64,000 nucleotides of DNA from Candidatus Ruthia endofausta (GTDB lineage: Bacteria; Pseudomonadota; Gammaproteobacteria; PS1; Pseudothioglobaceae): the NCBI RefSeq assembly GCF_013342985.1, contig NZ_CP054490.1, forward strand, positions 1,116,001-1,180,000. The letters run 5' to 3'. The stretch's first letter is position 1. Every line of letters begins with the position of its first letter. The position numbers and the translations under genes are program-made. This document shows positions 1-64,000 of this stretch, piece after piece. Under the pieces are notes generated by a model, which was given only the letters and a program-made list of their open reading frames with translations, ran no database searches and was not told where the DNA came from.

Positions 1-370
1 GGGCGTTGGTGACTAAATAAATGCGCTTTTTGTGCTGTTTGGCTTGTGCTAAAAAATCCAATACAAATGGGTGTATCTGGATTAAATGAGCCACGTCTTC
101 TTTGAGTTCAGCAATGTTTAGTTTGAACACTTTTTGCCAATAATCCAAACAATACCAATGTAGTTTTCCCTCTTCTGCTCGAAGAATGGGATAGATTTTA
201 TCCTTTGATTGTTGGTGTGTCAGGTTGTACTTATTGGCAAAGACCAAAGGCATATACTCCATCCAAAAATACAAATCAAAATGTAAGTCTAGTAGAGTGC
301 CATCCATGTCTAATAAAATGGTGTCTATTGAAGACCAATCAATGTTATTTTCTACGCCAAGTTGTGCCAT
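1..370 (-). CDS. yrfG: GMP/IMP nucleotidase YrfG-like HAD hydrolase (3' part outside window)
   Basis: The 5' part of a haloacid-dehalogenase-family phosphatase, running off the left edge. About 123 residues are visible. Near residue 19 is the HAD motif [12 protein letters not shown], whose first Asp is the phosphorylated nucleophile. It is followed by the YrfG-like YFW and LHWYCLDYW stretches and the start of motif II (YLVTNA). These match the E. coli YrfG pattern (purine mononucleotide 5'-nucleotidase). The ATG at 370 was chosen because a GAGG lies about 9 nt upstream; an in-frame ATG at 376 is the alternative. Its start overlaps the end of cysS by 26 nt, suggesting cotranscription with cysS. 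Confidence 0.8.
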
Positions 371-1733
371 TGGCATTATCCTCTAGTACAATACCAAGCT
401 CGGCTAACTCGTCTCTGATTTGATCACTGAGTGCAAAATCTTTATTAGCTCTAGCCTTATTTCTACTGGTAATCTTTGCACCAACTTCGCTGTTCGATAA
501 GGAAACACCTTGCTTTAAAAATTTATCCGCATCCATCTGCAAAATACCAATATAACTACCGAGTTTTTTGAGTAATTGCGCCAAGGCATTAGCTTGCTCA
601 ATGTCCTCTTCACGTTGTGAATTGACTGTCTTTGCTAATTCAAATAAAACACTCAAAGCGATGGGTGTATTAAAGTCATCATCAAGCGCTTCGTTAAATC
701 GTACTGAATAATCAAAACGCATGGATACTTTCTCAGTTGTTGCGCTAGAAGCATTGAGACTACGAATAGCAGTATACAAACGAGATAGTGACGACTTGGC
801 TTTATTAAGATTATTATCTGAAAAATTAAGTGGACTGCGGTAATGAGAACTCATGATGAAATAACGCAAGGTTTCGCCATCATAGCTTTCTAATACGCTA
901 CGAATGGTGAAAAAATTATTCAGTGATTTACTCATTTTTTCATTATCAATATTGACAAAACCTACGTGCATCCAAGTGTTAACAAAAGTGTAATTATTCG
1001 CACCTTCAGATTGGGCGATTTCGTTTTCATGATGTGGAAAGGCCAAATCCATACCACCACCATGAATGTCAAAGTGATTGCCTAGATAATGTGTGGACAT
1101 GGCAGAGCATTCAATATGCCAACCAGGGCGGCCTTGTCCCCAAGGAGACTTCCAGCTTGGTTCGCTGGGTTTTGACATTTTCCAAAGAACAAAATCCAGC
1201 GGATCTTTTTTAGCACTTTCTATCTCAATTCGAGCACTTGCCACAAGTTCATCAAGATTTCTCCTTGAGAGTTTTCCATAATTTTTAAAACGACGCACTG
1301 AATAATAAACATCGCCATTATGAGCTTGATAAGCAAAGCCTTTTTCAATCAGCGACTTTATCATATAAAACATTTGATTTATCGCATTAGTTGCACGCGG
1401 TTCAACATCAGGTGGTAACACGCCAAGAGCACGCTCATCTTCGTGCATGGCATCAATAAAACGATTAGTTAATGTATATATATCTTCTTTATTTTCAACA
1501 GCGCGTTTGATAATTTTGTCGTCAATATCGGTAATATTACGCACATATTCAACATTTGGGAAATACCGTCTAAGATGGCGAGTGATAACATCAAACATCA
1601 CTAATACTCGTGCATGACCCATATGGCAATAATCATAAACAGTCATACCACAAACGTATATGCTTACTTTATCGGCATTAATTGGGCGAAAAACTTCTTT
1701 TTGTTTACTTAACGTGTTGTAAATTTTAAGCAT
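345..1733 (-). CDS. cysS: Cysteine--tRNA ligase
   Basis: Class I aminoacyl-tRNA synthetase that charges tRNA-Cys with cysteine in the cytosol; 462 residues, the usual length for CysRS. Visible marks are the zinc ligand C28 in YVCGMTVYD, the HIGH-type signature HMGH at 37-40, the second zinc region with C209 and the [12 protein letters not shown] stretch (H234, E238), and KMSKS at 266-270. The C terminus ends TTWRRK, normal for the family. It overlaps yrfG and is divergent from the peroxiredoxin gene across about 130 nt. A tRNA-Cys gene is also in this window (60534-60607). Confidence 0.97.
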
Positions 1734-1821
1734 GAGCGATATTTTACGTGAGTATTTATCTGATTTTGTCTTGTCAATAACAAACCCCTACTTTTTATAT
1801 GATTTATCGACATAAACAGTT

Positions 1822-1827
1822 GTATAA
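1822..1827 (+). promoter_or_regulatory. Probable -10 element of the peroxiredoxin promoter
   Basis: A perfect TATAAT lies about 37 nt upstream of the peroxiredoxin start codon, in the divergent intergenic region. No good -35 match is visible at 16-18 nt, so an activator may be needed. The sequence alone does not show which one. Confidence 0.4.
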
Positions 1828-1863
1828 TTAATGGATTTTTTAATTATACATAGGAGAAAATGT

Positions 1864-2463
1864 ATGAGCGTTTTAGTCACACAACAAGCCCCAGATTTTA
1901 CGGCTGCTGCTGTTTTAGCAGATGGTACGATTGTTGATAATTTTCAACTTTCTAGCCTTAAAAGTAAGAAAATTATGTTGTTCTTTTATCCACTAGATTT
2001 TACTTTTGTTTGCCCTTCAGAGATTCTAGCGTATCACCACAGAATGACGCAGTTTAATGACAAAGGTGTTGAAGTGGTTGGTGTTTCAATAGATTCAGAG
2101 TTCACGCATAACGCATGGCGTAACACGCAACCAGCAGAGGGTGGTTTGGGTGTTATTGACTTCCCATTGGTGGCTGATACTGATCATTCTATTATGGAGG
2201 CTTATGGTATTGTGCATCCAGCAGGTATTGCACTGCGTGCATCGTTCTTAATTGATGAGAATTTTGAGGTACGTCATCAAGTGGTGAACGATTTACCATT
2301 GGGCAGAAATGTTGATGAAATGTTACGTATGATTGATGCACTTGATTTTCACACCGAGCATGGCGAAGTTTGTCCTGCGGGTTGGAACAAAGGTGATGAG
2401 GGTATGAAAGACACGCCTGCAGGCGTGGCTGATTATTTATCAAAACATGCTGATGAATTGTAA
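1864..2463 (+). CDS. 2-Cys peroxiredoxin (AhpC/TSA family)
   Basis: Thiol peroxidase that reduces hydrogen peroxide and organic hydroperoxides. From the ATG at 1864 it is 199 residues. The peroxidatic Cys is C50 in FTFVCPSE and the resolving Cys is C170 in HGEVCPAGW, so this is a typical 2-Cys enzyme. Start 1864 is preferred over the upstream in-frame ATG at 1831 because AGGAGA sits just before it and the protein then begins as AhpC/Prx1 homologues do. It is monocistronic, followed by a terminator and a dead rubredoxin gene. Rubredoxin is a possible former redox neighbour. Confidence 0.95.
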   Translation: MSVLVTQQAPDFTAAAVLADGTIVDNFQLSSLKSKKIMLFFYPLDFTFVCPSEILAYHHRMTQFNDKGVEVVGVSIDSEFTHNAWRNTQPAEGGLGVIDFPLVADTDHSIMEAYGIVHPAGIALRASFLIDENFEVRHQVVNDLPLGRNVDEMLRMIDALDFHTEHGEVCPAGWNKGDEGMKDTPAGVADYLSKHADEL

Positions 2464-2481
2464 TTAAATTTGTTGTTGAAT

Positions 2482-2503
2482 GGGGGTTAAGCTCCCTTTT
2501 TTT
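2482..2503 (+). terminator. Rho-independent terminator after the peroxiredoxin gene
   Basis: A short hairpin, GGGGG paired to CTCCC with a TTAAG loop and one G-U pair, is followed directly by seven T residues, 18 nt after the peroxiredoxin stop codon. Confidence 0.7.
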
Positions 2504-2529
2504 ATGGCTTATTATAGGGAGAATTAACA

Positions 2530-2701
2530 ATGGAAATGAAAAAATTATAGATGTATTTGTACGACTGAGTGTATGATGAATACTTAGGCGCACACAAAGA
2601 GGGGATTGAGCTAGGCACAAAATGGGAAAATGTTCCCAAAGATTGGGTATCCGGGTTGTGGTGGTGCTAGTAAGGCTGAGTTTGAAATGGTTGAAATCTA
2701 G
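2530..2701 (+). pseudogene. Rubredoxin pseudogene
   Basis: Reading in shifted frames recovers a rubredoxin: YDEYLG, then KEGIELGTKWENVPKDWV, then a frameshift, then CGGASKAEFEMVEI and a stop. The GI..GT.W...P..W.CP.CG..K..F plan is diagnostic for rubredoxin, a small mononuclear-iron electron carrier. The N-terminal CxxCG knuckle is destroyed by stop codons and shifts (AGATGTATTTGT still reads RCIC in one frame). At least two frame changes and in-frame stops make it non-functional. A ribosome-binding-like AGGGAGAA precedes the old ATG at 2530. Confidence 0.85.
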
Positions 2702-2739
2702 TAAAATAGCCTTTTTTGAACTGAGACAAGGGAAGAATA

Positions 2740-3810
2740 ATGTCAAAAGTATTGATATTACCAGGTGATGGTATTGGCCAAGAGATTATAACACAAGCAC
2801 TTAAAGTCATTAACTGCTTGAATGCAGATTTTAATCTTGGTATGACGTTTGAACATGACCTGATTGGTGGTAGTGCTTATGATGAAACTGGCTCTCCTTT
2901 GCCACAAGCCACACTAGACGCTGCGCGTCAGTGTGATTCTATTTTATTAGGTGCTGTGGGCGGCTATCAGTGGGCGTCTTTAGAGCGTAATTTGCGACCA
3001 GAGCGAGGTTTGTTAGGACTGCGTGCAGAAATGGATTTATTTTCTAACTTACGTCCTGCGATTTTATACCCACAACTTGCTAGCGCTTCAACGCTTAAAA
3101 AAGAAGTGGTGTCAGGGCTTGATTTGATGATTGTTCGTGAGCTGGTTGCGGGTATTTATTTTGGCAAACCACGAGGTGTTGAAGTGCGTGATGGACAAAA
3201 ATATGGGTTTAATACAGCCACTTATTGTGAGTCAGAAATCAGGCGTATTGGGCATTCAGCCTTTGAAATTGCACAACTTCGTAACAAACGTGTTTGCTCG
3301 GTAGATAAGGCAAATGTGTTAGAAGTATGTGAATTATGGCGTGAAGTGATGACGGATGTGGCTAAAGATTATCTAGATGTTGAGCTTACCCATATGTATG
3401 TAGACAATGCTGCAATGCAATTAGTCAGAGCACCTAAACAATTTGATGTGATGGTGACTTCAAATTTATTTGGCGATGTGTTAAGTGATTGTGCAGCAAT
3501 GTTGACTGGTTCAATTGGTATGCTGCCATCAGCCTCGCTTAATCAAGACGGGTTTGGTATGTATGAGCCTATTCATGGTTCAGCACCTGATATTGCAGGC
3601 AAAGATATTGCCAATCCTTTGGCAACTATTTTATCGGTTGCTATGATGTTGCGTTATTCGCTTGATCAGGTGGGCTTGGCCCGTAAAATTGAAACGGCAG
3701 TTAATACTGTATTAGACAAAGGTTATCGTACGCAAGATATTGTAACAGAAGGTAATACGCTTGTTGGTACAAATAAAATGGGTGATTTGGTGGTAGAGGC
3801 ATTAGTATGA
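2740..3810 (+). CDS. leuB: 3-isopropylmalate dehydrogenase
   Basis: Leucine biosynthesis: NAD-dependent oxidative decarboxylation of 3-isopropylmalate. At 356 residues it has the usual length. Visible are the N-terminal LPGDGIGQE, the substrate-arginine region [21 protein letters not shown], the YFGKPRG segment, VDKANVLE, the metal-binding stretch [25 protein letters not shown] and the NAD-loop [18 protein letters not shown]. The start is supported by AGGGAAGA 5-12 nt upstream. Its last four bases overlap the start of the next gene (ATGA), so the two are likely translationally coupled. leuA, leuC and leuD are not adjacent. Confidence 0.97.
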
Positions 3811-4046
3811 AAATTGTGGTTTATTCAACCAACACTTGCCCAATTTGTGTCAAGACTAAGGAATTGTTAAACAAGTGGAATCTACCATTTGAACAAAAAA
3901 TGATTGATGAAGATCGTGTACTTATGGCGGAGTTTTCAAAAGTGACTAATGGCGCTAGAATGGTGCCACAAATTGTCATTGATGATGAGCATATCGGTGG
4001 ATTTAGCGATTTAACTGAGCTGCATATGGATGGATTCTTTGGCTAA
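3807..4046 (+). CDS. Glutaredoxin-like protein
   Basis: A 79-residue glutaredoxin-fold protein. The redox motif CPIC is at 12-15 ([15 protein letters not shown]) and the cis-proline region is [18 protein letters not shown], the glutathione-binding loop of dithiol glutaredoxins (GrxC type). It probably reduces protein disulfides or glutathione mixed disulfides. It overlaps the leuB stop codon by 4 nt (ATGA). The usual CPYC tyrosine is replaced by isoleucine. Confidence 0.88.
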
Positions 4047-4124
4047 AATGTGTGTTTGTTTAAGAAAAAACCATAATATCTAGGTTTTTAATTTTAGGGA
4101 TAGGAATGTGTCTTTCAGTTGATT

Positions 4125-5090
4125 TTATAAATCCCTAGCTTCAATCTCAAGTAACATTTTGCTAATGTGTTTGCCAAACTGCTCATCAAACCCATGCCAA
4201 TTTTTATAAGCGGTTAGCTGTTTAATGGCAATGGGTTTAATTTCATAGTCAGCTAAATCTTGGTCATAACCTTTTTTAGTTTCATCTTGAATAATGAGCA
4301 GGTAATCTAAAAATGGCGTAACAGCATGGTTTACATTACCTGATGAGCCATGTCCAGGCACGTAATAATCTAGACCCAAATCTGTTGCATATTGCAATAC
4401 TTTAATGTTGCCATGCATACTAGAACTGTTGTCAAAACGACCCATGCGATTAACAAAGCCATTATCGCCTAAGAATAAAGTTTTACTGTTGACATGTTCA
4501 ATCATAATGTCTGTATTGGTATGTGCTTTAATGGTAGGATTGTGAATTTTAAATTGTTCTGAACCTAAGTTAATTACTTGTAAATGCTGGGTGGCGTCAG
4601 TTGGATAAGTGCTAATTGTATCTTTTGTTAAACCGTCAGTTAGGGTTGTCATTAAATTAACCCAGTTATCGCCTCCGCCGTTTTTAGCCTCAATAATCAT
4701 TTCTGGGTGGGCATAAATCTTGGCATTAGGATATTTTTCGATGATCGCTTGATTGCCTAGCCAGTGGTCGCCATGAACGTGTGTATTAAAGACGGCAATA
4801 ATAGGTTTTTTGGTAATTTTTTCAACTTCTTTAATCACTTTTTTACCCACATTATAAGCACTACCTGAGTCAACAATAATAACGCCTTTTTTGCCAATAA
4901 TAATGCCAGGATTATTCATAAATCCTTGATTCTGTACACTTGGCTCACCAGATGGGCCATGAATGACCAGTAGGTTATTACTAAGCTTTTCAGGCGAAAA
5001 TTCGCCCATGCCTTTAATTGTCCAAGCATTTGATAGAGTTGATAAGGTTAAAGCAAATAAAAGATAAATTGTTTTCAATGTTCTCTCCAA
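4125..5090 (-). CDS. Secreted metallo-beta-lactamase-fold hydrolase
   Basis: A 321-residue protein with an N-terminal signal peptide (about 1-22, ending near SNAW), so probably periplasmic. The binuclear zinc motif HxHxDH is in NTHVHGDHWLGNQ. Later ligands are visible as the His of KAHTNTD, the Asp of LFLGDNGF and the His of YVPGHGSSG. The layout resembles the SoxH / quinoprotein-relay zinc metallohydrolase branch rather than true beta-lactamases. The substrate cannot be read from sequence. A SoxH-like role would fit a sulfur oxidiser, but sox genes are not adjacent. It is divergent from the decayed transporter downstream in the window. Confidence 0.8.
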   Translation of the reverse strand: MERTLKTIYLLFALTLSTLSNAWTIKGMGEFSPEKLSNNLLVIHGPSGEPSVQNQGFMNNPGIIIGKKGVIIVDSGSAYNVGKKVIKEVEKITKKPIIAVFNTHVHGDHWLGNQAIIEKYPNAKIYAHPEMIIEAKNGGGDNWVNLMTTLTDGLTKDTISTYPTDATQHLQVINLGSEQFKIHNPTIKAHTNTDIMIEHVNSKTLFLGDNGFVNRMGRFDNSSSMHGNIKVLQYATDLGLDYYVPGHGSSGNVNHAVTPFLDYLLIIQDETKKGYDQDLADYEIKPIAIKQLTAYKNWHGFDEQFGKHISKMLLEIEARDL

Positions 5091-5224
5091 AGAGAGTCAT
5101 TGTACCTTATCAGATTTTAGGGGATATGCTCAGTTAGAATACAAAACGATCCAAATGGGCTTATCCTTATTTATTGTATAGGGCTAAATATGTAACAATT
5201 AAGAGGTGTTTAATTATGTTAATA

Positions 5225-5894
5225 CAGCCGATACAGCATGGCATACCTGAGAATAAATCATAAATCATTCTTCAATTAATGCAAGTGGTACGACAAGAGT
5301 GCTTATTCCTGGATTAGCAGATACAAAGTTTAATTTAGGCAAACAGCAGTTTTTATTGTTAACCCCCTTTGTTGTTGTGTTTGGTGTGGTTAAGACTGTG
5401 ATGAATTTATTAGCAGGCCATTTGAGTGGTCAATATGCTCGTAAACGCGTGCTCATTACAGAATGAATTGTTGCAATTCCTGTGCCGTTTATGATTTTAT
5501 ATGCACCTAATTGGCATTGGATTATAGCGTCAACCTTGCTATTGTTGGCGTGGCAACAGCTTATATTGTTAATCTGATTGGCATAAGACAAGGTTTGTTC
5601 ATATTTTCTGTTGTGGCGGTACTTGGGTTGTTTTCATCTATCTTTTATATCAAAGAAACCATGCCATGGGCTAAGTTACACCAAAGAGACAGTCTGCCAA
5701 TAGAACAACCAAATTTTGGCAAGCTGTTTGTTCAAGGGAGTTGGCGTGATTTTGGTTATGCTGTGGTGGCATTAACACCAGGTATGGCTGTACAAATGAC
5801 CCAAGCATTAACAGCGCTATTTTTATTAGCATCTGTTGCTATGATTCTATCTGGGTTGCGCGTTTTAATAATAGTTCCAAATCGTAAGAATTAG
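5225..5894 (+). pseudogene. MFS transporter pseudogene
   Basis: Hydrophobic transporter fragments in several frames: a first piece around 5289-5466 (ADTKFNLGKQQF, then FGVVKTVMNLLAGHLSGQYA, RKRVLITE and a stop), a second after the stop (IVAIPVPFMILYAPNWHW), and a third at 5540-5894 (GIRQGLFIFSVVAVLGLF, YIKETMPW, ending LSGLRVLIIVPNRKN). The GHLSGQYARKRVLI loop is the MFS A-motif region between TM2 and TM3. About 670 nt remain of an expected 1.2 kb, with internal loss as well as stops and shifts. The substrate is unknown. Confidence 0.75.
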
Positions 5895-5940
5895 TTTTAT
5901 ATTTGATGGTTTGATACCAATCAATGGCATAATACCAACC

Positions 5941-6486
5941 ATGCGTAAAAACCCTATTGTCTTAAATATTAAAATCATTGCCACAACCCGTTTTTTCAAT
6001 ATTGAGGAAATGGATATTGAGTTTTCAAATGGTTCAAAAAGAGTATATGAGCGTTTAAAGCCATCAGGTAATGATGCAGTATTAGTCATACCGATGTTAG
6101 ATATTGAAACTGTGTTAATGATTTATGAGTATTCTGGCGGTACAGATCGATATGAACTTGCATTAACTAAAGGAAAAATTGATGATGGTGAAACACCTAT
6201 TGAAGCCGCTAATAGAGAGTTAATTGAAGAAATTGGCTATGGTGCTAACAAATTAACTTTTATCAAAGAAATGACTATTGCACCTGGTTATCAATCTAGT
6301 ATTACTTACATTGTACTAGCACAAGATTTATATAAAGCGAGAGCAGAAGGTGATGAACCGGAGCCATTAGAGGTAGCGGCATTTAAGATGGCTGATTTAG
6401 AAAACTTGGTTTACAATGAAGATTTAACTGAAGCCAGAAGCATTGCAGCCTTATACATGGCAAGAGATGTGATTAATAATCAGTGA
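5941..6486 (+). CDS. nudE: ADP compounds hydrolase NudE (Nudix)
   Basis: Nudix hydrolase that splits ADP-ribose, NADH and Ap3A-type compounds. The Nudix box is complete: GKIDDGETPIEAA followed by NRELIEEIGYGA. The flanks match NudE closely: FSNGSKRVYERLKPSG, the tract TYIVLAQDLY and GDEPEPL. Start 5941 gives 181 residues, near the 186 of E. coli. The upstream in-frame ATG at 5911 would add residues with no family counterpart. No clear ribosome-binding site precedes either start. Confidence 0.9.
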   Translation: MRKNPIVLNIKIIATTRFFNIEEMDIEFSNGSKRVYERLKPSGNDAVLVIPMLDIETVLMIYEYSGGTDRYELALTKGKIDDGETPIEAANRELIEEIGYGANKLTFIKEMTIAPGYQSSITYIVLAQDLYKARAEGDEPEPLEVAAFKMADLENLVYNEDLTEARSIAALYMARDVINNQ

Positions 6487-6497
6487 CACAATAGTCA

Positions 6498-7064
6498 GTG
6501 ATTGAAATACCTAAGAATTTTGTTTTGTCATCTGTTGATACTGCTTTTGCAGATGTTGAACTGGCGTTAGAAGAACCTAACGGATTGATTGCATTAGGTG
6601 GGTGAACTAACAACCCATCGGCTTTTAGAAACGTATCAACAGAGAATTTTCCCTTGGTATAACGAGTCAGAGCTAGTGCTTCGGTATTCTCCAGACCCAA
6701 GAATGGTGATTACTTTAGAGCGACTTCATATTTCAAAAAGCCTCAATAAAACGATTCGTTCTGATAAGTTCGAGGTTAAAGTTGATACAAACTTTGAATG
6801 TGTGATTCATCATTGTAAAGCCATTCAGCGTAAAAATCAAAATGGCACCTGGATTAATAATGATATGGTACATGTTTATACTGCACTTCACTTGCAAGGA
6901 TTTGCACATCTTGTTGAAGTGTATAAAGATTCTCAATTGGTAGGTGGGCTTTATAGGGTTGCTCTAGGGCAGGTGTTTTTGGTGAGTCTATGTTTTCATT
7001 AGTGCGAGATGCTGCTTCTAAAATTGCTTTTAATATACGGCATTATGTGTTACTGAACTATTAA
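6498..7064 (+). pseudogene. aat: Leucyl/phenylalanyl-tRNA--protein transferase pseudogene
   Basis: Fragments in three frames rebuild most of Aat, the enzyme that adds Leu/Phe to N-terminal Arg/Lys for N-end-rule degradation: PNGLIALGG, a frameshift, then RLLETYQQRIFPWYNES, YSPDPRMVI, LHISKSL, NGTWINNDMVHVYTALH, GFAHLVEV, LVGGLYRVALGQVF, a second frameshift, and GESMFSLVRDAASKIAFNI ending at a stop. The C-terminal third is missing as well. A GTG at 6498 is the likely old start. The reading is robust because block order and spacing follow the family. Confidence 0.9.
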
Positions 7065-7119
7065 AAGAATTACTGTAAAATAGACGTTGATTTAAATAAA
7101 AAACAGGTAAAGAAACAAT

Positions 7120-7251
7120 ATGGAAAAAATAACCAGGCTTATGGTGTTAGCCTTTATTGTTATTGGTATTTCTTCTTGTGGTAAGATGGGTGAATTGGAA
7201 CGTGTCAAATCGTCATTATTGGTCATGCCAAGTATCACTCAAACAGTATAA
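7120..7251 (+). CDS. Small LptM/YifL-like lipoprotein
   Basis: A 43-residue ORF: MEK, a hydrophobic segment (about 5-18), and a lipobox ISSC at 17-20 followed by GKMGELE. This is the layout of LptM (YifL), a small lipoprotein that helps the LptD/E complex mature and whose lipidated Cys is followed by G.KG.L. It lies immediately upstream of lysA, the usual place of this gene in gammaproteobacteria. An AGGTAAAG element precedes the ATG. The tail is shortened relative to relatives. Confidence 0.7.
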   Translation: MEKITRLMVLAFIVIGISSCGKMGELERVKSSLLVMPSITQTV

Positions 7252-7257
7252 TAAATC

Positions 7258-8499
7258 TTGGGTTTTTCTTATCAAAATCACATACTTCATACTGAATCTG
7301 TCAATATTACAGACTTGATAGAGATTTATGGATCGCCACTTTATGTCTATTCTCGCACTGATATTGAGAACAACTGGTATGAATTTGATCAAGCATTTGG
7401 TACACATCCACATTTAGTTTGCTACGCAGTTAAAGCCAACTCTAATTTAGCAGTGCTTAATATTTTATCTAAAATAGGTTCAGGTTTTGATATTGTATCC
7501 ATTGGTGAATTAGAGCGCGTTTTATTTGCTGGAGCAGATGCGTCCCGCTGTGTATTTTCAGGTGTGGCTAAAACAAAGGCTGAAATTAAACGCGCTTTAG
7601 AGGTAGGTATTTTTTGTTTTAATGTTGAATCCATGGCGGAGATGAATCGTATTGAACAAGTGGCAAAAGATATGGATATGCAAGCACCAATTTCGCTACG
7701 CGTTAATCCTAATGTTGATGCAAAAACACACCCGTATATTTCAACAGGACTGAAAGAAAGTAAATTTGGTGTTGATATTGATGATGCTATTCCTATCTAT
7801 CAAATGGCACATAATTCACCTTATTTAACCGTCAAAGGATTGGATTGCCATATTGGCTCACAATTAATAGAGGTGTCCCCTTTTTTAGATGCACTTGATA
7901 AGGTGCTTGAGCTGGTTGCCAAACTTGATAAAATTAGTATTCGTATTACTCATTTGGATTTAGGTGGTGGTGTTGGCATTAAGTATGATAACGAACAAAC
8001 GATTGATATTAATGCTTATATTGTCTCAATTATTAACAAAGTGAGTGATTTAAAAGTTATTTTAGAACCGGGTCGGGCGATTATTGGCAATGCTGGCATA
8101 TTTATTACCAAAGTTGAATTCTTAAAGCAAAATTCATATAAGTCATTTGCAGTTATTGATGGCGCAATGAATGATTTATTGTCCCCTGCCCTTTATCAAA
8201 CTTATCATCAAGTATTGCCTGTTAATGAAAATACTAAAGGCGTTGATGCTAATTGGGATTTGGTGGGGCCAATTTGTGAAACAGGTGATTTTTTAGCTAT
8301 AAATAGAAAACTTCTCTTATCTGAGGGGGACTATTTAGCACTCATGTCTACTGGTGCTTATGGTTTTTCCATGAGCTCAAATTATAACTCTCGTCCTAGA
8401 GTAGCGGAAGTAATGGTATCAGGCAATCAACACACACTAGTGCGAGAACGTGAAACCATTCAAGATTTATTTAACAAAGAGTATATGGTTGATGATTAA
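7258..8499 (+). CDS. lysA: Diaminopimelate decarboxylase
   Basis: Last step of lysine synthesis: PLP-dependent decarboxylation of meso-diaminopimelate. At 413 residues it has the family length. PLP lysine is K59 in CYAVKANSN. HIGSQL, the glycine loop DLGGGVGI, EPGRAI and the dimer-site cysteine loop CETGDFLA are visible. The start is a TTG at 7258, since no ATG or GTG in frame would keep the conserved N terminus. It follows the lptM-like gene by 6 nt, and its last 8 nt overlap yhbY. Confidence 0.96.
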   Translation: MGFSYQNHILHTESVNITDLIEIYGSPLYVYSRTDIENNWYEFDQAFGTHPHLVCYAVKANSNLAVLNILSKIGSGFDIVSIGELERVLFAGADASRCVFSGVAKTKAEIKRALEVGIFCFNVESMAEMNRIEQVAKDMDMQAPISLRVNPNVDAKTHPYISTGLKESKFGVDIDDAIPIYQMAHNSPYLTVKGLDCHIGSQLIEVSPFLDALDKVLELVAKLDKISIRITHLDLGGGVGIKYDNEQTIDINAYIVSIINKVSDLKVILEPGRAIIGNAGIFITKVEFLKQNSYKSFAVIDGAMNDLLSPALYQTYHQVLPVNENTKGVDANWDLVGPICETGDFLAINRKLLLSEGDYLALMSTGAYGFSMSSNYNSRPRVAEVMVSGNQHTLVRERETIQDLFNKEYMVDD

Positions 8500-8794
8500 A
8501 TTAACCAACAATCAAAAAAAAATTCTTAGATCGAAAGGCCATACTCTAAAGCCTGTCATAATAGTAGGACAACACGGATTAAGTGAGTCTGTTTTGGTAG
8601 AGCTTAAGGCAATCATGGAAAAGCATGAATTGCTAAAAATTAAAATACGTATTGACGAGAGAGAGAGAAAGCAAAAAATAATTGATAAAATCATTGACAC
8701 TTCTAATGCTCACTTGGTACAAATAATTGGCAACATTGTGGTGATTTACCGCGGCTTTGATGAAGAACCACAAATTATTCTTCCAAGACAGTAA
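8492..8794 (+). CDS. yhbY: YhbY-type CRM-domain RNA-binding protein
   Basis: A 100-residue single CRM-domain protein associated with pre-50S ribosomal particles. It begins MIKLTNNQKKILRSKGHTLK and carries the GLSESV and ELLKIKI segments and the C-terminal IIGNIVVIYRG of the fold (the GxxG RNA-binding loop is replaced by GQHG). The ATG at 8492 was preferred over the in-frame ATG at 8450 because it matches the family start; it overlaps lysA by 8 nt. lpxB follows after 7 nt. Confidence 0.9.
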   Translation: MIKLTNNQKKILRSKGHTLKPVIIVGQHGLSESVLVELKAIMEKHELLKIKIRIDERERKQKIIDKIIDTSNAHLVQIIGNIVVIYRGFDEEPQIILPRQ

Positions 8795-8801
8795 GGGTCT
8801 A

Positions 8802-9887
8802 ATGAAGATTGCAATTAGTGCGGCAGAAACCTCAGGCGATCTGATTGCTTCCAAGTTAATTCAATCCTTAAAAAAACAAAATCCTAATGTCACTATTGAA
8901 GGCTTGGCTGGGGATAAAATGACGGCTGCTGGATGTATACAACATTGGGATCAAAGGCAAGTTAATGTGATGGGCTTTAGTGAGATTTTAAAGAAATTGC
9001 CGTCTTTATTGCGCTTACGCAGACTTATTATTGCTTATTTTTCTAATCAAAAATCTGATGTTTTTATTGGTGTTGATGCACCAGATTTTAATTTTGTAAT
9101 TGAGAGAAAGCTTAAATCTCAAGGCGTAAAAACCGTGCATTTTATTTCGCCTTCGGTTTGGGCTTGGCGCCAATCTCGGATTAAAAAAATTAAACAATCA
9201 ACAGATTTGATACTGTGTTTATTTTCATTTGAGGTGGATTTTTATCAAGCGCATAATCAAAGAGCGCTATTTGTTGGGCATCCTTTAGCACAGAGTTTTC
9301 GACCTAGAAAGTCGTATATTAAGACAAAAAATATTCTTCTAATGCCGGGCTCTAGGCAAAGTGAAATTAAGCTGTTGCTGCCTGAGATGCTACTGGCAGC
9401 TAAAATAATGTCCACACAAGACCCAGCGCTAATCTTTCACTTGGCTTTAGCGAATGATGAGTTATTAGATTGGGCAACTGCTCAGGTGGGGAATATGCCA
9501 GTTGAGATTTCGCTTGGGCATGCACATGCACATATGTTAAATACAGATTTGGCATTGGTTGCATCAGGTACTGCGGCATTAGAATTGACGTTGGTTGGTG
9601 TGCCTATGGTAGTTATTTATAAGTTGTCTAGTTTTAGTTATTTTATTGCTTCAAGACTGGTTAAAAGTAAATATATTAGCCTGCCAAATATAATTGCTAA
9701 TAAAAATTTAGTGCCAGAGTTGATTCAAAATAATGCAAGTGGCAGCAATATCGCCAAACATGCTATGGCAATCATGAGTCGTGATAATAAAGCGTTAATC
9801 AAAGAATTTAATGCAATCCATCAGCAGTTAGACTTAGATGCTAGTGATGAATCAGCACGTATTATTTATGAATTTATTAACGAATAA
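8802..9887 (+). CDS. lpxB: Lipid-A-disaccharide synthase
   Basis: Glycosyltransferase (GT19) that joins UDP-2,3-diacylglucosamine and lipid X to give the lipid A disaccharide at the inner membrane. From the ATG at 8802 it is 361 residues. Conserved pieces are the N-terminal ISAAETSGD, VFIGVDAPDFNF, ISPSVWAWR, LMPGSRQSEI and ASGTAALELTLVGVPMVV. The longer in-frame start at 8757 lies inside yhbY and adds non-family residues. GTAAGGGT before 8802 serves as ribosome-binding site. It overlaps nadC by 20 nt. Confidence 0.96.
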   Translation: MKIAISAAETSGDLIASKLIQSLKKQNPNVTIEGLAGDKMTAAGCIQHWDQRQVNVMGFSEILKKLPSLLRLRRLIIAYFSNQKSDVFIGVDAPDFNFVIERKLKSQGVKTVHFISPSVWAWRQSRIKKIKQSTDLILCLFSFEVDFYQAHNQRALFVGHPLAQSFRPRKSYIKTKNILLMPGSRQSEIKLLLPEMLLAAKIMSTQDPALIFHLALANDELLDWATAQVGNMPVEISLGHAHAHMLNTDLALVASGTAALELTLVGVPMVVIYKLSSFSYFIASRLVKSKYISLPNIIANKNLVPELIQNNASGSNIAKHAMAIMSRDNKALIKEFNAIHQQLDLDASDESARIIYEFINE

Positions 9888-10701
9888 ACACATTCTTAAT
9901 AGTGTGGTGTTGGCGTTAGCTGAGGACTTTGGTACTGGAGATGTTTCTGCTGATTTATTATTAAACAAAATAATCATAGCTGAGATTATATCAAGAGAAC
10001 CCGGCGTTATTTGTGGTATAGAATATGCACAAAATACATTTTTATCACTTGATGATAAAATCAAACTAGATTGGAAAGTTAAAGATGGTGAATGCATTAG
10101 TTCAGGGCAGGTTTTGTGTGTTTTAATAGGCGCTTCTAAGGCCATTATTAGTGCTGAAAGAGTGGCGCTTAACTTTTTACAGATGCTAAGCTCTGTGGCG
10201 ACAAAAACTCACTATTTAGTGAGTAAAATTAATCATACCAATGCACAATTACTAGACACTAGAAAAACCATTCCCGGATTAAAATTGGCGCAAAAATACG
10301 CAGTAAAATGCGGCGGCGGTGTTAACCATCGTATGGGCCTGTATGATTGTATTATGCTGAAAGAAAATCATATTATTGCTTTAGACTCAATCACCTTGGC
10401 AGTTAAATTAGCAATAGAGCAATACCCAAATCTTTCTTTAATTGTTGAAGTGGAAAACTTAATCCAATTACAAGAAGTGCTCACACTTAGTGGTGTAACC
10501 CGAGCATTGTGTGATAATTTTTCCATAAGTGATTTAATACAAGCAGTTGACATGGCTAAAGGTAAATTACCCTTAGAGGCTTCTGGCAATATCAATGAAA
10601 ATACCATTGTGGAAGTGGCTAATACTGGCGTTGATTTTATTTCTACAGGCAGTATCACTAAGAATATTCAGGCAATAGACTTGTCTTTAAGATTTGTTTG
10701 A
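9868..10701 (+). CDS. nadC: Nicotinate-nucleotide pyrophosphorylase (carboxylating)
   Basis: De novo NAD synthesis: quinolinate plus PRPP gives nicotinate mononucleotide. 277 residues from the ATG at 9868 (MNLLTNK), overlapping lpxB. The family signature is present: EDFGTGDVSADLL at the N terminus, AERVALNFLQMLSSVAT, DTRKTIPGLK (substrate-binding Arg/Lys), CGGGVNHRMGLYDCIMLKENH and the C-terminal ISTGSITKN. Its last 15 nt overlap the convergent cysQ end. The PRPP synthase gene prs is also in this window. Confidence 0.96.
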   Translation: MNLLTNKHILNSVVLALAEDFGTGDVSADLLLNKIIIAEIISREPGVICGIEYAQNTFLSLDDKIKLDWKVKDGECISSGQVLCVLIGASKAIISAERVALNFLQMLSSVATKTHYLVSKINHTNAQLLDTRKTIPGLKLAQKYAVKCGGGVNHRMGLYDCIMLKENHIIALDSITLAVKLAIEQYPNLSLIVEVENLIQLQEVLTLSGVTRALCDNFSISDLIQAVDMAKGKLPLEASGNINENTIVEVANTGVDFISTGSITKNIQAIDLSLRFV

Positions 10702-11448
10702 GGCAAAGAAAATTGGGCTGGTTAAATCGTCTTTAGTATTGTAACTTAGAGGCTTTCCATCTTGGCTAACAACACTGCCGCCTGCACCTTGTAAAATACA
10801 TACGCCAGCAGCGGTGTCCCATTCGGAACAAGGACCAAATCTTGGGTAGTAGTCATATCTACCTTCTGCAATAGTGCAAAATTTTAGGGCGCTACCCAAT
10901 TGAGATACTTTATAAGTACCGCATTCTCCTAAATGGTTTTGCAGTTGTTCGTTGTGTGACGAGCAATGGCCAATGACAATTTTTAAAGGGTGATGGTTAG
11001 TGTGTACATTTAATGGTTGGATAACATCTTCTTGTTGTTTGAACGCTTTGTTTACATCTGTTGTATAGTAGTGTGTTTTGCTTAGTGGTGCATAAATCAT
11101 GCCAAATATTGGCCTGTGTTGTTTAATATAGGCAATACAAATACAAAACTCACCTGTCTGCTCAAGAAAGTCACGCGTGCCATCAAGCGGGTCAATTAAC
11201 CAGTATTCATGCCATTTAGAGCGTTCAGAAAATTCAATTATTTCAGATTCTTCTGAAAATATGGGCGTATTTGGTGTGAGTTTTGAAAGTGCTTCAATAA
11301 TCAGTTCATGTGCGTTTTTATCAGCAATGGTCAGTGGCGTTTCATCTAATTTGATTTTAATATCAAGCTCACTTTTATAAAGTGACATAATCATGCTACC
11401 AACTTGAGTGGTTAGCCTAATTAGTGGTGGTATGAGCAAATCAAACAT
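10687..11448 (-). CDS. cysQ: 3'(2'),5'-bisphosphate nucleotidase CysQ
   Basis: Inositol-monophosphatase-fold enzyme that removes 3'-phosphate from PAP/PAPS. Metal-binding motifs are complete: FSEESEI, WLIDPLDGTRDFLEQ and WDTAAGVCILQGAGG. From the ATG at 11448 (MFDLLIPP) it is 253 residues, close to the 246 of E. coli; an ATG at 11469 is possible. Longer starts run into tRNA-Ile and are excluded. It remains intact although cysH, the PAPS/APS reductase gene, is a pseudogene here. Confidence 0.9.
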   Translation of the reverse strand: MFDLLIPPLIRLTTQVGSMIMSLYKSELDIKIKLDETPLTIADKNAHELIIEALSKLTPNTPIFSEESEIIEFSERSKWHEYWLIDPLDGTRDFLEQTGEFCICIAYIKQHRPIFGMIYAPLSKTHYYTTDVNKAFKQQEDVIQPLNVHTNHHPLKIVIGHCSSHNEQLQNHLGECGTYKVSQLGSALKFCTIAEGRYDYYPRFGPCSEWDTAAGVCILQGAGGSVVSQDGKPLSYNTKDDLTSPIFFASNKS

Positions 11449-11501
11449 GGTTATATTATCATACCTCATTGGATATGATAAGTATTGATTTTTGATAAAA
11501 A

Positions 11502-11578
11502 TGGTGGGCCTACTTGGACTTGAACCAAGGACCAATCGATTATGAGTCGATTGCTCTAACCAACTGAGCTATAGGCCC
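11502..11578 (-). tRNA. tRNA-Ile2 (CAU anticodon, lysidine type)
   Basis: A 77-nt cloverleaf with encoded CCA. The anticodon loop is CTCATAA (CAT) and the acceptor GGGCCTA pairs with TAGGCCC. CAT can mean Met or lysidine-modified Ile. The anticodon stem and variable loop (TCGACTCATAATCGATTGG) and TTCAAGTCC match the E. coli ileX type rather than elongator Met, and ileX is also near rpoD in E. coli. tilS, needed to modify it, is intact in this window. Confidence 0.85.
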
Positions 11579-11585
11579 TAAAGGA

Positions 11586-13397
11586 TTATTCTAGGAAGCT
11601 TTGTAATTTATGCGCACGAGAAGGATGTCTTAGTTTGCGTAGTGCTTTGGCCTCAATCTGACGAATGCGCTCACGAGTAACATCAAATTGACGACCAACT
11701 TCCTCTAAAGTGTGATCAGTATTCATATCAATACCAAAACGCATTTTTAATACTTTGGCTTCGCGAGGCGACAAGTTAGACAGTAATTCACTTGTAGCTT
11801 CTTTTAAGCTTTCCTTGGTGGTTATCTCAACAGGTGAAGATAGATTGGTGTCTTCAATAAAATCACCGATATTAGAGTCTTCATCATCACCAACTGGTGT
11901 TTCCATTGATAGCGGCTCTTTAGCAATTTTTAGAATTTTGATGATTTTGTACTCTGGCAGTTCCATTTCAGTTGCTAATTCTTCAGGAAAAGCCTCGCGG
12001 CCAAACTTTTGCAAGAGTTGGCGACGTACACGATTAAGTTTATTAATAGTCTCAATCATATGAACTGGAATACGGATAGTTCGTGCTTGGTCTGCAATAG
12101 AGCGAGTAATGGCCTGACGAATCCACCAAGTAGCGTAAGTAGAAAACTTGTAACCGCGACGATATTCAAATTTATCAACCGCTTTCATTAAGCCAACATT
12201 ACCTTCTTGGATTAAATCTAAGAATTGTAATCCGCGGTTGGCATATTTTTTTGCAATTGAAATCACCAGCCTAAGGTTTGCTTCAATCATTTGTGATTTG
12301 GCTTTTTTAGCACGACAATCGCCACGGCGATAGATTTTGTTTAATGCTTTGAGTTCAACAATAGTGAGTTGCATCTCTTCTTCAAATTGTTGAAGATTTT
12401 TTTGTGCATAATAAATCTCATCTTTACTGATCTTTAGTTTTTCCTCAATTTTCTCATCTAGTTTAATGGTGTTAAACCAATCAAAATTGGTTTCATTATT
12501 AGAAAATAATTCGAAAAAATGTAATCGATCCATGCCTGCATCTAAGCAAACATTTTGAATGATTTTTTCTTGTTTTTTGACTTGATCCACGCGGTCACAA
12601 ATAACCTCTATCATGGTGTTAACCAGTTTGGGTGCTAGGCGTAAGTCTGACAAACTTTTGGATAATTGTTGACGTGCTTCAATTGTTTTTTTATGACGGA
12701 AGCCAAGTTTCTCGTTAGTCTTGTTGTAAGTTTCGGAGTATTTTGATACGGTTTCGAAACGGTTATACACCTGATTTTCATCGGGCCCTGTATATTCCAT
12801 TTCTTCCATGTCTTCATATTCTTCATCATCATCAAACTCGCCTGCATCAAAAGCGGCTTTTTTTGCAGCAAAGTCTTCTGCGTCACCTTGATAGCCGATA
12901 ATAACATCGGTCATCTTGCATTTTCCTTCTTCTAGGCGGGTATGTGCTTTGAAGAAAAAGTCAGTAATCATAGGATATAAAGTAATGCTTCGCATGATTT
13001 CAAACACACCAGCTTCAATTTCTTTAGCAATGCAGATTTCATCTTCTTGTTCTAGTAAATTAACAACACCCATTTCACGCATGTACATTCTAACTGGGTC
13101 TGTTGTTCTGCCAAATTCTGAATCCAATGCTGCAAACGCAGCTATTGCTGCCTCTGCTGACGTTGATTGTGCTTTAGTACCAGATTCAACCACTAGAGTA
13201 TCTGCATCTGGCACGGTATCAGAAACGGTAATATCCAACTCTTCAAGAATCGTGACAATGGGTTCTACTTGCTCTTGGGTTAATAAATCTTCTGGCAGAA
13301 TGTCATTAATTTCAGAGTAGGTTAAATAGCCTTTCTCTTTACCAACCATGATTAGTTTTTGTAATGCTTGCTTGTGTGCTTTAGTTGTGGATTTCAT
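11586..13397 (-). CDS. rpoD: RNA polymerase sigma-70 factor RpoD
   Basis: Primary sigma factor, 603 residues. It has region 1.1 at the N terminus ([16 protein letters not shown]), region 1.2 ([15 protein letters not shown]), a charged non-conserved insertion rich in Asp/Glu, region 2 ([48 protein letters not shown]), region 3 and region 4 with the helix-turn-helix [22 protein letters not shown] tRNA-Ile2 gene follows 7 nt after the stop codon. Confidence 0.98.
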
Positions 13398-13434
13398 AAA
13401 TTAAAGTTAATGTGTCTGACAAACCAAGGGATGG

Positions 13435-13440
13435 ATTATA
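13435..13440 (-). promoter_or_regulatory. Probable rpoD promoter -10 element
   Basis: On the minus strand a perfect TATAAT, preceded by GGG, lies about 38 nt upstream of the rpoD start. The -35 region at 17 nt (GATTTT) is weak, so the call rests on the -10 alone. Confidence 0.35.
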
Positions 13441-13498
13441 CCCAAAGTTATCAGTTAAAAATCATAGACTTGTGCTGTGGTGTTTTTTACCCCGACTA

Positions 13499-14452
13499 TT
13501 ATGTAAAAATAGTACTAATAGATTGTTCTTCGCTAATTCGTTTGATAACCTCAGCTATCGTTGGTGCAATGGATAATTGCCTAATTTTAGAGCAGTTGGC
13601 AGCATCAACATTAAGTGGAATGGTATTGGTTGTTACTAATTCATTCAGTTCAGAATTGTTAATATTGTTAATTGCATCACCAGAGAGTACTGCATGGGTC
13701 GTATAGGCCACTACTTCTTTAGCGTCCCGTTGTTTCAAAACACTAGCGGCTTGGCAAAGTGTGCCAGCGGTATCAACCATGTCATCAATCAGAGTGCAAG
13801 TTCTACCTTCAACATCGCCAATAACATTCATGATTTTAACCATATTGGGCGCTGGGCGTCGTTTGTCAATAATGGCAAGGTCTGCATCATTTAATCGCTT
13901 TGCAGCGGCACGCGCCCTTACTACGCCGCCTACATCAGGAGATACGACAACGATGTCTTGGTAATTTTTAGATAGGATGTCTTCAATTAGAACGGGTTGG
14001 GCGTAAATATTATCAATTGGGATGTTGAAAAAGCCTTGAATTTGGTCTGCGTGTAAATCAACGGTTAATATCCGATCAACACCTGCAGATTCAACCATTT
14101 TTGCAGCAAGTTTTGCTGTAATGGGTACACGCGTTAAGCGTGATCTTCGGTCTTGTCTTGAATAGCCAAAATAAGGTACAACAGCGGTAATTCGTGCTGC
14201 TGATGAGCGTTTAAGCGCATCAACAATAACCAAAAGTTCCATTAGGGTTTCAGCCGGAGAAGGCCCACAAGTAGGTTGAATGATAAACACATCACAACCA
14301 CGTACATTCTCTAATATTTCAACTTGGGATTCGCCATCACTAAATCTACCCACAAGTGCCTTACCTTGTACAATATTTAAACTAGAGATAATTTCGCCAG
14401 AAAGTTCAGGGTTAGCATTACCACTAAAGATTTTAATTTTGTCAAGAGACAT
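13499..14452 (-). CDS. prs: Ribose-phosphate pyrophosphokinase
   Basis: Makes PRPP from ribose 5-phosphate and ATP, feeding purine, pyrimidine, His, Trp (trpD here) and NAD (nadC here) synthesis. At 317 residues it has the family length. Visible are FSDGE, the flexible-loop [10 protein letters not shown], the metal/ATP motif [24 protein letters not shown] and the PRPP loop [17 protein letters not shown]. It lies between tRNA-Gln and rpoD in the common gammaproteobacterial ispE-tRNA-prs arrangement. Confidence 0.97.
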
Positions 14453-14522
14453 AGAGGATTAATCAATACTATTAAAGTGGTTAAATTATACGCCGATAAG
14501 GAGATAAAATATAAAAAGAAGT

Positions 14523-14597
14523 TGGCTGGGCTGGCAGGATTCGAACCTGCGCATGACGGGATCAAAACCCGTTGCCTTACCGCTTGGCGACAGCCCA
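14523..14597 (-). tRNA. tRNA-Gln (UUG)
   Basis: 75-nt cloverleaf with encoded CCA: acceptor TGGGCTG pairs with CAGCCCA, anticodon loop TTTTGAT (TTG), T-loop TTCGAAT. The U1-A72 start pair is characteristic of tRNA-Gln. Its 5' 21 nt overlap the 3' end of ispE. Confidence 0.95.
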
Positions 14598-15434
14598 ATT
14601 GTGAATCGGAGAAATATTGATTGCACGCGACACAAAACTCATCCATTTTTTTGGCACTTTTTTAGCCGCTACCAAGGCATCTTTCTCAGTTAAGAATTCA
14701 TTAAAAACACAACTACCTGTGCCACTCATTCTAGCTTGACCAATATAATTAGCACGTGTGTTAAGATATTCCAGTGCAATAGAAATTTCTGTTTCTAATT
14801 CTATGGCAGCTTGCAAGCAATCATTGTGAGTGTTTTCAAGTTCAAAGAAGTTGGCTATTTTCCCTTGAGGTTTGCTCATTGTCAATGCATAATGAGCAAA
14901 AATTTCTCTGGTTGAAGTATGTTTGTTAATAAAGATCACCAAAAAATAATGATTAGGGGTTTTAATAGGGCTTAGAATTTCTCCCATACCTTCCGCCCAA
15001 GCGCTTTGAGCAAAGATAAATACGGGTACATCTGCACCTAGACTTAACCCCAATTTCATCAGTTGTACTTGGGTTAATTTTGTACCCCAAAGTTGATTAA
15101 GTGCCACTAATGTGGTTGCTGCATCTGAAGAGCCACCTCCTAAGCCACCACCAATCGGAATATGTTTAACAATTGAAAGATTAACGCCCAACGTTGTGCC
15201 AGTATATTGTTGAAGTGCTTTGGCCGCTTTAACGATTAAGTCTTGATTTTGTTCTACATTTTCATTACCACTGATGCGTTTAATGACTCCATTATTGCTT
15301 ACTGTGTAAGTTAGTTTATCGTAATAATCAAGCAGCTGAAAAATGGTTTGCAAATTATGATAACCATCCTCTCTTTTGTTGTTAATGTGCAAAAATAAGT
15401 TAATTTTTGCAGGGGCAAGCCAAGTGCTAGACAT
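14577..15434 (-). CDS. ispE: 4-diphosphocytidyl-2-C-methyl-D-erythritol kinase
   Basis: GHMP kinase of the MEP isoprenoid pathway. 285 residues. N-terminal substrate motif [11 protein letters not shown], the ATP-binding glycine loop [17 protein letters not shown] and the C-terminal [12 protein letters not shown] are intact. The last codons (ending AVAKR) extend 21 nt into the tRNA-Gln gene on the same strand. It overlaps orn by 8 nt upstream. Confidence 0.96.
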
Positions 15435-15972
15435 TAATAAAAACGTTTCGGTAGTGTTTTAACTCATCAATTGAGTCTTGGATATCAGAAAGTGCCAAAT
15501 GTGCGGAGTCTTTTTCAAATACCATTTTTGCATTAGGCTTCCAGCGCGCAACTAACTCTTTAAGGGTAGAAACATCAATATGACGGTAGTGAAAAAATTG
15601 CTCTAGTGTTGGCATATAATTATACAAAAAACGCCTATCTTGACAAATAGTATTGCCACACATTGGGGAGGCTCCTTTGTTAACATATTTTTCTAAAAAT
15701 TCTAAGGTTTGGGCTTCTGCTTGTTTGTAAGAAATGTTACTTTCTCTAATGCGTCTAAGCAGCCCAGAACTGGTGTGATGTTCGGTATTCCATTGGTCCA
15801 TGTTACTTAGAATTTCATCATTTTGATGAATGGCTAAAGAAGGACCTTGTGCAAGAATATGAAGTTGCGCATCAGTGACAACGGTGGCAATTTCGATAAT
15901 GACACTCTTTTCAGGCATAAGCCCTGTCATTTCTAAGTCAATCCAAATAAGATTGGTTTCTTTATTCATCAT
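15427..15972 (-). CDS. orn: Oligoribonuclease
   Basis: DEDDh 3'-5' exonuclease that finishes RNA decay by degrading 2-5 nt fragments and linear c-di-GMP products. 181 residues, the standard length. Catalytic positions sit in [21 protein letters not shown] (split here: D and E of DLEMTG), the middle Asp in [11 protein letters not shown] and the C-terminal H...D in [14 protein letters not shown]. It overlaps ispE and follows trpD by 11 nt. Confidence 0.96.
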
Positions 15973-15983
15973 AAAAACCTATA

Positions 15984-17003
15984 TTAACAACCCGTTGATT
16001 CGCGAATAAAATCATCTAATTTTTGATGAGCCGCGCCGCTGTTTAAAATATTAAGTGCTTTATCAACACCCTTCTGTAGTGAATTTGCAAGTCCACACAC
16101 ATAAATAGCCGCGCCTGAATTAAGGGCAATGATGTTTTTAGCCGCGCCATCTTTGCCATCAAGTGCTTGTTGAATCAGCACTAATGAGTCATCCGCATTG
16201 TTGGCTTTAATATCATCCAAGTCACCCAGTAGCAAGCTAAAATCAGTAGGGTTGATGGTGTAAGTACTAACTTGACCATCTTTCAATTCAGCCACAAACG
16301 TGTCATCAGCAATTGAAATTTCATCTAAGCCATCTTTAGAATGCACAACCATAATATGTTTGGCACCTAAATTTTTTAAAACATAAGCAATCGGTTCAAC
16401 TAAAGATTGAGTATATACACCTATGACCTGATTAGGTGCTTTAGCAGGGTTGGTTAATGGACCTAAGACATTAAAAATAGTTCTAATAGCAAGATCTTTG
16501 CGCGCGCTAATGACGTATTTCATGGCAATGTGATGAAAGGGTGCAAACATAAACCCGATACCAATTTTTTCAATACATTTACCAATTTTTTCAACACTCA
16601 TATCAAGATTAGTACCCGCTGCCTTTAAGACATCAGCACTACCTGATTTTGAAGAAACGCTACTATTGCCATGCTTAGCAACTGACCCGCCAGCGGCTGC
16701 CACAACAAAGGCACATGCGGTTGAAATATTAAATAATCCCAGTTCATCACCGCCTGTGCCACAAGTATCTACCAAGTGTTTGGTGTTCTTAATGGTGACA
16801 CCTTTGGCCAGAGAACGCATTATTTTGGCAGCGGCAGTAATTTCATCAATACTTTCACCTTTTATCGCAAGGCCAACTAAAAAACCACCAATTTGTGCAT
16901 CGGTGGTTTTGCCTGTCATAATGTCATTCATTACCTTATGCATTTCACCTTCGCTAAGGTCTTGTTTTTCAATAATTTTCTTAATTGCTTGCTGTATGTT
17001 CAT
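15984..17003 (-). CDS. trpD: Anthranilate phosphoribosyltransferase
   Basis: Tryptophan pathway, joins anthranilate to PRPP. 339 residues. The PRPP-binding glycine stretch VDTCGTGGDELGLFNIST, KHGNSSVSSKSGSADVLKA, FAPFHHIAMKYV, FNVLGPLTNPA and the VVHSKDGLDEIS metal site are conserved. No other trp genes are adjacent. Its start is 4 nt from the pepP stop, so the two are probably cotranscribed. Confidence 0.96.
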   Translation of the reverse strand: MNIQQAIKKIIEKQDLSEGEMHKVMNDIMTGKTTDAQIGGFLVGLAIKGESIDEITAAAKIMRSLAKGVTIKNTKHLVDTCGTGGDELGLFNISTACAFVVAAAGGSVAKHGNSSVSSKSGSADVLKAAGTNLDMSVEKIGKCIEKIGIGFMFAPFHHIAMKYVISARKDLAIRTIFNVLGPLTNPAKAPNQVIGVYTQSLVEPIAYVLKNLGAKHIMVVHSKDGLDEISIADDTFVAELKDGQVSTYTINPTDFSLLLGDLDDIKANNADDSLVLIQQALDGKDGAAKNIIALNSGAAIYVCGLANSLQKGVDKALNILNSGAAHQKLDDFIRESTGC

Positions 17004-17007
17004 GGTG

Positions 17008-18225
17008 TTATTGGCTCATAAGTGATTCAATGTCGTTGATTTCTTTAGCGAGGGATTTGGTTAGCACTGTATTTCCTGATGTTGTTACTAATACATCGTC
17101 TTCAATTCTAATGCCAATATTGTGATAAATTGGATTAATTTTATCATCCTTATGGATATAAATACCAGGTTCAACAGTGGTTATCATACCAGCTACAAAT
17201 TTTCTGTGATTACCATTCTTTTTGTATTGCCCTGCATCATGTACATCAAGACCAAGCCAGTGTCCTGTGCCATGCATATAAAACTGTGATAAGTCACCGC
17301 CAGTTTTTAATATACCAAGGTTAATCAAATCTTGTTTGATTGTATTAGTGGCAACTTTATGAGGTTCATTAATTTTTACACCAGGTTTGATGATATTAAT
17401 GGCATTGATTTGAGCATCAAGCACGATTTGATAAATTTGTTTTTGTGCAGGAGAAAACTGACCACTAACTGGAAAAGTTCGGGTGATATCTGAGGCGTAA
17501 CAATCCACTTCAGCGCCAGCGTCAATCAAAATCAAGTCGCCTTTATTGAGTTTTTTGTTATTTTCTATGTAGTGCAGTACGCAAGCATTTCCACCTCCTG
17601 CAACAATAGCTGTGTAAGCGTGTTGGGCATTATTCTTAGTAAAGTATCCGTCAAAAATACTTTGCACTTCAAATTCAAACATATTGGGCTGGACTGCTTG
17701 CATTGCTAATTGGTGTGCTTTGATTGAAATATTAGCAGCTTTTTGCATGGTGCTTATCTCGAGTGTGTCTTTAATAAGGCGCATCTCATGTAAAGTTGGG
17801 ATAAGTGATTTCAATTGATAGCTTGATAAAAGGCGTGTAATGTTGTTGTCTAATTGGCAAGTTTTAGCATCAAAGTAAACTTGATTATTAAGGATTATTT
17901 GGGGTAATTTTTCTTTTAATAAATCTATAGAGAAAGCATGATCTGATTTTAAGACATTGGACGCATTATCAATCCCTAAACGTTTTCCACTCCAAATTTC
18001 ACGTGCTTTGTCTTTAGGGCGTAAAAATATTGTGTAGTTGTCTTTAGAAAAAACTGCCAGAGCCTCAGGTTCTTGGAAGCCAGTTAGGTAGTAAAAATCA
18101 CTATGTGCGCGGAAAGGGTAATTAACATCACCAGAGCGATTCTGTTCAGGATTGGTGCTAATAACAACAACTGCATTGCTGTCAAGCTGGTTTAGCAGTG
18201 TGTGCCTTCTTTTTTGATGTATCAT
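17008..18225 (-). CDS. pepP: Xaa-Pro aminopeptidase (PepP)
   Basis: Dimanganese pita-bread-fold peptidase that removes the N-terminal residue before proline. 405 residues: N-terminal creatinase-like domain (YPFRAHSDFYYLTGF near 37-51), then the catalytic domain with metal ligands in LILIDAGAEVDCYASDITRTF, HGTGHWLGLDVHDAG, TTVEPGIYI and IGIRIEDDVLVT. Each expected Asp, His and Glu ligand is present. It is slightly shorter than the E. coli enzyme. Confidence 0.95.
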   Translation of the reverse strand: MIHQKRRHTLLNQLDSNAVVVISTNPEQNRSGDVNYPFRAHSDFYYLTGFQEPEALAVFSKDNYTIFLRPKDKAREIWSGKRLGIDNASNVLKSDHAFSIDLLKEKLPQIILNNQVYFDAKTCQLDNNITRLLSSYQLKSLIPTLHEMRLIKDTLEISTMQKAANISIKAHQLAMQAVQPNMFEFEVQSIFDGYFTKNNAQHAYTAIVAGGGNACVLHYIENNKKLNKGDLILIDAGAEVDCYASDITRTFPVSGQFSPAQKQIYQIVLDAQINAINIIKPGVKINEPHKVATNTIKQDLINLGILKTGGDLSQFYMHGTGHWLGLDVHDAGQYKKNGNHRKFVAGMITTVEPGIYIHKDDKINPIYHNIGIRIEDDVLVTTSGNTVLTKSLAKEINDIESLMSQ

Positions 18226-18291
18226 TTTTTATCAAATATGGCTTAATTGTATGAACATTCCTATTCACTATTTATTACGCACAAAGATACC

Positions 18292-18630
18292 ATGAAACAC
18301 GTACGATTGTACCAAAATGTTCCCTTGCAAATTAATGAGAAATTGATGCTTGATGATACGCATCACGCCACTTGGCAAAAGTATTGTGTTTTTCACAAGG
18401 CCAAGAGATTACTTTATTAACATTGAGCTTGGCAATGGAATAGGTTTGTGCTTCATCATCGTACTAAATATTCATTATTAGAAATGAACAAGGTTAATCA
18501 AGCAACTATTATTATCGGGCCAGAAGGTGGATTGAGCGACCAAGAAATTGCAAATGCAAACGCACAAGGCGCTCAAAGTTTGCTAATATGCAGTTGTTAT
18601 GGGGTGGTTAATGTGTTTAGGGCTTTTTGA
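18292..18630 (+). pseudogene. rsmE: 16S rRNA m3U1498 methyltransferase pseudogene
   Basis: Start of RsmE from the ATG at 18292 (MKHVRLYQNVPLQINEK), then a frameshift into HLAKVLCFSQGQEITLL and stops. A downstream piece carries the SAM-binding signature ATIIIGPEGGLSDQEI and GAQSLL before divergence. The middle (roughly 100 residues) and the knot-forming C terminus (LGPRVLRTETA) are missing. The old gene's 3' end now runs into the convergent dsrS-like gene. Confidence 0.85.
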
Positions 18631-19637
18631 ATGGGCTCTAATATGTTAATAAGTTTTTTACGAATGGCAGAACCTGTTAAATTGTGCGCTGAAATAGTGC
18701 TAATGACCAAACGTTCACTTACACCTGCTAGTAGCATCCTAGCAAAGAGCTTTTCTTTTTCATCTTTGGTGTCATGAGTTATGATATTGGCTTGATTAAT
18801 GATATTATTAATAGATTCTTTACAAGTGATTGAAGAATGAGATAAATACTGTCCAAGTACGTTCAATGTACGATACAAAATAGTTTCTTGGTTGATTTTT
18901 TTTAAAATATGAATCAAGGTTTTTAATAGCAACTGTGCTTGTTTGCTAGAAACGACTTGCAAGTCCTGATGCTTGAAGTCAAGCGGAGTTTGATCAACTT
19001 CGCTGGGTAGATTGCTCTGTATACGCTCAATAAAGCCAACCAAAAGTGCTGTTTTTCTTTGACCTTGTTCCCATAATTTAGCCTTTTCTTGTTTGCTAAT
19101 TAAATCTTTTTGTAAAATCAAATTGGTGGTATCGATTAATTGTTCTACATCCTGTGTAAATGGCAAAAATTCTAGTAAATAGTGGGCAATATCTTTGCCA
19201 ACTTTGGTATTAATACACAAATCTTTAGTAAGCAGGAGACGACCAATTTCGGCTTGATTGTCAGTATTAGTAGCACACCACCAAGCCAGTTTTAGCAAAT
19301 CTTTATCAAGATTGGTTGCATTTGACACCGCTACAACTGCTTCAACTTCACCCAGTTTGAGTAGTGATGCAAGGTTTGATGACGCCACTTGCCCTATTCT
19401 TGACCAGCGCTTTAAATACGACGGGTAGCCACCCATTGTGTCTAGTATTTGGTTAATCAGAAGTTTTTTAACTGCCTTAATATAGGCATCGCTATCATAT
19501 GTTGGGTTTAAATCAATCGCCTGCTCTTTGAATTGTGCATTGAGTCCAACCACGACCAATTTATAAGTATCAATGCGAATTGCAATTGAAGTGCTAATAA
19601 GAACATTCAGTTTAAGGATGTCTTCAGTACTTAGCAT
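18597..19637 (-). CDS. dsrS: DsrS-like sulfur metabolism protein
   Basis: A 346-residue soluble, alpha-helical protein without signal peptide or catalytic motif. It resembles DsrS of sulfur-oxidising gammaproteobacteria, a conserved cytoplasmic accessory protein of the reverse dissimilatory sulfite reductase pathway: a start like LSTEDILKLNVLIS, then AIRID, GGYPSYLKRWSRIGQV, VEAVVAVSNA and LAWWCATNTDN in that order. The match is from memory of the family, so the name is probable rather than certain. It overlaps a small frameshifted membrane gene upstream by 14 nt and converges on the rsmE relic. Confidence 0.62.
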   Translation of the reverse strand: MLSTEDILKLNVLISTSIAIRIDTYKLVVVGLNAQFKEQAIDLNPTYDSDAYIKAVKKLLINQILDTMGGYPSYLKRWSRIGQVASSNLASLLKLGEVEAVVAVSNATNLDKDLLKLAWWCATNTDNQAEIGRLLLTKDLCINTKVGKDIAHYLLEFLPFTQDVEQLIDTTNLILQKDLISKQEKAKLWEQGQRKTALLVGFIERIQSNLPSEVDQTPLDFKHQDLQVVSSKQAQLLLKTLIHILKKINQETILYRTLNVLGQYLSHSSITCKESINNIINQANIITHDTKDEKEKLFARMLLAGVSERLVISTISAHNLTGSAIRKKLINILEPIQKALNTLTTP

Positions 19638-20000
19638 TTAAAAGCCTATTGAGTTGTGATAATGAGTGATTGGCAACAAAGTCTTTAAAAATAACCAGCG
19701 ACTGTTTACCGATGTTGATTATCACCAAAAATTTAGATTGATATGTATAGTAAGCTTGAGGGTATTCATGAGTTTGATGATGGTTATTTATTGTTTTAAT
19801 TAAGCCTTTGGTAAGGTTAATTCTTTTAATGGCATTGTTTGTTAGTAATAAAATTTGCCTATTCAAATAATACCAATGCGCAACAAGCAATATACTAATA
19901 ACAAGACTAGTATATAAATTAAAACAAAGTTAATAAGTGTAGTAGCGTTGATAAAATAACTTTTTAAGGGCTTAAGTTTGATGTTTAATGATTCACTCAT
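19624..20000 (-). pseudogene. Small membrane protein gene with a frameshift (YgfX-like?)
   Basis: From an ATG at 20000 that overlaps the proC stop, one frame gives SESLNIKLKPLKSYF and then a strongly hydrophobic stretch ending in a TGA near 19863. The next frame continues from about 19890 as LLVAHWYYLNRQ, a probable second membrane segment end, and a soluble tail ending SLVIFKDFVANHSLSQLNRLL. Together they would make a protein of about 125 residues with two membrane segments and a C-terminal domain loosely like YgfX/CptA. One base change in an AT-rich run separates the frames. It is either a recent pseudogene or a sequence error. Confidence 0.5.
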
Positions 20001-20820
20001 CATTACCCAATTCTATACCTATCTCATTTGCCCTATCAAAGGCAGCACGTATTGCATGGGCAATAATCACTTCAAAATTCTGGTCTTGGAAAGATTCAAT
20101 TGCTGCTTGAGTTGTGCCATTTTTTGAGGTGACTTTATTGCGAAGTTGTTGGGGCGAATCCTCAGAGCTGCTTGCCATCATACTTGCGCCCAGTGCAGTT
20201 TGAATGCTTAATTTTTGCGCCATTCTTTCATCTAATCCTAATGCTGCACCAGCTTTAGTCATTGATTCAAGCATTAAGAAAAAATATGCAGGGCCACTAC
20301 CAGAAACTGCCGTAATTGCATCCAACAAACTTTCATCGTCTACCCATAAGCATTCGCATACAGAGTTGAGTATATTTTCTGCTAAGGATTTTTGTTTGCT
20401 TGATACTTGCTCATTAGCAAATAAACCTGTAATACCTTGCTTGAGTAGAGCAGGCGTGTTAGGCATGGCACGTACAATGGCTTGATTGCCACCTAGCCAG
20501 CGCTCAATGTCACGTGATCTAACCCCTGCAGCAATAGATATAATGAGCGTATTAGTTGTAAGTTTCTTTTTTAAAACTTTACAAACACTAGATAATACCT
20601 GTGGTTTAACAGCAAGAACAATAACGTTACACTGAGCTGCAAGTTTGGTATTATCCGTAAAAATCTCAAGGTTAAATTCAGCTTTCCGAAGGGATAATAA
20701 TGCCTCATTGGTGTCACTAATTTTGATTTGATTGTGTTTAGTGCCATTGTTAATCAGCCCAGAAATGATGGCATGTGCCATATTGCCAGCGCCGATAAAA
20801 CCGATGAGTGAGTTTTGCAT
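19993..20820 (-). CDS. proC: Pyrroline-5-carboxylate reductase
   Basis: Last step of proline synthesis, NAD(P)H reduction of P5C. 275 residues. N-terminal Rossmann loop GFIGAGNMAHAI, then VLAVKPQVL, RAMPNTPAL and the C-terminal family signature region AVSGSGPAYFFLMLESM and VTSKNGTTQAAIES are complete. proA, another proline gene, is at 38-39 kb. Its stop overlaps the next small ORF by 8 nt. Confidence 0.96.
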   Translation of the reverse strand: MQNSLIGFIGAGNMAHAIISGLINNGTKHNQIKISDTNEALLSLRKAEFNLEIFTDNTKLAAQCNVIVLAVKPQVLSSVCKVLKKKLTTNTLIISIAAGVRSRDIERWLGGNQAIVRAMPNTPALLKQGITGLFANEQVSSKQKSLAENILNSVCECLWVDDESLLDAITAVSGSGPAYFFLMLESMTKAGAALGLDERMAQKLSIQTALGASMMASSSEDSPQQLRNKVTSKNGTTQAAIESFQDQNFEVIIAHAIRAAFDRANEIGIELGNDE

Positions 20821-20892
20821 AACGAATGTTTGAAGAAATAATATAATGTGTATTTTACCAAAATAGTGTTGCTAAAAAATACAAGGATGACA

Positions 20893-21561
20893 ATGAAATT
20901 TTTTAACCCAAAATTAATTATGATTGATGTAGACGGAACCTTAATTGATAGCGTCCCAGATTTAGCCTATTGTGTTAATGAATTGATGAGAGCGATGAAT
21001 AGAACGCCATGGAGCGAGGCCAAGGTGCGCCACTGGGTTGGTAATGGTGTGCCAAAGCTGGTAGAAAGGTCATTAACTGGTGAGCTTGAGGCGAGCGTTA
21101 ATAAGCAAGATTTTGACAAAGCCTATCTAATTTTCTTAGAGCTATATAGTGTTAATACTTCCGTGCGTTCATGTTTATATAGTGGTGTAAAAGAGAGTTT
21201 GGATTATCTAAAACAACAAGGTTATATACTAGGCTGTGTGACCAATAAGGCCAAGCAATTCACCTTACCAATTTTGAAAGATTTGGGTATTTTTGATTAT
21301 TTTAGGTTGGTGGTTTCTGGTGATACCTTGGCAAAGAAAAAGCCGGATCCATTGCCGCTATTACACAGCGCTGAATTTTTTAACGTTAATCCGAAAGATT
21401 GCCTAATGCTTGGCGATTCAATCAGCGATGTAGCCGCCTCACGCGCTGCTGGATTTAAAGTTATTTGTATGTCGTATGGGTACAATCATGGCAAAGATAT
21501 TCAAGATGCCAATCCAGATTTAGTGATTGATTCAATGTTTGAACTTAAAGATTATTTATAA
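20893..21561 (+). CDS. gph: Phosphoglycolate phosphatase (HAD family)
   Basis: 222 residues from the ATG at 20893; AAGGA 5 nt upstream supports this over the ATG at 20887. HAD motif I is IDVDGTLIDSVPDLA, motif II is GCVTNKAKQF, motif III K is in KKKPDPLPLL and motif IV is MLGDSISDVAASRAAG. The cap-region and overall length fit Gph, which removes 2-phosphoglycolate. In an organism using RuBisCO this would be needed, but RuBisCO is not in this window. Other HAD phosphatases of the same group cannot be excluded. Confidence 0.88.
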   Translation: MKFFNPKLIMIDVDGTLIDSVPDLAYCVNELMRAMNRTPWSEAKVRHWVGNGVPKLVERSLTGELEASVNKQDFDKAYLIFLELYSVNTSVRSCLYSGVKESLDYLKQQGYILGCVTNKAKQFTLPILKDLGIFDYFRLVVSGDTLAKKKPDPLPLLHSAEFFNVNPKDCLMLGDSISDVAASRAAGFKVICMSYGYNHGKDIQDANPDLVIDSMFELKDYL

Positions 21562-21585
21562 CTAGTATCAGTAAAATGTATTCAC

Positions 21586-22824
21586 ATGGATACATTTGAT
21601 AACCAACATATTTGGCACCCATATGCCAAAATTCCTAACGAGATTCCCACCTATTTGGTTGAATCGGCCAAGGGTGTTTATTTAACTTTAGAAAGCGGCA
21701 AGCACGTTATTGATGGTATGAGTTCATGGTGGTCAGCCATTCATGGTTATAATCACCCAGTACTTAATAAAGCGATTGAAACGCAGTTAGGGAAAATGTC
21801 TCACGTCATGTTTGGCGGGCTAACCCACCAGCCTGCGATTGAGCTTACTAAAACGTTATTGAATATCACACCTGATCATTTAACCAAGATATTTTTTACC
21901 GATTCTGGTTCAGTATCAGTAGAAGTTGCCCTCAAGATGGCACTCCAATATTGGCATAATAAGCACCAAGCCAATAAGCAAAAATTTATCACCATTCGGG
22001 GTGGCTATCATGGCGATACATTTGGCGCTATGAGTGTGTGCGATCCAGATGATGGCATGCACCATTTATTTTCAGGCGTATTGCCACAACACTTTTTTGT
22101 TAAAAGCCCGTCTATTGTATCCACGGATGAGGCATTAGCAGATTTGAGGGCGACATTAAAGAAAAACGCAGGTTCAATTGCAGCCATGATTTTAGAACCT
22201 GTTATACAAAATGCAGGTGGTATGAAAACATACAACCCCCAATATTTACTTAAAGCCAAAGTACTTTGCAAGCAATATCATGTTCTATTCATCTTAGATG
22301 AAATTGCCACCGGTTTTGGACGAACTGGACACTTATTTGCACTTGAACATGTCAATGTTAAGCCCGATATTTTATGCTTAGGCAAGGCATTAACAAGTGG
22401 CTATATGACTTTAGCAGCCACACTAACTACCGATGATGTCTCAAACGCAGTCGGTACGCTTATGCATGGTCCTACCTTTATGGCAAATCCATTGGCTTGC
22501 GCTGTAGCCAATGCTAGTATTGAATTATTACTCAATTCCCCTTGGCAAAATAACATTGCTAATATCGAAGAAATATTGAGTGCAGAATTATTACCTCTTC
22601 AAAAGTATGCACAAGTTAAAGATGTGAGAATTTTGGGCGCTATTGGTGTGATAGAACTCACACATGAAATTGACATACATCCAACTCAAAAACATTTAAT
22701 TGAATTGGATGTTTGGCTCAGGCCTTATGGAAAATTACTCTATACCATACCACCGTTTATAATTACTGATGATGAGCTTTTAACAATTATTAATGCCATT
22801 AAAACGATTGTAGGGGAGTTGTGA
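21586..22824 (+). CDS. bioA: Adenosylmethionine-8-amino-7-oxononanoate aminotransferase
   Basis: Biotin synthesis: makes 7,8-diaminopelargonate (DAPA) using SAM as amino donor. 412 residues, class III PLP aminotransferase. Family marks are IWHPYAKI at the N terminus, GMSSWWSAIHGYNHP, FFTDSGSVSVEVALKMA, IRGGYHGDTFGAMSVC, ILDEIATGFGRTG and the PLP lysine in LGKALTSGYM. It lies 24 nt after gph. No other biotin gene is adjacent. Confidence 0.95.
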   Translation: MDTFDNQHIWHPYAKIPNEIPTYLVESAKGVYLTLESGKHVIDGMSSWWSAIHGYNHPVLNKAIETQLGKMSHVMFGGLTHQPAIELTKTLLNITPDHLTKIFFTDSGSVSVEVALKMALQYWHNKHQANKQKFITIRGGYHGDTFGAMSVCDPDDGMHHLFSGVLPQHFFVKSPSIVSTDEALADLRATLKKNAGSIAAMILEPVIQNAGGMKTYNPQYLLKAKVLCKQYHVLFILDEIATGFGRTGHLFALEHVNVKPDILCLGKALTSGYMTLAATLTTDDVSNAVGTLMHGPTFMANPLACAVANASIELLLNSPWQNNIANIEEILSAELLPLQKYAQVKDVRILGAIGVIELTHEIDIHPTQKHLIELDVWLRPYGKLLYTIPPFIITDDELLTIINAIKTIVGEL

Positions 22825-22825
22825 A

Positions 22826-23077
22826 AGGGTTTATTATTTGCAATGTATGGGTTAATATGATTTGGTGGATCTATCTCATTAGTCATAAGCCAATATGCAT
22901 ATTCAGGATGGGCATTACACAGTTTCTTTATAGTTTCATGTCTTGGTTCTTGCTCACTTTTTTTTGAACCTTTACACGCTTCTCATTTTTATTTTTACTA
23001 AACTTGTCATTTCAGCTTGTGTATAGCCCTCTATTTTCCTCACTAATTTTAATTTTTCGTTAAATTTCGTAAAGTAC
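22826..23077 (-). pseudogene. Phage-type repressor (helix-turn-helix) pseudogene
   Basis: Minus-strand fragments in two frames: KFNEKLKLVRKIEGYTQAEM, TSLVKI, a frameshift, then SEQEPRHETIKKLCNAHPEY and AYWLMTNEIDPP. The R..EG.TQ.E helix-turn-helix start and the HPEYAYWLMT tail are what short phage immunity repressors of the P2-like or HP1-like kind show. No start codon is evident. It is divergent from the excisionase-like relic at 23239. Confidence 0.6.
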
Positions 23078-23079
23078 TT

Positions 23080-23101
23080 GATACGACTATAAAGTCGTAT
23101 C
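23080..23101. repeat. Perfect 9-bp palindrome between two relict regulators
   Basis: GATACGACT and AGTCGTATC flank a 4-nt ATAA spacer. It sits just upstream of the repressor relic and between it and the excisionase-like relic, where a shared operator of a lysogeny switch would lie. It is not followed by a T run, so a terminator is less likely. Confidence 0.6.
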
Positions 23102-23238
23102 TGTGCTGATATAGCTGTTTAATCTGTTTTTAATCAAATTAAACCAAGAATGCACTTAATTTAGCATGTTAGTAGATGAATTTACCCAAGAGTATATAGA
23201 GAAGGGTCGTTAGACACCATATTGATATATTTATCACT

Positions 23239-23454
23239 ATGGCAGTATCTCCAGTAACTGGAATTTCATCTGAAAAATATGCCGACATGACTGGTATTCC
23301 TCACAAGCGCGTTAAAGACTGGTGTTTAGAAGGCGCCTTAACTTGTAGGCGATTGGACAACAATGGTAAGGAGATATCAAACTAGTCTAAAAATCCTAAA
23401 TTAGGTCATTGGTATATTGATACGTCAAAACGTATAGGCGATGTTAGATTATAA
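23239..23454 (+). pseudogene. Cox/excisionase-like regulator pseudogene
   Basis: A 71-codon reading frame interrupted by TAG at codon 49 (23383-23385). The conceptual protein begins MAVSPVTGISSEKYADMTG and continues IPHKRVKDWCLEGAL, a small DNA-binding winged-helix pattern like phage Cox or excisionase proteins, and ends HWYIDTSKRIGDVRL. No function other than DNA binding can be argued. It pairs with the divergent repressor relic. Confidence 0.5.
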
Positions 23455-23465
23455 CAAGCCACCTG

Positions 23466-25430
23466 TTATTCAATTGGATCAATATCTAAATACCAACGCA
23501 CTTTGTTTTTGAGTTTGAGTGTGCTGATGTGCTGATTAAAGGTGGATAGTATTTGATGGAGCGTTGCTCGGTTGTTGGATTGTAGATATAGGTTGAAGTA
23601 ATAGTAGTCTGATTTTTTTTCAATGGTGTTGGCTACTGGCCCCCAAATTTCTACTGAGTCCATTTGTATGCTTTTTAATAAAACGGCTGCTTCATGTAAG
23701 AAATTCTCAGCATTTTGTTTGTTTTTTGCATTGGCACATAATAATGCTTGGTGTGAAAAAGGCGGCATCATTGCGCTTAGGCGTTGTTTGAGGAGTTGGC
23801 TAGCAAATTGTGTGTAGTGAGATGATAAAACAAAGTTAAAAATTGGATGCTCGGGGTAGCGAGTTTGAATAACAACCTCGCCTTTTTCTTTATGTCTGCC
23901 AGCACGGCCTGATACTTGAATGAGTAGTTGGGCTAAATATTCAGTTGCTCGGAAATTAAGGGATAAAAATCCAGCATCAATATCCAAAATACCAACCATT
24001 GCAAGGTTGGAAAAATCATGCCCCTTGGCTAACATTTGCGTACCAATAATAATACAAGGTTCACCAGCATTAATTTGCTCTAAGTGTTGTGCAAAGGCCT
24101 TTTTGCGTCGTGTGGTGTCACGATCAATGCGGATAATAGGCGTGTCTTCAAAGTGTGAAGACAGTGTTTCTTCTAGTCTTTCTGTGCCATAGCCTAATAC
24201 TTCAAGATTCTGCTCACAGCAATCTGGACAGGTGTGTTCTGGCATTTTCTCATCATCACAATGATGGCATTTAAGACGATTGATATGGCGGTGATAAACC
24301 ATGGTTGAATCGCAATGATCGCATCGCGCTTTCCAGCCACACTGCGTGCAATAATAAACAGGTGCATAACCTCGACGGTTAATAAACAACATGACCTGCC
24401 TTCCGGCGGATAAATATTGTTTGGTTTTTTCAACCAACATTTTAGACAAGACGCCATCAGTATTACTGCGTATATCAATCAAACTGACCTTTGGCAGGGT
24501 GGCACCACCTGCGCGTTTGGTGAGTGTGATACGTGTGATTTTCTCATCCATTACATTTTTTAACGATTCTAATGAAGGCGTTGCTGTACCTAAGACTAGT
24601 GGGATATTGGTTTGTTTGGCGCGGATAAGGCTTAAGTCTCTAGCACAATACCGAAAACTTGATTGTTGCTTAAATGAGTTATCATGCTCCTCATCAATAA
24701 TGATTAAGCCTAGGTTTGGCATTGGTGCAAAAATGGCACTTCGTGTGCCAAGTACCACGCCAGCCTTACCATTTTTAGCCATGAGATAGGCATCTAGTTT
24801 TTGAGTTTCGTTGAGTTGCGAATGAATCGCCACTACGCGTGTTTTTAGGCGTGACTCAAAACGGATAATCATTTGTGGCGTTAGCCCAATTTCTGGCACC
24901 AATACCAACACTTGTTTTCCTTGGTCAAGCATTGCTTGGGTGGTGTGTAAATACACCTCAGTTTTGCCGCTACCAGTCACACCGTGGAGTAAAAAAGCGT
25001 GATATTGGTGGGTTGATTTTAAGATTTGTGCGATGGCAATGTTTTGCTCATCTGTGGGTTTAAAGTCTGGTTGCTGTGTTTTATTTGGCAAGCTAGTAAT
25101 TCTTTTAATGTTTGCTTCTTTACCTAAACGCAAGTTCTTAGGTAGTGCAGTTGAAATCACCTCGCCAATTGGATGGTGATAATAATTGGCCGACCAAAAC
25201 AAGAAATTCAAGGTTGGCTTGTCTAAAATTGGCGTTTTGTCTAACACTTCTTCAACAGATCTAAGCTTATCAAAATTACTTTTATTCTTAATAGCTAGTA
25301 CAATGCCGATTACTTTCTTACGCACAAAAGGTACTTTAACACGCATGCCAACAAGCACCTCATTATCACATAGGTAGTCAAAAGTTTTATTTAATGGTAC
25401 GGGTATAGCAACTTCAACGATTGATGACAA
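23466..25430 (-). CDS. priA: Primosomal protein N' (replication restart helicase PriA)
   Basis: Superfamily 2 helicase that reloads DnaB at stalled forks. 654 residues. N-terminal 3'BD domain, Walker A in HGVTGSGKTEVYLH, Walker B/DEAH in LIIIDEEHDNSFKQQ, GTATPSLES, the zinc-binding cysteine cluster (CTQCGWKARCDHC, then CHHCDDEKMPEHTCPDCC), then GYGTERLEE, IGTQMLAKGHDF and VSGRAGRH. It is about 75 residues shorter than in E. coli, mostly from shorter loops, with all motifs present. Confidence 0.96.
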   Translation of the reverse strand: MSSIVEVAIPVPLNKTFDYLCDNEVLVGMRVKVPFVRKKVIGIVLAIKNKSNFDKLRSVEEVLDKTPILDKPTLNFLFWSANYYHHPIGEVISTALPKNLRLGKEANIKRITSLPNKTQQPDFKPTDEQNIAIAQILKSTHQYHAFLLHGVTGSGKTEVYLHTTQAMLDQGKQVLVLVPEIGLTPQMIIRFESRLKTRVVAIHSQLNETQKLDAYLMAKNGKAGVVLGTRSAIFAPMPNLGLIIIDEEHDNSFKQQSSFRYCARDLSLIRAKQTNIPLVLGTATPSLESLKNVMDEKITRITLTKRAGGATLPKVSLIDIRSNTDGVLSKMLVEKTKQYLSAGRQVMLFINRRGYAPVYYCTQCGWKARCDHCDSTMVYHRHINRLKCHHCDDEKMPEHTCPDCCEQNLEVLGYGTERLEETLSSHFEDTPIIRIDRDTTRRKKAFAQHLEQINAGEPCIIIGTQMLAKGHDFSNLAMVGILDIDAGFLSLNFRATEYLAQLLIQVSGRAGRHKEKGEVVIQTRYPEHPIFNFVLSSHYTQFASQLLKQRLSAMMPPFSHQALLCANAKNKQNAENFLHEAAVLLKSIQMDSVEIWGPVANTIEKKSDYYYFNLYLQSNNRATLHQILSTFNQHISTLKLKNKVRWYLDIDPIE

Positions 25431-25495
25431 GATAATAGACTTTTGATAAAATTAGGTTATTTTATCAATAAATATCATTAAGTCCAAGGTTAAGT

Positions 25496-25933
25496 ATGGT
25501 GGTTATTCAAAATAGTATTCATGATTCATCTGTTAATGAGTATGATTTAAGCAACACTTTGCAAAAAGCGCTTAAAGAGCTAGGCAAGGGTGAAAGCGAG
25601 TTATTGATTCGATTGGTCAATAAAACAGAAATTCAAAACCTTAATAAAATTTATCGTCATCAAGATAAACCTACTAATGTATTGTCATTTCCAAGCGATT
25701 TGCCGATTGAAATTAATGAGGCACTTTTAGGCGATGTGGTGATTTGTACACAGGTCATCTTAAGAGAGTCTATTGAACAGCATAAATCTTTTAATGATCA
25801 CTTAACTCATATGGCAATTCACGGTATGTTGCATTTATTGGGCTATGACCATATTGATACTAAAGATGCGCAGCAGATGGAAAGTCTGGAGATAAAAATC
25901 TTAGCAAAAATTGGGATTAACAACCCTTATTAA
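25496..25933 (+). CDS. ybeY: Endoribonuclease YbeY
   Basis: Zinc-dependent single-strand endoribonuclease needed for 16S rRNA 3'-end maturation and ribosome quality control. 145 residues. The catalytic motif H3xH5xH is in HMAIHGMLHLLGYDH, preceded by the RHQDKPTNVLSFP and LGDVVIC segments. The upstream neighbour priA is divergent. No ybeZ is adjacent. Confidence 0.95.
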   Translation: MVVIQNSIHDSSVNEYDLSNTLQKALKELGKGESELLIRLVNKTEIQNLNKIYRHQDKPTNVLSFPSDLPIEINEALLGDVVICTQVILRESIEQHKSFNDHLTHMAIHGMLHLLGYDHIDTKDAQQMESLEIKILAKIGINNPY

Positions 25934-25984
25934 GTTAGCAAGAAATGTCACCATTCATTTGGGGTAAGCAAAGGTTCACCCGCT

Positions 25985-27157
25985 TTAAATGCTAGACATT
26001 TTACCAATACGCTCAATAGCACATAATTTATTATCAATGTAATACATTTTTAACTGGCTTCTTTCCCAAGGCGGAATACTGGCCTCTTGTAAGACTTTTT
26101 TTAGTGATTGAGTGTGTGTTTTCCCTAGTAATTTAATGCGCTGGCCTTCTTGTCGATAACGAATTGAAATTTTTTTTAAATCCTTAAACTCTTCATAAAA
26201 TGGACAAGATTCGTTTTTTCTTGGTAGGGCTTTATTGATGAAATATAGTTCATTTTGGTAGCGTCTAATCTCATATTTATCCCAACATACCAAAGGGTTA
26301 GCATCTTCTTTTGTGTGTAGTAGTTCAATAATTTGGTGCATTATTTTATCGCTAGGTGTTAAAAAGTTAAGAAAATTTAAATGATGGAGAAGAACATTTT
26401 TAATTCTGTGAGTTCCAAGTTTGGTAAGTTTGCTTGTATCGATACGATTGGTACTATTGATAATATGATGCATCTTGATATCAATATCAGCCAATTCGCG
26501 TATAAGTTTTAAGGTTTCTGATTGGTGTTTTGCGCTTCTGGCAAGTGTTCTACCTAAATTTTTATACACGTCAGATAATTTAGGTAGAATTTCTAATCGC
26601 AAGAAATTACGCCTAAAATTAGTATTTTTGTTGCTATCGTCTTCTATCCAGCTTAACTTGTTATTTTCAGCATAATCAATAATTTGAGACTTGTTAATTG
26701 TTAAAAAAGGACGATAGTGAATACCTTTGCCTAAAGGTTTTTCTTTAGGCATGGCGGCTAACCCTTTGATACCACCACCACGGAACAGTTGTAGAAGCAG
26801 GGTTTCTGCTTGGTCGTTCTGATGGTGCGCTGTGCAAAGCACCTCATTTTCTTTTAATGAGTTAGATAGCGAATGATAGCGTTTTTTTCGTGCATTTTCT
26901 TCGATATTAGATGTATTATCGAAGGATAAATCAATACTTAAATAGGCGATATTAAGGCTTAAGCATAGTTTTTCACAAAACTTATCCCATTCATTACAAT
27001 ATTGAGACAAATGATGATTGTAATGAATGACGCTTGTTTTATTGGGATAATGCATGTTTAAATAATGCAACAGTACGACAGAATCAATGCCGCCACTAAG
27101 ACTGAGGACAATTTTCTTGCTCTCAAGAAATAAATCTTTAGTCTTTAAATCTTCCAA
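25985..27157 (-). CDS. tilS: tRNA(Ile)-lysidine synthase
   Basis: Modifies C34 of tRNA-Ile2 (CAU) to lysidine, changing its identity from Met to Ile. 390 residues. The PP-loop is [16 protein letters not shown] near 16-32, followed by [29 protein letters not shown] and RPFL. The C-terminal TilS substrate domain is present but short. Its start overlaps the end of accA by 20 nt. Its substrate tRNA gene is at 11502-11578. Confidence 0.95.
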
Positions 27158-28088
27158 AACTTAAGAGTTTTTCTTGTCTATTTTGTAACAACTGTTCTAT
27201 TGGTAGTTGTTTAATTTCATTGAGTTGTTGTGTTAACGCCTCTTTTAGTAGCACTTTTGCTTGAAGAGGGTTGCGGTGGATGCCACCTAGTGGCTCATCA
27301 ATAATGATGTCAATCAGCCCTTCTTCTTTAAGATGGGCTGAGGTTAGCTTTAAAGATTCTGCTGCAAGGTTGGCCTTGGTTGTATCTTTATATAAAATGG
27401 AAGCACAGCCTTCTGGGGAAATCACGGAGTAAATACTGTATTTAAACATCATGATTGTATCTGCCACACCAATTGCTAGTGCACCACCAGAACCGCCTTC
27501 GCCAATGACTACCGAGATAATGGGCGTTGCAAGTGTTGACATTTCAAATAAGTTTTTAGCAATGGCTTCACTTTGACCTCGCTCTTCAGCGCCAATACCA
27601 GGGTAAGCACCAGGCGTGTCAATAAAAGTAACAACAGGCATTGAGAATTTTTCAGCCAGTTTCATTAAACGCAAGGCTTTGCGATAGCCTTCAGGCCTAG
27701 GCATGCCAAAATTGTATTTGAGTTTTTCTTGAGTGGTTCGCCCTTTTTGCTGGCCAATAAACATTACTGGCTGGGCATCTAATGTTGCAATGCCACCAAT
27801 AATAGCATGGTCATCACCATAGGCACGATCGCCGTGTAATTCAGTAAATTCATCAAATACATGAGAAATATAATCAAGTGTATAAAGGCGTTTAGGGTGG
27901 CGTGCTAGTTGAGATATTTGCCAGTCGTTTAAAGAGGAAAAGATTTTTTTGGTTAAAGCACTGCTCTTGACTTTAAGCGCCTCCATTTCATTAACAATGT
28001 CTGCTTTGTCTTTAATATTGTCAAGTGCTCGTATTTTTTCCTCTAGCTCGGCAATGGGTTGTTCAAAATCAAGGTAATCTAAGTTCAT
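27138..28088 (-). CDS. accA: Acetyl-CoA carboxylase carboxyltransferase subunit alpha
   Basis: With AccD transfers the carboxyl group from biotin to acetyl-CoA, first step of fatty acid synthesis. The ATG at 28088 gives 316 residues beginning [19 protein letters not shown], as in E. coli (319). Conserved: [66 protein letters not shown] and [16 protein letters not shown]. The in-frame ATG at 28118 adds ten unrelated residues. Confidence 0.96.
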
Positions 28089-28352
28089 ACTCTGGTTTAA
28101 AATTCGTTCATATATCAATGTTTGAAATTATAGCAGAAACACTGGCATTTTTAGCTTTCGCCACTTTTATATTTGTTGTTTGAATGTATTTGAGTTAGTT
28201 TTGTAAAATCTTTATAGACATCTTGTTCAATTTAAATGAGTAAGATTTGATACGTTTTTGTTAATTATGAGGAAATTAATGCAAAATTCTTACTAAATGG
28301 TTAAAAAAATAAAAGGTATTAACGTTGTTTTTTAGTAAAAAAAGGAAGGAAA

Positions 28353-28550
28353 ATGGATGTAATTTATTGGCTAATTCCCAGTATGATTTTTGTTGGTGTT
28401 GTTCTTGTTATTCTTTTAATGATAAGCGTTAAAAATGGTCAGTTTGATGATTTAGAAGGAGAAGGACAACGCATTCTATTTGATGAAGAGCGGACAAACT
28501 TAGAACTTAAAAAAAATACGAAAAATAAGGTTGACAATTCATCTTTTTGA
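28353..28550 (+). CDS. ccoS: cbb3-type cytochrome oxidase assembly protein CcoS
   Basis: A 65-residue protein with one N-terminal membrane helix (about 4-25) followed by the CcoS signature VKNGQFDDLEGEGQRILFDEE. CcoS is needed for cofactor insertion in the high-affinity cbb3 oxidase. It has a strong AAGGAAGGA site before the ATG. ccoNOPQ, ccoG and ccoI are not nearby. The tail after the signature (KKNTKNKVDNSSF) is longer than usual. Confidence 0.9.
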   Translation: MDVIYWLIPSMIFVGVVLVILLMISVKNGQFDDLEGEGQRILFDEERTNLELKKNTKNKVDNSSF

Positions 28551-28603
28551 TAGAAAATTTGCATTTAAAGATTTTAGAAAAAAACAAGGCAAATAAAAAG
28601 AAG

Positions 28604-29281
28604 ATGGCTAAAAATATAATTGACGGTCTATTTGGTAAATCACCCATTAGTCCATTACAAAAACACATGACACAAGTGCATTCATGTATTTCAGAACTCA
28701 ACGGCTTTATGGTTGCCATCCATGCCCAAGATTGGGTACAAGCTGAAAGAATTAGAAGCGACATTGGTACCAAAGAAGGAGAAGCAGACATTCTTAAAAA
28801 GAAGCTGCGTTTGAGCTTACCTTCAACATTCATGATGCCTTTCTCACGTAGAGATTTGCTTGATTTATTGCTGATTCAAGACTCTATTGCCAATATCACT
28901 AAGGATGTTTCGGGCTTGATGATTAATCGCAAGATGACCCTGCCAGATGAGATTTTTGATGATGTGATAGAATTGACCAAGGTCTGTATCAAAACATCAT
29001 CCATGGCGCTTAAAGCTGTTAATGAACTGGATGAGTTGCTAGAGACTGCATTTGGTAGTCGTGAGCGAAAAGTTGTTGGCTCTATTATTAAAGATGTGAA
29101 TGAACTTGAAAGCAAATCTGACAAAATTCAGCACGAAATTCGTGTTAAATTATTTCCATTAGAGTCTAGTTTGCCACCTGTTGATGTTATGTTTTATTAT
29201 CGTGCTGTGGAATGGCTGGGTGAACTTGCAGATGCTGCGCAAAAAGTTGGCTCAAGACTAGAAGTACTATTAGCAAGATAA
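28604..29281 (+). CDS. DUF47 / PhoU-like phosphate transport partner
   Basis: 225 residues from the ATG at 28604 (MAKNIIDGLFGKSPISPLQ); AAAAGAAG precedes it. All-helical TIGR00153-family protein of the PhoU-like group. It lies 10 nt upstream of a PiT-family phosphate transporter, and such DUF47-pit pairs are common, with the DUF47 protein thought to regulate the transporter. The upstream in-frame ATG at 28547 overlaps ccoS and adds a basic, non-family extension. Confidence 0.88.
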   Translation: MAKNIIDGLFGKSPISPLQKHMTQVHSCISELNGFMVAIHAQDWVQAERIRSDIGTKEGEADILKKKLRLSLPSTFMMPFSRRDLLDLLLIQDSIANITKDVSGLMINRKMTLPDEIFDDVIELTKVCIKTSSMALKAVNELDELLETAFGSRERKVVGSIIKDVNELESKSDKIQHEIRVKLFPLESSLPPVDVMFYYRAVEWLGELADAAQKVGSRLEVLLAR

Positions 29282-29291
29282 GGAGACTGCC

Positions 29292-30572
29292 ATGGACATT
29301 ATTGAAAATAATGCTGATATTTTTATTATGTTGGCGATTGGGTTTGGACTGTTTATGGCTTGGGGTATTGGTGCTAATGATGTTGCTAATGCCATGGGCA
29401 CTTCGGTGGGTTCTGGCGCTATTACCTTTAAGCAGGCAGTTGTTATCGCGGTTATTTTCGAATTTTCTGGTGCAATTCTTGCGGGTGGAGAGGTGACTGC
29501 CACTATTCGTAAAGGCATTTTGGATGCAGCATTATTCACTGATAGCCCGTATTTATTAGTATATGGCATGCTTGCTTCGCTTTTAGCGGCAGGCACATGG
29601 TTATTGATTGCCTCATCTTTAGGCTGGCCAGTTTCTACAACGCATTCAATTGTTGGTGCTATTGTTGGTTTTGGCGCAGTAGGTGTGGGTGTTGATGCGA
29701 TCGCTTGGGATAAGGTAATTAAAATCGTGATGAGTTGGGTAGCATCTCCAGTGCTTGCTGGTACACTTGCTGTTATTATTTTTAAGAGCTTACAATCTTT
29801 AGTGATTGACACCAAAGATCCTTTGGCCAATGTTAAAAAATATTTGCCATTTTATGTATTCTTTGTTGGTTTTATCATTGCATTAGTTACGTTATTTAAA
29901 GGCCTTAAACATGTCGAGTCTTTAAAATATATCTCTAAAGACGCCTCTTTAAGTGTGATGATTGCAGTTGCAGTTGGTATCTTAGCAGCTGTGATTTCTG
30001 CATTTATTATGAGGCGTATCAAGATAGACCCTAAGGACGACAAAGATTTTCATTATGCCAATATGGAAAAGCTTTTTGCTGTGCTGATGGTGATTACTGC
30101 ATCTGCCATGGCATTTGCACATGGCTCTAACGATGTTGCCAATGCCATTGGTCCACTGGCTGCGGTTTATAGTATTGTGGAGGCCGGTGGCGATATTGCC
30201 TCAAGAAGTGTCGTACCTTCGTGGGTTTTGCTGGTTGGTGGTGGTGGTATTGTATTTGGTTTAGTGACTTATGGATTTAAAGTGATGAAAACCATTGGTA
30301 AAGGTATCACAGAACTTACCCCTTCTCGTGGCTTTGCTGCTGAATTGGCCGCTGCAACAACGGTAGTTTTGGCCTCATCAACAGGCATTCCTGTGTCAAC
30401 CACGCAGGTTTTGGTAGGGGCAGTATTGGGTGTTGGTATTGCTAGAGGTGTGGCGGCACTTAACATGCGGGTTATTAATACGATTTTCTTATCTTGGTTA
30501 ATTACTTTACCAGCAGGTGCAATCATATCTATTTTATTTTTCTTTGCACTTAAGGGTGCGTTTGGAGCGTAG
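29292..30572 (+). CDS. pit: PiT-family inorganic phosphate transporter
   Basis: A 426-residue polytopic inner membrane protein. The two PiT signature repeats are GANDVANAMGTSVGSGAIT near 29-47 and GSNDVANAIGPLAAV near 280, and each half also carries the PVSTTH/PVSTTQ motif. Substrate is phosphate or metal-phosphate, driven by cation symport. AAGGAGACTGCC precedes the ATG. It pairs with the upstream DUF47 gene. Confidence 0.94.
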   Translation: MDIIENNADIFIMLAIGFGLFMAWGIGANDVANAMGTSVGSGAITFKQAVVIAVIFEFSGAILAGGEVTATIRKGILDAALFTDSPYLLVYGMLASLLAAGTWLLIASSLGWPVSTTHSIVGAIVGFGAVGVGVDAIAWDKVIKIVMSWVASPVLAGTLAVIIFKSLQSLVIDTKDPLANVKKYLPFYVFFVGFIIALVTLFKGLKHVESLKYISKDASLSVMIAVAVGILAAVISAFIMRRIKIDPKDDKDFHYANMEKLFAVLMVITASAMAFAHGSNDVANAIGPLAAVYSIVEAGGDIASRSVVPSWVLLVGGGGIVFGLVTYGFKVMKTIGKGITELTPSRGFAAELAAATTVVLASSTGIPVSTTQVLVGAVLGVGIARGVAALNMRVINTIFLSWLITLPAGAIISILFFFALKGAFGA

Positions 30573-30575
30573 ACA

Positions 30576-30806
30576 ATGACGTTAGAAGAAATCCAAGTAA
30601 AAATTCAAGCAGGTATAGAAAATTCAATAGTTACCATGGAGGGCGATGGTTGTAGTTGTTCAACAAAAGTAGTTTCACCAATTTTTGAGGGAATGTCACT
30701 ATTGGCTAGGCAAAAAATGATACTTGCTGTTATGAATGAAGAAATTACCAACGGTACACTTCATGCGCTTAGTATCAAAACACGTACGCCAGAAGAAGAT
30801 GTCTAA
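30576..30806 (+). CDS. BolA/IbaG-family protein
   Basis: 76 residues, short BolA fold. Marks are the GDGCSCSTKVVS beta strand segment, FEGMSLLARQKMILA and the C-terminal LHALSIKTRTPEE, as in IbaG (YrbA), a partner of monothiol glutaredoxin in Fe-S cluster handling. It starts 3 nt after pit stops, so is part of the same transcript. The family's usual conserved His is replaced near the CSCS stretch, so metal-cluster binding may differ. Confidence 0.82.
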   Translation: MTLEEIQVKIQAGIENSIVTMEGDGCSCSTKVVSPIFEGMSLLARQKMILAVMNEEITNGTLHALSIKTRTPEEDV

Positions 30807-30819
30807 AAACTTTTAAAAC

Positions 30820-31001
30820 TTATTCATTTTCATGTGTCACTTGTTGATCGAAGTCTATACTAACCATAATATTAATTGGATGACAATAAACTGAATAATC
30901 TTTTCTATATAACTTTGATTAGACACCGAACAATCAATATTCAGTTCAATCAACTCGCCAAAATAAGGGCATTGGACGCTTTGTTGTTGGCATTCATTCA
31001 T
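30820..31001 (-). pseudogene. CPXCG-motif cysteine-rich protein pseudogene
   Basis: The frame from ATG 31001 gives MNECQQQSVQCPYFGELIEL, NIDCSVSNQSYIE, a frameshift, then EDYSVYCHPINIMVSIDFD ending ENE and a stop. Intact members have CPYCGE and EDCQVCCRPI. Here both CxxC pairs have lost a cysteine (CPYF; DYSVYC), so the metal site is gone. Its start overlaps the end of the DUF1289 relic. Confidence 0.75.
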
Positions 31002-31199
31002 CGATATTTCGCTCTTTAAGATCCCTTATAATGAACTCGGCCGGCATTGCAGCTGAATAATTAACCCAATGCGTAATTTCATCACTATGGCGTTTACAAC
31101 CGACACAATAGTAGCTTGATTATATTTGCAAATCTCCACACAGAGGCTGGCGATATATAGCGCCTCAGACGGACTTTTAACAGTCTGATATTTATTCAT
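30994..31199 (-). pseudogene. DUF1289 (YdhL-like) pseudogene
   Basis: From ATG 31199: NKYQTVKSPSEALYIASLC and VEICKYNQAT, then a frameshift, then YCVGCKRHSDEITHWVNY and AAMPAEFIIRDLKERNIDE with stop. DUF1289 proteins have SPC...C.Y......C.GC.RT..EI..W. The first cysteine (SPC) is SPS here. The old operon pair DUF1289 plus CPXCG protein is visible through the 8-nt overlap. Confidence 0.75.
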
Positions 31200-31255
31200 A
31201 AACCTATTATAGGATGCTAATGTAAAATGCCTGTTTTTATTTAAAACATTCTCTT

Positions 31256-32569
31256 ATGAATTTTTCAGAATTAGGCTTGTCTGATTCAATTCTTAAAGCC
31301 ATCGAGCAGCAAGGATACAGAGAGCCATCACCAATACAAGCTCAAACTATTCCAGCTATTTTAGAAGGCAAAGATGTCATGGCTACCGCCCAAACTGGCA
31401 CGGGTAAAACAGCAGGATTCACTCTACCTATTCTTGAAATATTATCAAAAGGCAATCCCACAAAATCCAATCAGATTCGTACGCTAATCTTAACCCCTAC
31501 ACGTGAATTAGCTGCACAAGTCAGCGATAGTGTAACGACTTATGGTAAGTATTTGCCGCTTAGATCAAGCGTGGTGTTTGGTGGTATAAAGATTAATCCA
31601 CAAATGCGAAAGTTACGTAGTGGTGTTGATATCTTAGTCGCTACACCAGGGCGATTGTTAGACTTATATTCTCAAAATGCAGTGAAATTTGACACATTAG
31701 AGATCGTTGTATTTGACGAGGCAGATAGAATGCTAGACATGGGGTTTATTCACGATATTAAGAGAATTTTAAAAATTTTGCCGTCAAAAAAACAAACACT
31801 CATGTTTTCAGCTACTTTTTCTAATGACATTCGAACTTTGGCAAAGAGTCTAGTTAGCAATCCTGTGGAAATATCAGTTACCCCGAGGAATTCTACCGTT
31901 AAAGCAGTAAAACAGTGGATTCATCCTGTTGATAAATCTAAAAAACAGGCATTACTAACGCACCTTATTCAAGAACATGGCTGGTACCAAGTATTGGTAT
32001 TTAGTCGCACCAAGCATGGTGCGAATCGCATTGCAACTCAATTAGAAAAGAAAAAAATTAACGCAACTACCATTCATGGCAACAAAGGCCAAGGTGCACG
32101 CACAAGAGCCTTGGCAGATTTTAAAGCAGGTAAGGTTAATGTGCTAGTAGCAACCGACATTGCAGCAAGAGGTATTGACATTGATCAATTGCCACATGTT
32201 GTCAATTTTGATTTGCCACACGTGCCAGAAGATTACGTACATCGTATTGGTCGTACGGGTCGCGCCGGTTCAAAGGGAGAGGCGATTTCATTGGTTAGTG
32301 CTGATGAGGCTAAGCAATTATTTGATATTGAGCGTTTAACTCAAAAAAAATTAGAGCGCATTATGGTAGATAATTTTGTGCCAGAGCACTATTTGCCAGA
32401 ATCGGGTAAAAAAATCTTGCCGCCAAAGATCAAAAAATCAAAAAAGAACAAGAGTCGTAATAAGCTTAGATACGGCAAAAATAGCAATTCTCAAGAAAAT
32501 AAATCAAACAATAAAAAAGACTTTTTGGGCAGTAAATCCAATAAAAAACCCACAAGGAAAACAACATGA
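31256..32569 (+). CDS. rhlE: RhlE-like DEAD-box RNA helicase
   Basis: 437 residues. Q motif ([17 protein letters not shown]), Walker [29 protein letters not shown] box in [17 protein letters not shown], then helicase domain 2 with [21 protein letters not shown] and [10 protein letters not shown]. The C-terminal tail from about 375 is very basic and rich in Lys/Asn, typical of RhlE-type helicases acting on ribosome assembly or RNA decay. Its stop overlaps the next gene (ATGA). Confidence 0.93.
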
Positions 32570-32811
32570 GAATTAAGTTAATCGCATTCATTGCTGCACT
32601 ACTTTTAACCCCGGTTCATGCTGGATTATGGGAAAAAATAACCACAATGGGCGTTAAAACAGTCACGCCAACCTCAGAATATTTAATTGAAACACCAGGC
32701 TGGAATATTCGAGTATACGAATGGACGCCTGCTGATAATCCCAATACACGTTGCCTATTTGCGGCAGGCTCACAAAAAGGTGGTGTGGCTTGTTATTCGA
32801 TTAACGATTAA
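32566..32811 (+). CDS. Small secreted protein of unknown function
   Basis: 81 residues with a clear signal peptide ([19 protein letters not shown], cleavage after about 19). The mature part has about 62 residues with two cysteines (in NTRCLFAAG and [10 protein letters not shown]) that could form a disulfide in the periplasm. The start overlaps the stop of the helicase gene by 4 nt. I do not recognise the family. It lies at the left boundary of the decayed element. Confidence 0.72.
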
Positions 32812-32865
32812 TTAGTGTGTTTTGACCCTATTTGGGAAGAACGCTGTCAAAATGTTGTCATTCTT

Positions 32866-33202
32866 TTAAGTGCTTAATAGAGGTAGTAATTTATTTAATA
32901 CTTCATCAATAACGCATTTGTTAGCTTTGATGATTAATTTTACTTTTCTATCTCTAAAACTAAGCGTATTTACAATGATACTAGCAACCACACTAGGCTT
33001 TGTCTAGTTCGTTAATTTTTACTTCTATAAGTCCGCCACGAATACTAGTACTAATTGGTGAACAAATAACTATACCAATCTTTTTGGCATATTGCTTTGA
33101 TGACAAAATAAGTACTGGGCGATATCTGACAATTTCTCTACCTTTTGTAGGTTCAAAATCTAGCCAAACAATATCACCCCTATTTGGAATATAGTTACTC
33201 AT
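32866..33202 (-). pseudogene. mazF: MazF/PemK-type toxin pseudogene
   Basis: First frame from ATG 33202: NYIPNRGDIVWLDFEPTKG, RPVLILSSKQYAKKIGIVI, CSPISTSIRGG, ending LDKA and a TAG. After a one-base shift the C-terminal part continues SVVASIIVNTLSFRDRKVKL and IIKANKCVIDEVLNKLLPLL. The GDIVWLDF, RPVLILS and C.P..S pattern is the MazF endoribonuclease fold. One frameshift separates a nearly complete toxin. Confidence 0.85.
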
Positions 33203-33319
33203 ATTCACTGTTTAATAAATTAGGCGCTAATTCAATATGTGTATTACTCGATGTCATATCTGATAATAATTCTTGTTCGATAAATTTTCTTTTATTAAAG
33301 AAATATTGATTTTATCCAT
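33195..33319 (-). pseudogene. mazE: MazE-type antitoxin remnant
   Basis: Directly upstream of the toxin relic and overlapping it by 8 nt. One frame reads KFIEQELLSDMTSSNTH then IELAPNLLNSEYE and stop; the LLSDMT...H motif is the toxin-neutralising tail of MazE. The N-terminal AbrB-type DNA-binding domain is missing; an ATG at 33319 opens a short unrelated frame. Confidence 0.7.
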
Positions 33320-33558
33320 ATAGCGTGTTCTTTAACAAAAGGAGAAAAATTTTCTCACATTGATAAAGGGTATTTTTTACAGTACTGTCCTTCGTTAAAG
33401 TTACGAAAATTAAAAAGACTAATGCTACCAATATGTCGAACATATGGATAATCCGAACAATTCAGGACTCGTCTTTGATACGGATAATCCTCCCAAGAGA
33501 ATATAGTGTTGACTTGTTAAGTCCGTTATTTATACGTTTTTACTTTGGAGGTATTCTA

Positions 33559-33711
33559 ATGAATAACCAAATAATAAAAAAACCAACAGTTATTAAACTG
33601 TGTACTTTAAGTAGTGCAACCATCTATCGCCTTATCAAAAAAGGTGAATCTTCAAAACAAATCAAACTAGCAGAAAGGAGTTCTGGCTGGTTACTGAGTG
33701 AAGTTGAATAG
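33559..33711 (+). pseudogene. AlpA-family phage regulator, truncated
   Basis: 50 residues from ATG 33559 (GGAGGT 7 nt upstream): IIKKPTVIKLCTLSSATIY, RLIKKGESSKQIKLAERSSG, WLLSEVE and TAG. The helix-turn-helix start LS..TIYRLIKKGE..K.IKL and W...E are AlpA. Intact members continue about 15 more residues (W...R), and the sequence after the stop is TGGCGA, coding W-R, so a single nonsense change is likely. AlpA proteins control excision of P4-like elements. Confidence 0.75.
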
Positions 33712-33750
33712 TGGCGATGATAAAGTTAACGCTAGAGACGGAGGTGAGCA

Positions 33751-34043
33751 ATGAAGCATAATCTCAATAATAGATTTACTTTGTCTAGTGATAAGTACAA
33801 CTGAATATTACTTGATAAACAACAAGGTAAAGTCAAAAAAAGTTTCTTTTCAAACGTCAAACAACTTAGTCAGTTCATAGGAGAACTAGTCGCAATAGAA
33901 TCTCTAGACAAGGCTAGGTTGAGTTAGGAGATATACGCACTATAACCCCCTCGTATTCCTCTGTAATTGACAAGATAGTGGAACGTCTAGAGGTTTATAT
34001 AGACTCGATAGTTAAAGATGAGAAAAGTAAGTATCGTAAATAA
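33751..34043 (+). pseudogene. Broken small gene of the ssrA-linked element (unknown)
   Basis: GGAGGTGAG precedes ATG 33751. Conceptual protein MKHNLNNRFTLSSDKYN, TGA (codon 18), then KQQGKVKKSFFSNVKQLSQF and IGELVAIESLDKA, a TAG, then in another frame SSVIDKIVERLEVYIDSIV and a lysine-rich end. About 95 residues originally. I do not recognise the family; position between alpA and a replication-like gene suggests a phage-satellite gene. Confidence 0.5.
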
Positions 34044-34188
34044 AACTATACGGTTTTGACACAACGATATTTATACACCTATGACTAATCAAAGTCGCAG
34101 TACAACAACAGTTGCGGCTTTGATAACCCACCCCAAAACAAGCGGTATTTTCTAGTATCTAATACTATAGATAACAAAGGAACATAAG

Positions 34189-34664
34189 ATGATTAAAACT
34201 ATACAAAATAGAAAGACTAAGTACTTTAAAGAATACTTAGAGATAAACAATGAACAACTAAAGATTAATGCTGGAGTAGGTAAAGGTATTTACCTAAATA
34301 TTCTTAATAGAGTAATCAATCAACTAGACATAGCTTACTCAATTCACAAAAGACTCTTAGTTGTTAGGTTTGATTTACACCTAAAGAATTACACACCTAA
34401 TAACACAGCAATGTTTAGGTTCATTAAGACAATTAAGCAATGGATAAGCCGTAACTATAAGATGAAAGACATTGGCTATGCCTGGGGCAAGAGAAGATGA
34501 GCGTAGTCGTTCAAAACAACAACATTACCACCTTGTATTGTTTCTTGAATGGAGATAAGATTAGACACCCTAACAAGTAGATTAAAACCTTTAGAACAAT
34601 AGAATGGTTATTATATGATGTGTTGGAGATTGTAGATAATGTTTGGGTCAGATACTGTAATTGA
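34189..34664 (+). pseudogene. YagK/YfjJ (inovirus Gp2-like) replication-type gene, broken
   Basis: The first frame from ATG 34189 runs 103 residues: RLLVVRFDLHLKNYTPNN, RFIKTIKQWI and GYAWGKRR then stop. A second frame has KQHYHLVLFL and a third NGDKIRHPNK. The VRFDLH (rolling-circle-like strand), RF...K, W.RE and HYH.L..LN blocks are those of the YagK/YfjJ C-terminal domain found in P4-like satellites. Two or more frame changes and truncation. Confidence 0.72.
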
Positions 34665-34691
34665 TACCAGCTAGTAGTATTTTTGGTTTTA

Positions 34692-35093
34692 TTATTTAAC
34701 GTAAATAGCTGTACCTGTTATTACTTGACTGTAATTTTCACCACCTACGAAAAATCCACCACCAAATCCATTAGAAAAGAAATTACCATAACTACCGGTA
34801 GATTCTTTACCCGTCTTTTCTAGAATAATTCCGTTAGCGCCAACTCTTGCTGCCTGTATTTTTAATTCCTCAACAGCCATATCTAAATTTTGCTGGTCTG
34901 TGAAGCCTATCTCAGACGAAGCTCTGACAGCAGCAATAACTTCATAATTAGCTGGAGGTACCTGATAAAACCTAACTTGTTCAAAACTAATTGCATCTCT
35001 TTTGACGCCAGTTACAAGTGTTGTTCCTGAAGCACAACCACCCAAATTAAAAGCAAAAATCACTAGAATAAATAAACTAAGTACCGTCTTCAT
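34692..35093 (-). CDS. Lipoprotein of unknown function
   Basis: 133 residues, lipoprotein signal peptide with lipobox NLGGC (Cys about 20) followed by ASGTT. The mature part has IGFTDQQNLDMAVEELKIQA and ARVGANGIILE, then a glycine/phenylalanine-rich stretch and a final GTAIYVK beta strand. It resembles small outer membrane lipoproteins with a YbjQ-like alpha/beta core, but the function is unknown. It is the only intact gene in the decayed element, ending near a relict integrase. Confidence 0.78.
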   Translation of the reverse strand: MKTVLSLFILVIFAFNLGGCASGTTLVTGVKRDAISFEQVRFYQVPPANYEVIAAVRASSEIGFTDQQNLDMAVEELKIQAARVGANGIILEKTGKESTGSYGNFFSNGFGGGFFVGGENYSQVITGTAIYVK

Positions 35094-35158
35094 AGTAAAT
35101 CCTATTTAATATTTTAATAAGAAATATTATAAATCAAAAAAGACACTCGGATAATCTT

Positions 35159-36335
35159 TAACTTATTTTGAGTTTATCTAAATAATCCGACCACTGTTGC
35201 ATCATATCTTTTCTTTTCTGAAGGTGTTCAGCCTGATTGTACACTGCTCGTATTTTGTTAGAATCAACGTGAGATAATTGCCTTTCTATTACATCACACT
35301 TCTAAACTCCAGTTCATTAAGTCTTGTGCTTGCCATATGCCTAAAGCCGTGAGTTGTAAATTGTTCTTTATCAACCCCTAAGTTTCTGATTGCACCTAAC
35401 AATGAGTCCGTAGAAATACTTTCATTTTTATTTCTAGGAGTAGGGAATACGAAATTACTACCTGTTTCAATTTCACTAAGTTCTAGCAGTATATTTTGTA
35501 CTTGGGTACTCATAAGTACTAGATGGTCTCTATTCATTTTCATTCTATTGACTTTGATACGAATAATGCTGTCGTTGAAATCAACCTCATCCCAAGTTAA
35601 ATCAGTTAATTCGGAAGGCCTCAGAATACATAAGGAGCAATAGACAAAGCTGCCTTACTTGGAAGCTTCCTTTATGACCATCTATTGTCCGCAGTAACCA
35701 TCCAATATCTTTAGGGTCGGTTAAAGTTTCATAATGTTTATTTGGTTTCTTTTTAAACGCATCACTAGACAAGTCTCGAACTGGATTTGTAGTAATAATT
35801 CCAAGAGCAACTGAATAGGTAAAAACTCTATTAGCTATGCTTTTTATTTTATATAGTGTATTCAGCACCCCTTTATCTTCTATTTTCTTTAACAGAGCAA
35901 GCATTTGTGGGGCTGACACTTCATCTATAGGATGATTATCAATGAAAGGGAGAAGGTATGTGATTCAGCTCTTTGTTTTACATCAATAGCATAGCCATTG
36001 CTCCATTCGTCTGTCTTATGAATATGCTATTGTTCAAACATCCGTTTAAAAGTTACAGAATCAATACTAGTACTCGCAAGTTTGTTACTGTTTTTAGGAT
36101 TTATACCTTCTTTAAGAAGTTGTTTATTCGTATCTCTTGCTTGTCGAGCATCTAGTAAGGATATATTAGGATAATGTCCAAGAGTCATTATTGTAGCTTT
36201 GCCTTTATATCTGTATCTATGTAGCCATATTCTAGAACCACTAACTGCAACTTCTATAGTTAAACCATGAGAATCAGTCATGCGATATAGCTTATCTTTT
36301 GATTTAAGGTTTTTGACTTGTGTATCCGTAAGCAT
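35159..36335 (-). pseudogene. Tyrosine recombinase (P4-type integrase) pseudogene
   Basis: N-terminal DUF4102 domain from ATG 36335 (MLTDTQVKNLKSKDKLYRM, YRYKGKATIMTLGHYP, ARQARDTNKQLLKEGINP) to a stop at 36027. A core-binding piece is at 35602-35919 (QMLALLKKIEDKGVLNTLYK, SVALGIITTNPVRDL), a catalytic piece at 35289-35543 (ending HGFRHMASTRLNEL, i.e. the H-x-x-R box), then DVIERQLSHVDSNKIRAVYN ending KLKIS. The catalytic Tyr region YN is present. At least three frame changes or stops. Integrases of this type use tRNA or tmRNA ends as attachment sites, and ssrA ends 175 nt away. Confidence 0.88.
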
Positions 36336-36338
36336 AAT

Positions 36339-36386
36339 GTGAGTAGAGTTATATAAAAAGTGAGTATAAAACTATAATCTACTCAC
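36339..36386. repeat. Imperfect inverted repeat with GTGAGTA copies upstream of the relict integrase
   Basis: GTGAGTAGAGTTATA at 36339 is opposite TATAATCTACTCAC ending at 36386, a 14-bp match with one bulged base. A third GTGAGTA occurs at 36360 in direct orientation. It lies directly upstream of the integrase start, a usual place for recombinase arm sites or an int operator. Confidence 0.5.
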
Positions 36387-36444
36387 TATTAGGTAATATG
36401 TCAAAAGATGTTATGATTCAATATAACAATTAGAGTGGTAACAA

Positions 36445-36483
36445 AACCCTTATAGTATATGATGTTTATATACTATAAGGGTT
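36445..36483. repeat. Perfect 16-bp inverted repeat between integrase relic and ssrA
   Basis: AACCCTTATAGTATAT and its exact reverse complement flank a 7-nt loop (GATGTTT). It is 28 nt beyond the 3' end of ssrA. On the minus strand the arm is followed by TTTTGTTA, so it may terminate ssrA; it may also be an attachment-region site of the element. Confidence 0.75.
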
Positions 36484-36510
36484 GTTATGAGAATGTGTGA
36501 AAACAGAGTT

Positions 36511-36859
36511 TGGTGGAGATGGCGGGAATTGAACCCGCGTCCGAAAACTTTCAAACAAGAAGTCTACATGCTTAGCTTGGTCTATTGTAGTTAGCCACCT
36601 AACCACCCGACCATCAGGGATGTAAGTAGCGATTTCCAACAAGTTTTAACCGAATTACGTGAAAAAAATAATCCTAGCGAGTCTGTGAGCGACCGTCATC
36701 TTAAAAGTACAGACAACTCTTAAGCGACGGCTAGCTATGCAGCTAGAGCGTAGTTGTTTTCGTTTGCAACTATCTTTTTTAAAGCATATTTTACGAGTTG
36801 TCTTTATCCTCGGCATGCGTCCTTGAGATCCAACTCCTCGTCGAAGCCATGTCATCCCC
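36511..36859 (-). ncRNA. ssrA: Transfer-messenger RNA
   Basis: 349 nt with encoded CCA. The tRNA-like ends GGGGATG and CATCTCC pair; the 3' T-arm is GGGTTCAATTCCC; CGCATGCCGAGG and the pre-tag region ATAGTTGCAAACG are conserved. The tag reading frame starts GCAAACGAAAAC and encodes ANENNYALAA followed by TAG, so the full tag is (A)ANENNYALAA. It rescues stalled ribosomes with SmpB. tyrS starts upstream; a relict element sits at its 3' end. Confidence 0.96.
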
Positions 36860-36884
36860 AGAGGCAAACCATTATAACACCTTT

Positions 36885-38069
36885 TTATTGAATTGCCACT
36901 CTTGCAAATTTTCGTTTGCCTACTTGATAAACGTTCGTGCCAGTTTTTGGCTCAAAGTTTTTGTCTGTGATTTTTTCGCCATTGATTTTAGCGCCACCTT
37001 GTTTAATCATTTGGTAGGCATTTGAGGTGCTGGGACAAAGTCCAGCATCTTTGAACAACTTGGCAATTTTTATGCCAACTTTAAAGCTGAACTCATCCAT
37101 TTCATCAGGTATTTGATTTTTACTAAAGCGGTCAATAAAGTTTTGCTGTGCTTGTTTGGCGGCATCAATATTATGAAAGCGAGTGATGATTTCATCAGCT
37201 AAGATAAATTTAATATCTCTTGGATTTTTGCCCTGCACCATTATCTGTTTTAAATCAGCAATCGCCTCTAAACTTTGGAAACTTAACAACTCAAAATAAC
37301 GCCACATTAACGTATCAGAAATTGACATAATTTTGCCAAACATTTCATCAGGTGTATCATCAATACCGATGTAGTTGTCTAAGGATTTTGACATTTTTTG
37401 TACGCCATCTAATCCTTCTAAAATCGGCATGGTGAGGATAACTTGTTGCTCTTGTCTTGCTTGTTTTTGTAGTTCTCTGCCCACTAATAAATTAAATTTT
37501 TGATCCGTACCGCCGATTTCTACATCACTTTTTAATTCAACGGAATCATTACCTTGAATCAAAGGGTATAAGAATTCGTGGGTAGAAATGGTTTGCCCTG
37601 ATTTGTAGCGCTTGGAAAAATCATCGCGTTCTAACATTCTAGCGATCGTTTGTTTACTGGCGAGTTGGATAAATGCCATCGATGTCATTTTATCCATCCA
37701 CTGCGAGTTAAACATAATCGTGGTTTTGTCTTTATCCAAGATTTTGAATACTTGTTTGGTGTAGCTTTTGGCGTTTTCTTGAATCTGTTCTCGTGAAAGT
37801 GGCGGGCGAGTTTTGCTCTTACCTGTCGGGTCGCCAATCATGGCGGTGAAATCGCCAATTAAAAACAATATTTCATGCCCCAAATCTTGTAATTGCTTGA
37901 GTTTATTGATTAAAATCGTATGTCCTAAATGTAAATCAGGCGCGGTTGGGTCAAAACCTGCTTTGATGCGTAGTGGTTTGTCTTTTTTAAGTTTTTTCTT
38001 GAGCTCATCAAGTGGCAATATCTCATCAGCGCCACGCGCAAAAATAGCTAGTGCTTGTTCTATATTCAT
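36885..38069 (-). CDS. tyrS: Tyrosine--tRNA ligase
   Basis: 394-residue TyrRS of the shorter bacterial type (TyrZ-like). ATP-site HIGH-type signature in [22 protein letters not shown] in [13 protein letters not shown], and a C-terminal S4 RNA-binding domain ([18 protein letters not shown]). The tyrosine pocket region [21 protein letters not shown] is present. It is 6 nt after proA, forming the minus-strand run lptE-holA-proA-tyrS. Confidence 0.96.
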
Positions 38070-38075
38070 ATTTTT

Positions 38076-39335
38076 CTATTGCCTGATGTGTCCGTCACCT
38101 AGGACGATAAATTTTTGTGAGGTTAATCCTTCCAAGCCAACAGGGCCACGCACGTGAAATTTGTCAGTACTGATACCGATTTCTGCACCCAAGCCATATT
38201 CAAAGCCATCGGCAAGACCAGTGGAAGCATTAATCATGACTGAGGCAGAATCTACTTCGGTAATAAAACGGCGTGAACGAGTGTAGTTTTCACTCACGAT
38301 TGATTCAGTGTGACCTGAGCTATATTTATCAATATGTTTAATGGCATCACTCATTGAGCTAACAATACGGATAGATAAAACTGCATCCAAGTATTCTGTA
38401 TTCCAATCTTTTTCAGTGGCCACAGTGATTTTATTTGATAGTTTTAGAGTTTCTTCACAGCCACGTAATTCCATCCCTTTTGCTAAGTATTGTGCAATCA
38501 GTTCGGGCAATATTCTGCCTACTGCATAGGCGTGGACTAGCAAGGTTTCAGTGGCATTACACACACCATAACGGCGCGTTTTAGCATTAAAGGCAATACT
38601 GATGGCTTTTTGTGTGTCAGCATCTTTATCAATATAAGTGTGACAAATGCCATCTAAATGCTTGATAAGAGGTACTTTGGAGCTGTTACTAATGGCTTCA
38701 ACCAGACCTTTACCGCCTCTAGGAATAATAGCATCAACATAATCACTTGCTTGAACCAACTCAATCACAGCTTCACGATTTCGAGTGTCAATGAGTTGTG
38801 CGCAATTTTCATTAAGGCCTGCTTGCTTTATGCCTTGCTTGACACAGGCATAAAGCGCATGATTGGAATGTATAGCTTCTGACCCGCCACGTAGAATAAC
38901 ACTATTGCCTGATTTTAAACAAAGTGCTGCTGCATCAATAGTGACATTAGGCCGAGATTCGTAAATAATCCCCAATACACCGAGTGGCACGCGCATCTTA
39001 CCCACTTGAATACCGCTTGGTTGGTATTTTAAATTTGTGATTTCACCAATAGGGTCTGGCAGATTGACAATTTGATTCAGACTTTCAATAATATCGTTAA
39101 GGCGCTCATCATCAAGCATGAGTCTATCAAGTAGCGCCACTTCCAGCCCTTTATCTTTGCCATTGGCAAGGTCTTGCTTGTTAGCTTTAAGTATGTTCGT
39201 TCTATTTTGGTCAATTTGATTGGCAATATTGATTAGTGCACTATTTTTAGCTACTGTTGTAGCACTACGTAGTGTTTTTGCAGCGTTTTTCGCATTTTCA
39301 CCCATTGTGGTGATTAAATTTTTTATTGAACCCAT
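38076..39335 (-). CDS. proA: Gamma-glutamyl phosphate reductase
   Basis: Second step of proline synthesis. 419 residues, ALDH-like fold. [60 protein letters not shown] and the catalytic Cys in [15 protein letters not shown] are intact, and the C-terminal [18 protein letters not shown] is complete. It overlaps holA by 13 nt. proB is not in this window; proC is. Confidence 0.96.
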
Positions 39336-40318
39336 TTTGTTTCCCCAGCCAAGCTTAGTAATAATACATGTAATTCATCAATAACATTAAGATTATCCAT
39401 GCCTTTGATTGAGCGGTCAATGCGCCCTAGTGATAATAATAATTTTTGCAAACGCTGATAAGGATGACGTTTTAGTGCATTGGTAATAACAGGTTTTCTT
39501 TTGTTCCAAACTCGATGGTTTTGTAAGACTGTGTTAATATCTTTCACTTGTCTAAGCTCAATTGACATTCCAATTACTGATTCAATTTCTCGGTACAAGG
39601 AATTACTTAGCTGAATTGGCATAGCCATATCAGAGATTAAGGTTTGATAAATTTTATTAACCTGATTGCTATTGCCAAATAAAGCTGCATCAATTAAACT
39701 ATAAACGGTGTATTTAGATTGTTGGTTGGCTTGTTCAAGATATTCTTGTGTGTTGATTTTGCCATTTGGATAAGCCATTTTTAGTTTTTGGATTTCCTGC
39801 ATAGAGGCGGTTAAATTGCCTTCTGTGCAAAAAGCAATACTTTGTGCAATTTCTGTATTGGCTTCAAGCCCTAATTCTACCATGTGATTTGCAATCCAAC
39901 CAACCAAATGATTGCTTTGCACTTCAAAATGCTGGACAACATTACCCAATTGTTCTAGTGTTTTGAACCATTTGCTTTTTTGTTGCGCCATGTCTAGCTT
40001 GCCAGTGGAAATAATTAACAAAATATTATCAGGTAGGGTGCTGGCAATTTCGCTCAATGCTTTGGCACCTTTAATGCCAATTTTTCCTGTTTTTAATTGA
40101 CATTTAATGATGCGTTTTGGTGAAAAAAGCGAGGCGGTTGAAGTTTCTCTAAAAATCTGATTCCAATCAAAATCAGCATCAATCTCAAAGCTTATTTTTT
40201 CGTCAAATCCAGCTTGTTTTGCTGTCTTATTTATTTGTGCTAAACTTTGCTCAATAAGTAATATTTCTGCACCAAAAAATAAATAAATAGCATCAAGTTG
40301 CTGTGGTTTAATTTTCAT
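39323..40318 (-). CDS. holA: DNA polymerase III subunit delta
   Basis: 331 residues, clamp-loader delta subunit that opens the beta sliding clamp. N-terminal AAA-like domain with [30 protein letters not shown] and [19 protein letters not shown], and C-terminal collar helices. HolA is poorly conserved, and the call uses its location between lptE and proA plus these blocks. The lptE-holA adjacency is conserved in gammaproteobacteria. Confidence 0.92.
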
Positions 40319-40760
40319 TAAGTTTGGATAATTTTCTTAATAATTTTCTGATAATTAAATGGCGCAATTGCTGGTAACCTTCTTTAATTTGCAATCTGTC
40401 TGCTTGGAGTGTATTCATTTTATTCAGGTATGTATTAGCACTGAAAGTTTGAGATAGTAGTAGTTTTTTACGTTGATTAAAGACCTCAATAGGCACGCTT
40501 AGGCTTAGTGTGTAACTACTAGCTTCATTGCTTGAAGTGTATAAAGCGGTGCGTTGATTTTGATTTTCAGTACCTATTTGAACAACTAGAGTTTGAGGCA
40601 TGTCTTGATTAAAGTACTTTTGTAATTCATCAGCAAAAGCATTGTGATGGCTACTGGCAATAGAGGCATTTATTTCTGAATTTTTATATGGTGTATGAAA
40701 CCCGCAAGAACTAAGGAGTATTAGGATAATAGTAGCAGCTAATAAGTTGATTTTTGACAT
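40308..40760 (-). CDS. lptE: LPS-assembly lipoprotein LptE
   Basis: 150 residues with a lipoprotein signal peptide and lipobox LLSSC (Cys 19) followed by GFHTPY, the LptE N terminus. It plugs the LptD outer membrane barrel. The C-terminal LRHLIIRKLLRKLSKL segment matches the typical end. It overlaps holA by 11 nt. A small LptM-like lipoprotein gene for the same complex is at 7120. Confidence 0.9.
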   Translation of the reverse strand: MSKINLLAATIILILLSSCGFHTPYKNSEINASIASSHHNAFADELQKYFNQDMPQTLVVQIGTENQNQRTALYTSSNEASSYTLSLSVPIEVFNQRKKLLLSQTFSANTYLNKMNTLQADRLQIKEGYQQLRHLIIRKLLRKLSKLNEN

Positions 40761-40827
40761 GATTCTGAAAGCATCTATTAATTAAGATAAGAATTATGAC
40801 AGAATTTGAATTTATTTGTAGATAAAT

Positions 40828-40855
40828 CTTGAAAAAAACGCCATCAGACCATATA
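40828..40855 (+). promoter_or_regulatory. Candidate sigma-32 (heat-shock) promoter upstream of ftsH
   Basis: CTTGAAA, 12 nt, then GACCATATA. This compares with the sigma-32 consensus CTTGAAA, 11-16 nt, CCCCATNT. It sits about 60-90 nt upstream of the ftsH start codon, and ftsH is heat-shock controlled in E. coli. A separate TATAAT lies at 40896-40901. Confidence 0.45.
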
Positions 40856-40914
40856 CAGGTATGCAATAGGGTATAGTTACCCCTCTTATTTTTTTTATAA
40901 TATTTTTTACAATT

Positions 40915-42837
40915 ATGTTTAAGAATTTATTACTTTGGCTAGTTTTAGGCAGTGTCCTTACTTCGATTTTTAGTCAGTTCCAAGTGGGCAACCAGAAAAA
41001 CGACATTACTTATTCTCAGTTTATTCAAAGCGTTAAGCAAGGTGATGTATCACAAGTAACAATTGCTGGTAGTAATATTATTGGCATAGGTGCTGGTGGT
41101 GAGGAGTTTTCAACCTATAGTCCGGGTGATTTAGGCTTGATGGGTGACTTATTGAATAACGGCGTTAACGTGGTTGCCAAACCGCCTGAAAAAGACGGAT
41201 TTTTCAAGCAATTAATCATTTCTTTAGCGCCAATTTTATTATTAATTGGTGTCGTTCTTTACACCATGAAGGGCGCTGGTGGCGCAATGGGCGGAAAAAA
41301 CCCAATGAGTTTTGGTAGATCCAAAGCACGCCTGATTACTAAGGACGAATCTGACACTACTTTTGATGATGTGGCTGGTGTTGATGAGGCTAAAGATGAT
41401 GTGAGTGAACTGGTAGATTTCTTATCCGATCCTCGTAAATTCACTAAAGTAGGCGGAAAGATTCCCAAAGGTGTGCTTTTGGTGGGCCCTCCAGGTACAG
41501 GAAAAACCTTATTAGCTAAAGCGATTGCGGGTGAAGCCGATGTGCCATTTTTCTTTATTTCAGGTTCTGATTTTGTAGAAATGTTTGTCGGTGTCGGCGC
41601 ATCACGTGTTCGTGATATGTTTGAACAGGCAAAGAAAAACGCACCCTGTATTATCTTTATCGATGAAATTGATGCTGTGGGTCGCCAACGCGGTGCTGGC
41701 ATGGGTGGCGGTCATGATGAGCGCGAGCAAACACTCAACCAAATGTTGGTTGAAATGGATGGTTTTGAAGGTTCTGAAGGTGTTATTGTGATTGCTGCTA
41801 CTAACAGACCAGACGTGTTAGACCCTGCTTTATTAAGACCAGGGCGTTTTGATCGTCAAGTTGTCGTAGGTTTGCCTGATATTAATGGCCGTGACGCGAT
41901 TTTAAAAATCCATATGCGTAAATTGCCCATTGCAAAAAATGTTAAATCCATCAATATTGCCAAGGGTACGCCAGGATTTTCTGGCGCAGATCTTGCTAAT
42001 TTAACCAATGAAGCCGCCCTAATTGCAGCGGGTAAAGATAAAAAATTAGTTGGTATGCAAGAGTTTGAAAAAGCCAAAGATAAAATTATGATGGGTTCTG
42101 AACGCAAATCTATGGCAATGGATGAAGCCGAAAAAGAAATGATCGCTTATCATGAAGCAGGCCATGCTATTGTAGGTCGGTTAGTGCCTGAACATGATCC
42201 TGTATATAAAGTAAGCATCATTCCAAGAGGTAGAGCATTAGGTGTGACGATGTTTTTACCAGAAAAAGACAGTTATAGCATTTCTAAGAGCAAGTTAAAT
42301 TCTCAAGTGGCTTCACTTTTTGGTGGGCGTGTTGCAGAAGAGTTGATTTATGGCGCAGATAGCGTAACCACTGGTGCGAGTAATGATATTGAGCGTGCAA
42401 CAGAGATTGCACACAAAATGGTCAAACAATGGGGCATGTCTGAGATGTTAGGACCTTTGGCATACGGCGAAGATGAGGGAGAAGTATTTTTAGGTCGACA
42501 AGTTACTAAGCATAAGCATATTTCAGAAGAGAGCTTTAAAACCATTGATGTCGAAATTCGTAAAATTATTGATAGCAATTATCAAGTAGCTGTAAAAATT
42601 TTAAAAGACAATAAAGACATCTTAATTGAAATGAGCAAAGCTTTAATGGAGTTTGAAACCATTGATAAAGAGCAAATTGACGATTTGATGAACAGAAAAC
42701 CAATACGTGAAGCGGCTGTGATTGTTGATTCTGATGTTGCCTCTACTGAATTAGGCTCAGGTGTTGAGTTGGATAATAACAACCAAGATTCTGATGAAAA
42801 ATCATTAAGCGGAGACTCTGTCGAACAAGTCGCTTAG
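40915..42837 (+). CDS. ftsH: ATP-dependent zinc metalloprotease FtsH
   Basis: 640-residue membrane-anchored AAA protease. Two membrane helices (about 3-20 and 100-118) bracket a small periplasmic domain. Walker A is [13 protein letters not shown] near 191, Walker [12 protein letters not shown], the second region of homology [17 protein letters not shown], and zinc site HEAGH at 413-417. It ends with an acidic tail. It degrades membrane proteins, LpxC and sigma-32. No ribosome-binding site is visible before its ATG. Confidence 0.98.
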
Positions 42838-42876
42838 TTCGCTTTTCCTATTTTTTAACATGGCCGCCATATAACG

Positions 42877-43668
42877 ATGCAATCTTCTAATACAATGATT
42901 ATGGGTGTGCTTAATATTACACCCGATTCTTTTTCAGATGGCGGTCAGTATCTTATTATTGATAAAGCCATCAATCAGGCTCAACTAATGATTAACCAAG
43001 GCGCTGATATGATTGATATTGGTGGCGAATCAACCAGACCAGATGCGCTACAAGTATCAATTGATAACGAAGCCAGCCGCGTTATTCCCGTTATTAAAGC
43101 GTTATCCAAATTAATCAATGTGCCGATTTCCATTGACACTTCAAAAGCACAAATCATGCAACTTGCCATTGAGGCAGGGGCAAGTATGATTAATGATGTA
43201 CGTGCTTTGCAGGCTAAATCATCCCTTGAAGTGACAGCATCAACTGGTAAGGACGTGTGCCTTATGCATATGCAAAACAACCCTGTTTATACAGATGTCA
43301 TTGATGAAATAAAACATTTTTTTGATCAAAGAATTGAGGCTTGCATTGGTGCTGGTATTAGCCAAAATAAGATTATTCTAGACCCAGGTTTTGGTTTTGG
43401 TAAAACACTCAATCACAACCTTGAAATTTTACGTCGTCTTGACGAATTTAAAAGCTTTGGTTTGAGGATTTTGGTTGGCATGTCACGCAAGTCAATGATT
43501 GGTAGTATGCTTAATAATAGAAATACGGATGGAAGAATGATTGGTAGCGTAACAACCGCTATAATAGCATCTCAAAACGGTGCAAATATTGTGCGTGTAC
43601 ACGACGTTTTAGAAACTAAAGATGCGTTTAAGGTTTTAAAAAGCGTAGCAGGAAAACAAGTTGGGTAA
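42877..43668 (+). CDS. folP: Dihydropteroate synthase
   Basis: 263 residues, TIM barrel, joins pABA to dihydropterin pyrophosphate. [50 protein letters not shown], the [18 protein letters not shown] loop and [10 protein letters not shown] are all present. It follows ftsH by 40 nt and overlaps glmM by 8 nt, the ftsH-folP-glmM order of E. coli. Confidence 0.97.
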
Positions 43669-44986
43669 TTATTTTGGTACTGATGGCATACGTGGTAAGG
43701 TAGGTGTTGAGCCTATTACCGCTGATTTTTTCTTAAAATTAGGCTGGTCAGTTGGCTCAGTATTAGCTAAGCAAGGCAAAGCCAGTGTTATTATTGGCAA
43801 AGATACTCGTGTATCTGGCTATTTATTCGAATCTGCACTTGAGGCGGGTTTTTTATCTGCTGGTGTTGATGTTGGTTTGCTAGGCCCGATGCCAACGCCT
43901 GCAGTTGCTTATTTAACACAAACTTATAATGTTAGTGCTGGCGTGGTCATTAGTGCTTCACATAATCATTTTCAAGATAATGGTGTTAAGTTTTTTTCTG
44001 CCAAAGGTCTTAAATTAAACAGCCAAGACCAAAGCGAAATTGAGAAAAAATTAGCCGAGCCTATGGTCAGTGTGGGCGCTGATAAGATTGGCAAAGCCCA
44101 TAGACACGAACAACCACTTGGGCGTTATATCGAATTTTGCAAATCAACGTTTGATCGAACGCAAAGTCTTTTAGGGCTTAATATTGTCATTGATTGTGCA
44201 AATGGCGCCACTTATCACATTGCCCAAAGCGTGTTCTCAGAACTGGGTGCAAACATTAATATCATCAACAACACACCAGATGGCTTTAATATTAATGAGC
44301 ATTGTGGTGCAACCGACACCAAACACCTGCAACAAGTTGTATTAGAGTCAAAAGCAGATTTGGGCATTGCCTTTGATGGCGATGGCGATCGCTTAATGAT
44401 GGTGGATGAAAATGGCGAGTTGGTTGATGGTGACGAGCTGGTATTTATTATCGCCAAAGTTTGGCAATCTCAAGGTAGGCTAGTTAATAAGACAGTGGTC
44501 GGCACAAAAATGAGCAACTTAGGTATGCGTCATGCACTAAAAGATTTAGATATTAAATTTATCGAAGCTGACGTGGGAGATCGCTTTGTGATGGAACAAA
44601 TGCAAAAAAGCGGCTCAATACTAGGTGGCGAGAGCTCAGGGCATATCATATGCCTGAATAAAACCACTTCTGGCGATGGCATTATTTCTGCCTTACAAGT
44701 ATTAGAAGTACTGGTAAAAAGCCAATCCAGCCTTGCTAAATTAAAGCAATCAATGAGAAAATATCCACAAGTTTTAATTAATGTTAAAATCCAAACAAAA
44801 ATTAACCTTGAAAACCACATCAAACTACAACAAACTCAGCTTGAGGTTGAGAAAACGCTTGGTCGTGAGGGTCGAGTATTAATCCGCGTTTCAGGCACAG
44901 AGCTACTTATCAGAGTGATGGTTGAAGCCAAAGATAAAATGATTGCTCAGCAAGGCGCTGAAAGACTATCAAACATTTTTAAATAG
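43661..44986 (+). CDS. glmM: Phosphoglucosamine mutase
   Basis: 441 residues; converts glucosamine-6-phosphate to the 1-phosphate for UDP-GlcNAc. N-terminal [12 protein letters not shown], active-site phosphoserine loop [15 protein letters not shown] (Ser near 101), metal loop [23 protein letters not shown] and C-terminal [14 protein letters not shown]. The start is a TTG at 43661 that overlaps folP; no other start retains YFGTDGIRG. Confidence 0.96.
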
Positions 44987-45012
44987 AGTAAAAGATACAA
45001 TCTATTTGCATA

Positions 45013-45390
45013 TCATTTGGGAATAATCTGTCTTGAATTGTTATTGTGCTCTAAATTTAGCAAGCGTTTTTTAATTGGTAACCCACCGTCATAATCAGCC
45101 AGTTCTCCATTACTGCTAAACGATGACAAGGAATGATAATACTAATAGAGCTTGCCCCGTTTGCACTAGCCACTGCTTGAACTGCTTTTTCAAGATAACT
45201 GTTAAATTGTTTTTTTAGTTTTTGTCATTTTGTTCATTTTGTTCTATAAATTCAGCCTTTATTTAATTAATCCATTTTTAATTCTATTATCAACATCTGT
45301 TCTCATTCTTCGATATCTAAAATCAAGAATACAAAGTTTGTCATCATAAGAACCAATGATTAGTTCGCCAATTTAATATTGAATGTTGAT
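45013..45390 (-). pseudogene. ogt: Methylated-DNA--protein-cysteine methyltransferase pseudogene
   Basis: N-terminal part GELIIGSYDDKLCILDFRYR and RMRTDVDNRIKNGLIK, then stop/shift, QFNSYLEKAVQAVASANGAS, IIIPCHR (the acceptor Cys motif), a frameshift, FSSNGELADYDGGLPIKK and RLLNLEHNNN. Between the two halves about 40 residues are deleted (the stretch before KAV, including the helix-turn-helix). Repair of O6-methylguanine would be lost unless another gene exists. Confidence 0.85.
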
Positions 45391-45393
45391 TTG

Positions 45394-45806
45394 TTAGAAA
45401 AAATTACCGCTCAACAAGGATTGATCTGGGAGCCTTATAACAAGCTCCATCTCAACTTGAAAATCAGGTGTTGCAGCAAGGGGTCTCTCTACACCAACAC
45501 CCAGTTACACAGGGGGCTGCCACCTTCAAAAGTGCCTAAAAACAGAGGTATAACTTCTTCTAATCTTTTAGGTGTGAGGCTAATCATGTAGATACGCGCA
45601 ATGACGACATCATCTGGTTTGGTTCCAACAGCATCTAGCGTAGATTTTGTATTTAACGAAACAATATTTATTTGCTTTACTAAATTTTCAGGGCACTGGC
45701 TCACCGTTTTGTTGCTACGCAACTTGACCAAAGATATAAGCCATACGGGACCTGGCTCAACTATTGATATCTACGAATACCCTATTTTTCCAGTTGATTT
45801 TATCAT
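45394..45806 (-). pseudogene. RidA-family (YjgF-like) protein pseudogene
   Basis: From ATG 45806: IKSTGKIGYS, stop, SIVEPGPVWLI, frame change around GQVA, then PENLVKQINIVSLNTKSTLD and AVGTKPDDVVIARIYMISLT, EVIPLFLGTFEGGSPL, frame change, LGVGVERPLAATPDFQVEM. The NIKSTL..VG...DDVV and F..TFEG.SP..T..GV..LA patterns are RidA-family. At least three lesions. It ends where ogt once started. Confidence 0.8.
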
Positions 45807-46010
45807 GCTTTCTCCTAAATATAGTATCTTTTAATTTAGTATTGACTAACTCTCTGACATCTAATTTTACCTGATAACTTAGAACGGAGGGTACAAAAGC
45901 CAATGGAAGGACAGTTAGATAAGGTATTTTGTTGGCTATGATTTAGCCATTTTAGTGGAATTAAATTACATTTTTATCCTGATCTCGAATAAAAAACATT
46001 ATTCCTCCAT

Positions 46011-46217
46011 TTGGTAACGATGATACTAAATCAAGCACCATTAATAGCTGTTGATTTTAGTAATTTTAACAATGGAAGGAGTTATTCCCAAGTGAAATTA
46101 TTAAAAAAAGTAGTGGGTTATGTTGGTGAAATTAAAGCACTTAATGTGCATATTGATCACTTTGCTATCAAGCAGCTGAGAACAATACAGGGTTGGTTGA
46201 ACAATATAAATCATTAA
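46011..46217 (+). pseudogene. DUF934 (sulfate-assimilation associated) pseudogene
   Basis: The open frame gives NQAPLIAVDFSNFNNGRSYS then QVKLLKKVVGYVGEIKALN, matching the APLIALDFP.F.DGRGYS..RLLR...GY.GELRA core of DUF934 proteins, then jumps to HIDHFAIKQLRTI, omitting the GDVL.DQL.YM..CGFD part. The N-terminal half is missing. DUF934 genes usually lie in cysH/cysI operons. Confidence 0.75.
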
Positions 46218-46227
46218 GGAGGTACTA

Positions 46228-46425
46228 ATGAATGAAAAAGTTCATCGGTCATTGATAAAAACATATTCATGGTAGTTTTTTGCAATCATAGATACAGTTG
46301 TTATTGCTTATCTTGTGACGGGTAGTTTATCAGTTGTCTCTTCTATTGGCGTCTGAGGTATTTAAAAAACTTTTCTGTATTACTTTGTTTGGTATTTGGC
46401 CAAGCAAGTATTACCAAAAATAAAG
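46228..46425 (+). pseudogene. DUF2061 membrane protein pseudogene
   Basis: AAGGAGGT precedes ATG 46228. NEKVHRSLIKTYSW, TAG, FFAIIDTVVIAYLVTGSLSV, VSSIGV, TGA, then FLYYFVWYLAKQ in another frame. Intact DUF2061 proteins read HRSLLKA.SWR..G..DT..IAYL.TG......SIG..EV..K..LYY.HER.W. Two stops and a frame change. Confidence 0.8.
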
Positions 46426-46455
46426 GATTTTATTGTAACAACACCTTATAAACCA

Positions 46456-46894
46456 CTTGAAACAAAAGCGTATATGAGAGATTTTGTTAAGGGCTACCCT
46501 GAAACTGAAATATTTGAGAGCGACAGCACTGTTGACAAGCTGTACGCAACAGACTCAGATAAATGTTGTGAAATATATAAGGTAGAGCCGACAAGAGTGG
46601 TATTATAAAAACTTCAGATTAAGTACTGGGTTATGGGGTTACGTTGTACGGAAGGCAGAACTCAAACAAACTATCGGAAGCTTGAATATCGAGATAAGGA
46701 CTTGGCTAAACTTAACCCTATTTTAATTTGGGAAGAAAGAGAGATTTGGCAATATTTAGCGATGAATGCAATCAAAGTCAATATGTTATATCAAGAAAGT
46801 TACAGATCCTTAGGGTATTGCAACTGGTGATGAAAGAAATGGTAGATGAGTTGGATTAAGTGAGTGTGACGGTGAATGTGGCATTCATACGTAA
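46456..46894 (+). pseudogene. cysH: Phosphoadenylyl/adenylyl-sulfate reductase (CysH) pseudogene
   Basis: RDFVKGYPETEIFESDSTVD then KLYATDSDKCCEIYKVEPTR, stop, YWVMGLRCTEGRTQTNYRKL, LNPILIWEEREIWQYL, YRSLG, frame change, GDERNGR, TGA in place of Trp, VGLSE, and ECGIHT before the final stop. The C-terminal ECGLH-type motif holds the catalytic Cys of APS/PAPS reductases and is still readable. The N-terminal PP-loop part is gone. It reduced activated sulfate to sulfite for cysteine synthesis. Confidence 0.88.
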
Positions 46895-47011
46895 CCATTA
46901 AAACGTCTTTAAATGCGATTTTACAGATTGTTAACTTGGCAGATAAATAGGCTAATGTCAGGGGATTGCTGTGTGTTAAACGCCAATTAAAATTAGGTTA
47001 AAATCATCGCT

Positions 47012-47587
47012 ATGAATGAATACGTCTTAATATTGGTTAGTACGATTTTGGTCAATAACTTTGTACTGGTTAAGTTCTTAGGATTATGCCCGTTTATGGG
47101 AGTGTCAAAAAAAATTGATACTGCGATTGGTATGGGCTTTGCCACGACTTTTGTACTAACTTTGGCGAGTATTTCTAGTTATTTAATTAACACCTATATT
47201 TTGGTTCCATTTGAAATGGAATATCTAAGAACCATTGCTTTTATCGTGACCATTGCAAGTGTGGTTAGCTTTACGGAATTGGTGGTTAATAAAACCTCAC
47301 CTGTTTTGCACCAATCTCTAGGTGTATTTTTACCACTTATTACCACTAACTGCGCCATGTTAGGTGTGGCATTGTTAAATGTTAATCAAGACCATGGATT
47401 TTTAGCATCGGGCGTTTATGGTTTTGGTGCTGCCATTGGATTTTCATTTGTGTTGGTGTTGTTTTCAGCCATGCGTGAACGCATTGACACAGCCGATGTA
47501 CCAATTGCATTTAAAGGCGCACCTGTTGCTTTGATTACTGCTGGACTGATGTCAATGGCGTTTATGGGCTTTACTGGACTTGCTTGA
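47012..47587 (+). CDS. rnfA: Ion-translocating oxidoreductase subunit RnfA
   Basis: 191 residues, six membrane helices. Begins [20 protein letters not shown] and has [33 protein letters not shown] and [10 protein letters not shown], the RnfA/NqrE signature with its conserved cysteines. The Rnf complex couples ferredoxin and NAD redox exchange to ion movement across the inner membrane. It overlaps rnfB by 8 nt. Confidence 0.97.
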
Positions 47588-48131
47588 GTTGTTTGATTCA
47601 GTTTTAGTTTTCTCTGTTTTGACGCTAACATTGGGTCTAGTACTAGGATACGCTGGGGTTAAATTTAAGTTAAAAGGCAATCCTTTGATTGACCAGATAG
47701 ATGCCATTTTGCCACAAACCCAATGTGGTCAATGCGATTACCTTGGGTGTCGTCCTTATGCGCAAGCGATTGCTAGTGGTGAGGCGCAAATTAACCAGTG
47801 CCCACCAGGCGGGCAAGAAGGGGTTGATGCTTTGGCAGAACTTTTAGGCGTTGAAACTTTAGAATTAAATGCCGAGCATGGTGAGACCAAACCTAGCCAC
47901 GTGGTATTTGTGGATGAACAAGTTTGCATTGGCTGTACTTTGTGTATTCAGGCTTGTCCTGTGGATGCATTCGTGGGTGCTTCTAAGGTGATGACCCAAG
48001 TCATTATTGATGAATGCACAGGGTGTGATTTGTGCATTCCTGTGTGCCCAGTTGATTGTATTCATGTGCAAGAGGTTAAACCTACATTAACCACATTTGT
48101 GCCAAATATCGCCAAGGTTAAATATGGCTGA
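47580..48131 (+). CDS. rnfB: Rnf complex ferredoxin-type subunit RnfB
   Basis: 183 residues: an N-terminal membrane anchor (about 7-27), a four-Cys cluster [20 protein letters not shown] with NQCPPGG, then two 4Fe-4S motifs [15 protein letters not shown] and [15 protein letters not shown]. This order is typical of gammaproteobacterial RsxB/RnfB. It overlaps rnfC by 8 nt. Confidence 0.97.
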
Positions 48132-49614
48132 TTATTCATTTAATGGTGGTATTGTTATTAAAAATCCTTATCTGGTAGATAAGGTTGAGATTATTCAAGC
48201 GCCATTACCAACAAAAGTAGTTTTATCTTTACAACAACTTGGCGGGCAAGTTAAACCTTGTGTAAGTATTGGTGATTATGTGCTCGTTGGGCAGGTCATT
48301 GCCAGTGCTAAGGATGGTTTTAGTGTTCCAATTCACGCCCCAATCTCTGGTGTGGTTTTGAGCATTGACAAGCAAACCATAGCGCATCAATCAGGGCTGA
48401 AATCTGAGTGCATTACTATTGAATCTGATGGTAAAGATAAGTGGATAGATAGAAAAAATAATCATGTTGATTTTTTGCATTATTCAACAAAAGCTTTGAT
48501 TGAAGCCATTCAAAAATCAGGTATTGTCGGATTGGGCGGTGCTGGATTTCCAACCCATATTAAGATTGATAAGGTTGTAGATTGTCACACTTTGATTATC
48601 AATGGTACCGAATGTGAGCCAGGGGTTATGTGCGATGATGCTTTGATGCAATTCCATCCAAGGGAAATTATTCGTGGCGTAGAAATTTTGCTACATATTT
48701 GTGGTGCAAAGCGTGTAATTATTGCCATTGAAGAGGATAAGCAAGTGGCTTATCATGCGTTATTAACGTTTAATCATAATGATAGAATTAGCGTTAATCA
48801 AATTCCAACTAAATATACTTCTGGTGCTGAAAAACTACTTATCAAAGCATTACTTGATGTTGAAATCCCATCAGGAGGTTTTGCGGTGGATAAAGGCATT
48901 ATTTGCCAAAACATAGCGACTGCTAAAGCGGTGTTTGATGCAGTTATTAGCCATAGACCGCTGGTATCACGTATTGTTACGGTAACAGGAGATGGTGTTA
49001 GACCTAATAATTTTGAAGTGCGCTTAGGCGCATCATTTGAGCATCTTATTTCATTGGTTAGTCCTAATAAAAGAGTACATAATTATCGCATGGGCGGTAT
49101 GATGATGGGCATTGATGTTGCTGATATTAACGCACCTATTGGCAAAACAACCAGTGCTATTTTTGTTAATAATCAAGTGCAAAAGCCTGTGATTCAGGAG
49201 TGTATTCGCTGCGGGCAATGTTCAGAAGTTTGCCCTGTTGGGCTACTACCACAACAACTTTATTGGCATGCCAAAAGTGAGAATATTGAAAAGGCTTTGA
49301 ATTATAATTTGCCTGATTGTATTGAATGTGCTTGTTGTGATTATGTTTGCCCAAGCCACATACCATTGGCGAGCTATTTTTCTTTTGCTAAGGCGCTTGG
49401 CAAGCAACAAACTCGTGAACAGGATAAAAGCAATATTGCTAGAGAAAGGTTTGAATGTAGAGAACATCGTCTTGAGCGTAACAAGCTTGAACGTACACAA
49501 ATGATGGCAGATAAGAAAAAAGTTTTAAAAGAAAAAATGGCAAAAGAACAATCTCAAAAGCAAAAAGTTGATGAGGCGATGCAACGAGTGAAACAAGCAA
49601 AGGATAAAAGGTGA
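48124..49614 (+). CDS. rnfC: Rnf complex subunit RnfC
   Basis: 496 residues from ATG 48124 ([12 protein letters not shown]). NADH/flavin domain with [15 protein letters not shown] and [35 protein letters not shown], then two ferredoxin motifs [17 protein letters not shown] and [17 protein letters not shown]. The tail from about 435 is a charged coiled coil (Lys/Arg/Glu), shorter than in E. coli. The in-frame ATG at 48097 is inside rnfB. Confidence 0.96.
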
Positions 49615-50558
49615 CGATACCAATATTTAGCTCAACTTCATGGATGATGCGCCAAGTGATTTATGCCCTATCATTAGGTGTGATGGTGGCTTATTATTTC
49701 TTTGGTTGGGGTGTTTTGTTGCAAATAGTGTTGGGTGTAATAACAGCCATTGCGGTTGAATCAGCATTTTTGGCTCTCAGAGGGCGTGATATTATTAGCT
49801 CAATTAGTGATGGCTCAGCAATACTCACAGCAACCTTATTAGCCATCTCTATTCCCAGTATTGCGCCGTGGTGGGTGATTATAGTAGGTGTGAGTTTTGC
49901 GATTATTTTTGGCAAGCAATTGTACGGTGGTTTGGGCAACAATCCATTTAATCCTGCTATGTTAGGCTATGTGTTTTTACTGATTTCTTATCCATTACAA
50001 ATGAGCACTTGGCAGGTTGATTTCTTAAGTCTTAATCACGCTTTAGAAACGGTGTTTAATTTGAACAATATTGATGTGATTAGTGGTGCAACAAAATTGG
50101 ACGAGGTAAAGAATGGTCTATCATTGGCAGGCTCAATCCAACAATTGGAAATACACTCACCTTCACAAGCATGGATTAATGCAGGGTTTTTATTGGGTGG
50201 TTTGTATTTATTATTTAGAAAAGTTATCTTTTGGCATATTCCCGCCTCGTTTTTAATAGGTATTGTCATAAGCTCAATGTTGTTGTGGATGAGCAATGTT
50301 GATTTATATCTGTCCACGCAAAACCATCTTATGTTGGGTGGTACAATGTTGGGTGCATTTTTTATTGCAACCGACCCAGTTTCTGCCAGCACCACATCTA
50401 AAGGTAGAATAATTTATGGTTTTTTGATAGGCGTGTTAATTGTTATTATCCGCACTTTTGGTGGCTATCCTGATGGTATTGCCTTTGCAGTGTTGTTAAT
50501 GAACATGACTGTGCCACTTATTGATGCTTACACGCAGCCTAAGGTATTTGGGCAATAA
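49611..50558 (+). CDS. rnfD: Rnf complex subunit RnfD
   Basis: 315 residues, many membrane segments. The GTG at 49611 is the start and overlaps rnfC by 4 nt. FGKQLYGGLGNNPFNPAMLG and ATDPVSASTTSKGRIIYGF are diagnostic of RnfD/NqrB. The flavin-carrying Thr is likely the T of ISGATKLDE, which attaches FMN by a phosphoester bond. Confidence 0.95.
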   Translation: MTIPIFSSTSWMMRQVIYALSLGVMVAYYFFGWGVLLQIVLGVITAIAVESAFLALRGRDIISSISDGSAILTATLLAISIPSIAPWWVIIVGVSFAIIFGKQLYGGLGNNPFNPAMLGYVFLLISYPLQMSTWQVDFLSLNHALETVFNLNNIDVISGATKLDEVKNGLSLAGSIQQLEIHSPSQAWINAGFLLGGLYLLFRKVIFWHIPASFLIGIVISSMLLWMSNVDLYLSTQNHLMLGGTMLGAFFIATDPVSASTTSKGRIIYGFLIGVLIVIIRTFGGYPDGIAFAVLLMNMTVPLIDAYTQPKVFGQ

Positions 50559-51175
50559 TGTTACGTGCTATTTTAAAATCAGGGGCTTTATTGTTCGTAT
50601 TCACAGTAGTGAGTATATCTTTTGTTTCACTCACGCAAATCAATACCAAAGACGCAATTACTTATAATGAAAAGCAATTATTAATCCAACGCCTAGGTGA
50701 ATTGATTAGCGATTATAGCAATGATATATTGGCAGATAAATACACCAAAACCCTTGTACTACACGGTATTACACAAACCATTAGCATTTATCCAGCAAAA
50801 AAGAACCATCAAGTATTTGCTTATTTGATTGAACACGTCTATCCGAATGGTTATAATGGCGATATCCGTCTATTAACAGGCGTTTGTGTTGACAAAAAAC
50901 TTCTAGGCGTTCGTGTTATCACACATAAAGAAACCCCAGGCTTGGGCGATAAAATTGAGCTCAAAAAATCAAACTGGATTGAACAATTCCTTGGGCTTTC
51001 ATTCTTAAATCCAGCCCCAAAAAATTGGAAGGTTAAACGAGATGGTGGTATATTTGACGGTTTTACTGGTGCAACTATTACCCCCCGCGCTATTATAACG
51101 GCTACTTATCAAGTTCTAGAACTACTAAACAAACCTTGCTCATTTAGCAAAAAACCATGCATTAAAGGATTTTGA
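50558..51175 (+). CDS. rnfG: Rnf complex FMN-binding subunit RnfG
   Basis: 205 residues: one N-terminal membrane helix, then a periplasmic FMN-binding domain with ETPGLGDKIE and the flavinylation motif DGFTGATITPRAI, where the Thr after GA carries FMN. TAATG overlap with rnfD. rnfE does not follow; instead a queA relic starts inside the last codons of rnfG. Confidence 0.94.
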   Translation: MLRAILKSGALLFVFTVVSISFVSLTQINTKDAITYNEKQLLIQRLGELISDYSNDILADKYTKTLVLHGITQTISIYPAKKNHQVFAYLIEHVYPNGYNGDIRLLTGVCVDKKLLGVRVITHKETPGLGDKIELKKSNWIEQFLGLSFLNPAPKNWKVKRDGGIFDGFTGATITPRAIITATYQVLELLNKPCSFSKKPCIKGF

Positions 51176-51640
51176 TTTACCAAAGGACTTAATCGCCCAA
51201 AATCCACCAAAAAATAGGACAGATTCATGGCTTTTAATTGCACAATCAGAGATTATAGATAAACAATTTAATAAAATAACCCAAGCAGGTGACTTGTTGG
51301 TGATGAACAATATTAAAGATTCCTGCACGCCTGTTTGGGCATAAGGCAATTGGCGGCAAGGTTGAAATCATGATTGAACGCCTCTTAAAATGGCGCAGTA
51401 ACAAGTTTTCCCTACTGCAGGGCAGCATTTTGCTGATAAACTGCTAGCAAAATTAAAAAACCAAGGTATTGATCACGTATTTGTGACATTACATGTTAGT
51501 GTAGGTACATTTGTTCCTGTCAAAACCGACAATATTAAAAAGCACATCATGCACAGCGAAACGTTTGAAATTAATCAGGAAACTGTTGATAAAATTAACC
51601 AAGGTGAAACTGATATTTTTAGAATTATTGATATTACTGA
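51160..51640 (+). pseudogene. queA: tRNA preQ1 ribosyltransferase-isomerase (QueA) pseudogene
   Basis: DFDLPKDLIAQNPPKNRTDS, AGDLLVMNN, a stop, GGKVEIMIERLL in another frame, FPTAGQHFADKLLAKL, KNQGIDHVFVTLHVSVGTF, VPVKTDNIKKHIMHSETFEI and NQETVDKIN. These are QueA blocks in order; the middle third and all after NQGETDIF are lost. QueA makes epoxyqueuosine. Start and end are blurred by the flanking rnfG and HIT remnants. Confidence 0.85.
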
Positions 51641-51848
51641 AAAGTTATTGTTAAGTTATTTCAACGCAGATAGAATTAATATTGCCACAAGTTTACCAGG
51701 TACACCATGGCGCGTTCTAAAACAGACAGTTATTTTCCCGAAGCAATGTGGGGCAAAAAACAGAGGCAATCTCAACTAGATTTACCCAGCTTTTGAGGTG
51801 TTTTTTACTCAGCTAAAAGAAAGACTGGGAAGATTTTTACCAAGATGA
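51625..51848 (+). pseudogene. HIT-family hydrolase remnant fused to the queA relic
   Basis: In the same frame as the queA tail (open from 51483 to 51779) the sequence changes to EKLLLSYFNADRINIATSL. After that, in another frame, it reads MARSKTDSYFPEAMWGKKQR, DLPSF, and then YSAKRK. The K.N.AS.G..VPHLHWHVI.RF..D..FP...WG order is that of HIT hydrolases of sulfur-oxidising and beta-proteobacteria; the HxHxH itself is corrupted. The call is from pattern memory. Confidence 0.6.
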
Positions 51849-51852
51849 ATAG

Positions 51853-52623
51853 TTAAAAATGTTTGCTTTCAATCTTTTTTAGTGTCGGTACAGATAGGTT
51901 AAATGCTTTTGCCAATTCAAGTGTACGCTTTAGTCTTACAGATGCGAATCTGCCCATGCATTTGTGTTCTAAGTCGCCTTGGAAGGCTTTTATCATGCCT
52001 TGTTCTAATTTTTTTGCATCAAAAGTTTGCCCAGTGAGTTGGGCTTGTAGGGCTAGGATATCATTTGATACATGACGCATTAAGTCTAGGTGTTGGTTGC
52101 GCAAGTCATTAACTGTTGCGCCTTTTTCAATGGCTAGACCTGTAATGTTGGTGGTTAGAATGTAGATATTTTTTAACACCAGCTCAAATAATAACCCCTC
52201 TTTAGAGTTAAGCATGTGGACGGGGATGTCAATCAACGCCAAAGAATCAAGTAGAATTTGTGCTTTTTTGCCATAGGTAGGGGATGAGATTAATACTTTA
52301 GAATCCATGCCTTTCTTTTTTTCAAACCAGACTGAAATCACAGTGACATTTATAAAATTGTACGTTTGCCAATCACGAGGCAGAAGTTCATTTTGCATCA
52401 TGGCAACTCTATCTTTCCATTGCTTAGGAATAGATTGAAGGGCATTTTGTAAATCGGCTTCTGCTGTGCAAACCAAAATAAGTTCTGGGTTGATGATATT
52501 TGCCAACTCATCAATATTAGTTTGTCGGGTGATGGGGTAAACAGGATAATTATTCTTTAAAAAAGCACGAGAGAAAACACTGCCTAATTCACCAATGCCT
52601 AATACAATAATGGGTCTTTTCAT
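51853..52623 (-). CDS. Ketopantoate-reductase-like NAD(P)-dependent oxidoreductase
   Basis: 256 residues. N-terminal Rossmann motif [15 protein letters not shown], a strand [14 protein letters not shown] and [10 protein letters not shown], then a helical C-terminal domain with [18 protein letters not shown], whose K...N spacing resembles the catalytic Lys and Asn of PanE (2-dehydropantoate 2-reductase). A pantothenate role is possible; substrate is not fixed by sequence. Start overlaps the sucD stop by 4 nt, so it is the third gene of a sucC-sucD operon. Confidence 0.6.
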
Positions 52624-53489
52624 GCCAACACCTCAAGTAAGGTTTCACCCATGGTTGTGGGTGTGGGTGCAATTGCTACGCCGACTTTTTTTAAGGCATT
52701 GATTTTATCGATTGCTTTGCCAGTGCCAGCACTAATAACCGCACCCGCATGTCCCATACGCTTGCCTTCTGGTGCGCTCAGCCCTGCAATATAAGACACC
52801 ACAGGTTTAGACACGTGGGACTGAATGTATTCTGCCGCCTCCTCTTCGGCTGAGCCGCCAATTTCACCCACCATAATGATGGACTGGGTTTGTGGATCTG
52901 CTTCAAATAGGGCGAGACAATCAATAAAACTCATGCCTTGAATGGGATCGCCACCAATGCCAATACAGGTGCTTTGTCCTAAGTCTGCTTGGGTGGTTTG
53001 ATGTACAGCTTCATAAGTAAGTGTGCCTGAGCGTGATATGATGCCAACACTACCAGCTTGGTGAATGTTGCCGGACATAATGCCTAATTTGCATTCATCG
53101 GGTGTAATGACACCTGGGCAGTTAGGACCAATCAAAATTGAGTTTGATGTTTTTAAAATGGCTTTAATTTTAAGCATATCTTGCACGGGAATGCCTTCAG
53201 TGATACAAGCAATCACGGGCATTTGTGCCTCAATGGATTCAAGTATTGAGGCGTAAGCAAATTGAGGCGGCACATAAATCATGCTTGCATTAGCACCCGT
53301 TTCACGCATTGTCTGTGCTACTGTATTAAAAACAGGTAAACTTAGGTGCTTTTGCCCGCCTTTATTTGGCGTTACCCCGCCGACAAATTGCGTGCCATAG
53401 GCGATGGATTGTTCGGAGTGGAACGTGCCTTGTTTGCCTGTAAAGCCTTGGGTGATTACGCGTGTATTTTTGTCAATTAGAACACTCAT
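52620..53489 (-). CDS. sucD: Succinyl-CoA synthetase subunit alpha
   Basis: 289 residues. CoA-binding N-terminal domain with [72 protein letters not shown] and the phosphorylated His in [11 protein letters not shown]. It overlaps both sucC (4 nt) and the downstream oxidoreductase. Confidence 0.97.
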
Positions 53490-54646
53490 TTGGTCAGCTC
53501 CACAATTTTTATAGTGGCTTTGGTTAAGTCAGATTCTACATGGATATTAAATTCAGATTCACCAAGCAAGTTTAACCCTGCTGGGGCGTTAGTACCTCCT
53601 AAGCGCACCACAATTGGTAGGATTAAGCCGATTGTTTTGATGGCTTGTAATATACCTTGTGCGATTAAATCACAGCGTACAATACCACCAAAAATATTTA
53701 CTAAAATGCCTTTAACATTCGCTTCAGTTTGAATTAGTTCAAAAGCTTTGGCAACCTTATCAGCAGTTGTCCCACCACCAACATCTAAAAAATTAGCAGG
53801 TGAGCCGCCAAAATGCTCAATTAAATCCATCGTTGCCATTGCCAGCCCCGCGCCATTCACCATGCAGCCAATTGTGCCATCAAGTGAAATATAGTTAAGT
53901 TGATATTCACTGGCGAGTCTTTCTTTTTCATCTTCTTGTGAAATATCACGCAATGCAGTAATATCCTTATGGCGATACAGTGCATTATCGTCAAAATCAA
54001 TCTTCCCATCAAGTGCTAATAGCTGGTTTTCTTTAGTAACAATAAGTGGATTAATTTCAATCAGATTAACATCTTTTTGAGTAAAAATCCTATACAAACC
54101 CAAAAGAGTATTGTTAAATTGCTTGATAAGTTCAGCATTAAGCCCTAGTTTTTTCGCTACCAAGGTGCAATCTTGTACAGACAAATCACCTAATGGATTA
54201 ATACCAAATTTAATAATTTTATCAGGCGTTTCACTGGCAACTTTTTCAATATCCATGCCACCTTTAGTAGAGGCTAAAACAGTGATTTTTTGCGTTTGCC
54301 TATCAATCAACAAGCCAAGATATAATTCACGCTCAATATTTTGCCCTACTTCAATTAATAATTGACCCACTGGTAATCCTTTAGCATTTGTTTGTGGCGT
54401 AATTAGTTGTGAGTCTAATAATTGACCACATACACGCCTAACTTCTTCAATGCTACGACACAAAATAACACCACCTCCCTTGCCACGCCCCCCCGCATGA
54501 ACTTGGGCTTTAACAACCCAAACATCACCCTCCAAAGCCTTGCAAGCATCGCCAGCCTTGGCAACACTATCAATAAGAATGCCTTTGGGAATTTGAATGT
54601 GTCTGTGGCTAAATAATGTTTTAGCTTGGTATTCGTGTATGTGCAT
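53486..54646 (-). CDS. sucC: Succinyl-CoA synthetase subunit beta
   Basis: 386 residues. ATP-grasp domain: [56 protein letters not shown] (metal site), and [45 protein letters not shown] in the CoA-ligase domain. It interconverts succinyl-CoA and succinate with nucleotide phosphorylation. No sucAB genes are adjacent. Confidence 0.97.
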
Positions 54647-54726
54647 CAGTTTATTTTACAAACAAAATTTGGTGTAGTTTGATATTTGCGTAAAATAAAA
54701 GGTTTTATTTTTGTGGTTTTTAGAAA

Positions 54727-55290
54727 ATGGCAAATTATTCTACTAGCCAATTCAAAAACGCTTTAAAGCTCATGTTAGATGGCAATCCTTGTTCGATTGT
54801 GAATAACGAAATTGTCAAACCTGGCAAAGGTCAGGTGTTTAATCGAGTGAAGTTTAAAGATTTAATTACTGGGAAAACACTGATTAAAACTTTTAAGTCT
54901 GGTGACTTTCTAGAGGGTGCTGATGTGATGGAGTTGGATTTACAATATCTTTATAACGACGGTAGTGCGTGGAATTTTATGGATCTAGACTCATTTGAGC
55001 AATATGCCATTGATAGCACTGCTATGAGTGATACCAAGGGTTATTTAGTTGAACAGGATATGTGTACGGTGACACTTTGGAATGATAACCCTATTTCAGT
55101 TATCCCGCTTAATCATGTTATTCTTGAAGTGCTTGATACTGATCCAGGTTTAAAAGGCGATACGGTGGGTACAGGTGGTAAACCAGCAACCATGAATACA
55201 GGTGTTGTGGTGCAAGTGCCTCTTTTTGTTAGTATTGGTGATAAGGTTAAAGTAGATACGCGTACTAATGAATATGCAGGGCGTGTATAG
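54727..55290 (+). CDS. efp: Translation elongation factor P
   Basis: 187 residues, three beta-barrel domains. Loop [13 protein letters not shown] carries K34, the residue that EpmA beta-lysylates. [13 protein letters not shown]-like region is [14 protein letters not shown]-terminal signature [18 protein letters not shown] and [17 protein letters not shown]. epmA follows 53 nt downstream. It relieves stalling at polyproline. Confidence 0.97.
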
Positions 55291-55343
55291 TATTATCTTA
55301 GTTATTCACTACCTATTTTTTGGAATGAGTCTTACTCGTTTCT

Positions 55344-56228
55344 TTGCTTATGATACGAAATGCACTTATTAAAAGACAGCGAGTTATTCAAAAAATTAGA
55401 CAGTTCTTTGAGCAACAAAAAGTCTTAGAAGTTCAAACGCTAACACTGCTAAACACGCCAACGAGTGATGTTTATATTGACAGTATTTCATCAACTGTTA
55501 ATATTGATATTGGTATGCAAAGTACTCAATATTTGCATACCTCTCCAGAGTTGGAAATGAAAAAACTTCTAGCACAAGGCAGCGGAGATATTTACCAAGT
55601 TTGTCAAGTATTTCGTGATAATGAATACGGTGAGCGAAATTCTAATGAATTTACTCTGCTTGAATATTATCGCTTGGGCTTTGATATTCACCAGTTAATG
55701 GATGACATGGTTAGTTTGTTGCAAGTATTGGGTATTAAAGATAAAGTGCAGTGGTTCTCTTATGCTCAAGTTTTTAGTCAATATGCTGATATTGATATTT
55801 TAAATACTGATCTTGATACGCTTAAAATTTTCGCTGAAAAATTAGGTTTGAGTGCTGATTTTTCTTGGATTGAAGAGTTGCAAATGTTGCTTTTTGTGCA
55901 CTTAGTTGAGCCGAAGTTAAAAGAATTGCCCTTGTGTTTTATTTATGACTACCCTAAATCACAATCTGCACTTGCTAAAGTAGAAGGTCAAGTAGTACAC
56001 CGTTTTGAGTTATATTTAGATGGTATTGAGGTGGCAAATGGTTATGATGAGTTGCAAACTAAGAGTGAATATGAGCAAGTTTTTATGCATGAAACTGCTA
56101 AACGAAAGCAGCTTGGTAAGTTTATACCGCCAGTTGATGTATCGTTTTTATCCAAACTTGACAATCCTTTGCCGCAATGTGCGGGTGTGGCAATAGGCAT
56201 TAATCGATTATTAACACAAATTAGTTAA
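55344..56228 (+). CDS. epmA: EF-P--(R)-beta-lysine ligase
   Basis: 294 residues, lysyl-tRNA-synthetase class II catalytic core without anticodon domain. LHTSPELEMKKLLAQGSGDI, IYQVCQVFRDNEYGERNSNE, FTLLEYYRLGFD and the C-terminal GVAIGINRLL are the EpmA/PoxA motifs. The start is ATG at 55344 or 55350. Adjacent efp is its substrate. epmB is not in the window. Confidence 0.93.
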   Translation: MLMIRNALIKRQRVIQKIRQFFEQQKVLEVQTLTLLNTPTSDVYIDSISSTVNIDIGMQSTQYLHTSPELEMKKLLAQGSGDIYQVCQVFRDNEYGERNSNEFTLLEYYRLGFDIHQLMDDMVSLLQVLGIKDKVQWFSYAQVFSQYADIDILNTDLDTLKIFAEKLGLSADFSWIEELQMLLFVHLVEPKLKELPLCFIYDYPKSQSALAKVEGQVVHRFELYLDGIEVANGYDELQTKSEYEQVFMHETAKRKQLGKFIPPVDVSFLSKLDNPLPQCAGVAIGINRLLTQIS

Positions 56229-56244
56229 ACTCAGATTAGAATAG

Positions 56245-56262
56245 GGCTAATTTTAATTAGCC
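56245..56262. terminator. Hairpin between epmA and the Sel1 gene
   Basis: GGCTAA-TTTTAA-TTAGCC, six perfect base pairs with a short AT loop (up to 8 pairs counting loop bases), 17 nt after the epmA stop. It has no T run on the plus strand, so termination is uncertain. Confidence 0.35.
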
Positions 56263-56278
56263 AATAAAACAAAAACTC

Positions 56279-57952
56279 ATGATTAAATTTATCCACCTTG
56301 TTCTTTTATTTTCTTTACCAATACAGGCATTGCAGATTTTACAACCTACTAATAACAACCAAGTTATCCAACAGCAATTAGACATACCTCAATTAAATAC
56401 GTCATTGTCTGCTGAACAGTTATTGACCAAATTAAAAACATCAGCTAAGCGTGGCGACGCTAGATCGCAATTTAGTTTAGCTAATATGTACCATAATGGT
56501 ATTTATGTAATAAAAGACGATAAATTGGCTTTTTATTGGTACTTACAGGTGGCTGAACAGGACTATGCAAGTGCGCAATTCAATGTGGCTAATAGTTATT
56601 ATTATGGCCTAGGGGTTGGTAAAGATTTAGAACAAGCATTGTCTTGGTATGAAAAAGCAGCATTATTGGGATATGGGGCAGCACAACTTAATCTTGCTAA
56701 GTTATACGAGGTGGGTATTAGTGTCGATAGAGACCTAACGCTAGCACAGCGGTGGTATGAAGCAGCAGCTAATCAATTCGACCCTGAAGCACAATTTTAC
56801 TTAGCTGATTTCTATGAACGTGAGGAAGATACCAATAAAGCATTAGATTATTATAAAAAGTCCGCAAATCAGGGTTTTGTTGATGCTCAGGCTAGATTAT
56901 CAATGTTGTATCGAATTGGCTATTTGGTTAAACAAGATGATATTAAGGCCTTACATTGGGCATTAATGGCAGCCAATCAAGATGATGCGCAGTCACAGTT
57001 TTTAGTAGGAGTAATTTATCGAAAAAGCGCCAAAGTTAAACGCAATTTACCTAGTGCAATTGCTTGGTATCAAAAAGCAGCTGAACAAGAACATCCGGAG
57101 GCGCGCTACCATTTGGCATTATTGCAACTGAAGGGAAATGGTATTGATAAAGATGTTAAGCAGGCCTTAGCCACGTTACTTGATTTGTCAACTAAGGGCC
57201 ATCAAGTATCACAGTACCAATTGTATTTGATTTATAACAAAGGCGATGTTACGGTTAAGAATGAAATGCTGGCTAAAACTTATTTACTTAAAGCTGCAAA
57301 GGCGGGGTATGTTAAGGCTCAATACCAGTTAGGTAAAAGTTTCTTTAATCAAGATATGGTTAAAGAAGCGGCTCATTATTTAGAATTAGCAGCAAATCAA
57401 AACAACGCATCAGCGGTTGAATTGTTAAAAAGATTGCAATCTAAACAGAAACAAAGCATTATTCAAAATGTTACCAATATTGTCAAGCCAGTGGTTACTA
57501 TTAAGCCAGTTATGGCAGAGACGCCTCAGCAGTCTGTTGCTCCTGCTATTGATTCTAATCTAGATGAGCAATTATTTGACAATACAACTAGCCTGATTCC
57601 CGATCAGGATGAGATTGCTAAATCGCTTAATGATCATATTAAATCAAATATTAATTTGGAAACGTTACTTGCCAATGTTGAGCAAGGTAATCCTATTGCT
57701 CAATATAATTTGAGTGCGCTTTATTATAAGGGTGAAGTTGTGCGTAAGGATAATAGAGCAGCATTTATATTAATACGTCAGTCTGCTAATCAAGGCATTA
57801 CTCAGTCGCAAAATACCCTGGCCATAATGTATATGAATGGTATTGGTATTCAGACAGATTACAATAAGGCTTATTATTGGGCAAGCATAACAACGCGCAA
57901 GGGTAGTCAACAGGGTAAACACATTTTGCTATATTTAATTGCTAATTTATGA
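56279..57952 (+). CDS. Secreted Sel1-repeat protein
   Basis: 557 residues: signal peptide about 1-17 (LVLLFSLPIQA), then about ten Sel1-like repeats of 36-38 residues (each A..QF.LA..Y..G and A..WY..AA..) to about 385, a low-complexity linker rich in Val/Ile/Pro to about 450, then two more repeats (IAQYNLSALYYKGE; SQNTLAIMYMNGIG). A solenoid for protein contacts in the periplasm or outside. Such proteins are frequent in host-associated bacteria; the partner is unknown. It overlaps the UPF0260 relic start by 4 nt. Confidence 0.85.
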   Translation: MIKFIHLVLLFSLPIQALQILQPTNNNQVIQQQLDIPQLNTSLSAEQLLTKLKTSAKRGDARSQFSLANMYHNGIYVIKDDKLAFYWYLQVAEQDYASAQFNVANSYYYGLGVGKDLEQALSWYEKAALLGYGAAQLNLAKLYEVGISVDRDLTLAQRWYEAAANQFDPEAQFYLADFYEREEDTNKALDYYKKSANQGFVDAQARLSMLYRIGYLVKQDDIKALHWALMAANQDDAQSQFLVGVIYRKSAKVKRNLPSAIAWYQKAAEQEHPEARYHLALLQLKGNGIDKDVKQALATLLDLSTKGHQVSQYQLYLIYNKGDVTVKNEMLAKTYLLKAAKAGYVKAQYQLGKSFFNQDMVKEAAHYLELAANQNNASAVELLKRLQSKQKQSIIQNVTNIVKPVVTIKPVMAETPQQSVAPAIDSNLDEQLFDNTTSLIPDQDEIAKSLNDHIKSNINLETLLANVEQGNPIAQYNLSALYYKGEVVRKDNRAAFILIRQSANQGITQSQNTLAIMYMNGIGIQTDYNKAYYWASITTRKGSQQGKHILLYLIANL

Positions 57953-58398
57953 TAGTTGATGTTTTAAAGTTTTGGGAAAATACAGCATTAGAAGACATGA
58001 TACGTGTGCAGTGGGAGTCTTTATGCGATAATTATAGGCGTTGTTGTTTGTATAAGCTTGAGGACGAAGATACGGATGATATTTATTTTACTGATGTGAT
58101 TTGTCACTATATAAATGAACAAAGTTGTTAATGTCCACATTATGAGACGCACCAACAACTGGTGCCAGACTGTTTAACGATCGATTCGAATTGGGGTGAT
58201 AAATTTAATTGGCTACCCAAGTACATGCGCTTATCGACTTTTGCATGAAAAAAGCCATTGTTTGACTGGCATTCACTGATTAGCGGTGATGTAGAAACTG
58301 TGCATTTGTCGGGTATTTCTGTATATGGGCGTATTTTTTCAGACGACGAAGTGAACGAAGAAGAAATTGATTTACATATAATTAACTGGGTGGAATAA
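57949..58398 (+). pseudogene. UPF0260 (YcgN-like) pseudogene
   Basis: From ATG 57949: VDVLKFWENTALEDMIRVQW, ESLCDNYRRCCLYKLEDEDT, IYFTDVICHYINEQSC then stop. Shifted: YETHQQLVPDCLTIDS, FNWLPKYMRL, a stop, WHSLISGDVETVHLSGISVY and GRIFSDDEVNEEEIDLHIIN. The WE..C..C..CC.HKLEDED...I..T...C plan is YcgN; one key Cys of CDGCGRCC is lost (CDNYRRCC). Stops remove function. Confidence 0.85.
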
Positions 58399-58792
58399 TG
58401 AAATAATATACCTTATTACTATTAGTACTTTTGGCTAATGTTGCTTTAGCAAGTTGGCTACATGAGCATATATCAACGGCTGTTTTTGCCAAATCAGTTG
58501 AAGATAGAATACCCATTGAGATAATTACAAAAGCTAATAGTTCTCTAGGTAAAATCTACTTTTTTACCAATATTCGTAATTTAACGGGTGATAAAGTTAC
58601 ACATCGTTGGAGCTATAGGGATAAGGTTAAAGCTGAAATTAGTTTTAACCTTAAAGAAAAGCGTTGGCGCGTTCGTGGTTGAGTAAAAATATTTGGCACA
58701 CATGGACAGGGGAATGGAGAGCTGAAGTGTTAAACCAACAAAACGAAATTTTATTAACCAAAACATTCATATATAAAAAGAAAGGCGAATAA
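58398..58792 (+). pseudogene. DUF2914 protein pseudogene
   Basis: ATG 58398 is followed by TAA at codon 3, then a signal-peptide-like LLLLVLLANVALA, HISTAVFAKSVEDRIPIEII, KIYFFTNIRNLTGDKVTHRW, KAEISFNLKEKRWRVRG, stop/frame change, then IWHTWTGEWRAEVL and LLTKTFIYKKKGE. DUF2914 proteins have DREP......KIYFFTEIR.L.G..V.HRW...G...AEV.F.....RWRV.SSK...P...GEW. Two lesions: the early stop and one frameshift. Confidence 0.8.
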
Positions 58793-58816
58793 AATTATAT
58801 TTGTCTTAAAAGAAAA

Positions 58817-60028
58817 ATGAACAAAACAAACATAAACAAAGTGGTTCTTGCCTATTCAGGCGGACTGGATACAAGTATTATTGTTAAATGGTTACAAAAT
58901 GCTTATCAATGCGAAGTGGTGACTTTTACCGCTGATATTGGTCAAGGCGAAGAAGTAGAGCCTGCACGCGCTAAGGCAAAAGCTGCAGGTGTTAAAGAGA
59001 TTTATATTGAAGATTTGCGTGAAGAATTTGCACGTGATTTTGTTTTCCCAATGTGTCGTGCCAATGCCATTTATGAGGGTGAATACTTATTAGGTACTTC
59101 CATTGCCCGTCCGCTGATTTCTAAGCGTTTAGTAGAAATTGCTCATCAGGTAGGTGCAGATGCAATCAGTCACGGCGCAACAGGTAAAGGTAATGATCAG
59201 GTTCGTTTTGAGTTAAATGCTTATGCGTTGGACGCAGATATCCAAGTGATTGCACCGTGGCGTGAGTGGGATTTGTCCTCGCGTGAAAATTTAATGGATT
59301 ATGCACAAAAACACGGTATTGAGATTGATTACAAAAAGCAATCAAAAAAATCTCCCTACTCAATGGATGCAAATTTACTTCATATTTCTTATGAAGGCGA
59401 TATCTTAGAAGATCCTTGGGCAGAGCCTGAAGAAGACATGTGGCGTTGGACAGTTTCACCTGAAAATGCACCTGATAAGGCAGAATACGTTGAAATTACT
59501 TTTGAAAAAGGCGACATTACCGCTATTAATGGCAAATTAATGAGTCCCGCTTCGGTGATGGAAGATTTAAACAAACGCGCAGGTGCGCACGGTATTGGTC
59601 GTGATGATATTGTGGAGAATCGTTTTGTGGGCATGAAGTCTCGTGGCTGTTATGAAACACCTGCAGGTACTGTTATGCTAAAGACACATCGAGCTATGGA
59701 GTCACTCACACTTGACCGTGCTGCTGCACATCTTAAAGATGAACTCATGCCTAAATATGCTGAGATGGTTTATAACGGTTTTTGGTTTGCGCCAGAACGT
59801 GAAATGCTACAAGCCGCTATTGATAAAACTCAAGAAACTGTCAATGGCACTGTTCGCCTTAAGTTTTACAAGGGCAATATTACTATTGTAGGTCGTCAAT
59901 CTAAGGATAGTTTATTTAGTGAAAAAATTGCTACTTTTGAGGACGATGAAGGCGCATACAATCAAAAAGATGCTGCTGGATTTATAAAACTCAATGCGTT
60001 GCGTTTGCGCCTTAAGGCATTAAAGTAG
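58817..60028 (+). CDS. argG: Argininosuccinate synthase
   Basis: 403 residues. ATP PP-motif [59 protein letters not shown], and citrulline/aspartate binding PWREWD and [19 protein letters not shown]. Penultimate step of arginine synthesis. It is monocistronic here; argH is not adjacent. Confidence 0.97.
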
Positions 60029-60108
60029 TTTTTGTATTTTCCTGTACTGGGAAAGGTCTGGTGAACTCCTATTGTAAAATAGATCATAATATAGTACTAT
60101 TTGATTAT

Positions 60109-60366
60109 ATGAACGCTAATCACGCATTGTTTGTATAGTAATATTTCTGATTTGAGAAAGTATCCTAGTCGTTTTATTAAAGAAGCAGAACAAGAAGTGA
60201 CCGCTATTTTTAACTATGGGACTTAGGGTCTTATCTTGTACCACCTAAGGTATTAGATGAACTACTTGAGATGAAAGCCGATAAAGAGCCTTTTAATCGT
60301 ATTAAAAATATGGACTTATCCCAAGCGGTAGATGTAAACATTAATGAGTTAATTAATGAGTTATAA
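60109..60366 (+). pseudogene. RelB/Phd-type antitoxin remnant
   Basis: ATG 60109 opens into NANHALFV then stops; SNISDLRKYPSRFIKEAEQE and VTAIFN continue, then a stop, then SYLVPPKVLDELLEMKADKE and PFNRIKNMDLSQAVDVNINE. The pattern S.SDL...P...I..A. .EVTAI.N....AYLVP...Y. .L is antitoxin of relBE/phd type. Two or more stops or shifts. Confidence 0.7.
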
Positions 60367-60507
60367 ATTTCAGTTTATGTCTAATGCGCTTAAAGGCATT
60401 ATAAAATTGAATTACATTCAATTAGTTATTGTTTAATTTATAAAGTAACTAATGATAAATGCATTGTATTAGTTGTTGAAGTTAACCGCCGAGATAAGTA
60501 TTTATAA
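60356..60507 (+). pseudogene. RelE-type toxin remnant
   Basis: Starts inside the antitoxin end (ATGAGTTATAAATTTCAG): MSYKFQFMSNALKGIIKLN, then frame changes, YRLVY-like remnants replaced by VIV, and VTNDKCIVLVVEVNRRDKYL with stop. The middle of the toxin is deleted and the final catalytic/C-terminal part (V.VGKRE...) is reduced to RRDKYL. Confidence 0.6.
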
Positions 60508-60533
60508 AAACATTTAATTAATCGGGCTTTTTA

Positions 60534-60607
60534 TGGAGACTGGGACCGGAGTCGAACCGGTCTGTAAGGCTTTGCAGGCCCCTGCATAACCACTTTGCTA
60601 CCCAGTC
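60534..60607 (-). tRNA. tRNA-Cys (GCA)
   Basis: 74-nt cloverleaf with encoded CCA: acceptor GACTGGG pairs with CCCAGTC; D-arm AGCAAAGTGGTTATGC; anticodon loop CTGCAAA (GCA); T-stem ACCGG/CCGGT. The anticodon stem has two G-U pairs. Position beside tRNA-Gly and pgsA is as in E. coli. Confidence 0.95.
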
Positions 60608-60638
60608 ATGTTTAACACACTTGCAAAAGCGATAATAA

Positions 60639-60680
60639 AAAGACCTGATGTTGTTCTTTTTTTGGAAAAAACAGGTCTTT
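60639..60680. repeat. 9-bp inverted repeat between tRNA-Gly and tRNA-Cys
   Basis: AAAGACCTG at 60639-60647 and CAGGTCTTT at 60672-60680, with a 24-nt spacer. On the minus strand, which transcribes tRNA-Gly then tRNA-Cys, the second arm is followed by TTTTTATT, resembling an intrinsic terminator or attenuator. Confidence 0.6.
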
Positions 60681-60685
60681 GAATT

Positions 60686-60761
60686 TGGAGCGGGAAACGA
60701 GATTCGAACTCGCGACATTCACGTTGGCAACGTGATGCTCTACCAGCTGAGCTATTCCCGC
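60686..60761 (-). tRNA. tRNA-Gly (GCC)
   Basis: 76-nt cloverleaf with encoded CCA: acceptor GCGGGAA/TTCCCGC, D-arm TAGCTCAGCTGGTAGAGCA, anticodon loop TTGCCAA (GCC), T-loop TTCGAAT. Matches glyW-type position next to pgsA. Confidence 0.96.
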
Positions 60762-60813
60762 ATAGGTGATAAATTATAGTGTTTTTTAGATAATAGTCAA
60801 GTCAGATTTGGCA

Positions 60814-61398
60814 TTAATTATTAAAAGTTTTGCGCCCTTCTTTTAGATAGATAAACCCAGACCATAAGGTTAAAAAAGTTGCTATTAATAATAAAACAAC
60901 ACCGATTTCAAAACTTGGCAGTCCAAAGAAAGGTTGCTGGTATAATAAAAACAAAATGGCAAATATTTGTACAAAGGTTTTCACTTTACCCATCCAAGAA
61001 ACATTGACATTTGATCTTTGTCCAATAGTCCCCATCCATTCTCTAAGTGCTGAGACTAAAATTTCACGCGAAATAATAATAAGCGCACAAACGCTAATAT
61101 ACCAATGTGTATCAGTCGGGTAGAAGTCTACCAAGAGGATGAGCGCAGTGGAAACCATGAGTTTATCCGCAACAGGATCTAAAAAAGCACCAAGTTGAGA
61201 GGTCATATCAAGCTTTCTTGCTAGGTAGCCATCAAAATAATCGGTGGCACTAATAAGTGCATAAGTGCCTGTAAGTAGGAGATTAATCCAAGTAAACGCA
61301 GGCATTATAGAGTAAGCAGGCTGAAAATAATACAAACTTACAAACACTGGAATTAGAAAAATTCTTGATAGGGTTAGAATGTTTGGAATTGTGGTCAT
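60814..61398 (-). CDS. pgsA: CDP-diacylglycerol--glycerol-3-phosphate 3-phosphatidyltransferase
   Basis: 194 residues from ATG 61398 (MTTIPNILTLSRIFLIPVF). CDP-alcohol phosphotransferase motif D..DG..AR........G..LD..AD is in SATDYFDGYLARKLDM and TSQLGAFLDPVADKL. Several membrane helices. First step of phosphatidylglycerol synthesis. Longer in-frame starts run into tRNA-Arg. tRNA-Gly and tRNA-Cys follow it on the minus strand. Confidence 0.95.
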   Translation of the reverse strand: MTTIPNILTLSRIFLIPVFVSLYYFQPAYSIMPAFTWINLLLTGTYALISATDYFDGYLARKLDMTSQLGAFLDPVADKLMVSTALILLVDFYPTDTHWYISVCALIIISREILVSALREWMGTIGQRSNVNVSWMGKVKTFVQIFAILFLLYQQPFFGLPSFEIGVVLLLIATFLTLWSGFIYLKEGRKTFNN

Positions 61399-61434
61399 AG
61401 ATTGGTTGTTATGACAAGTGTTGAAAAATATATA

Positions 61435-61511
61435 TGGTGCGCTCGGCGGGAGTCGAACCTGCAACCGCTCGGTTCGTAGCCGAGTACTCTATCCAATTGA
61501 GCCACGAGCGC
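61435..61511 (-). tRNA. tRNA-Arg (ACG)
   Basis: 77-nt cloverleaf with encoded CCA: acceptor GCGCTCG/CGAGCGC, D-arm TGGCTCAATTGGATAGAGTA, anticodon loop CTACGAA (ACG, read as inosine after TadA). The T-stem GCAGG/CCCGC has an A-C mismatch at the third pair. Just upstream of pgsA on the same strand. Confidence 0.92.
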
Positions 61512-61564
61512 ATCAAGGGCGTTATTATCGCTATATTTGCATTAAAGGTCAAGGTCAATCGGAT

Positions 61565-62818
61565 TTATTTTTTTAGCAAACCAACCAATTCATCTAATTT
61601 TGCCGTTCTAGAGCCTTTTATAAGCACAGTAGCATTGGCATGGTTGGCTAACAGGTGGTCGGCTAATTGCTGTTTGCTGTCAAAGTGAATACCACAGTAA
61701 TGTTGTGCTAGCTTGCCATAGCTATAAAAAGTATCGGCAGATTTTTTGGCTAATTGGCCGATTTTAAGATGGTGTGTTTTTGAATCATTGCCTAATTCTC
61801 CCATAGCGCCAAGTACGACAATTCTTTCTCCAGAGAAACCTTGTAACGCTTTAAGGGCGGCAGTCGTAGAATGTGGATTAGCATTGTAAGTGTCATCAAT
61901 GATTCTAAATTCTTTGGTGTTGATAATCTCTAACCTGCCATATTCTGTCTTTGTTGCCTCTAAGCCTTGCTTGATTAGATTGATATTAATTCCTAGGGCG
62001 TAAGCACAAGCACTAGCTGCCAAGGCATTTTCAATATTATGCGCACCGATTAAGTTAAGTGTGATTGATATTTTTTGCTGATGAATATTTAAATCAAACT
62101 TACTATTAATAACTTTGCTAGCAAAAATATCACCACCTTTACCAAAACTAACATCACCCGTAAAAGTGCTTTGAGTATTAACAATATTTTGCGAATTATT
62201 TGAGTAAATTTCACCTTTGGCTTTGACTAAATTATCAAACCCACCAAATTCACCAATATGTGCATCAAGCGTGTTGGTCACAATGACAATATCAGGATTA
62301 ACCATCTCACGCAGATGTGCAATTTCACCTAAATGCTTAGCCCCCATTTCAATTACTGCATATTGGTGCTGCCCTTCCAGTGTTAACAAGGTCATTGGTA
62401 CGCCCAGATGGTTATTCAAATTACCCTGAGTTTTTAGCGTTGGTGCTTGCAAATTTAAGATATTTGCTAGCATGTTTTTGGTGGTGGTTTTACCGTTACT
62501 ACCTGTAATAGCAACCACAATAGGTTTGATGTTTTTAAGATGCCAACTGGCAATTGTACTCAGTGCAAGTTGTGTGTCATCCAACACTAGTGTTGGCAGT
62601 TGACTATCTACAGATTTGCTAGCAACAATTGCTACTGCGCCCATTTGTTGCGCTTGGTCAACGTAGTCATGCGCATCAAAATTATCACCAACTAAAGCTA
62701 AAAACAGTGCACCATCCATGCGTTTACGAGTGTCGGTACAAATGCCTGCAAATTCAACATCAGTAGTACAATCTGTTTTTAATACTTGGGCAATAGTGCT
62801 TGTGGTAGTTTGTAGCAT
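61565..62818 (-). CDS. murF: UDP-N-acetylmuramoyl-tripeptide--D-alanyl-D-alanine ligase
   Basis: 417 residues, Mur ligase with three domains. ATP loop VAITGSNGKTTTKNMLA near 106-122, MTLLTLEGQHQYAVIEMGA, NIENALAASACAYALG, DDTYNANPHST and the C-terminal VLIKGSRTAKLDELV are complete. Last cytoplasmic amino acid addition in peptidoglycan precursor synthesis. murE, its normal immediate neighbour, lies 1 kb away beyond an insert of decayed genes. Confidence 0.95.
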   Translation of the reverse strand: MLQTTTSTIAQVLKTDCTTDVEFAGICTDTRKRMDGALFLALVGDNFDAHDYVDQAQQMGAVAIVASKSVDSQLPTLVLDDTQLALSTIASWHLKNIKPIVVAITGSNGKTTTKNMLANILNLQAPTLKTQGNLNNHLGVPMTLLTLEGQHQYAVIEMGAKHLGEIAHLREMVNPDIVIVTNTLDAHIGEFGGFDNLVKAKGEIYSNNSQNIVNTQSTFTGDVSFGKGGDIFASKVINSKFDLNIHQQKISITLNLIGAHNIENALAASACAYALGININLIKQGLEATKTEYGRLEIINTKEFRIIDDTYNANPHSTTAALKALQGFSGERIVVLGAMGELGNDSKTHHLKIGQLAKKSADTFYSYGKLAQHYCGIHFDSKQQLADHLLANHANATVLIKGSRTAKLDELVGLLKK

Positions 62819-62830
62819 AAGGACTTATGG

Positions 62831-63076
62831 TTAGTTCGTTCCATTATAAAGCGTCTTCAAAGAAACAACAAACATATCTATTTGAAGGATTTTTGCAATT
62901 TTTAATAAGTGTTCAACGTTGAAATGCTTTCTGTTTATTCCAATTTCGCTCATAGATACGATACTTACCGATTTATAACACATTTCCAATGCCGATGTTA
63001 GTTGCGACATGCCTTTTTCATGCGCTGTTTTTCTGACATTTTTACCAATAATTAAATGGACTTGATTGATGTTTAT
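62831..63076 (-). pseudogene. XRE-family helix-turn-helix regulator, start codon lost
   Basis: An open frame NINQVHLIIGKNVRKTAHEK, GMSQLTSALEMCYKSVSIVS, MSEIGINRKHFNVEHLLKIA and KILQIDMFVVS fits a whole XRE domain (about 75-80 residues). No ATG, GTG or TTG exists before the first helix; the codon where a start is expected is ATA at 63076-63074, preceded by an in-frame stop (TAG) after a few codons. A downstream ATG at 63010 would lack helix 1. It may be dead or use a rare start. Confidence 0.6.
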
Positions 63077-63135
63077 ATCCTAAAGAGTAAACTCCTAATC
63101 ATAATATTTACTAAAGTAGTTTACTCTTTAGGATA
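63076..63135. repeat. Perfect 18-bp inverted repeat upstream of the XRE relic
   Basis: TATCCTAAAGAGTAAACT at 63076-63093 and its exact reverse complement at 63118-63135, 24 nt apart. The inner arm touches the first codons of the XRE frame, a usual place for an autoregulatory operator. It could also be a structural or element-end remnant. Confidence 0.75.
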
Positions 63136-63188
63136 CAATTTTGTTCAACGACTTATTGTGAGTAGGTTTATTTTTTTAAAACAACAAG

Positions 63189-63762
63189 ATAAAAATACTA
63201 GTGATGGTCGCTGCAATAACGAACCTGTCGTCAACGGCAGTTATGGCAGAAGGTGATATATATTTTGGTGTTGGGTTTGTTGAGTCATCGTTTAGCGAAA
63301 CTGATGATGGCGTAAAACCAGAGTATGCTGAAAACATATTACAAGTTATTAATCGGTAATCGTCTTTCCGACACTGTGTCTATAATGACATGACAATAGG
63401 CTGATTTTTCTACAGGCGATATAACTTTCAACGATAAAAAGACAATAGTAATAAACGGAACCCAGTGGTTATCGACACAGTCTGACAGGAGTATTGTGTA
63501 GCAGGATTATATCATTTTAACCGGAATACAGCATTTTCGCCATTTGTCAAGTTTGTTATGCATTATTGGGATATTAAAGCCAATCTAAAATCAGACGATA
63601 AAAGAGTAACAGAAAAGGATGATGGATTTGATATGTTTTATAGTGTTGGTGTAGATGGTAAAATGACTAACTAGTATGAAATACTGTTTAGAGTATGAGG
63701 GTATGTAAGTAGACAATAATGATGTGGACAATATTGGCATTGGTTTATTGTTTGATTTCTAA
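63189..63762 (+). pseudogene. Outer membrane beta-barrel protein pseudogene
   Basis: Signal peptide remnant and start of mature part: ILVMVAAITNLSSTAVMAEG, DIYFGVGFVESSFSETDDG, then a stop at 63358. Scattered stops follow; the end reads YCLEYEGM, then VDNNDVDNIGIGLLFDF with the C-terminal Phe of a beta-barrel strand. About 190 residues in all, broken by many stops and frame changes. Specific porin/adhesin family unknown. Confidence 0.7.
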
Positions 63763-63765
63763 GCA

Positions 63766-63790
63766 AACAGAACAGAACAGAACAGAACAG
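63766..63790. repeat. AACAG pentanucleotide repeat, five copies
   Basis: Five perfect tandem copies of AACAG directly after the stop of the outer membrane protein relic. Outside a coding frame now. Simple repeats like this are prone to slippage. Confidence 0.9.
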
Positions 63791-63843
63791 AAGTCTTATT
63801 TGTTGATTTTTATTAGTAAGTAAGGCTTTTCCCCAGCCAAAAG

Positions 63844-64000
63844 TTAAGTAACTTTAATACTATTTTGGGCAATTTTTAAGTCATTTAGATAGATTACTTT
63901 ATCAGAGAATTGTTGCGTAGTTTCGTGCCCTTTACCAGCAATTAGTAAGCATTCATTTTTTTTGAGTGTTGTCATTGCCGTTTCGATAGCGAGCTGCCTG
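63844..64000 (-). CDS. murE: UDP-MurNAc-tripeptide synthetase MurE (C-terminal part)
   Basis: C-terminal 51 residues, running off the right edge: RQLAIETAMTTLKKNECLLI, AGKGHETTQQFSDKVIYLND and a short tail ending IKVT before TAA. The AGKGHE...... motif is the MurE/UDP-MurNAc-tripeptide ligase C terminus. It is on the same strand as murF, consistent with a mur cluster, but separated from it by a decayed insert. Confidence 0.88.
   Translation of the reverse strand, partial: RQLAIETAMTTLKKNECLLIAGKGHETTQQFSDKVIYLNDLKIAQNSIKVT

Follow-up and report, generated by a model that had tools for sequence, protein, structure and literature searches.

In Proteobacteria, genes for assimilatory sulfate reduction are found in a cysI-DUF934-DUF2061-cysH cluster, which in the family studied here is intact in the loci L042, L057/L160, L158 and L159, with the same genes, order and strand as at the locus described below; the flanks, rsxA on one side and glmM/tauE on the other, are also the same wherever the contig reaches them. 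Gene decay is known from the vesicomyid clam symbionts, where recA and mutY have degenerated stepwise, through substitutions and small indels and later through larger deletions (PMC3202245). Passages in papers on vesicomyid sulfur metabolism describe sulfur oxidation by Dsr, Apr and Sat, as found here, and contain no mention of cysH, cysI or their pseudogenes (PMC2642828, PMC3035367, PMC7826175); nor was any mention of a cysH or cysI pseudogene in these symbionts found in the open-licence literature.

The window, i.e. the whole stretch of 64,000 nucleotides that was analysed, belongs to a genome consisting of a single contig of 1,188,809 bases (1.19 Mb). The named organisms closest to it are vesicomyid clam symbionts, Ca. 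Ruthia sp. Cpac_8_S14 and Plio_17_S18 (Cpac and Plio in the following) and Ca. Vesicomyosocius, together with Ca. Ruthturnera MAGs. In relatives, the site between glmM and rsxA holds, in this order, tauE, lrp (on the minus strand), cysI, DUF934, DUF2061 and cysH; tauE encodes a protein of the sulfite exporter family (TauE/SafE-type). The full cluster, with the same flanks and order, is present in L042, L057 and L160, the last being a twin of L057, and L158 and L159 show the same core order as far as their contigs extend. At the window site, pseudogenes of DUF934, DUF2061 and cysH lie on the plus strand at 46014-46906, flanked by intact glmM and rsxA (Table 1). An earlier note, made from the letters of the window, had recognized here three plus-strand genes of sulfate assimilation, all broken, and Pfam searches and tblastn against the L042 proteins confirm it; the present analysis sets the remnants at the limits just given and adds the loss of cysI, lrp and tauE at this site, where tblastn with the L042 proteins finds no trace of them.

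Table 1. Position of the cluster remnants, of the sequences around them and of cysQ in the window
Feature	Position	Strand	Evidence and remarks
cysQ, 3'(2'),5'-bisphosphate nucleotidase	10690..11535	-	Intact; TIGR01331 251.8 bits, cut-off 228.8; outside the cluster
glmM	43661..44986	+	ORF; intact left anchor; also to the left of the cluster in relatives
Gene debris downstream of glmM	44987..45793	-	Includes the Ogt fragment and the weak RidA-like fragment
Ogt (6-O-methylguanine-DNA methyltransferase) fragment	about 45060-45194	-	PF01035 27.5 bits, cut-off 27
Weak RidA-like fragment	about 45489-45731	-	PF01042 15.6 bits, below cut-off
Non-coding stretch in the place of cysI, abutting the DUF934 remnant	45794..46013	.	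blastn
DUF934 remnant	46014..46210	+	PF06073 41.2 bits, E 1.6e-10; tblastn against the L042 protein; junctions
DUF2061 remnant	46228..46383	+	PF09834 36.5 bits, E 6.9e-9; tblastn against L042
cysH (APS/PAPS reductase) remnant	46387..46906	+	Whole stretch, PF01507 82.2 bits, E 3.1e-23, cut-off 22.5, one internal stop; tblastn; alignment with L032, L033 and L042
rsxA	47012..47587	+	ORF; intact right anchor; same right neighbour in relatives

The lesions found across the three remnants are deletions, frameshifts and stops. In cysH, codons 1-55 are deleted, and the nucleotide-binding loop (SLGKDS in an intact relative) is gone with them; tblastn against L042 matches codons 56-198 with 77% identity, interrupted by a TAA at 46606-46608, and codons 205-234 continue in another frame. 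Alignment with the corresponding loci of Plio (L032) and Cpac (L033) and with L042 places a 17-bp deletion near 46816, which shifts the frame and removes the CxxC segment. The ECGIH catalytic motif is still readable, as the earlier note had observed, but it is parted from the rest of the gene by the frameshift; the C-terminal piece alone reaches 49.5 bits (E 6.3e-13) in the Pfam search. The remnant is 71-78% identical to the intact proteins of relatives. Cysteines in CC and CxxC arrangement are associated with APS reductases. The intact L042 protein contains both GCCEIY and CTPC, the window remnant retains the CC and has the CxxC segment deleted, and CysH of this type looks like an APS reductase; the NCBIfam cut-off for the APS-reductase subfamily is not reached by the L042 protein.

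The DUF934 remnant matches only codons 49-97 and 127-144 of the L042 gene, in two frames (tblastn), the N-terminal codons 1-48 and codons 98-126 being missing; relative to Plio, it carries a 91-bp internal deletion plus a frameshift. For DUF2061, L042 codons 1-53 are matched by tblastn, with several internal stops and an indel, and the C-terminal part is lost. Every remnant piece exceeds the curated Pfam cut-off, except the middle cysH piece taken alone, and with such profile scores chance matches are out of the question as their source. The non-coding stretch that occupies the place of cysI is 84% identical to positions 8336-8551 of the Cpac locus, with no match in the Plio locus (blastn). 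Junction comparison and alignment mapped deletions of about 91, 234 and 17 bp in the region, and matching bases at the junctions are short or absent; for this reason repeat-mediated deletion was dropped, and nothing beyond illegitimate recombination is claimed. The Ogt fragment that adjoins the dead cluster represents one more repair gene lost.

Assimilatory sulfate reduction requires intact cysH and cysI, and this genome has neither. No second cysH and no cysD are present in it, the only other PAPS_reduct match being TilS (25988-27157, minus strand), which was rejected as CysD. cysI is also absent from the whole genome, where the three NIR_SIR matches correspond to dsrA, dsrB and an 800-aa nirB-like frame; this same frame gives the weak match obtained with the CysI query, which was not accepted as cysI. 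An APS-kinase profile matches 48 of its 152 positions in a 320-aa frame with 21.9 bits, just over the cut-off, and was taken as a generic P-loop match, not as a convincing APS kinase. Judging from gene content, there is no known route for assimilatory sulfate reduction in this organism. The genes for sulfur oxidation sat, aprB, aprA, dsrA and dsrB are intact, all above cut-off (TIGR02064, TIGR02066, TIGR02060, TIGR02061, NF003166), and so are cysE (245.8 bits) and cysM (512.2 bits). The fourth and fifth PALP matches were rejected as cysK; they belong, judged by sequence, to an ilvA-like pseudogene (threonine ammonia-lyase) that several stops interrupt, located at L146:900-1560 (G000:C1:307400-308060).

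Intact sulfur oxidation genes, the absence of cysH, cysD and cysI, and the retention of cysE and cysM together point to a thiotroph in which the sulfur of cysteine is probably drawn from sulfide, or from thiosulfate via CysM; the E. coli CysM is known to use thiosulfate (PMC3528435). The earlier note had also remarked that cysQ is still intact, which is correct and has no bearing on the pathway, because CysH appears to be of the APS-reducing kind and CysQ also clears PAP derived from coenzyme A. Coenzyme A metabolism also yields PAP as a by-product (PMC8268124), so CysQ would have work even without sulfate assimilation.

Comparison with Cpac separates cysH from its neighbours: the differences at codon positions 1, 2 and 3 are 12.1, 12.2 and 8.7% in cysH, against 0.5, 1.1 and 5.9% in glmM, 2.6, 0.5 and 5.8% in rsxA, 5.5, 2.2 and 11.5% in rsxB, and 3.0, 2.2 and 6.2% in rsxC (Fisher's exact test on counts, cysH versus the four intact genes, p = 4e-6). 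The neighbouring genes are under strong purifying selection, and at the protein level CysH of the window is 78% identical to that of Cpac, compared with 93-98% for the flanking genes. With the more distant Plio the values for cysH are 12.3, 10.0 and 22.5%, and this excess at position 3 is expected if cysH was under selection until fairly recently. Drift of cysH without codon-position bias, beside constrained neighbours, therefore shows that it is a genuine pseudogene, its breaks not being products of sequencing error. This AT-rich region contains many runs of A and T, and frameshifts in such runs are a known type of error; however, it is exceedingly improbable that intact genes only appear broken through faults of assembly or base calling, since wrong base calls do not explain the three deletions (about 91, 234 and 17 bp) or the absence of cysI, separately assembled relatives carry different breaks in the same genes, and codon-position bias is lost in cysH with the adjacent genes intact. 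Similarly, the cysH piece still contains two open stretches, 70 and 65 codons long, which might suggest that the remnants keep a role as a short peptide or RNA, but this is scarcely credible for a sequence that shows no codon-position bias against Cpac, in a region where the cuts vary from relative to relative and which several relatives do not have.

Sister genomes show other states of the same decay. In Plio (G010), the DUF934 and DUF2061 frames are open beside broken cysI and cysH; Cpac (G002) has cysH pieces only, and CSMAG_640 (L078), matched by L162 of G008, has only a cysH fragment. In G007, tauE is intact, lrp is broken and cysI is truncated and followed by a transposase-like frame; these genes are not beside rsxA, and the cluster was therefore moved or split by rearrangement. 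In G007, tauE, lrp and cysI (L161:6130-9256) have a truncated dxr-like frame on their upstream side and an IS3-type transposase frame on their downstream side. The lesions of cysH differ as well, with the TAA and the 17-bp deletion in the window, another stop and small indels in Cpac, and other frameshifts in Plio; these differences and the flat codon-position pattern suggest a loss of cysH function before the window and Cpac lineages split, the gene being damaged independently afterwards. The loss of tauE, lrp and cysI from the site is instead common to the window and Cpac, its nearest relative. No tauE is found anywhere in the window genome with a query that recovers the intact gene from 9 of 12 members of the genus; it is also absent in Cpac, and scraps only are left in G003. 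Since the sequence found in the place of cysI is shared by the window and Cpac, both lacking tauE, cysI and tauE had most likely gone already in their common ancestor. Nearly all relatives keep tauE between glmM and rsxA, yet it is missing in these two genomes.

At the family level, intact cysH of this type is found in 4 of the 83 genomes, distributed in three genera, so the locus is not generally kept in the free-living relatives either; cysH remnants alone occur in 4 of the 83, all in the genus of the window, one further weak match is a distant reductase, and nearly all other genomes have none. The same four genomes have an intact cysI, as do most members of one other genus, which has no cysH of this type; several loci there have lrp, cysI and DUF934, in many cases with DUF2061, next to rsxA. 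This pattern suggests that in that genus sulfite is assimilated and APS is not reduced. Loci of this kind include L041, L050, L051, L060, L061 and L065, and in L060 a ferredoxin-NADP reductase-like frame occupies the cysH position. Most SUP05-type loci, including free-living ones, have tauE alone between glmM and rsxA, and free-living SUP05/Thioglobus-type loci without the cluster include L049, L052 and L058. In a tree of four core proteins, the genus of the window is nested within lineages that do not have the cluster; one locus, L047, belongs to a lineage otherwise devoid of it and retains lrp at this site, together with a DUF934-like frame. The loss is widespread in sulfur oxidisers of the family, free-living ones included, and is therefore no sign of symbiosis: it is recurrent in the family, and not a mark of this symbiosis. 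Thus, of the earlier proposal that a supply of reduced sulfur made the pathway unneeded, in line with a thiotroph, the dead pathway, the thiotrophic gene content and the presence of cysE and cysM uphold the core, but the loss is not specific to this symbiont.

Taken together, the locus is very probably a decayed, vertically inherited cluster for assimilatory sulfate/sulfite reduction in a vesicomyid-type thiotrophic symbiont, a product of ordinary reductive evolution. The cluster tauE-lrp(-)-cysI-DUF934-DUF2061-cysH would have been inherited vertically, and the use of sulfide (or thiosulfate through CysM) as source of cysteine sulfur would have removed selection on the pathway; the loss of tauE, lrp and cysI is shared with Cpac, and cysH then drifted neutrally and gathered lineage-specific lesions, decay proceeding by point mutation and deletion in a shrinking genome. 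Given that the genus is nested among cluster-less lineages, vertical inheritance needs several independent losses; a single regain followed by loss is less probable, the shared site and the relics in L047 favouring repeated loss. That the ancestor of the genus acquired the cluster late by horizontal transfer, with a lineage like that of L042 or L158 as donor, and soon lost it again, would agree with the position in the core-gene tree and with the identity of the window CysH to L158 (78%) and L042 (76%), rsxA and rsxB being closer to L042; this is unlikely, however, as the site and the gene order between glmM/tauE and rsxA are those of the outgroup genera, the L047 relics lie at the same site, and CysH and CysI are about as similar to the candidate donors as the flanking genes would lead one to expect.

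Another way to account for the loss is that it was driven by symbiosis, with cysteine or reduced sulfur supplied by the host. The small genome, the clam-symbiont genus and the relaxed selection evident from the codon-position data are in accord with it, but we hold it to be improbable, because the cluster is lost also in free-living SUP05/Thioglobus-type loci and because intact cysE and cysM mean that the bacterium still makes cysteine; the family-wide distribution has weakened it. Within the reading of ordinary reductive evolution, selection may also have taken part in the loss of cysH. APS and sulfite would be intermediates of sulfur oxidation, proceeding by rDsr-AprBA-Sat towards sulfate, so that an APS-reducing CysH would short-circuit the pathway, and this may have favoured loss of the gene. 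That cysH was selected against as part of a futile APS cycle, being lost even where cysI is useful, and cysI too where sulfide is constant, is conceivable but rather doubtful; the genus that has cysI, DUF934 and often DUF2061, with no cysH, bears on this point.

According to gene content, sulfate cannot be the source of cysteine for the symbiont, and the holobiont would need reduced sulfur both for energy and for biosynthesis. With respect to the intact cluster of its family, the window lacks cysI, lrp and tauE, and its DUF934, DUF2061 and cysH are pseudogenes; unlike most of the genus, the window and Cpac genomes have no TauE-type exporter. The family provides a series of intermediates for the loss of a whole pathway, from intact to partly broken, to one fragment, to nothing, and the tie of this loss to sulfur-oxidising life is no weaker than its tie to symbiosis. 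As in the decay of recA and mutY in vesicomyid symbionts (PMC3202245), genes were lost one by one and independently in sister lineages; in contrast to that case, a whole biosynthetic pathway has been lost here, and the loss includes free-living relatives.
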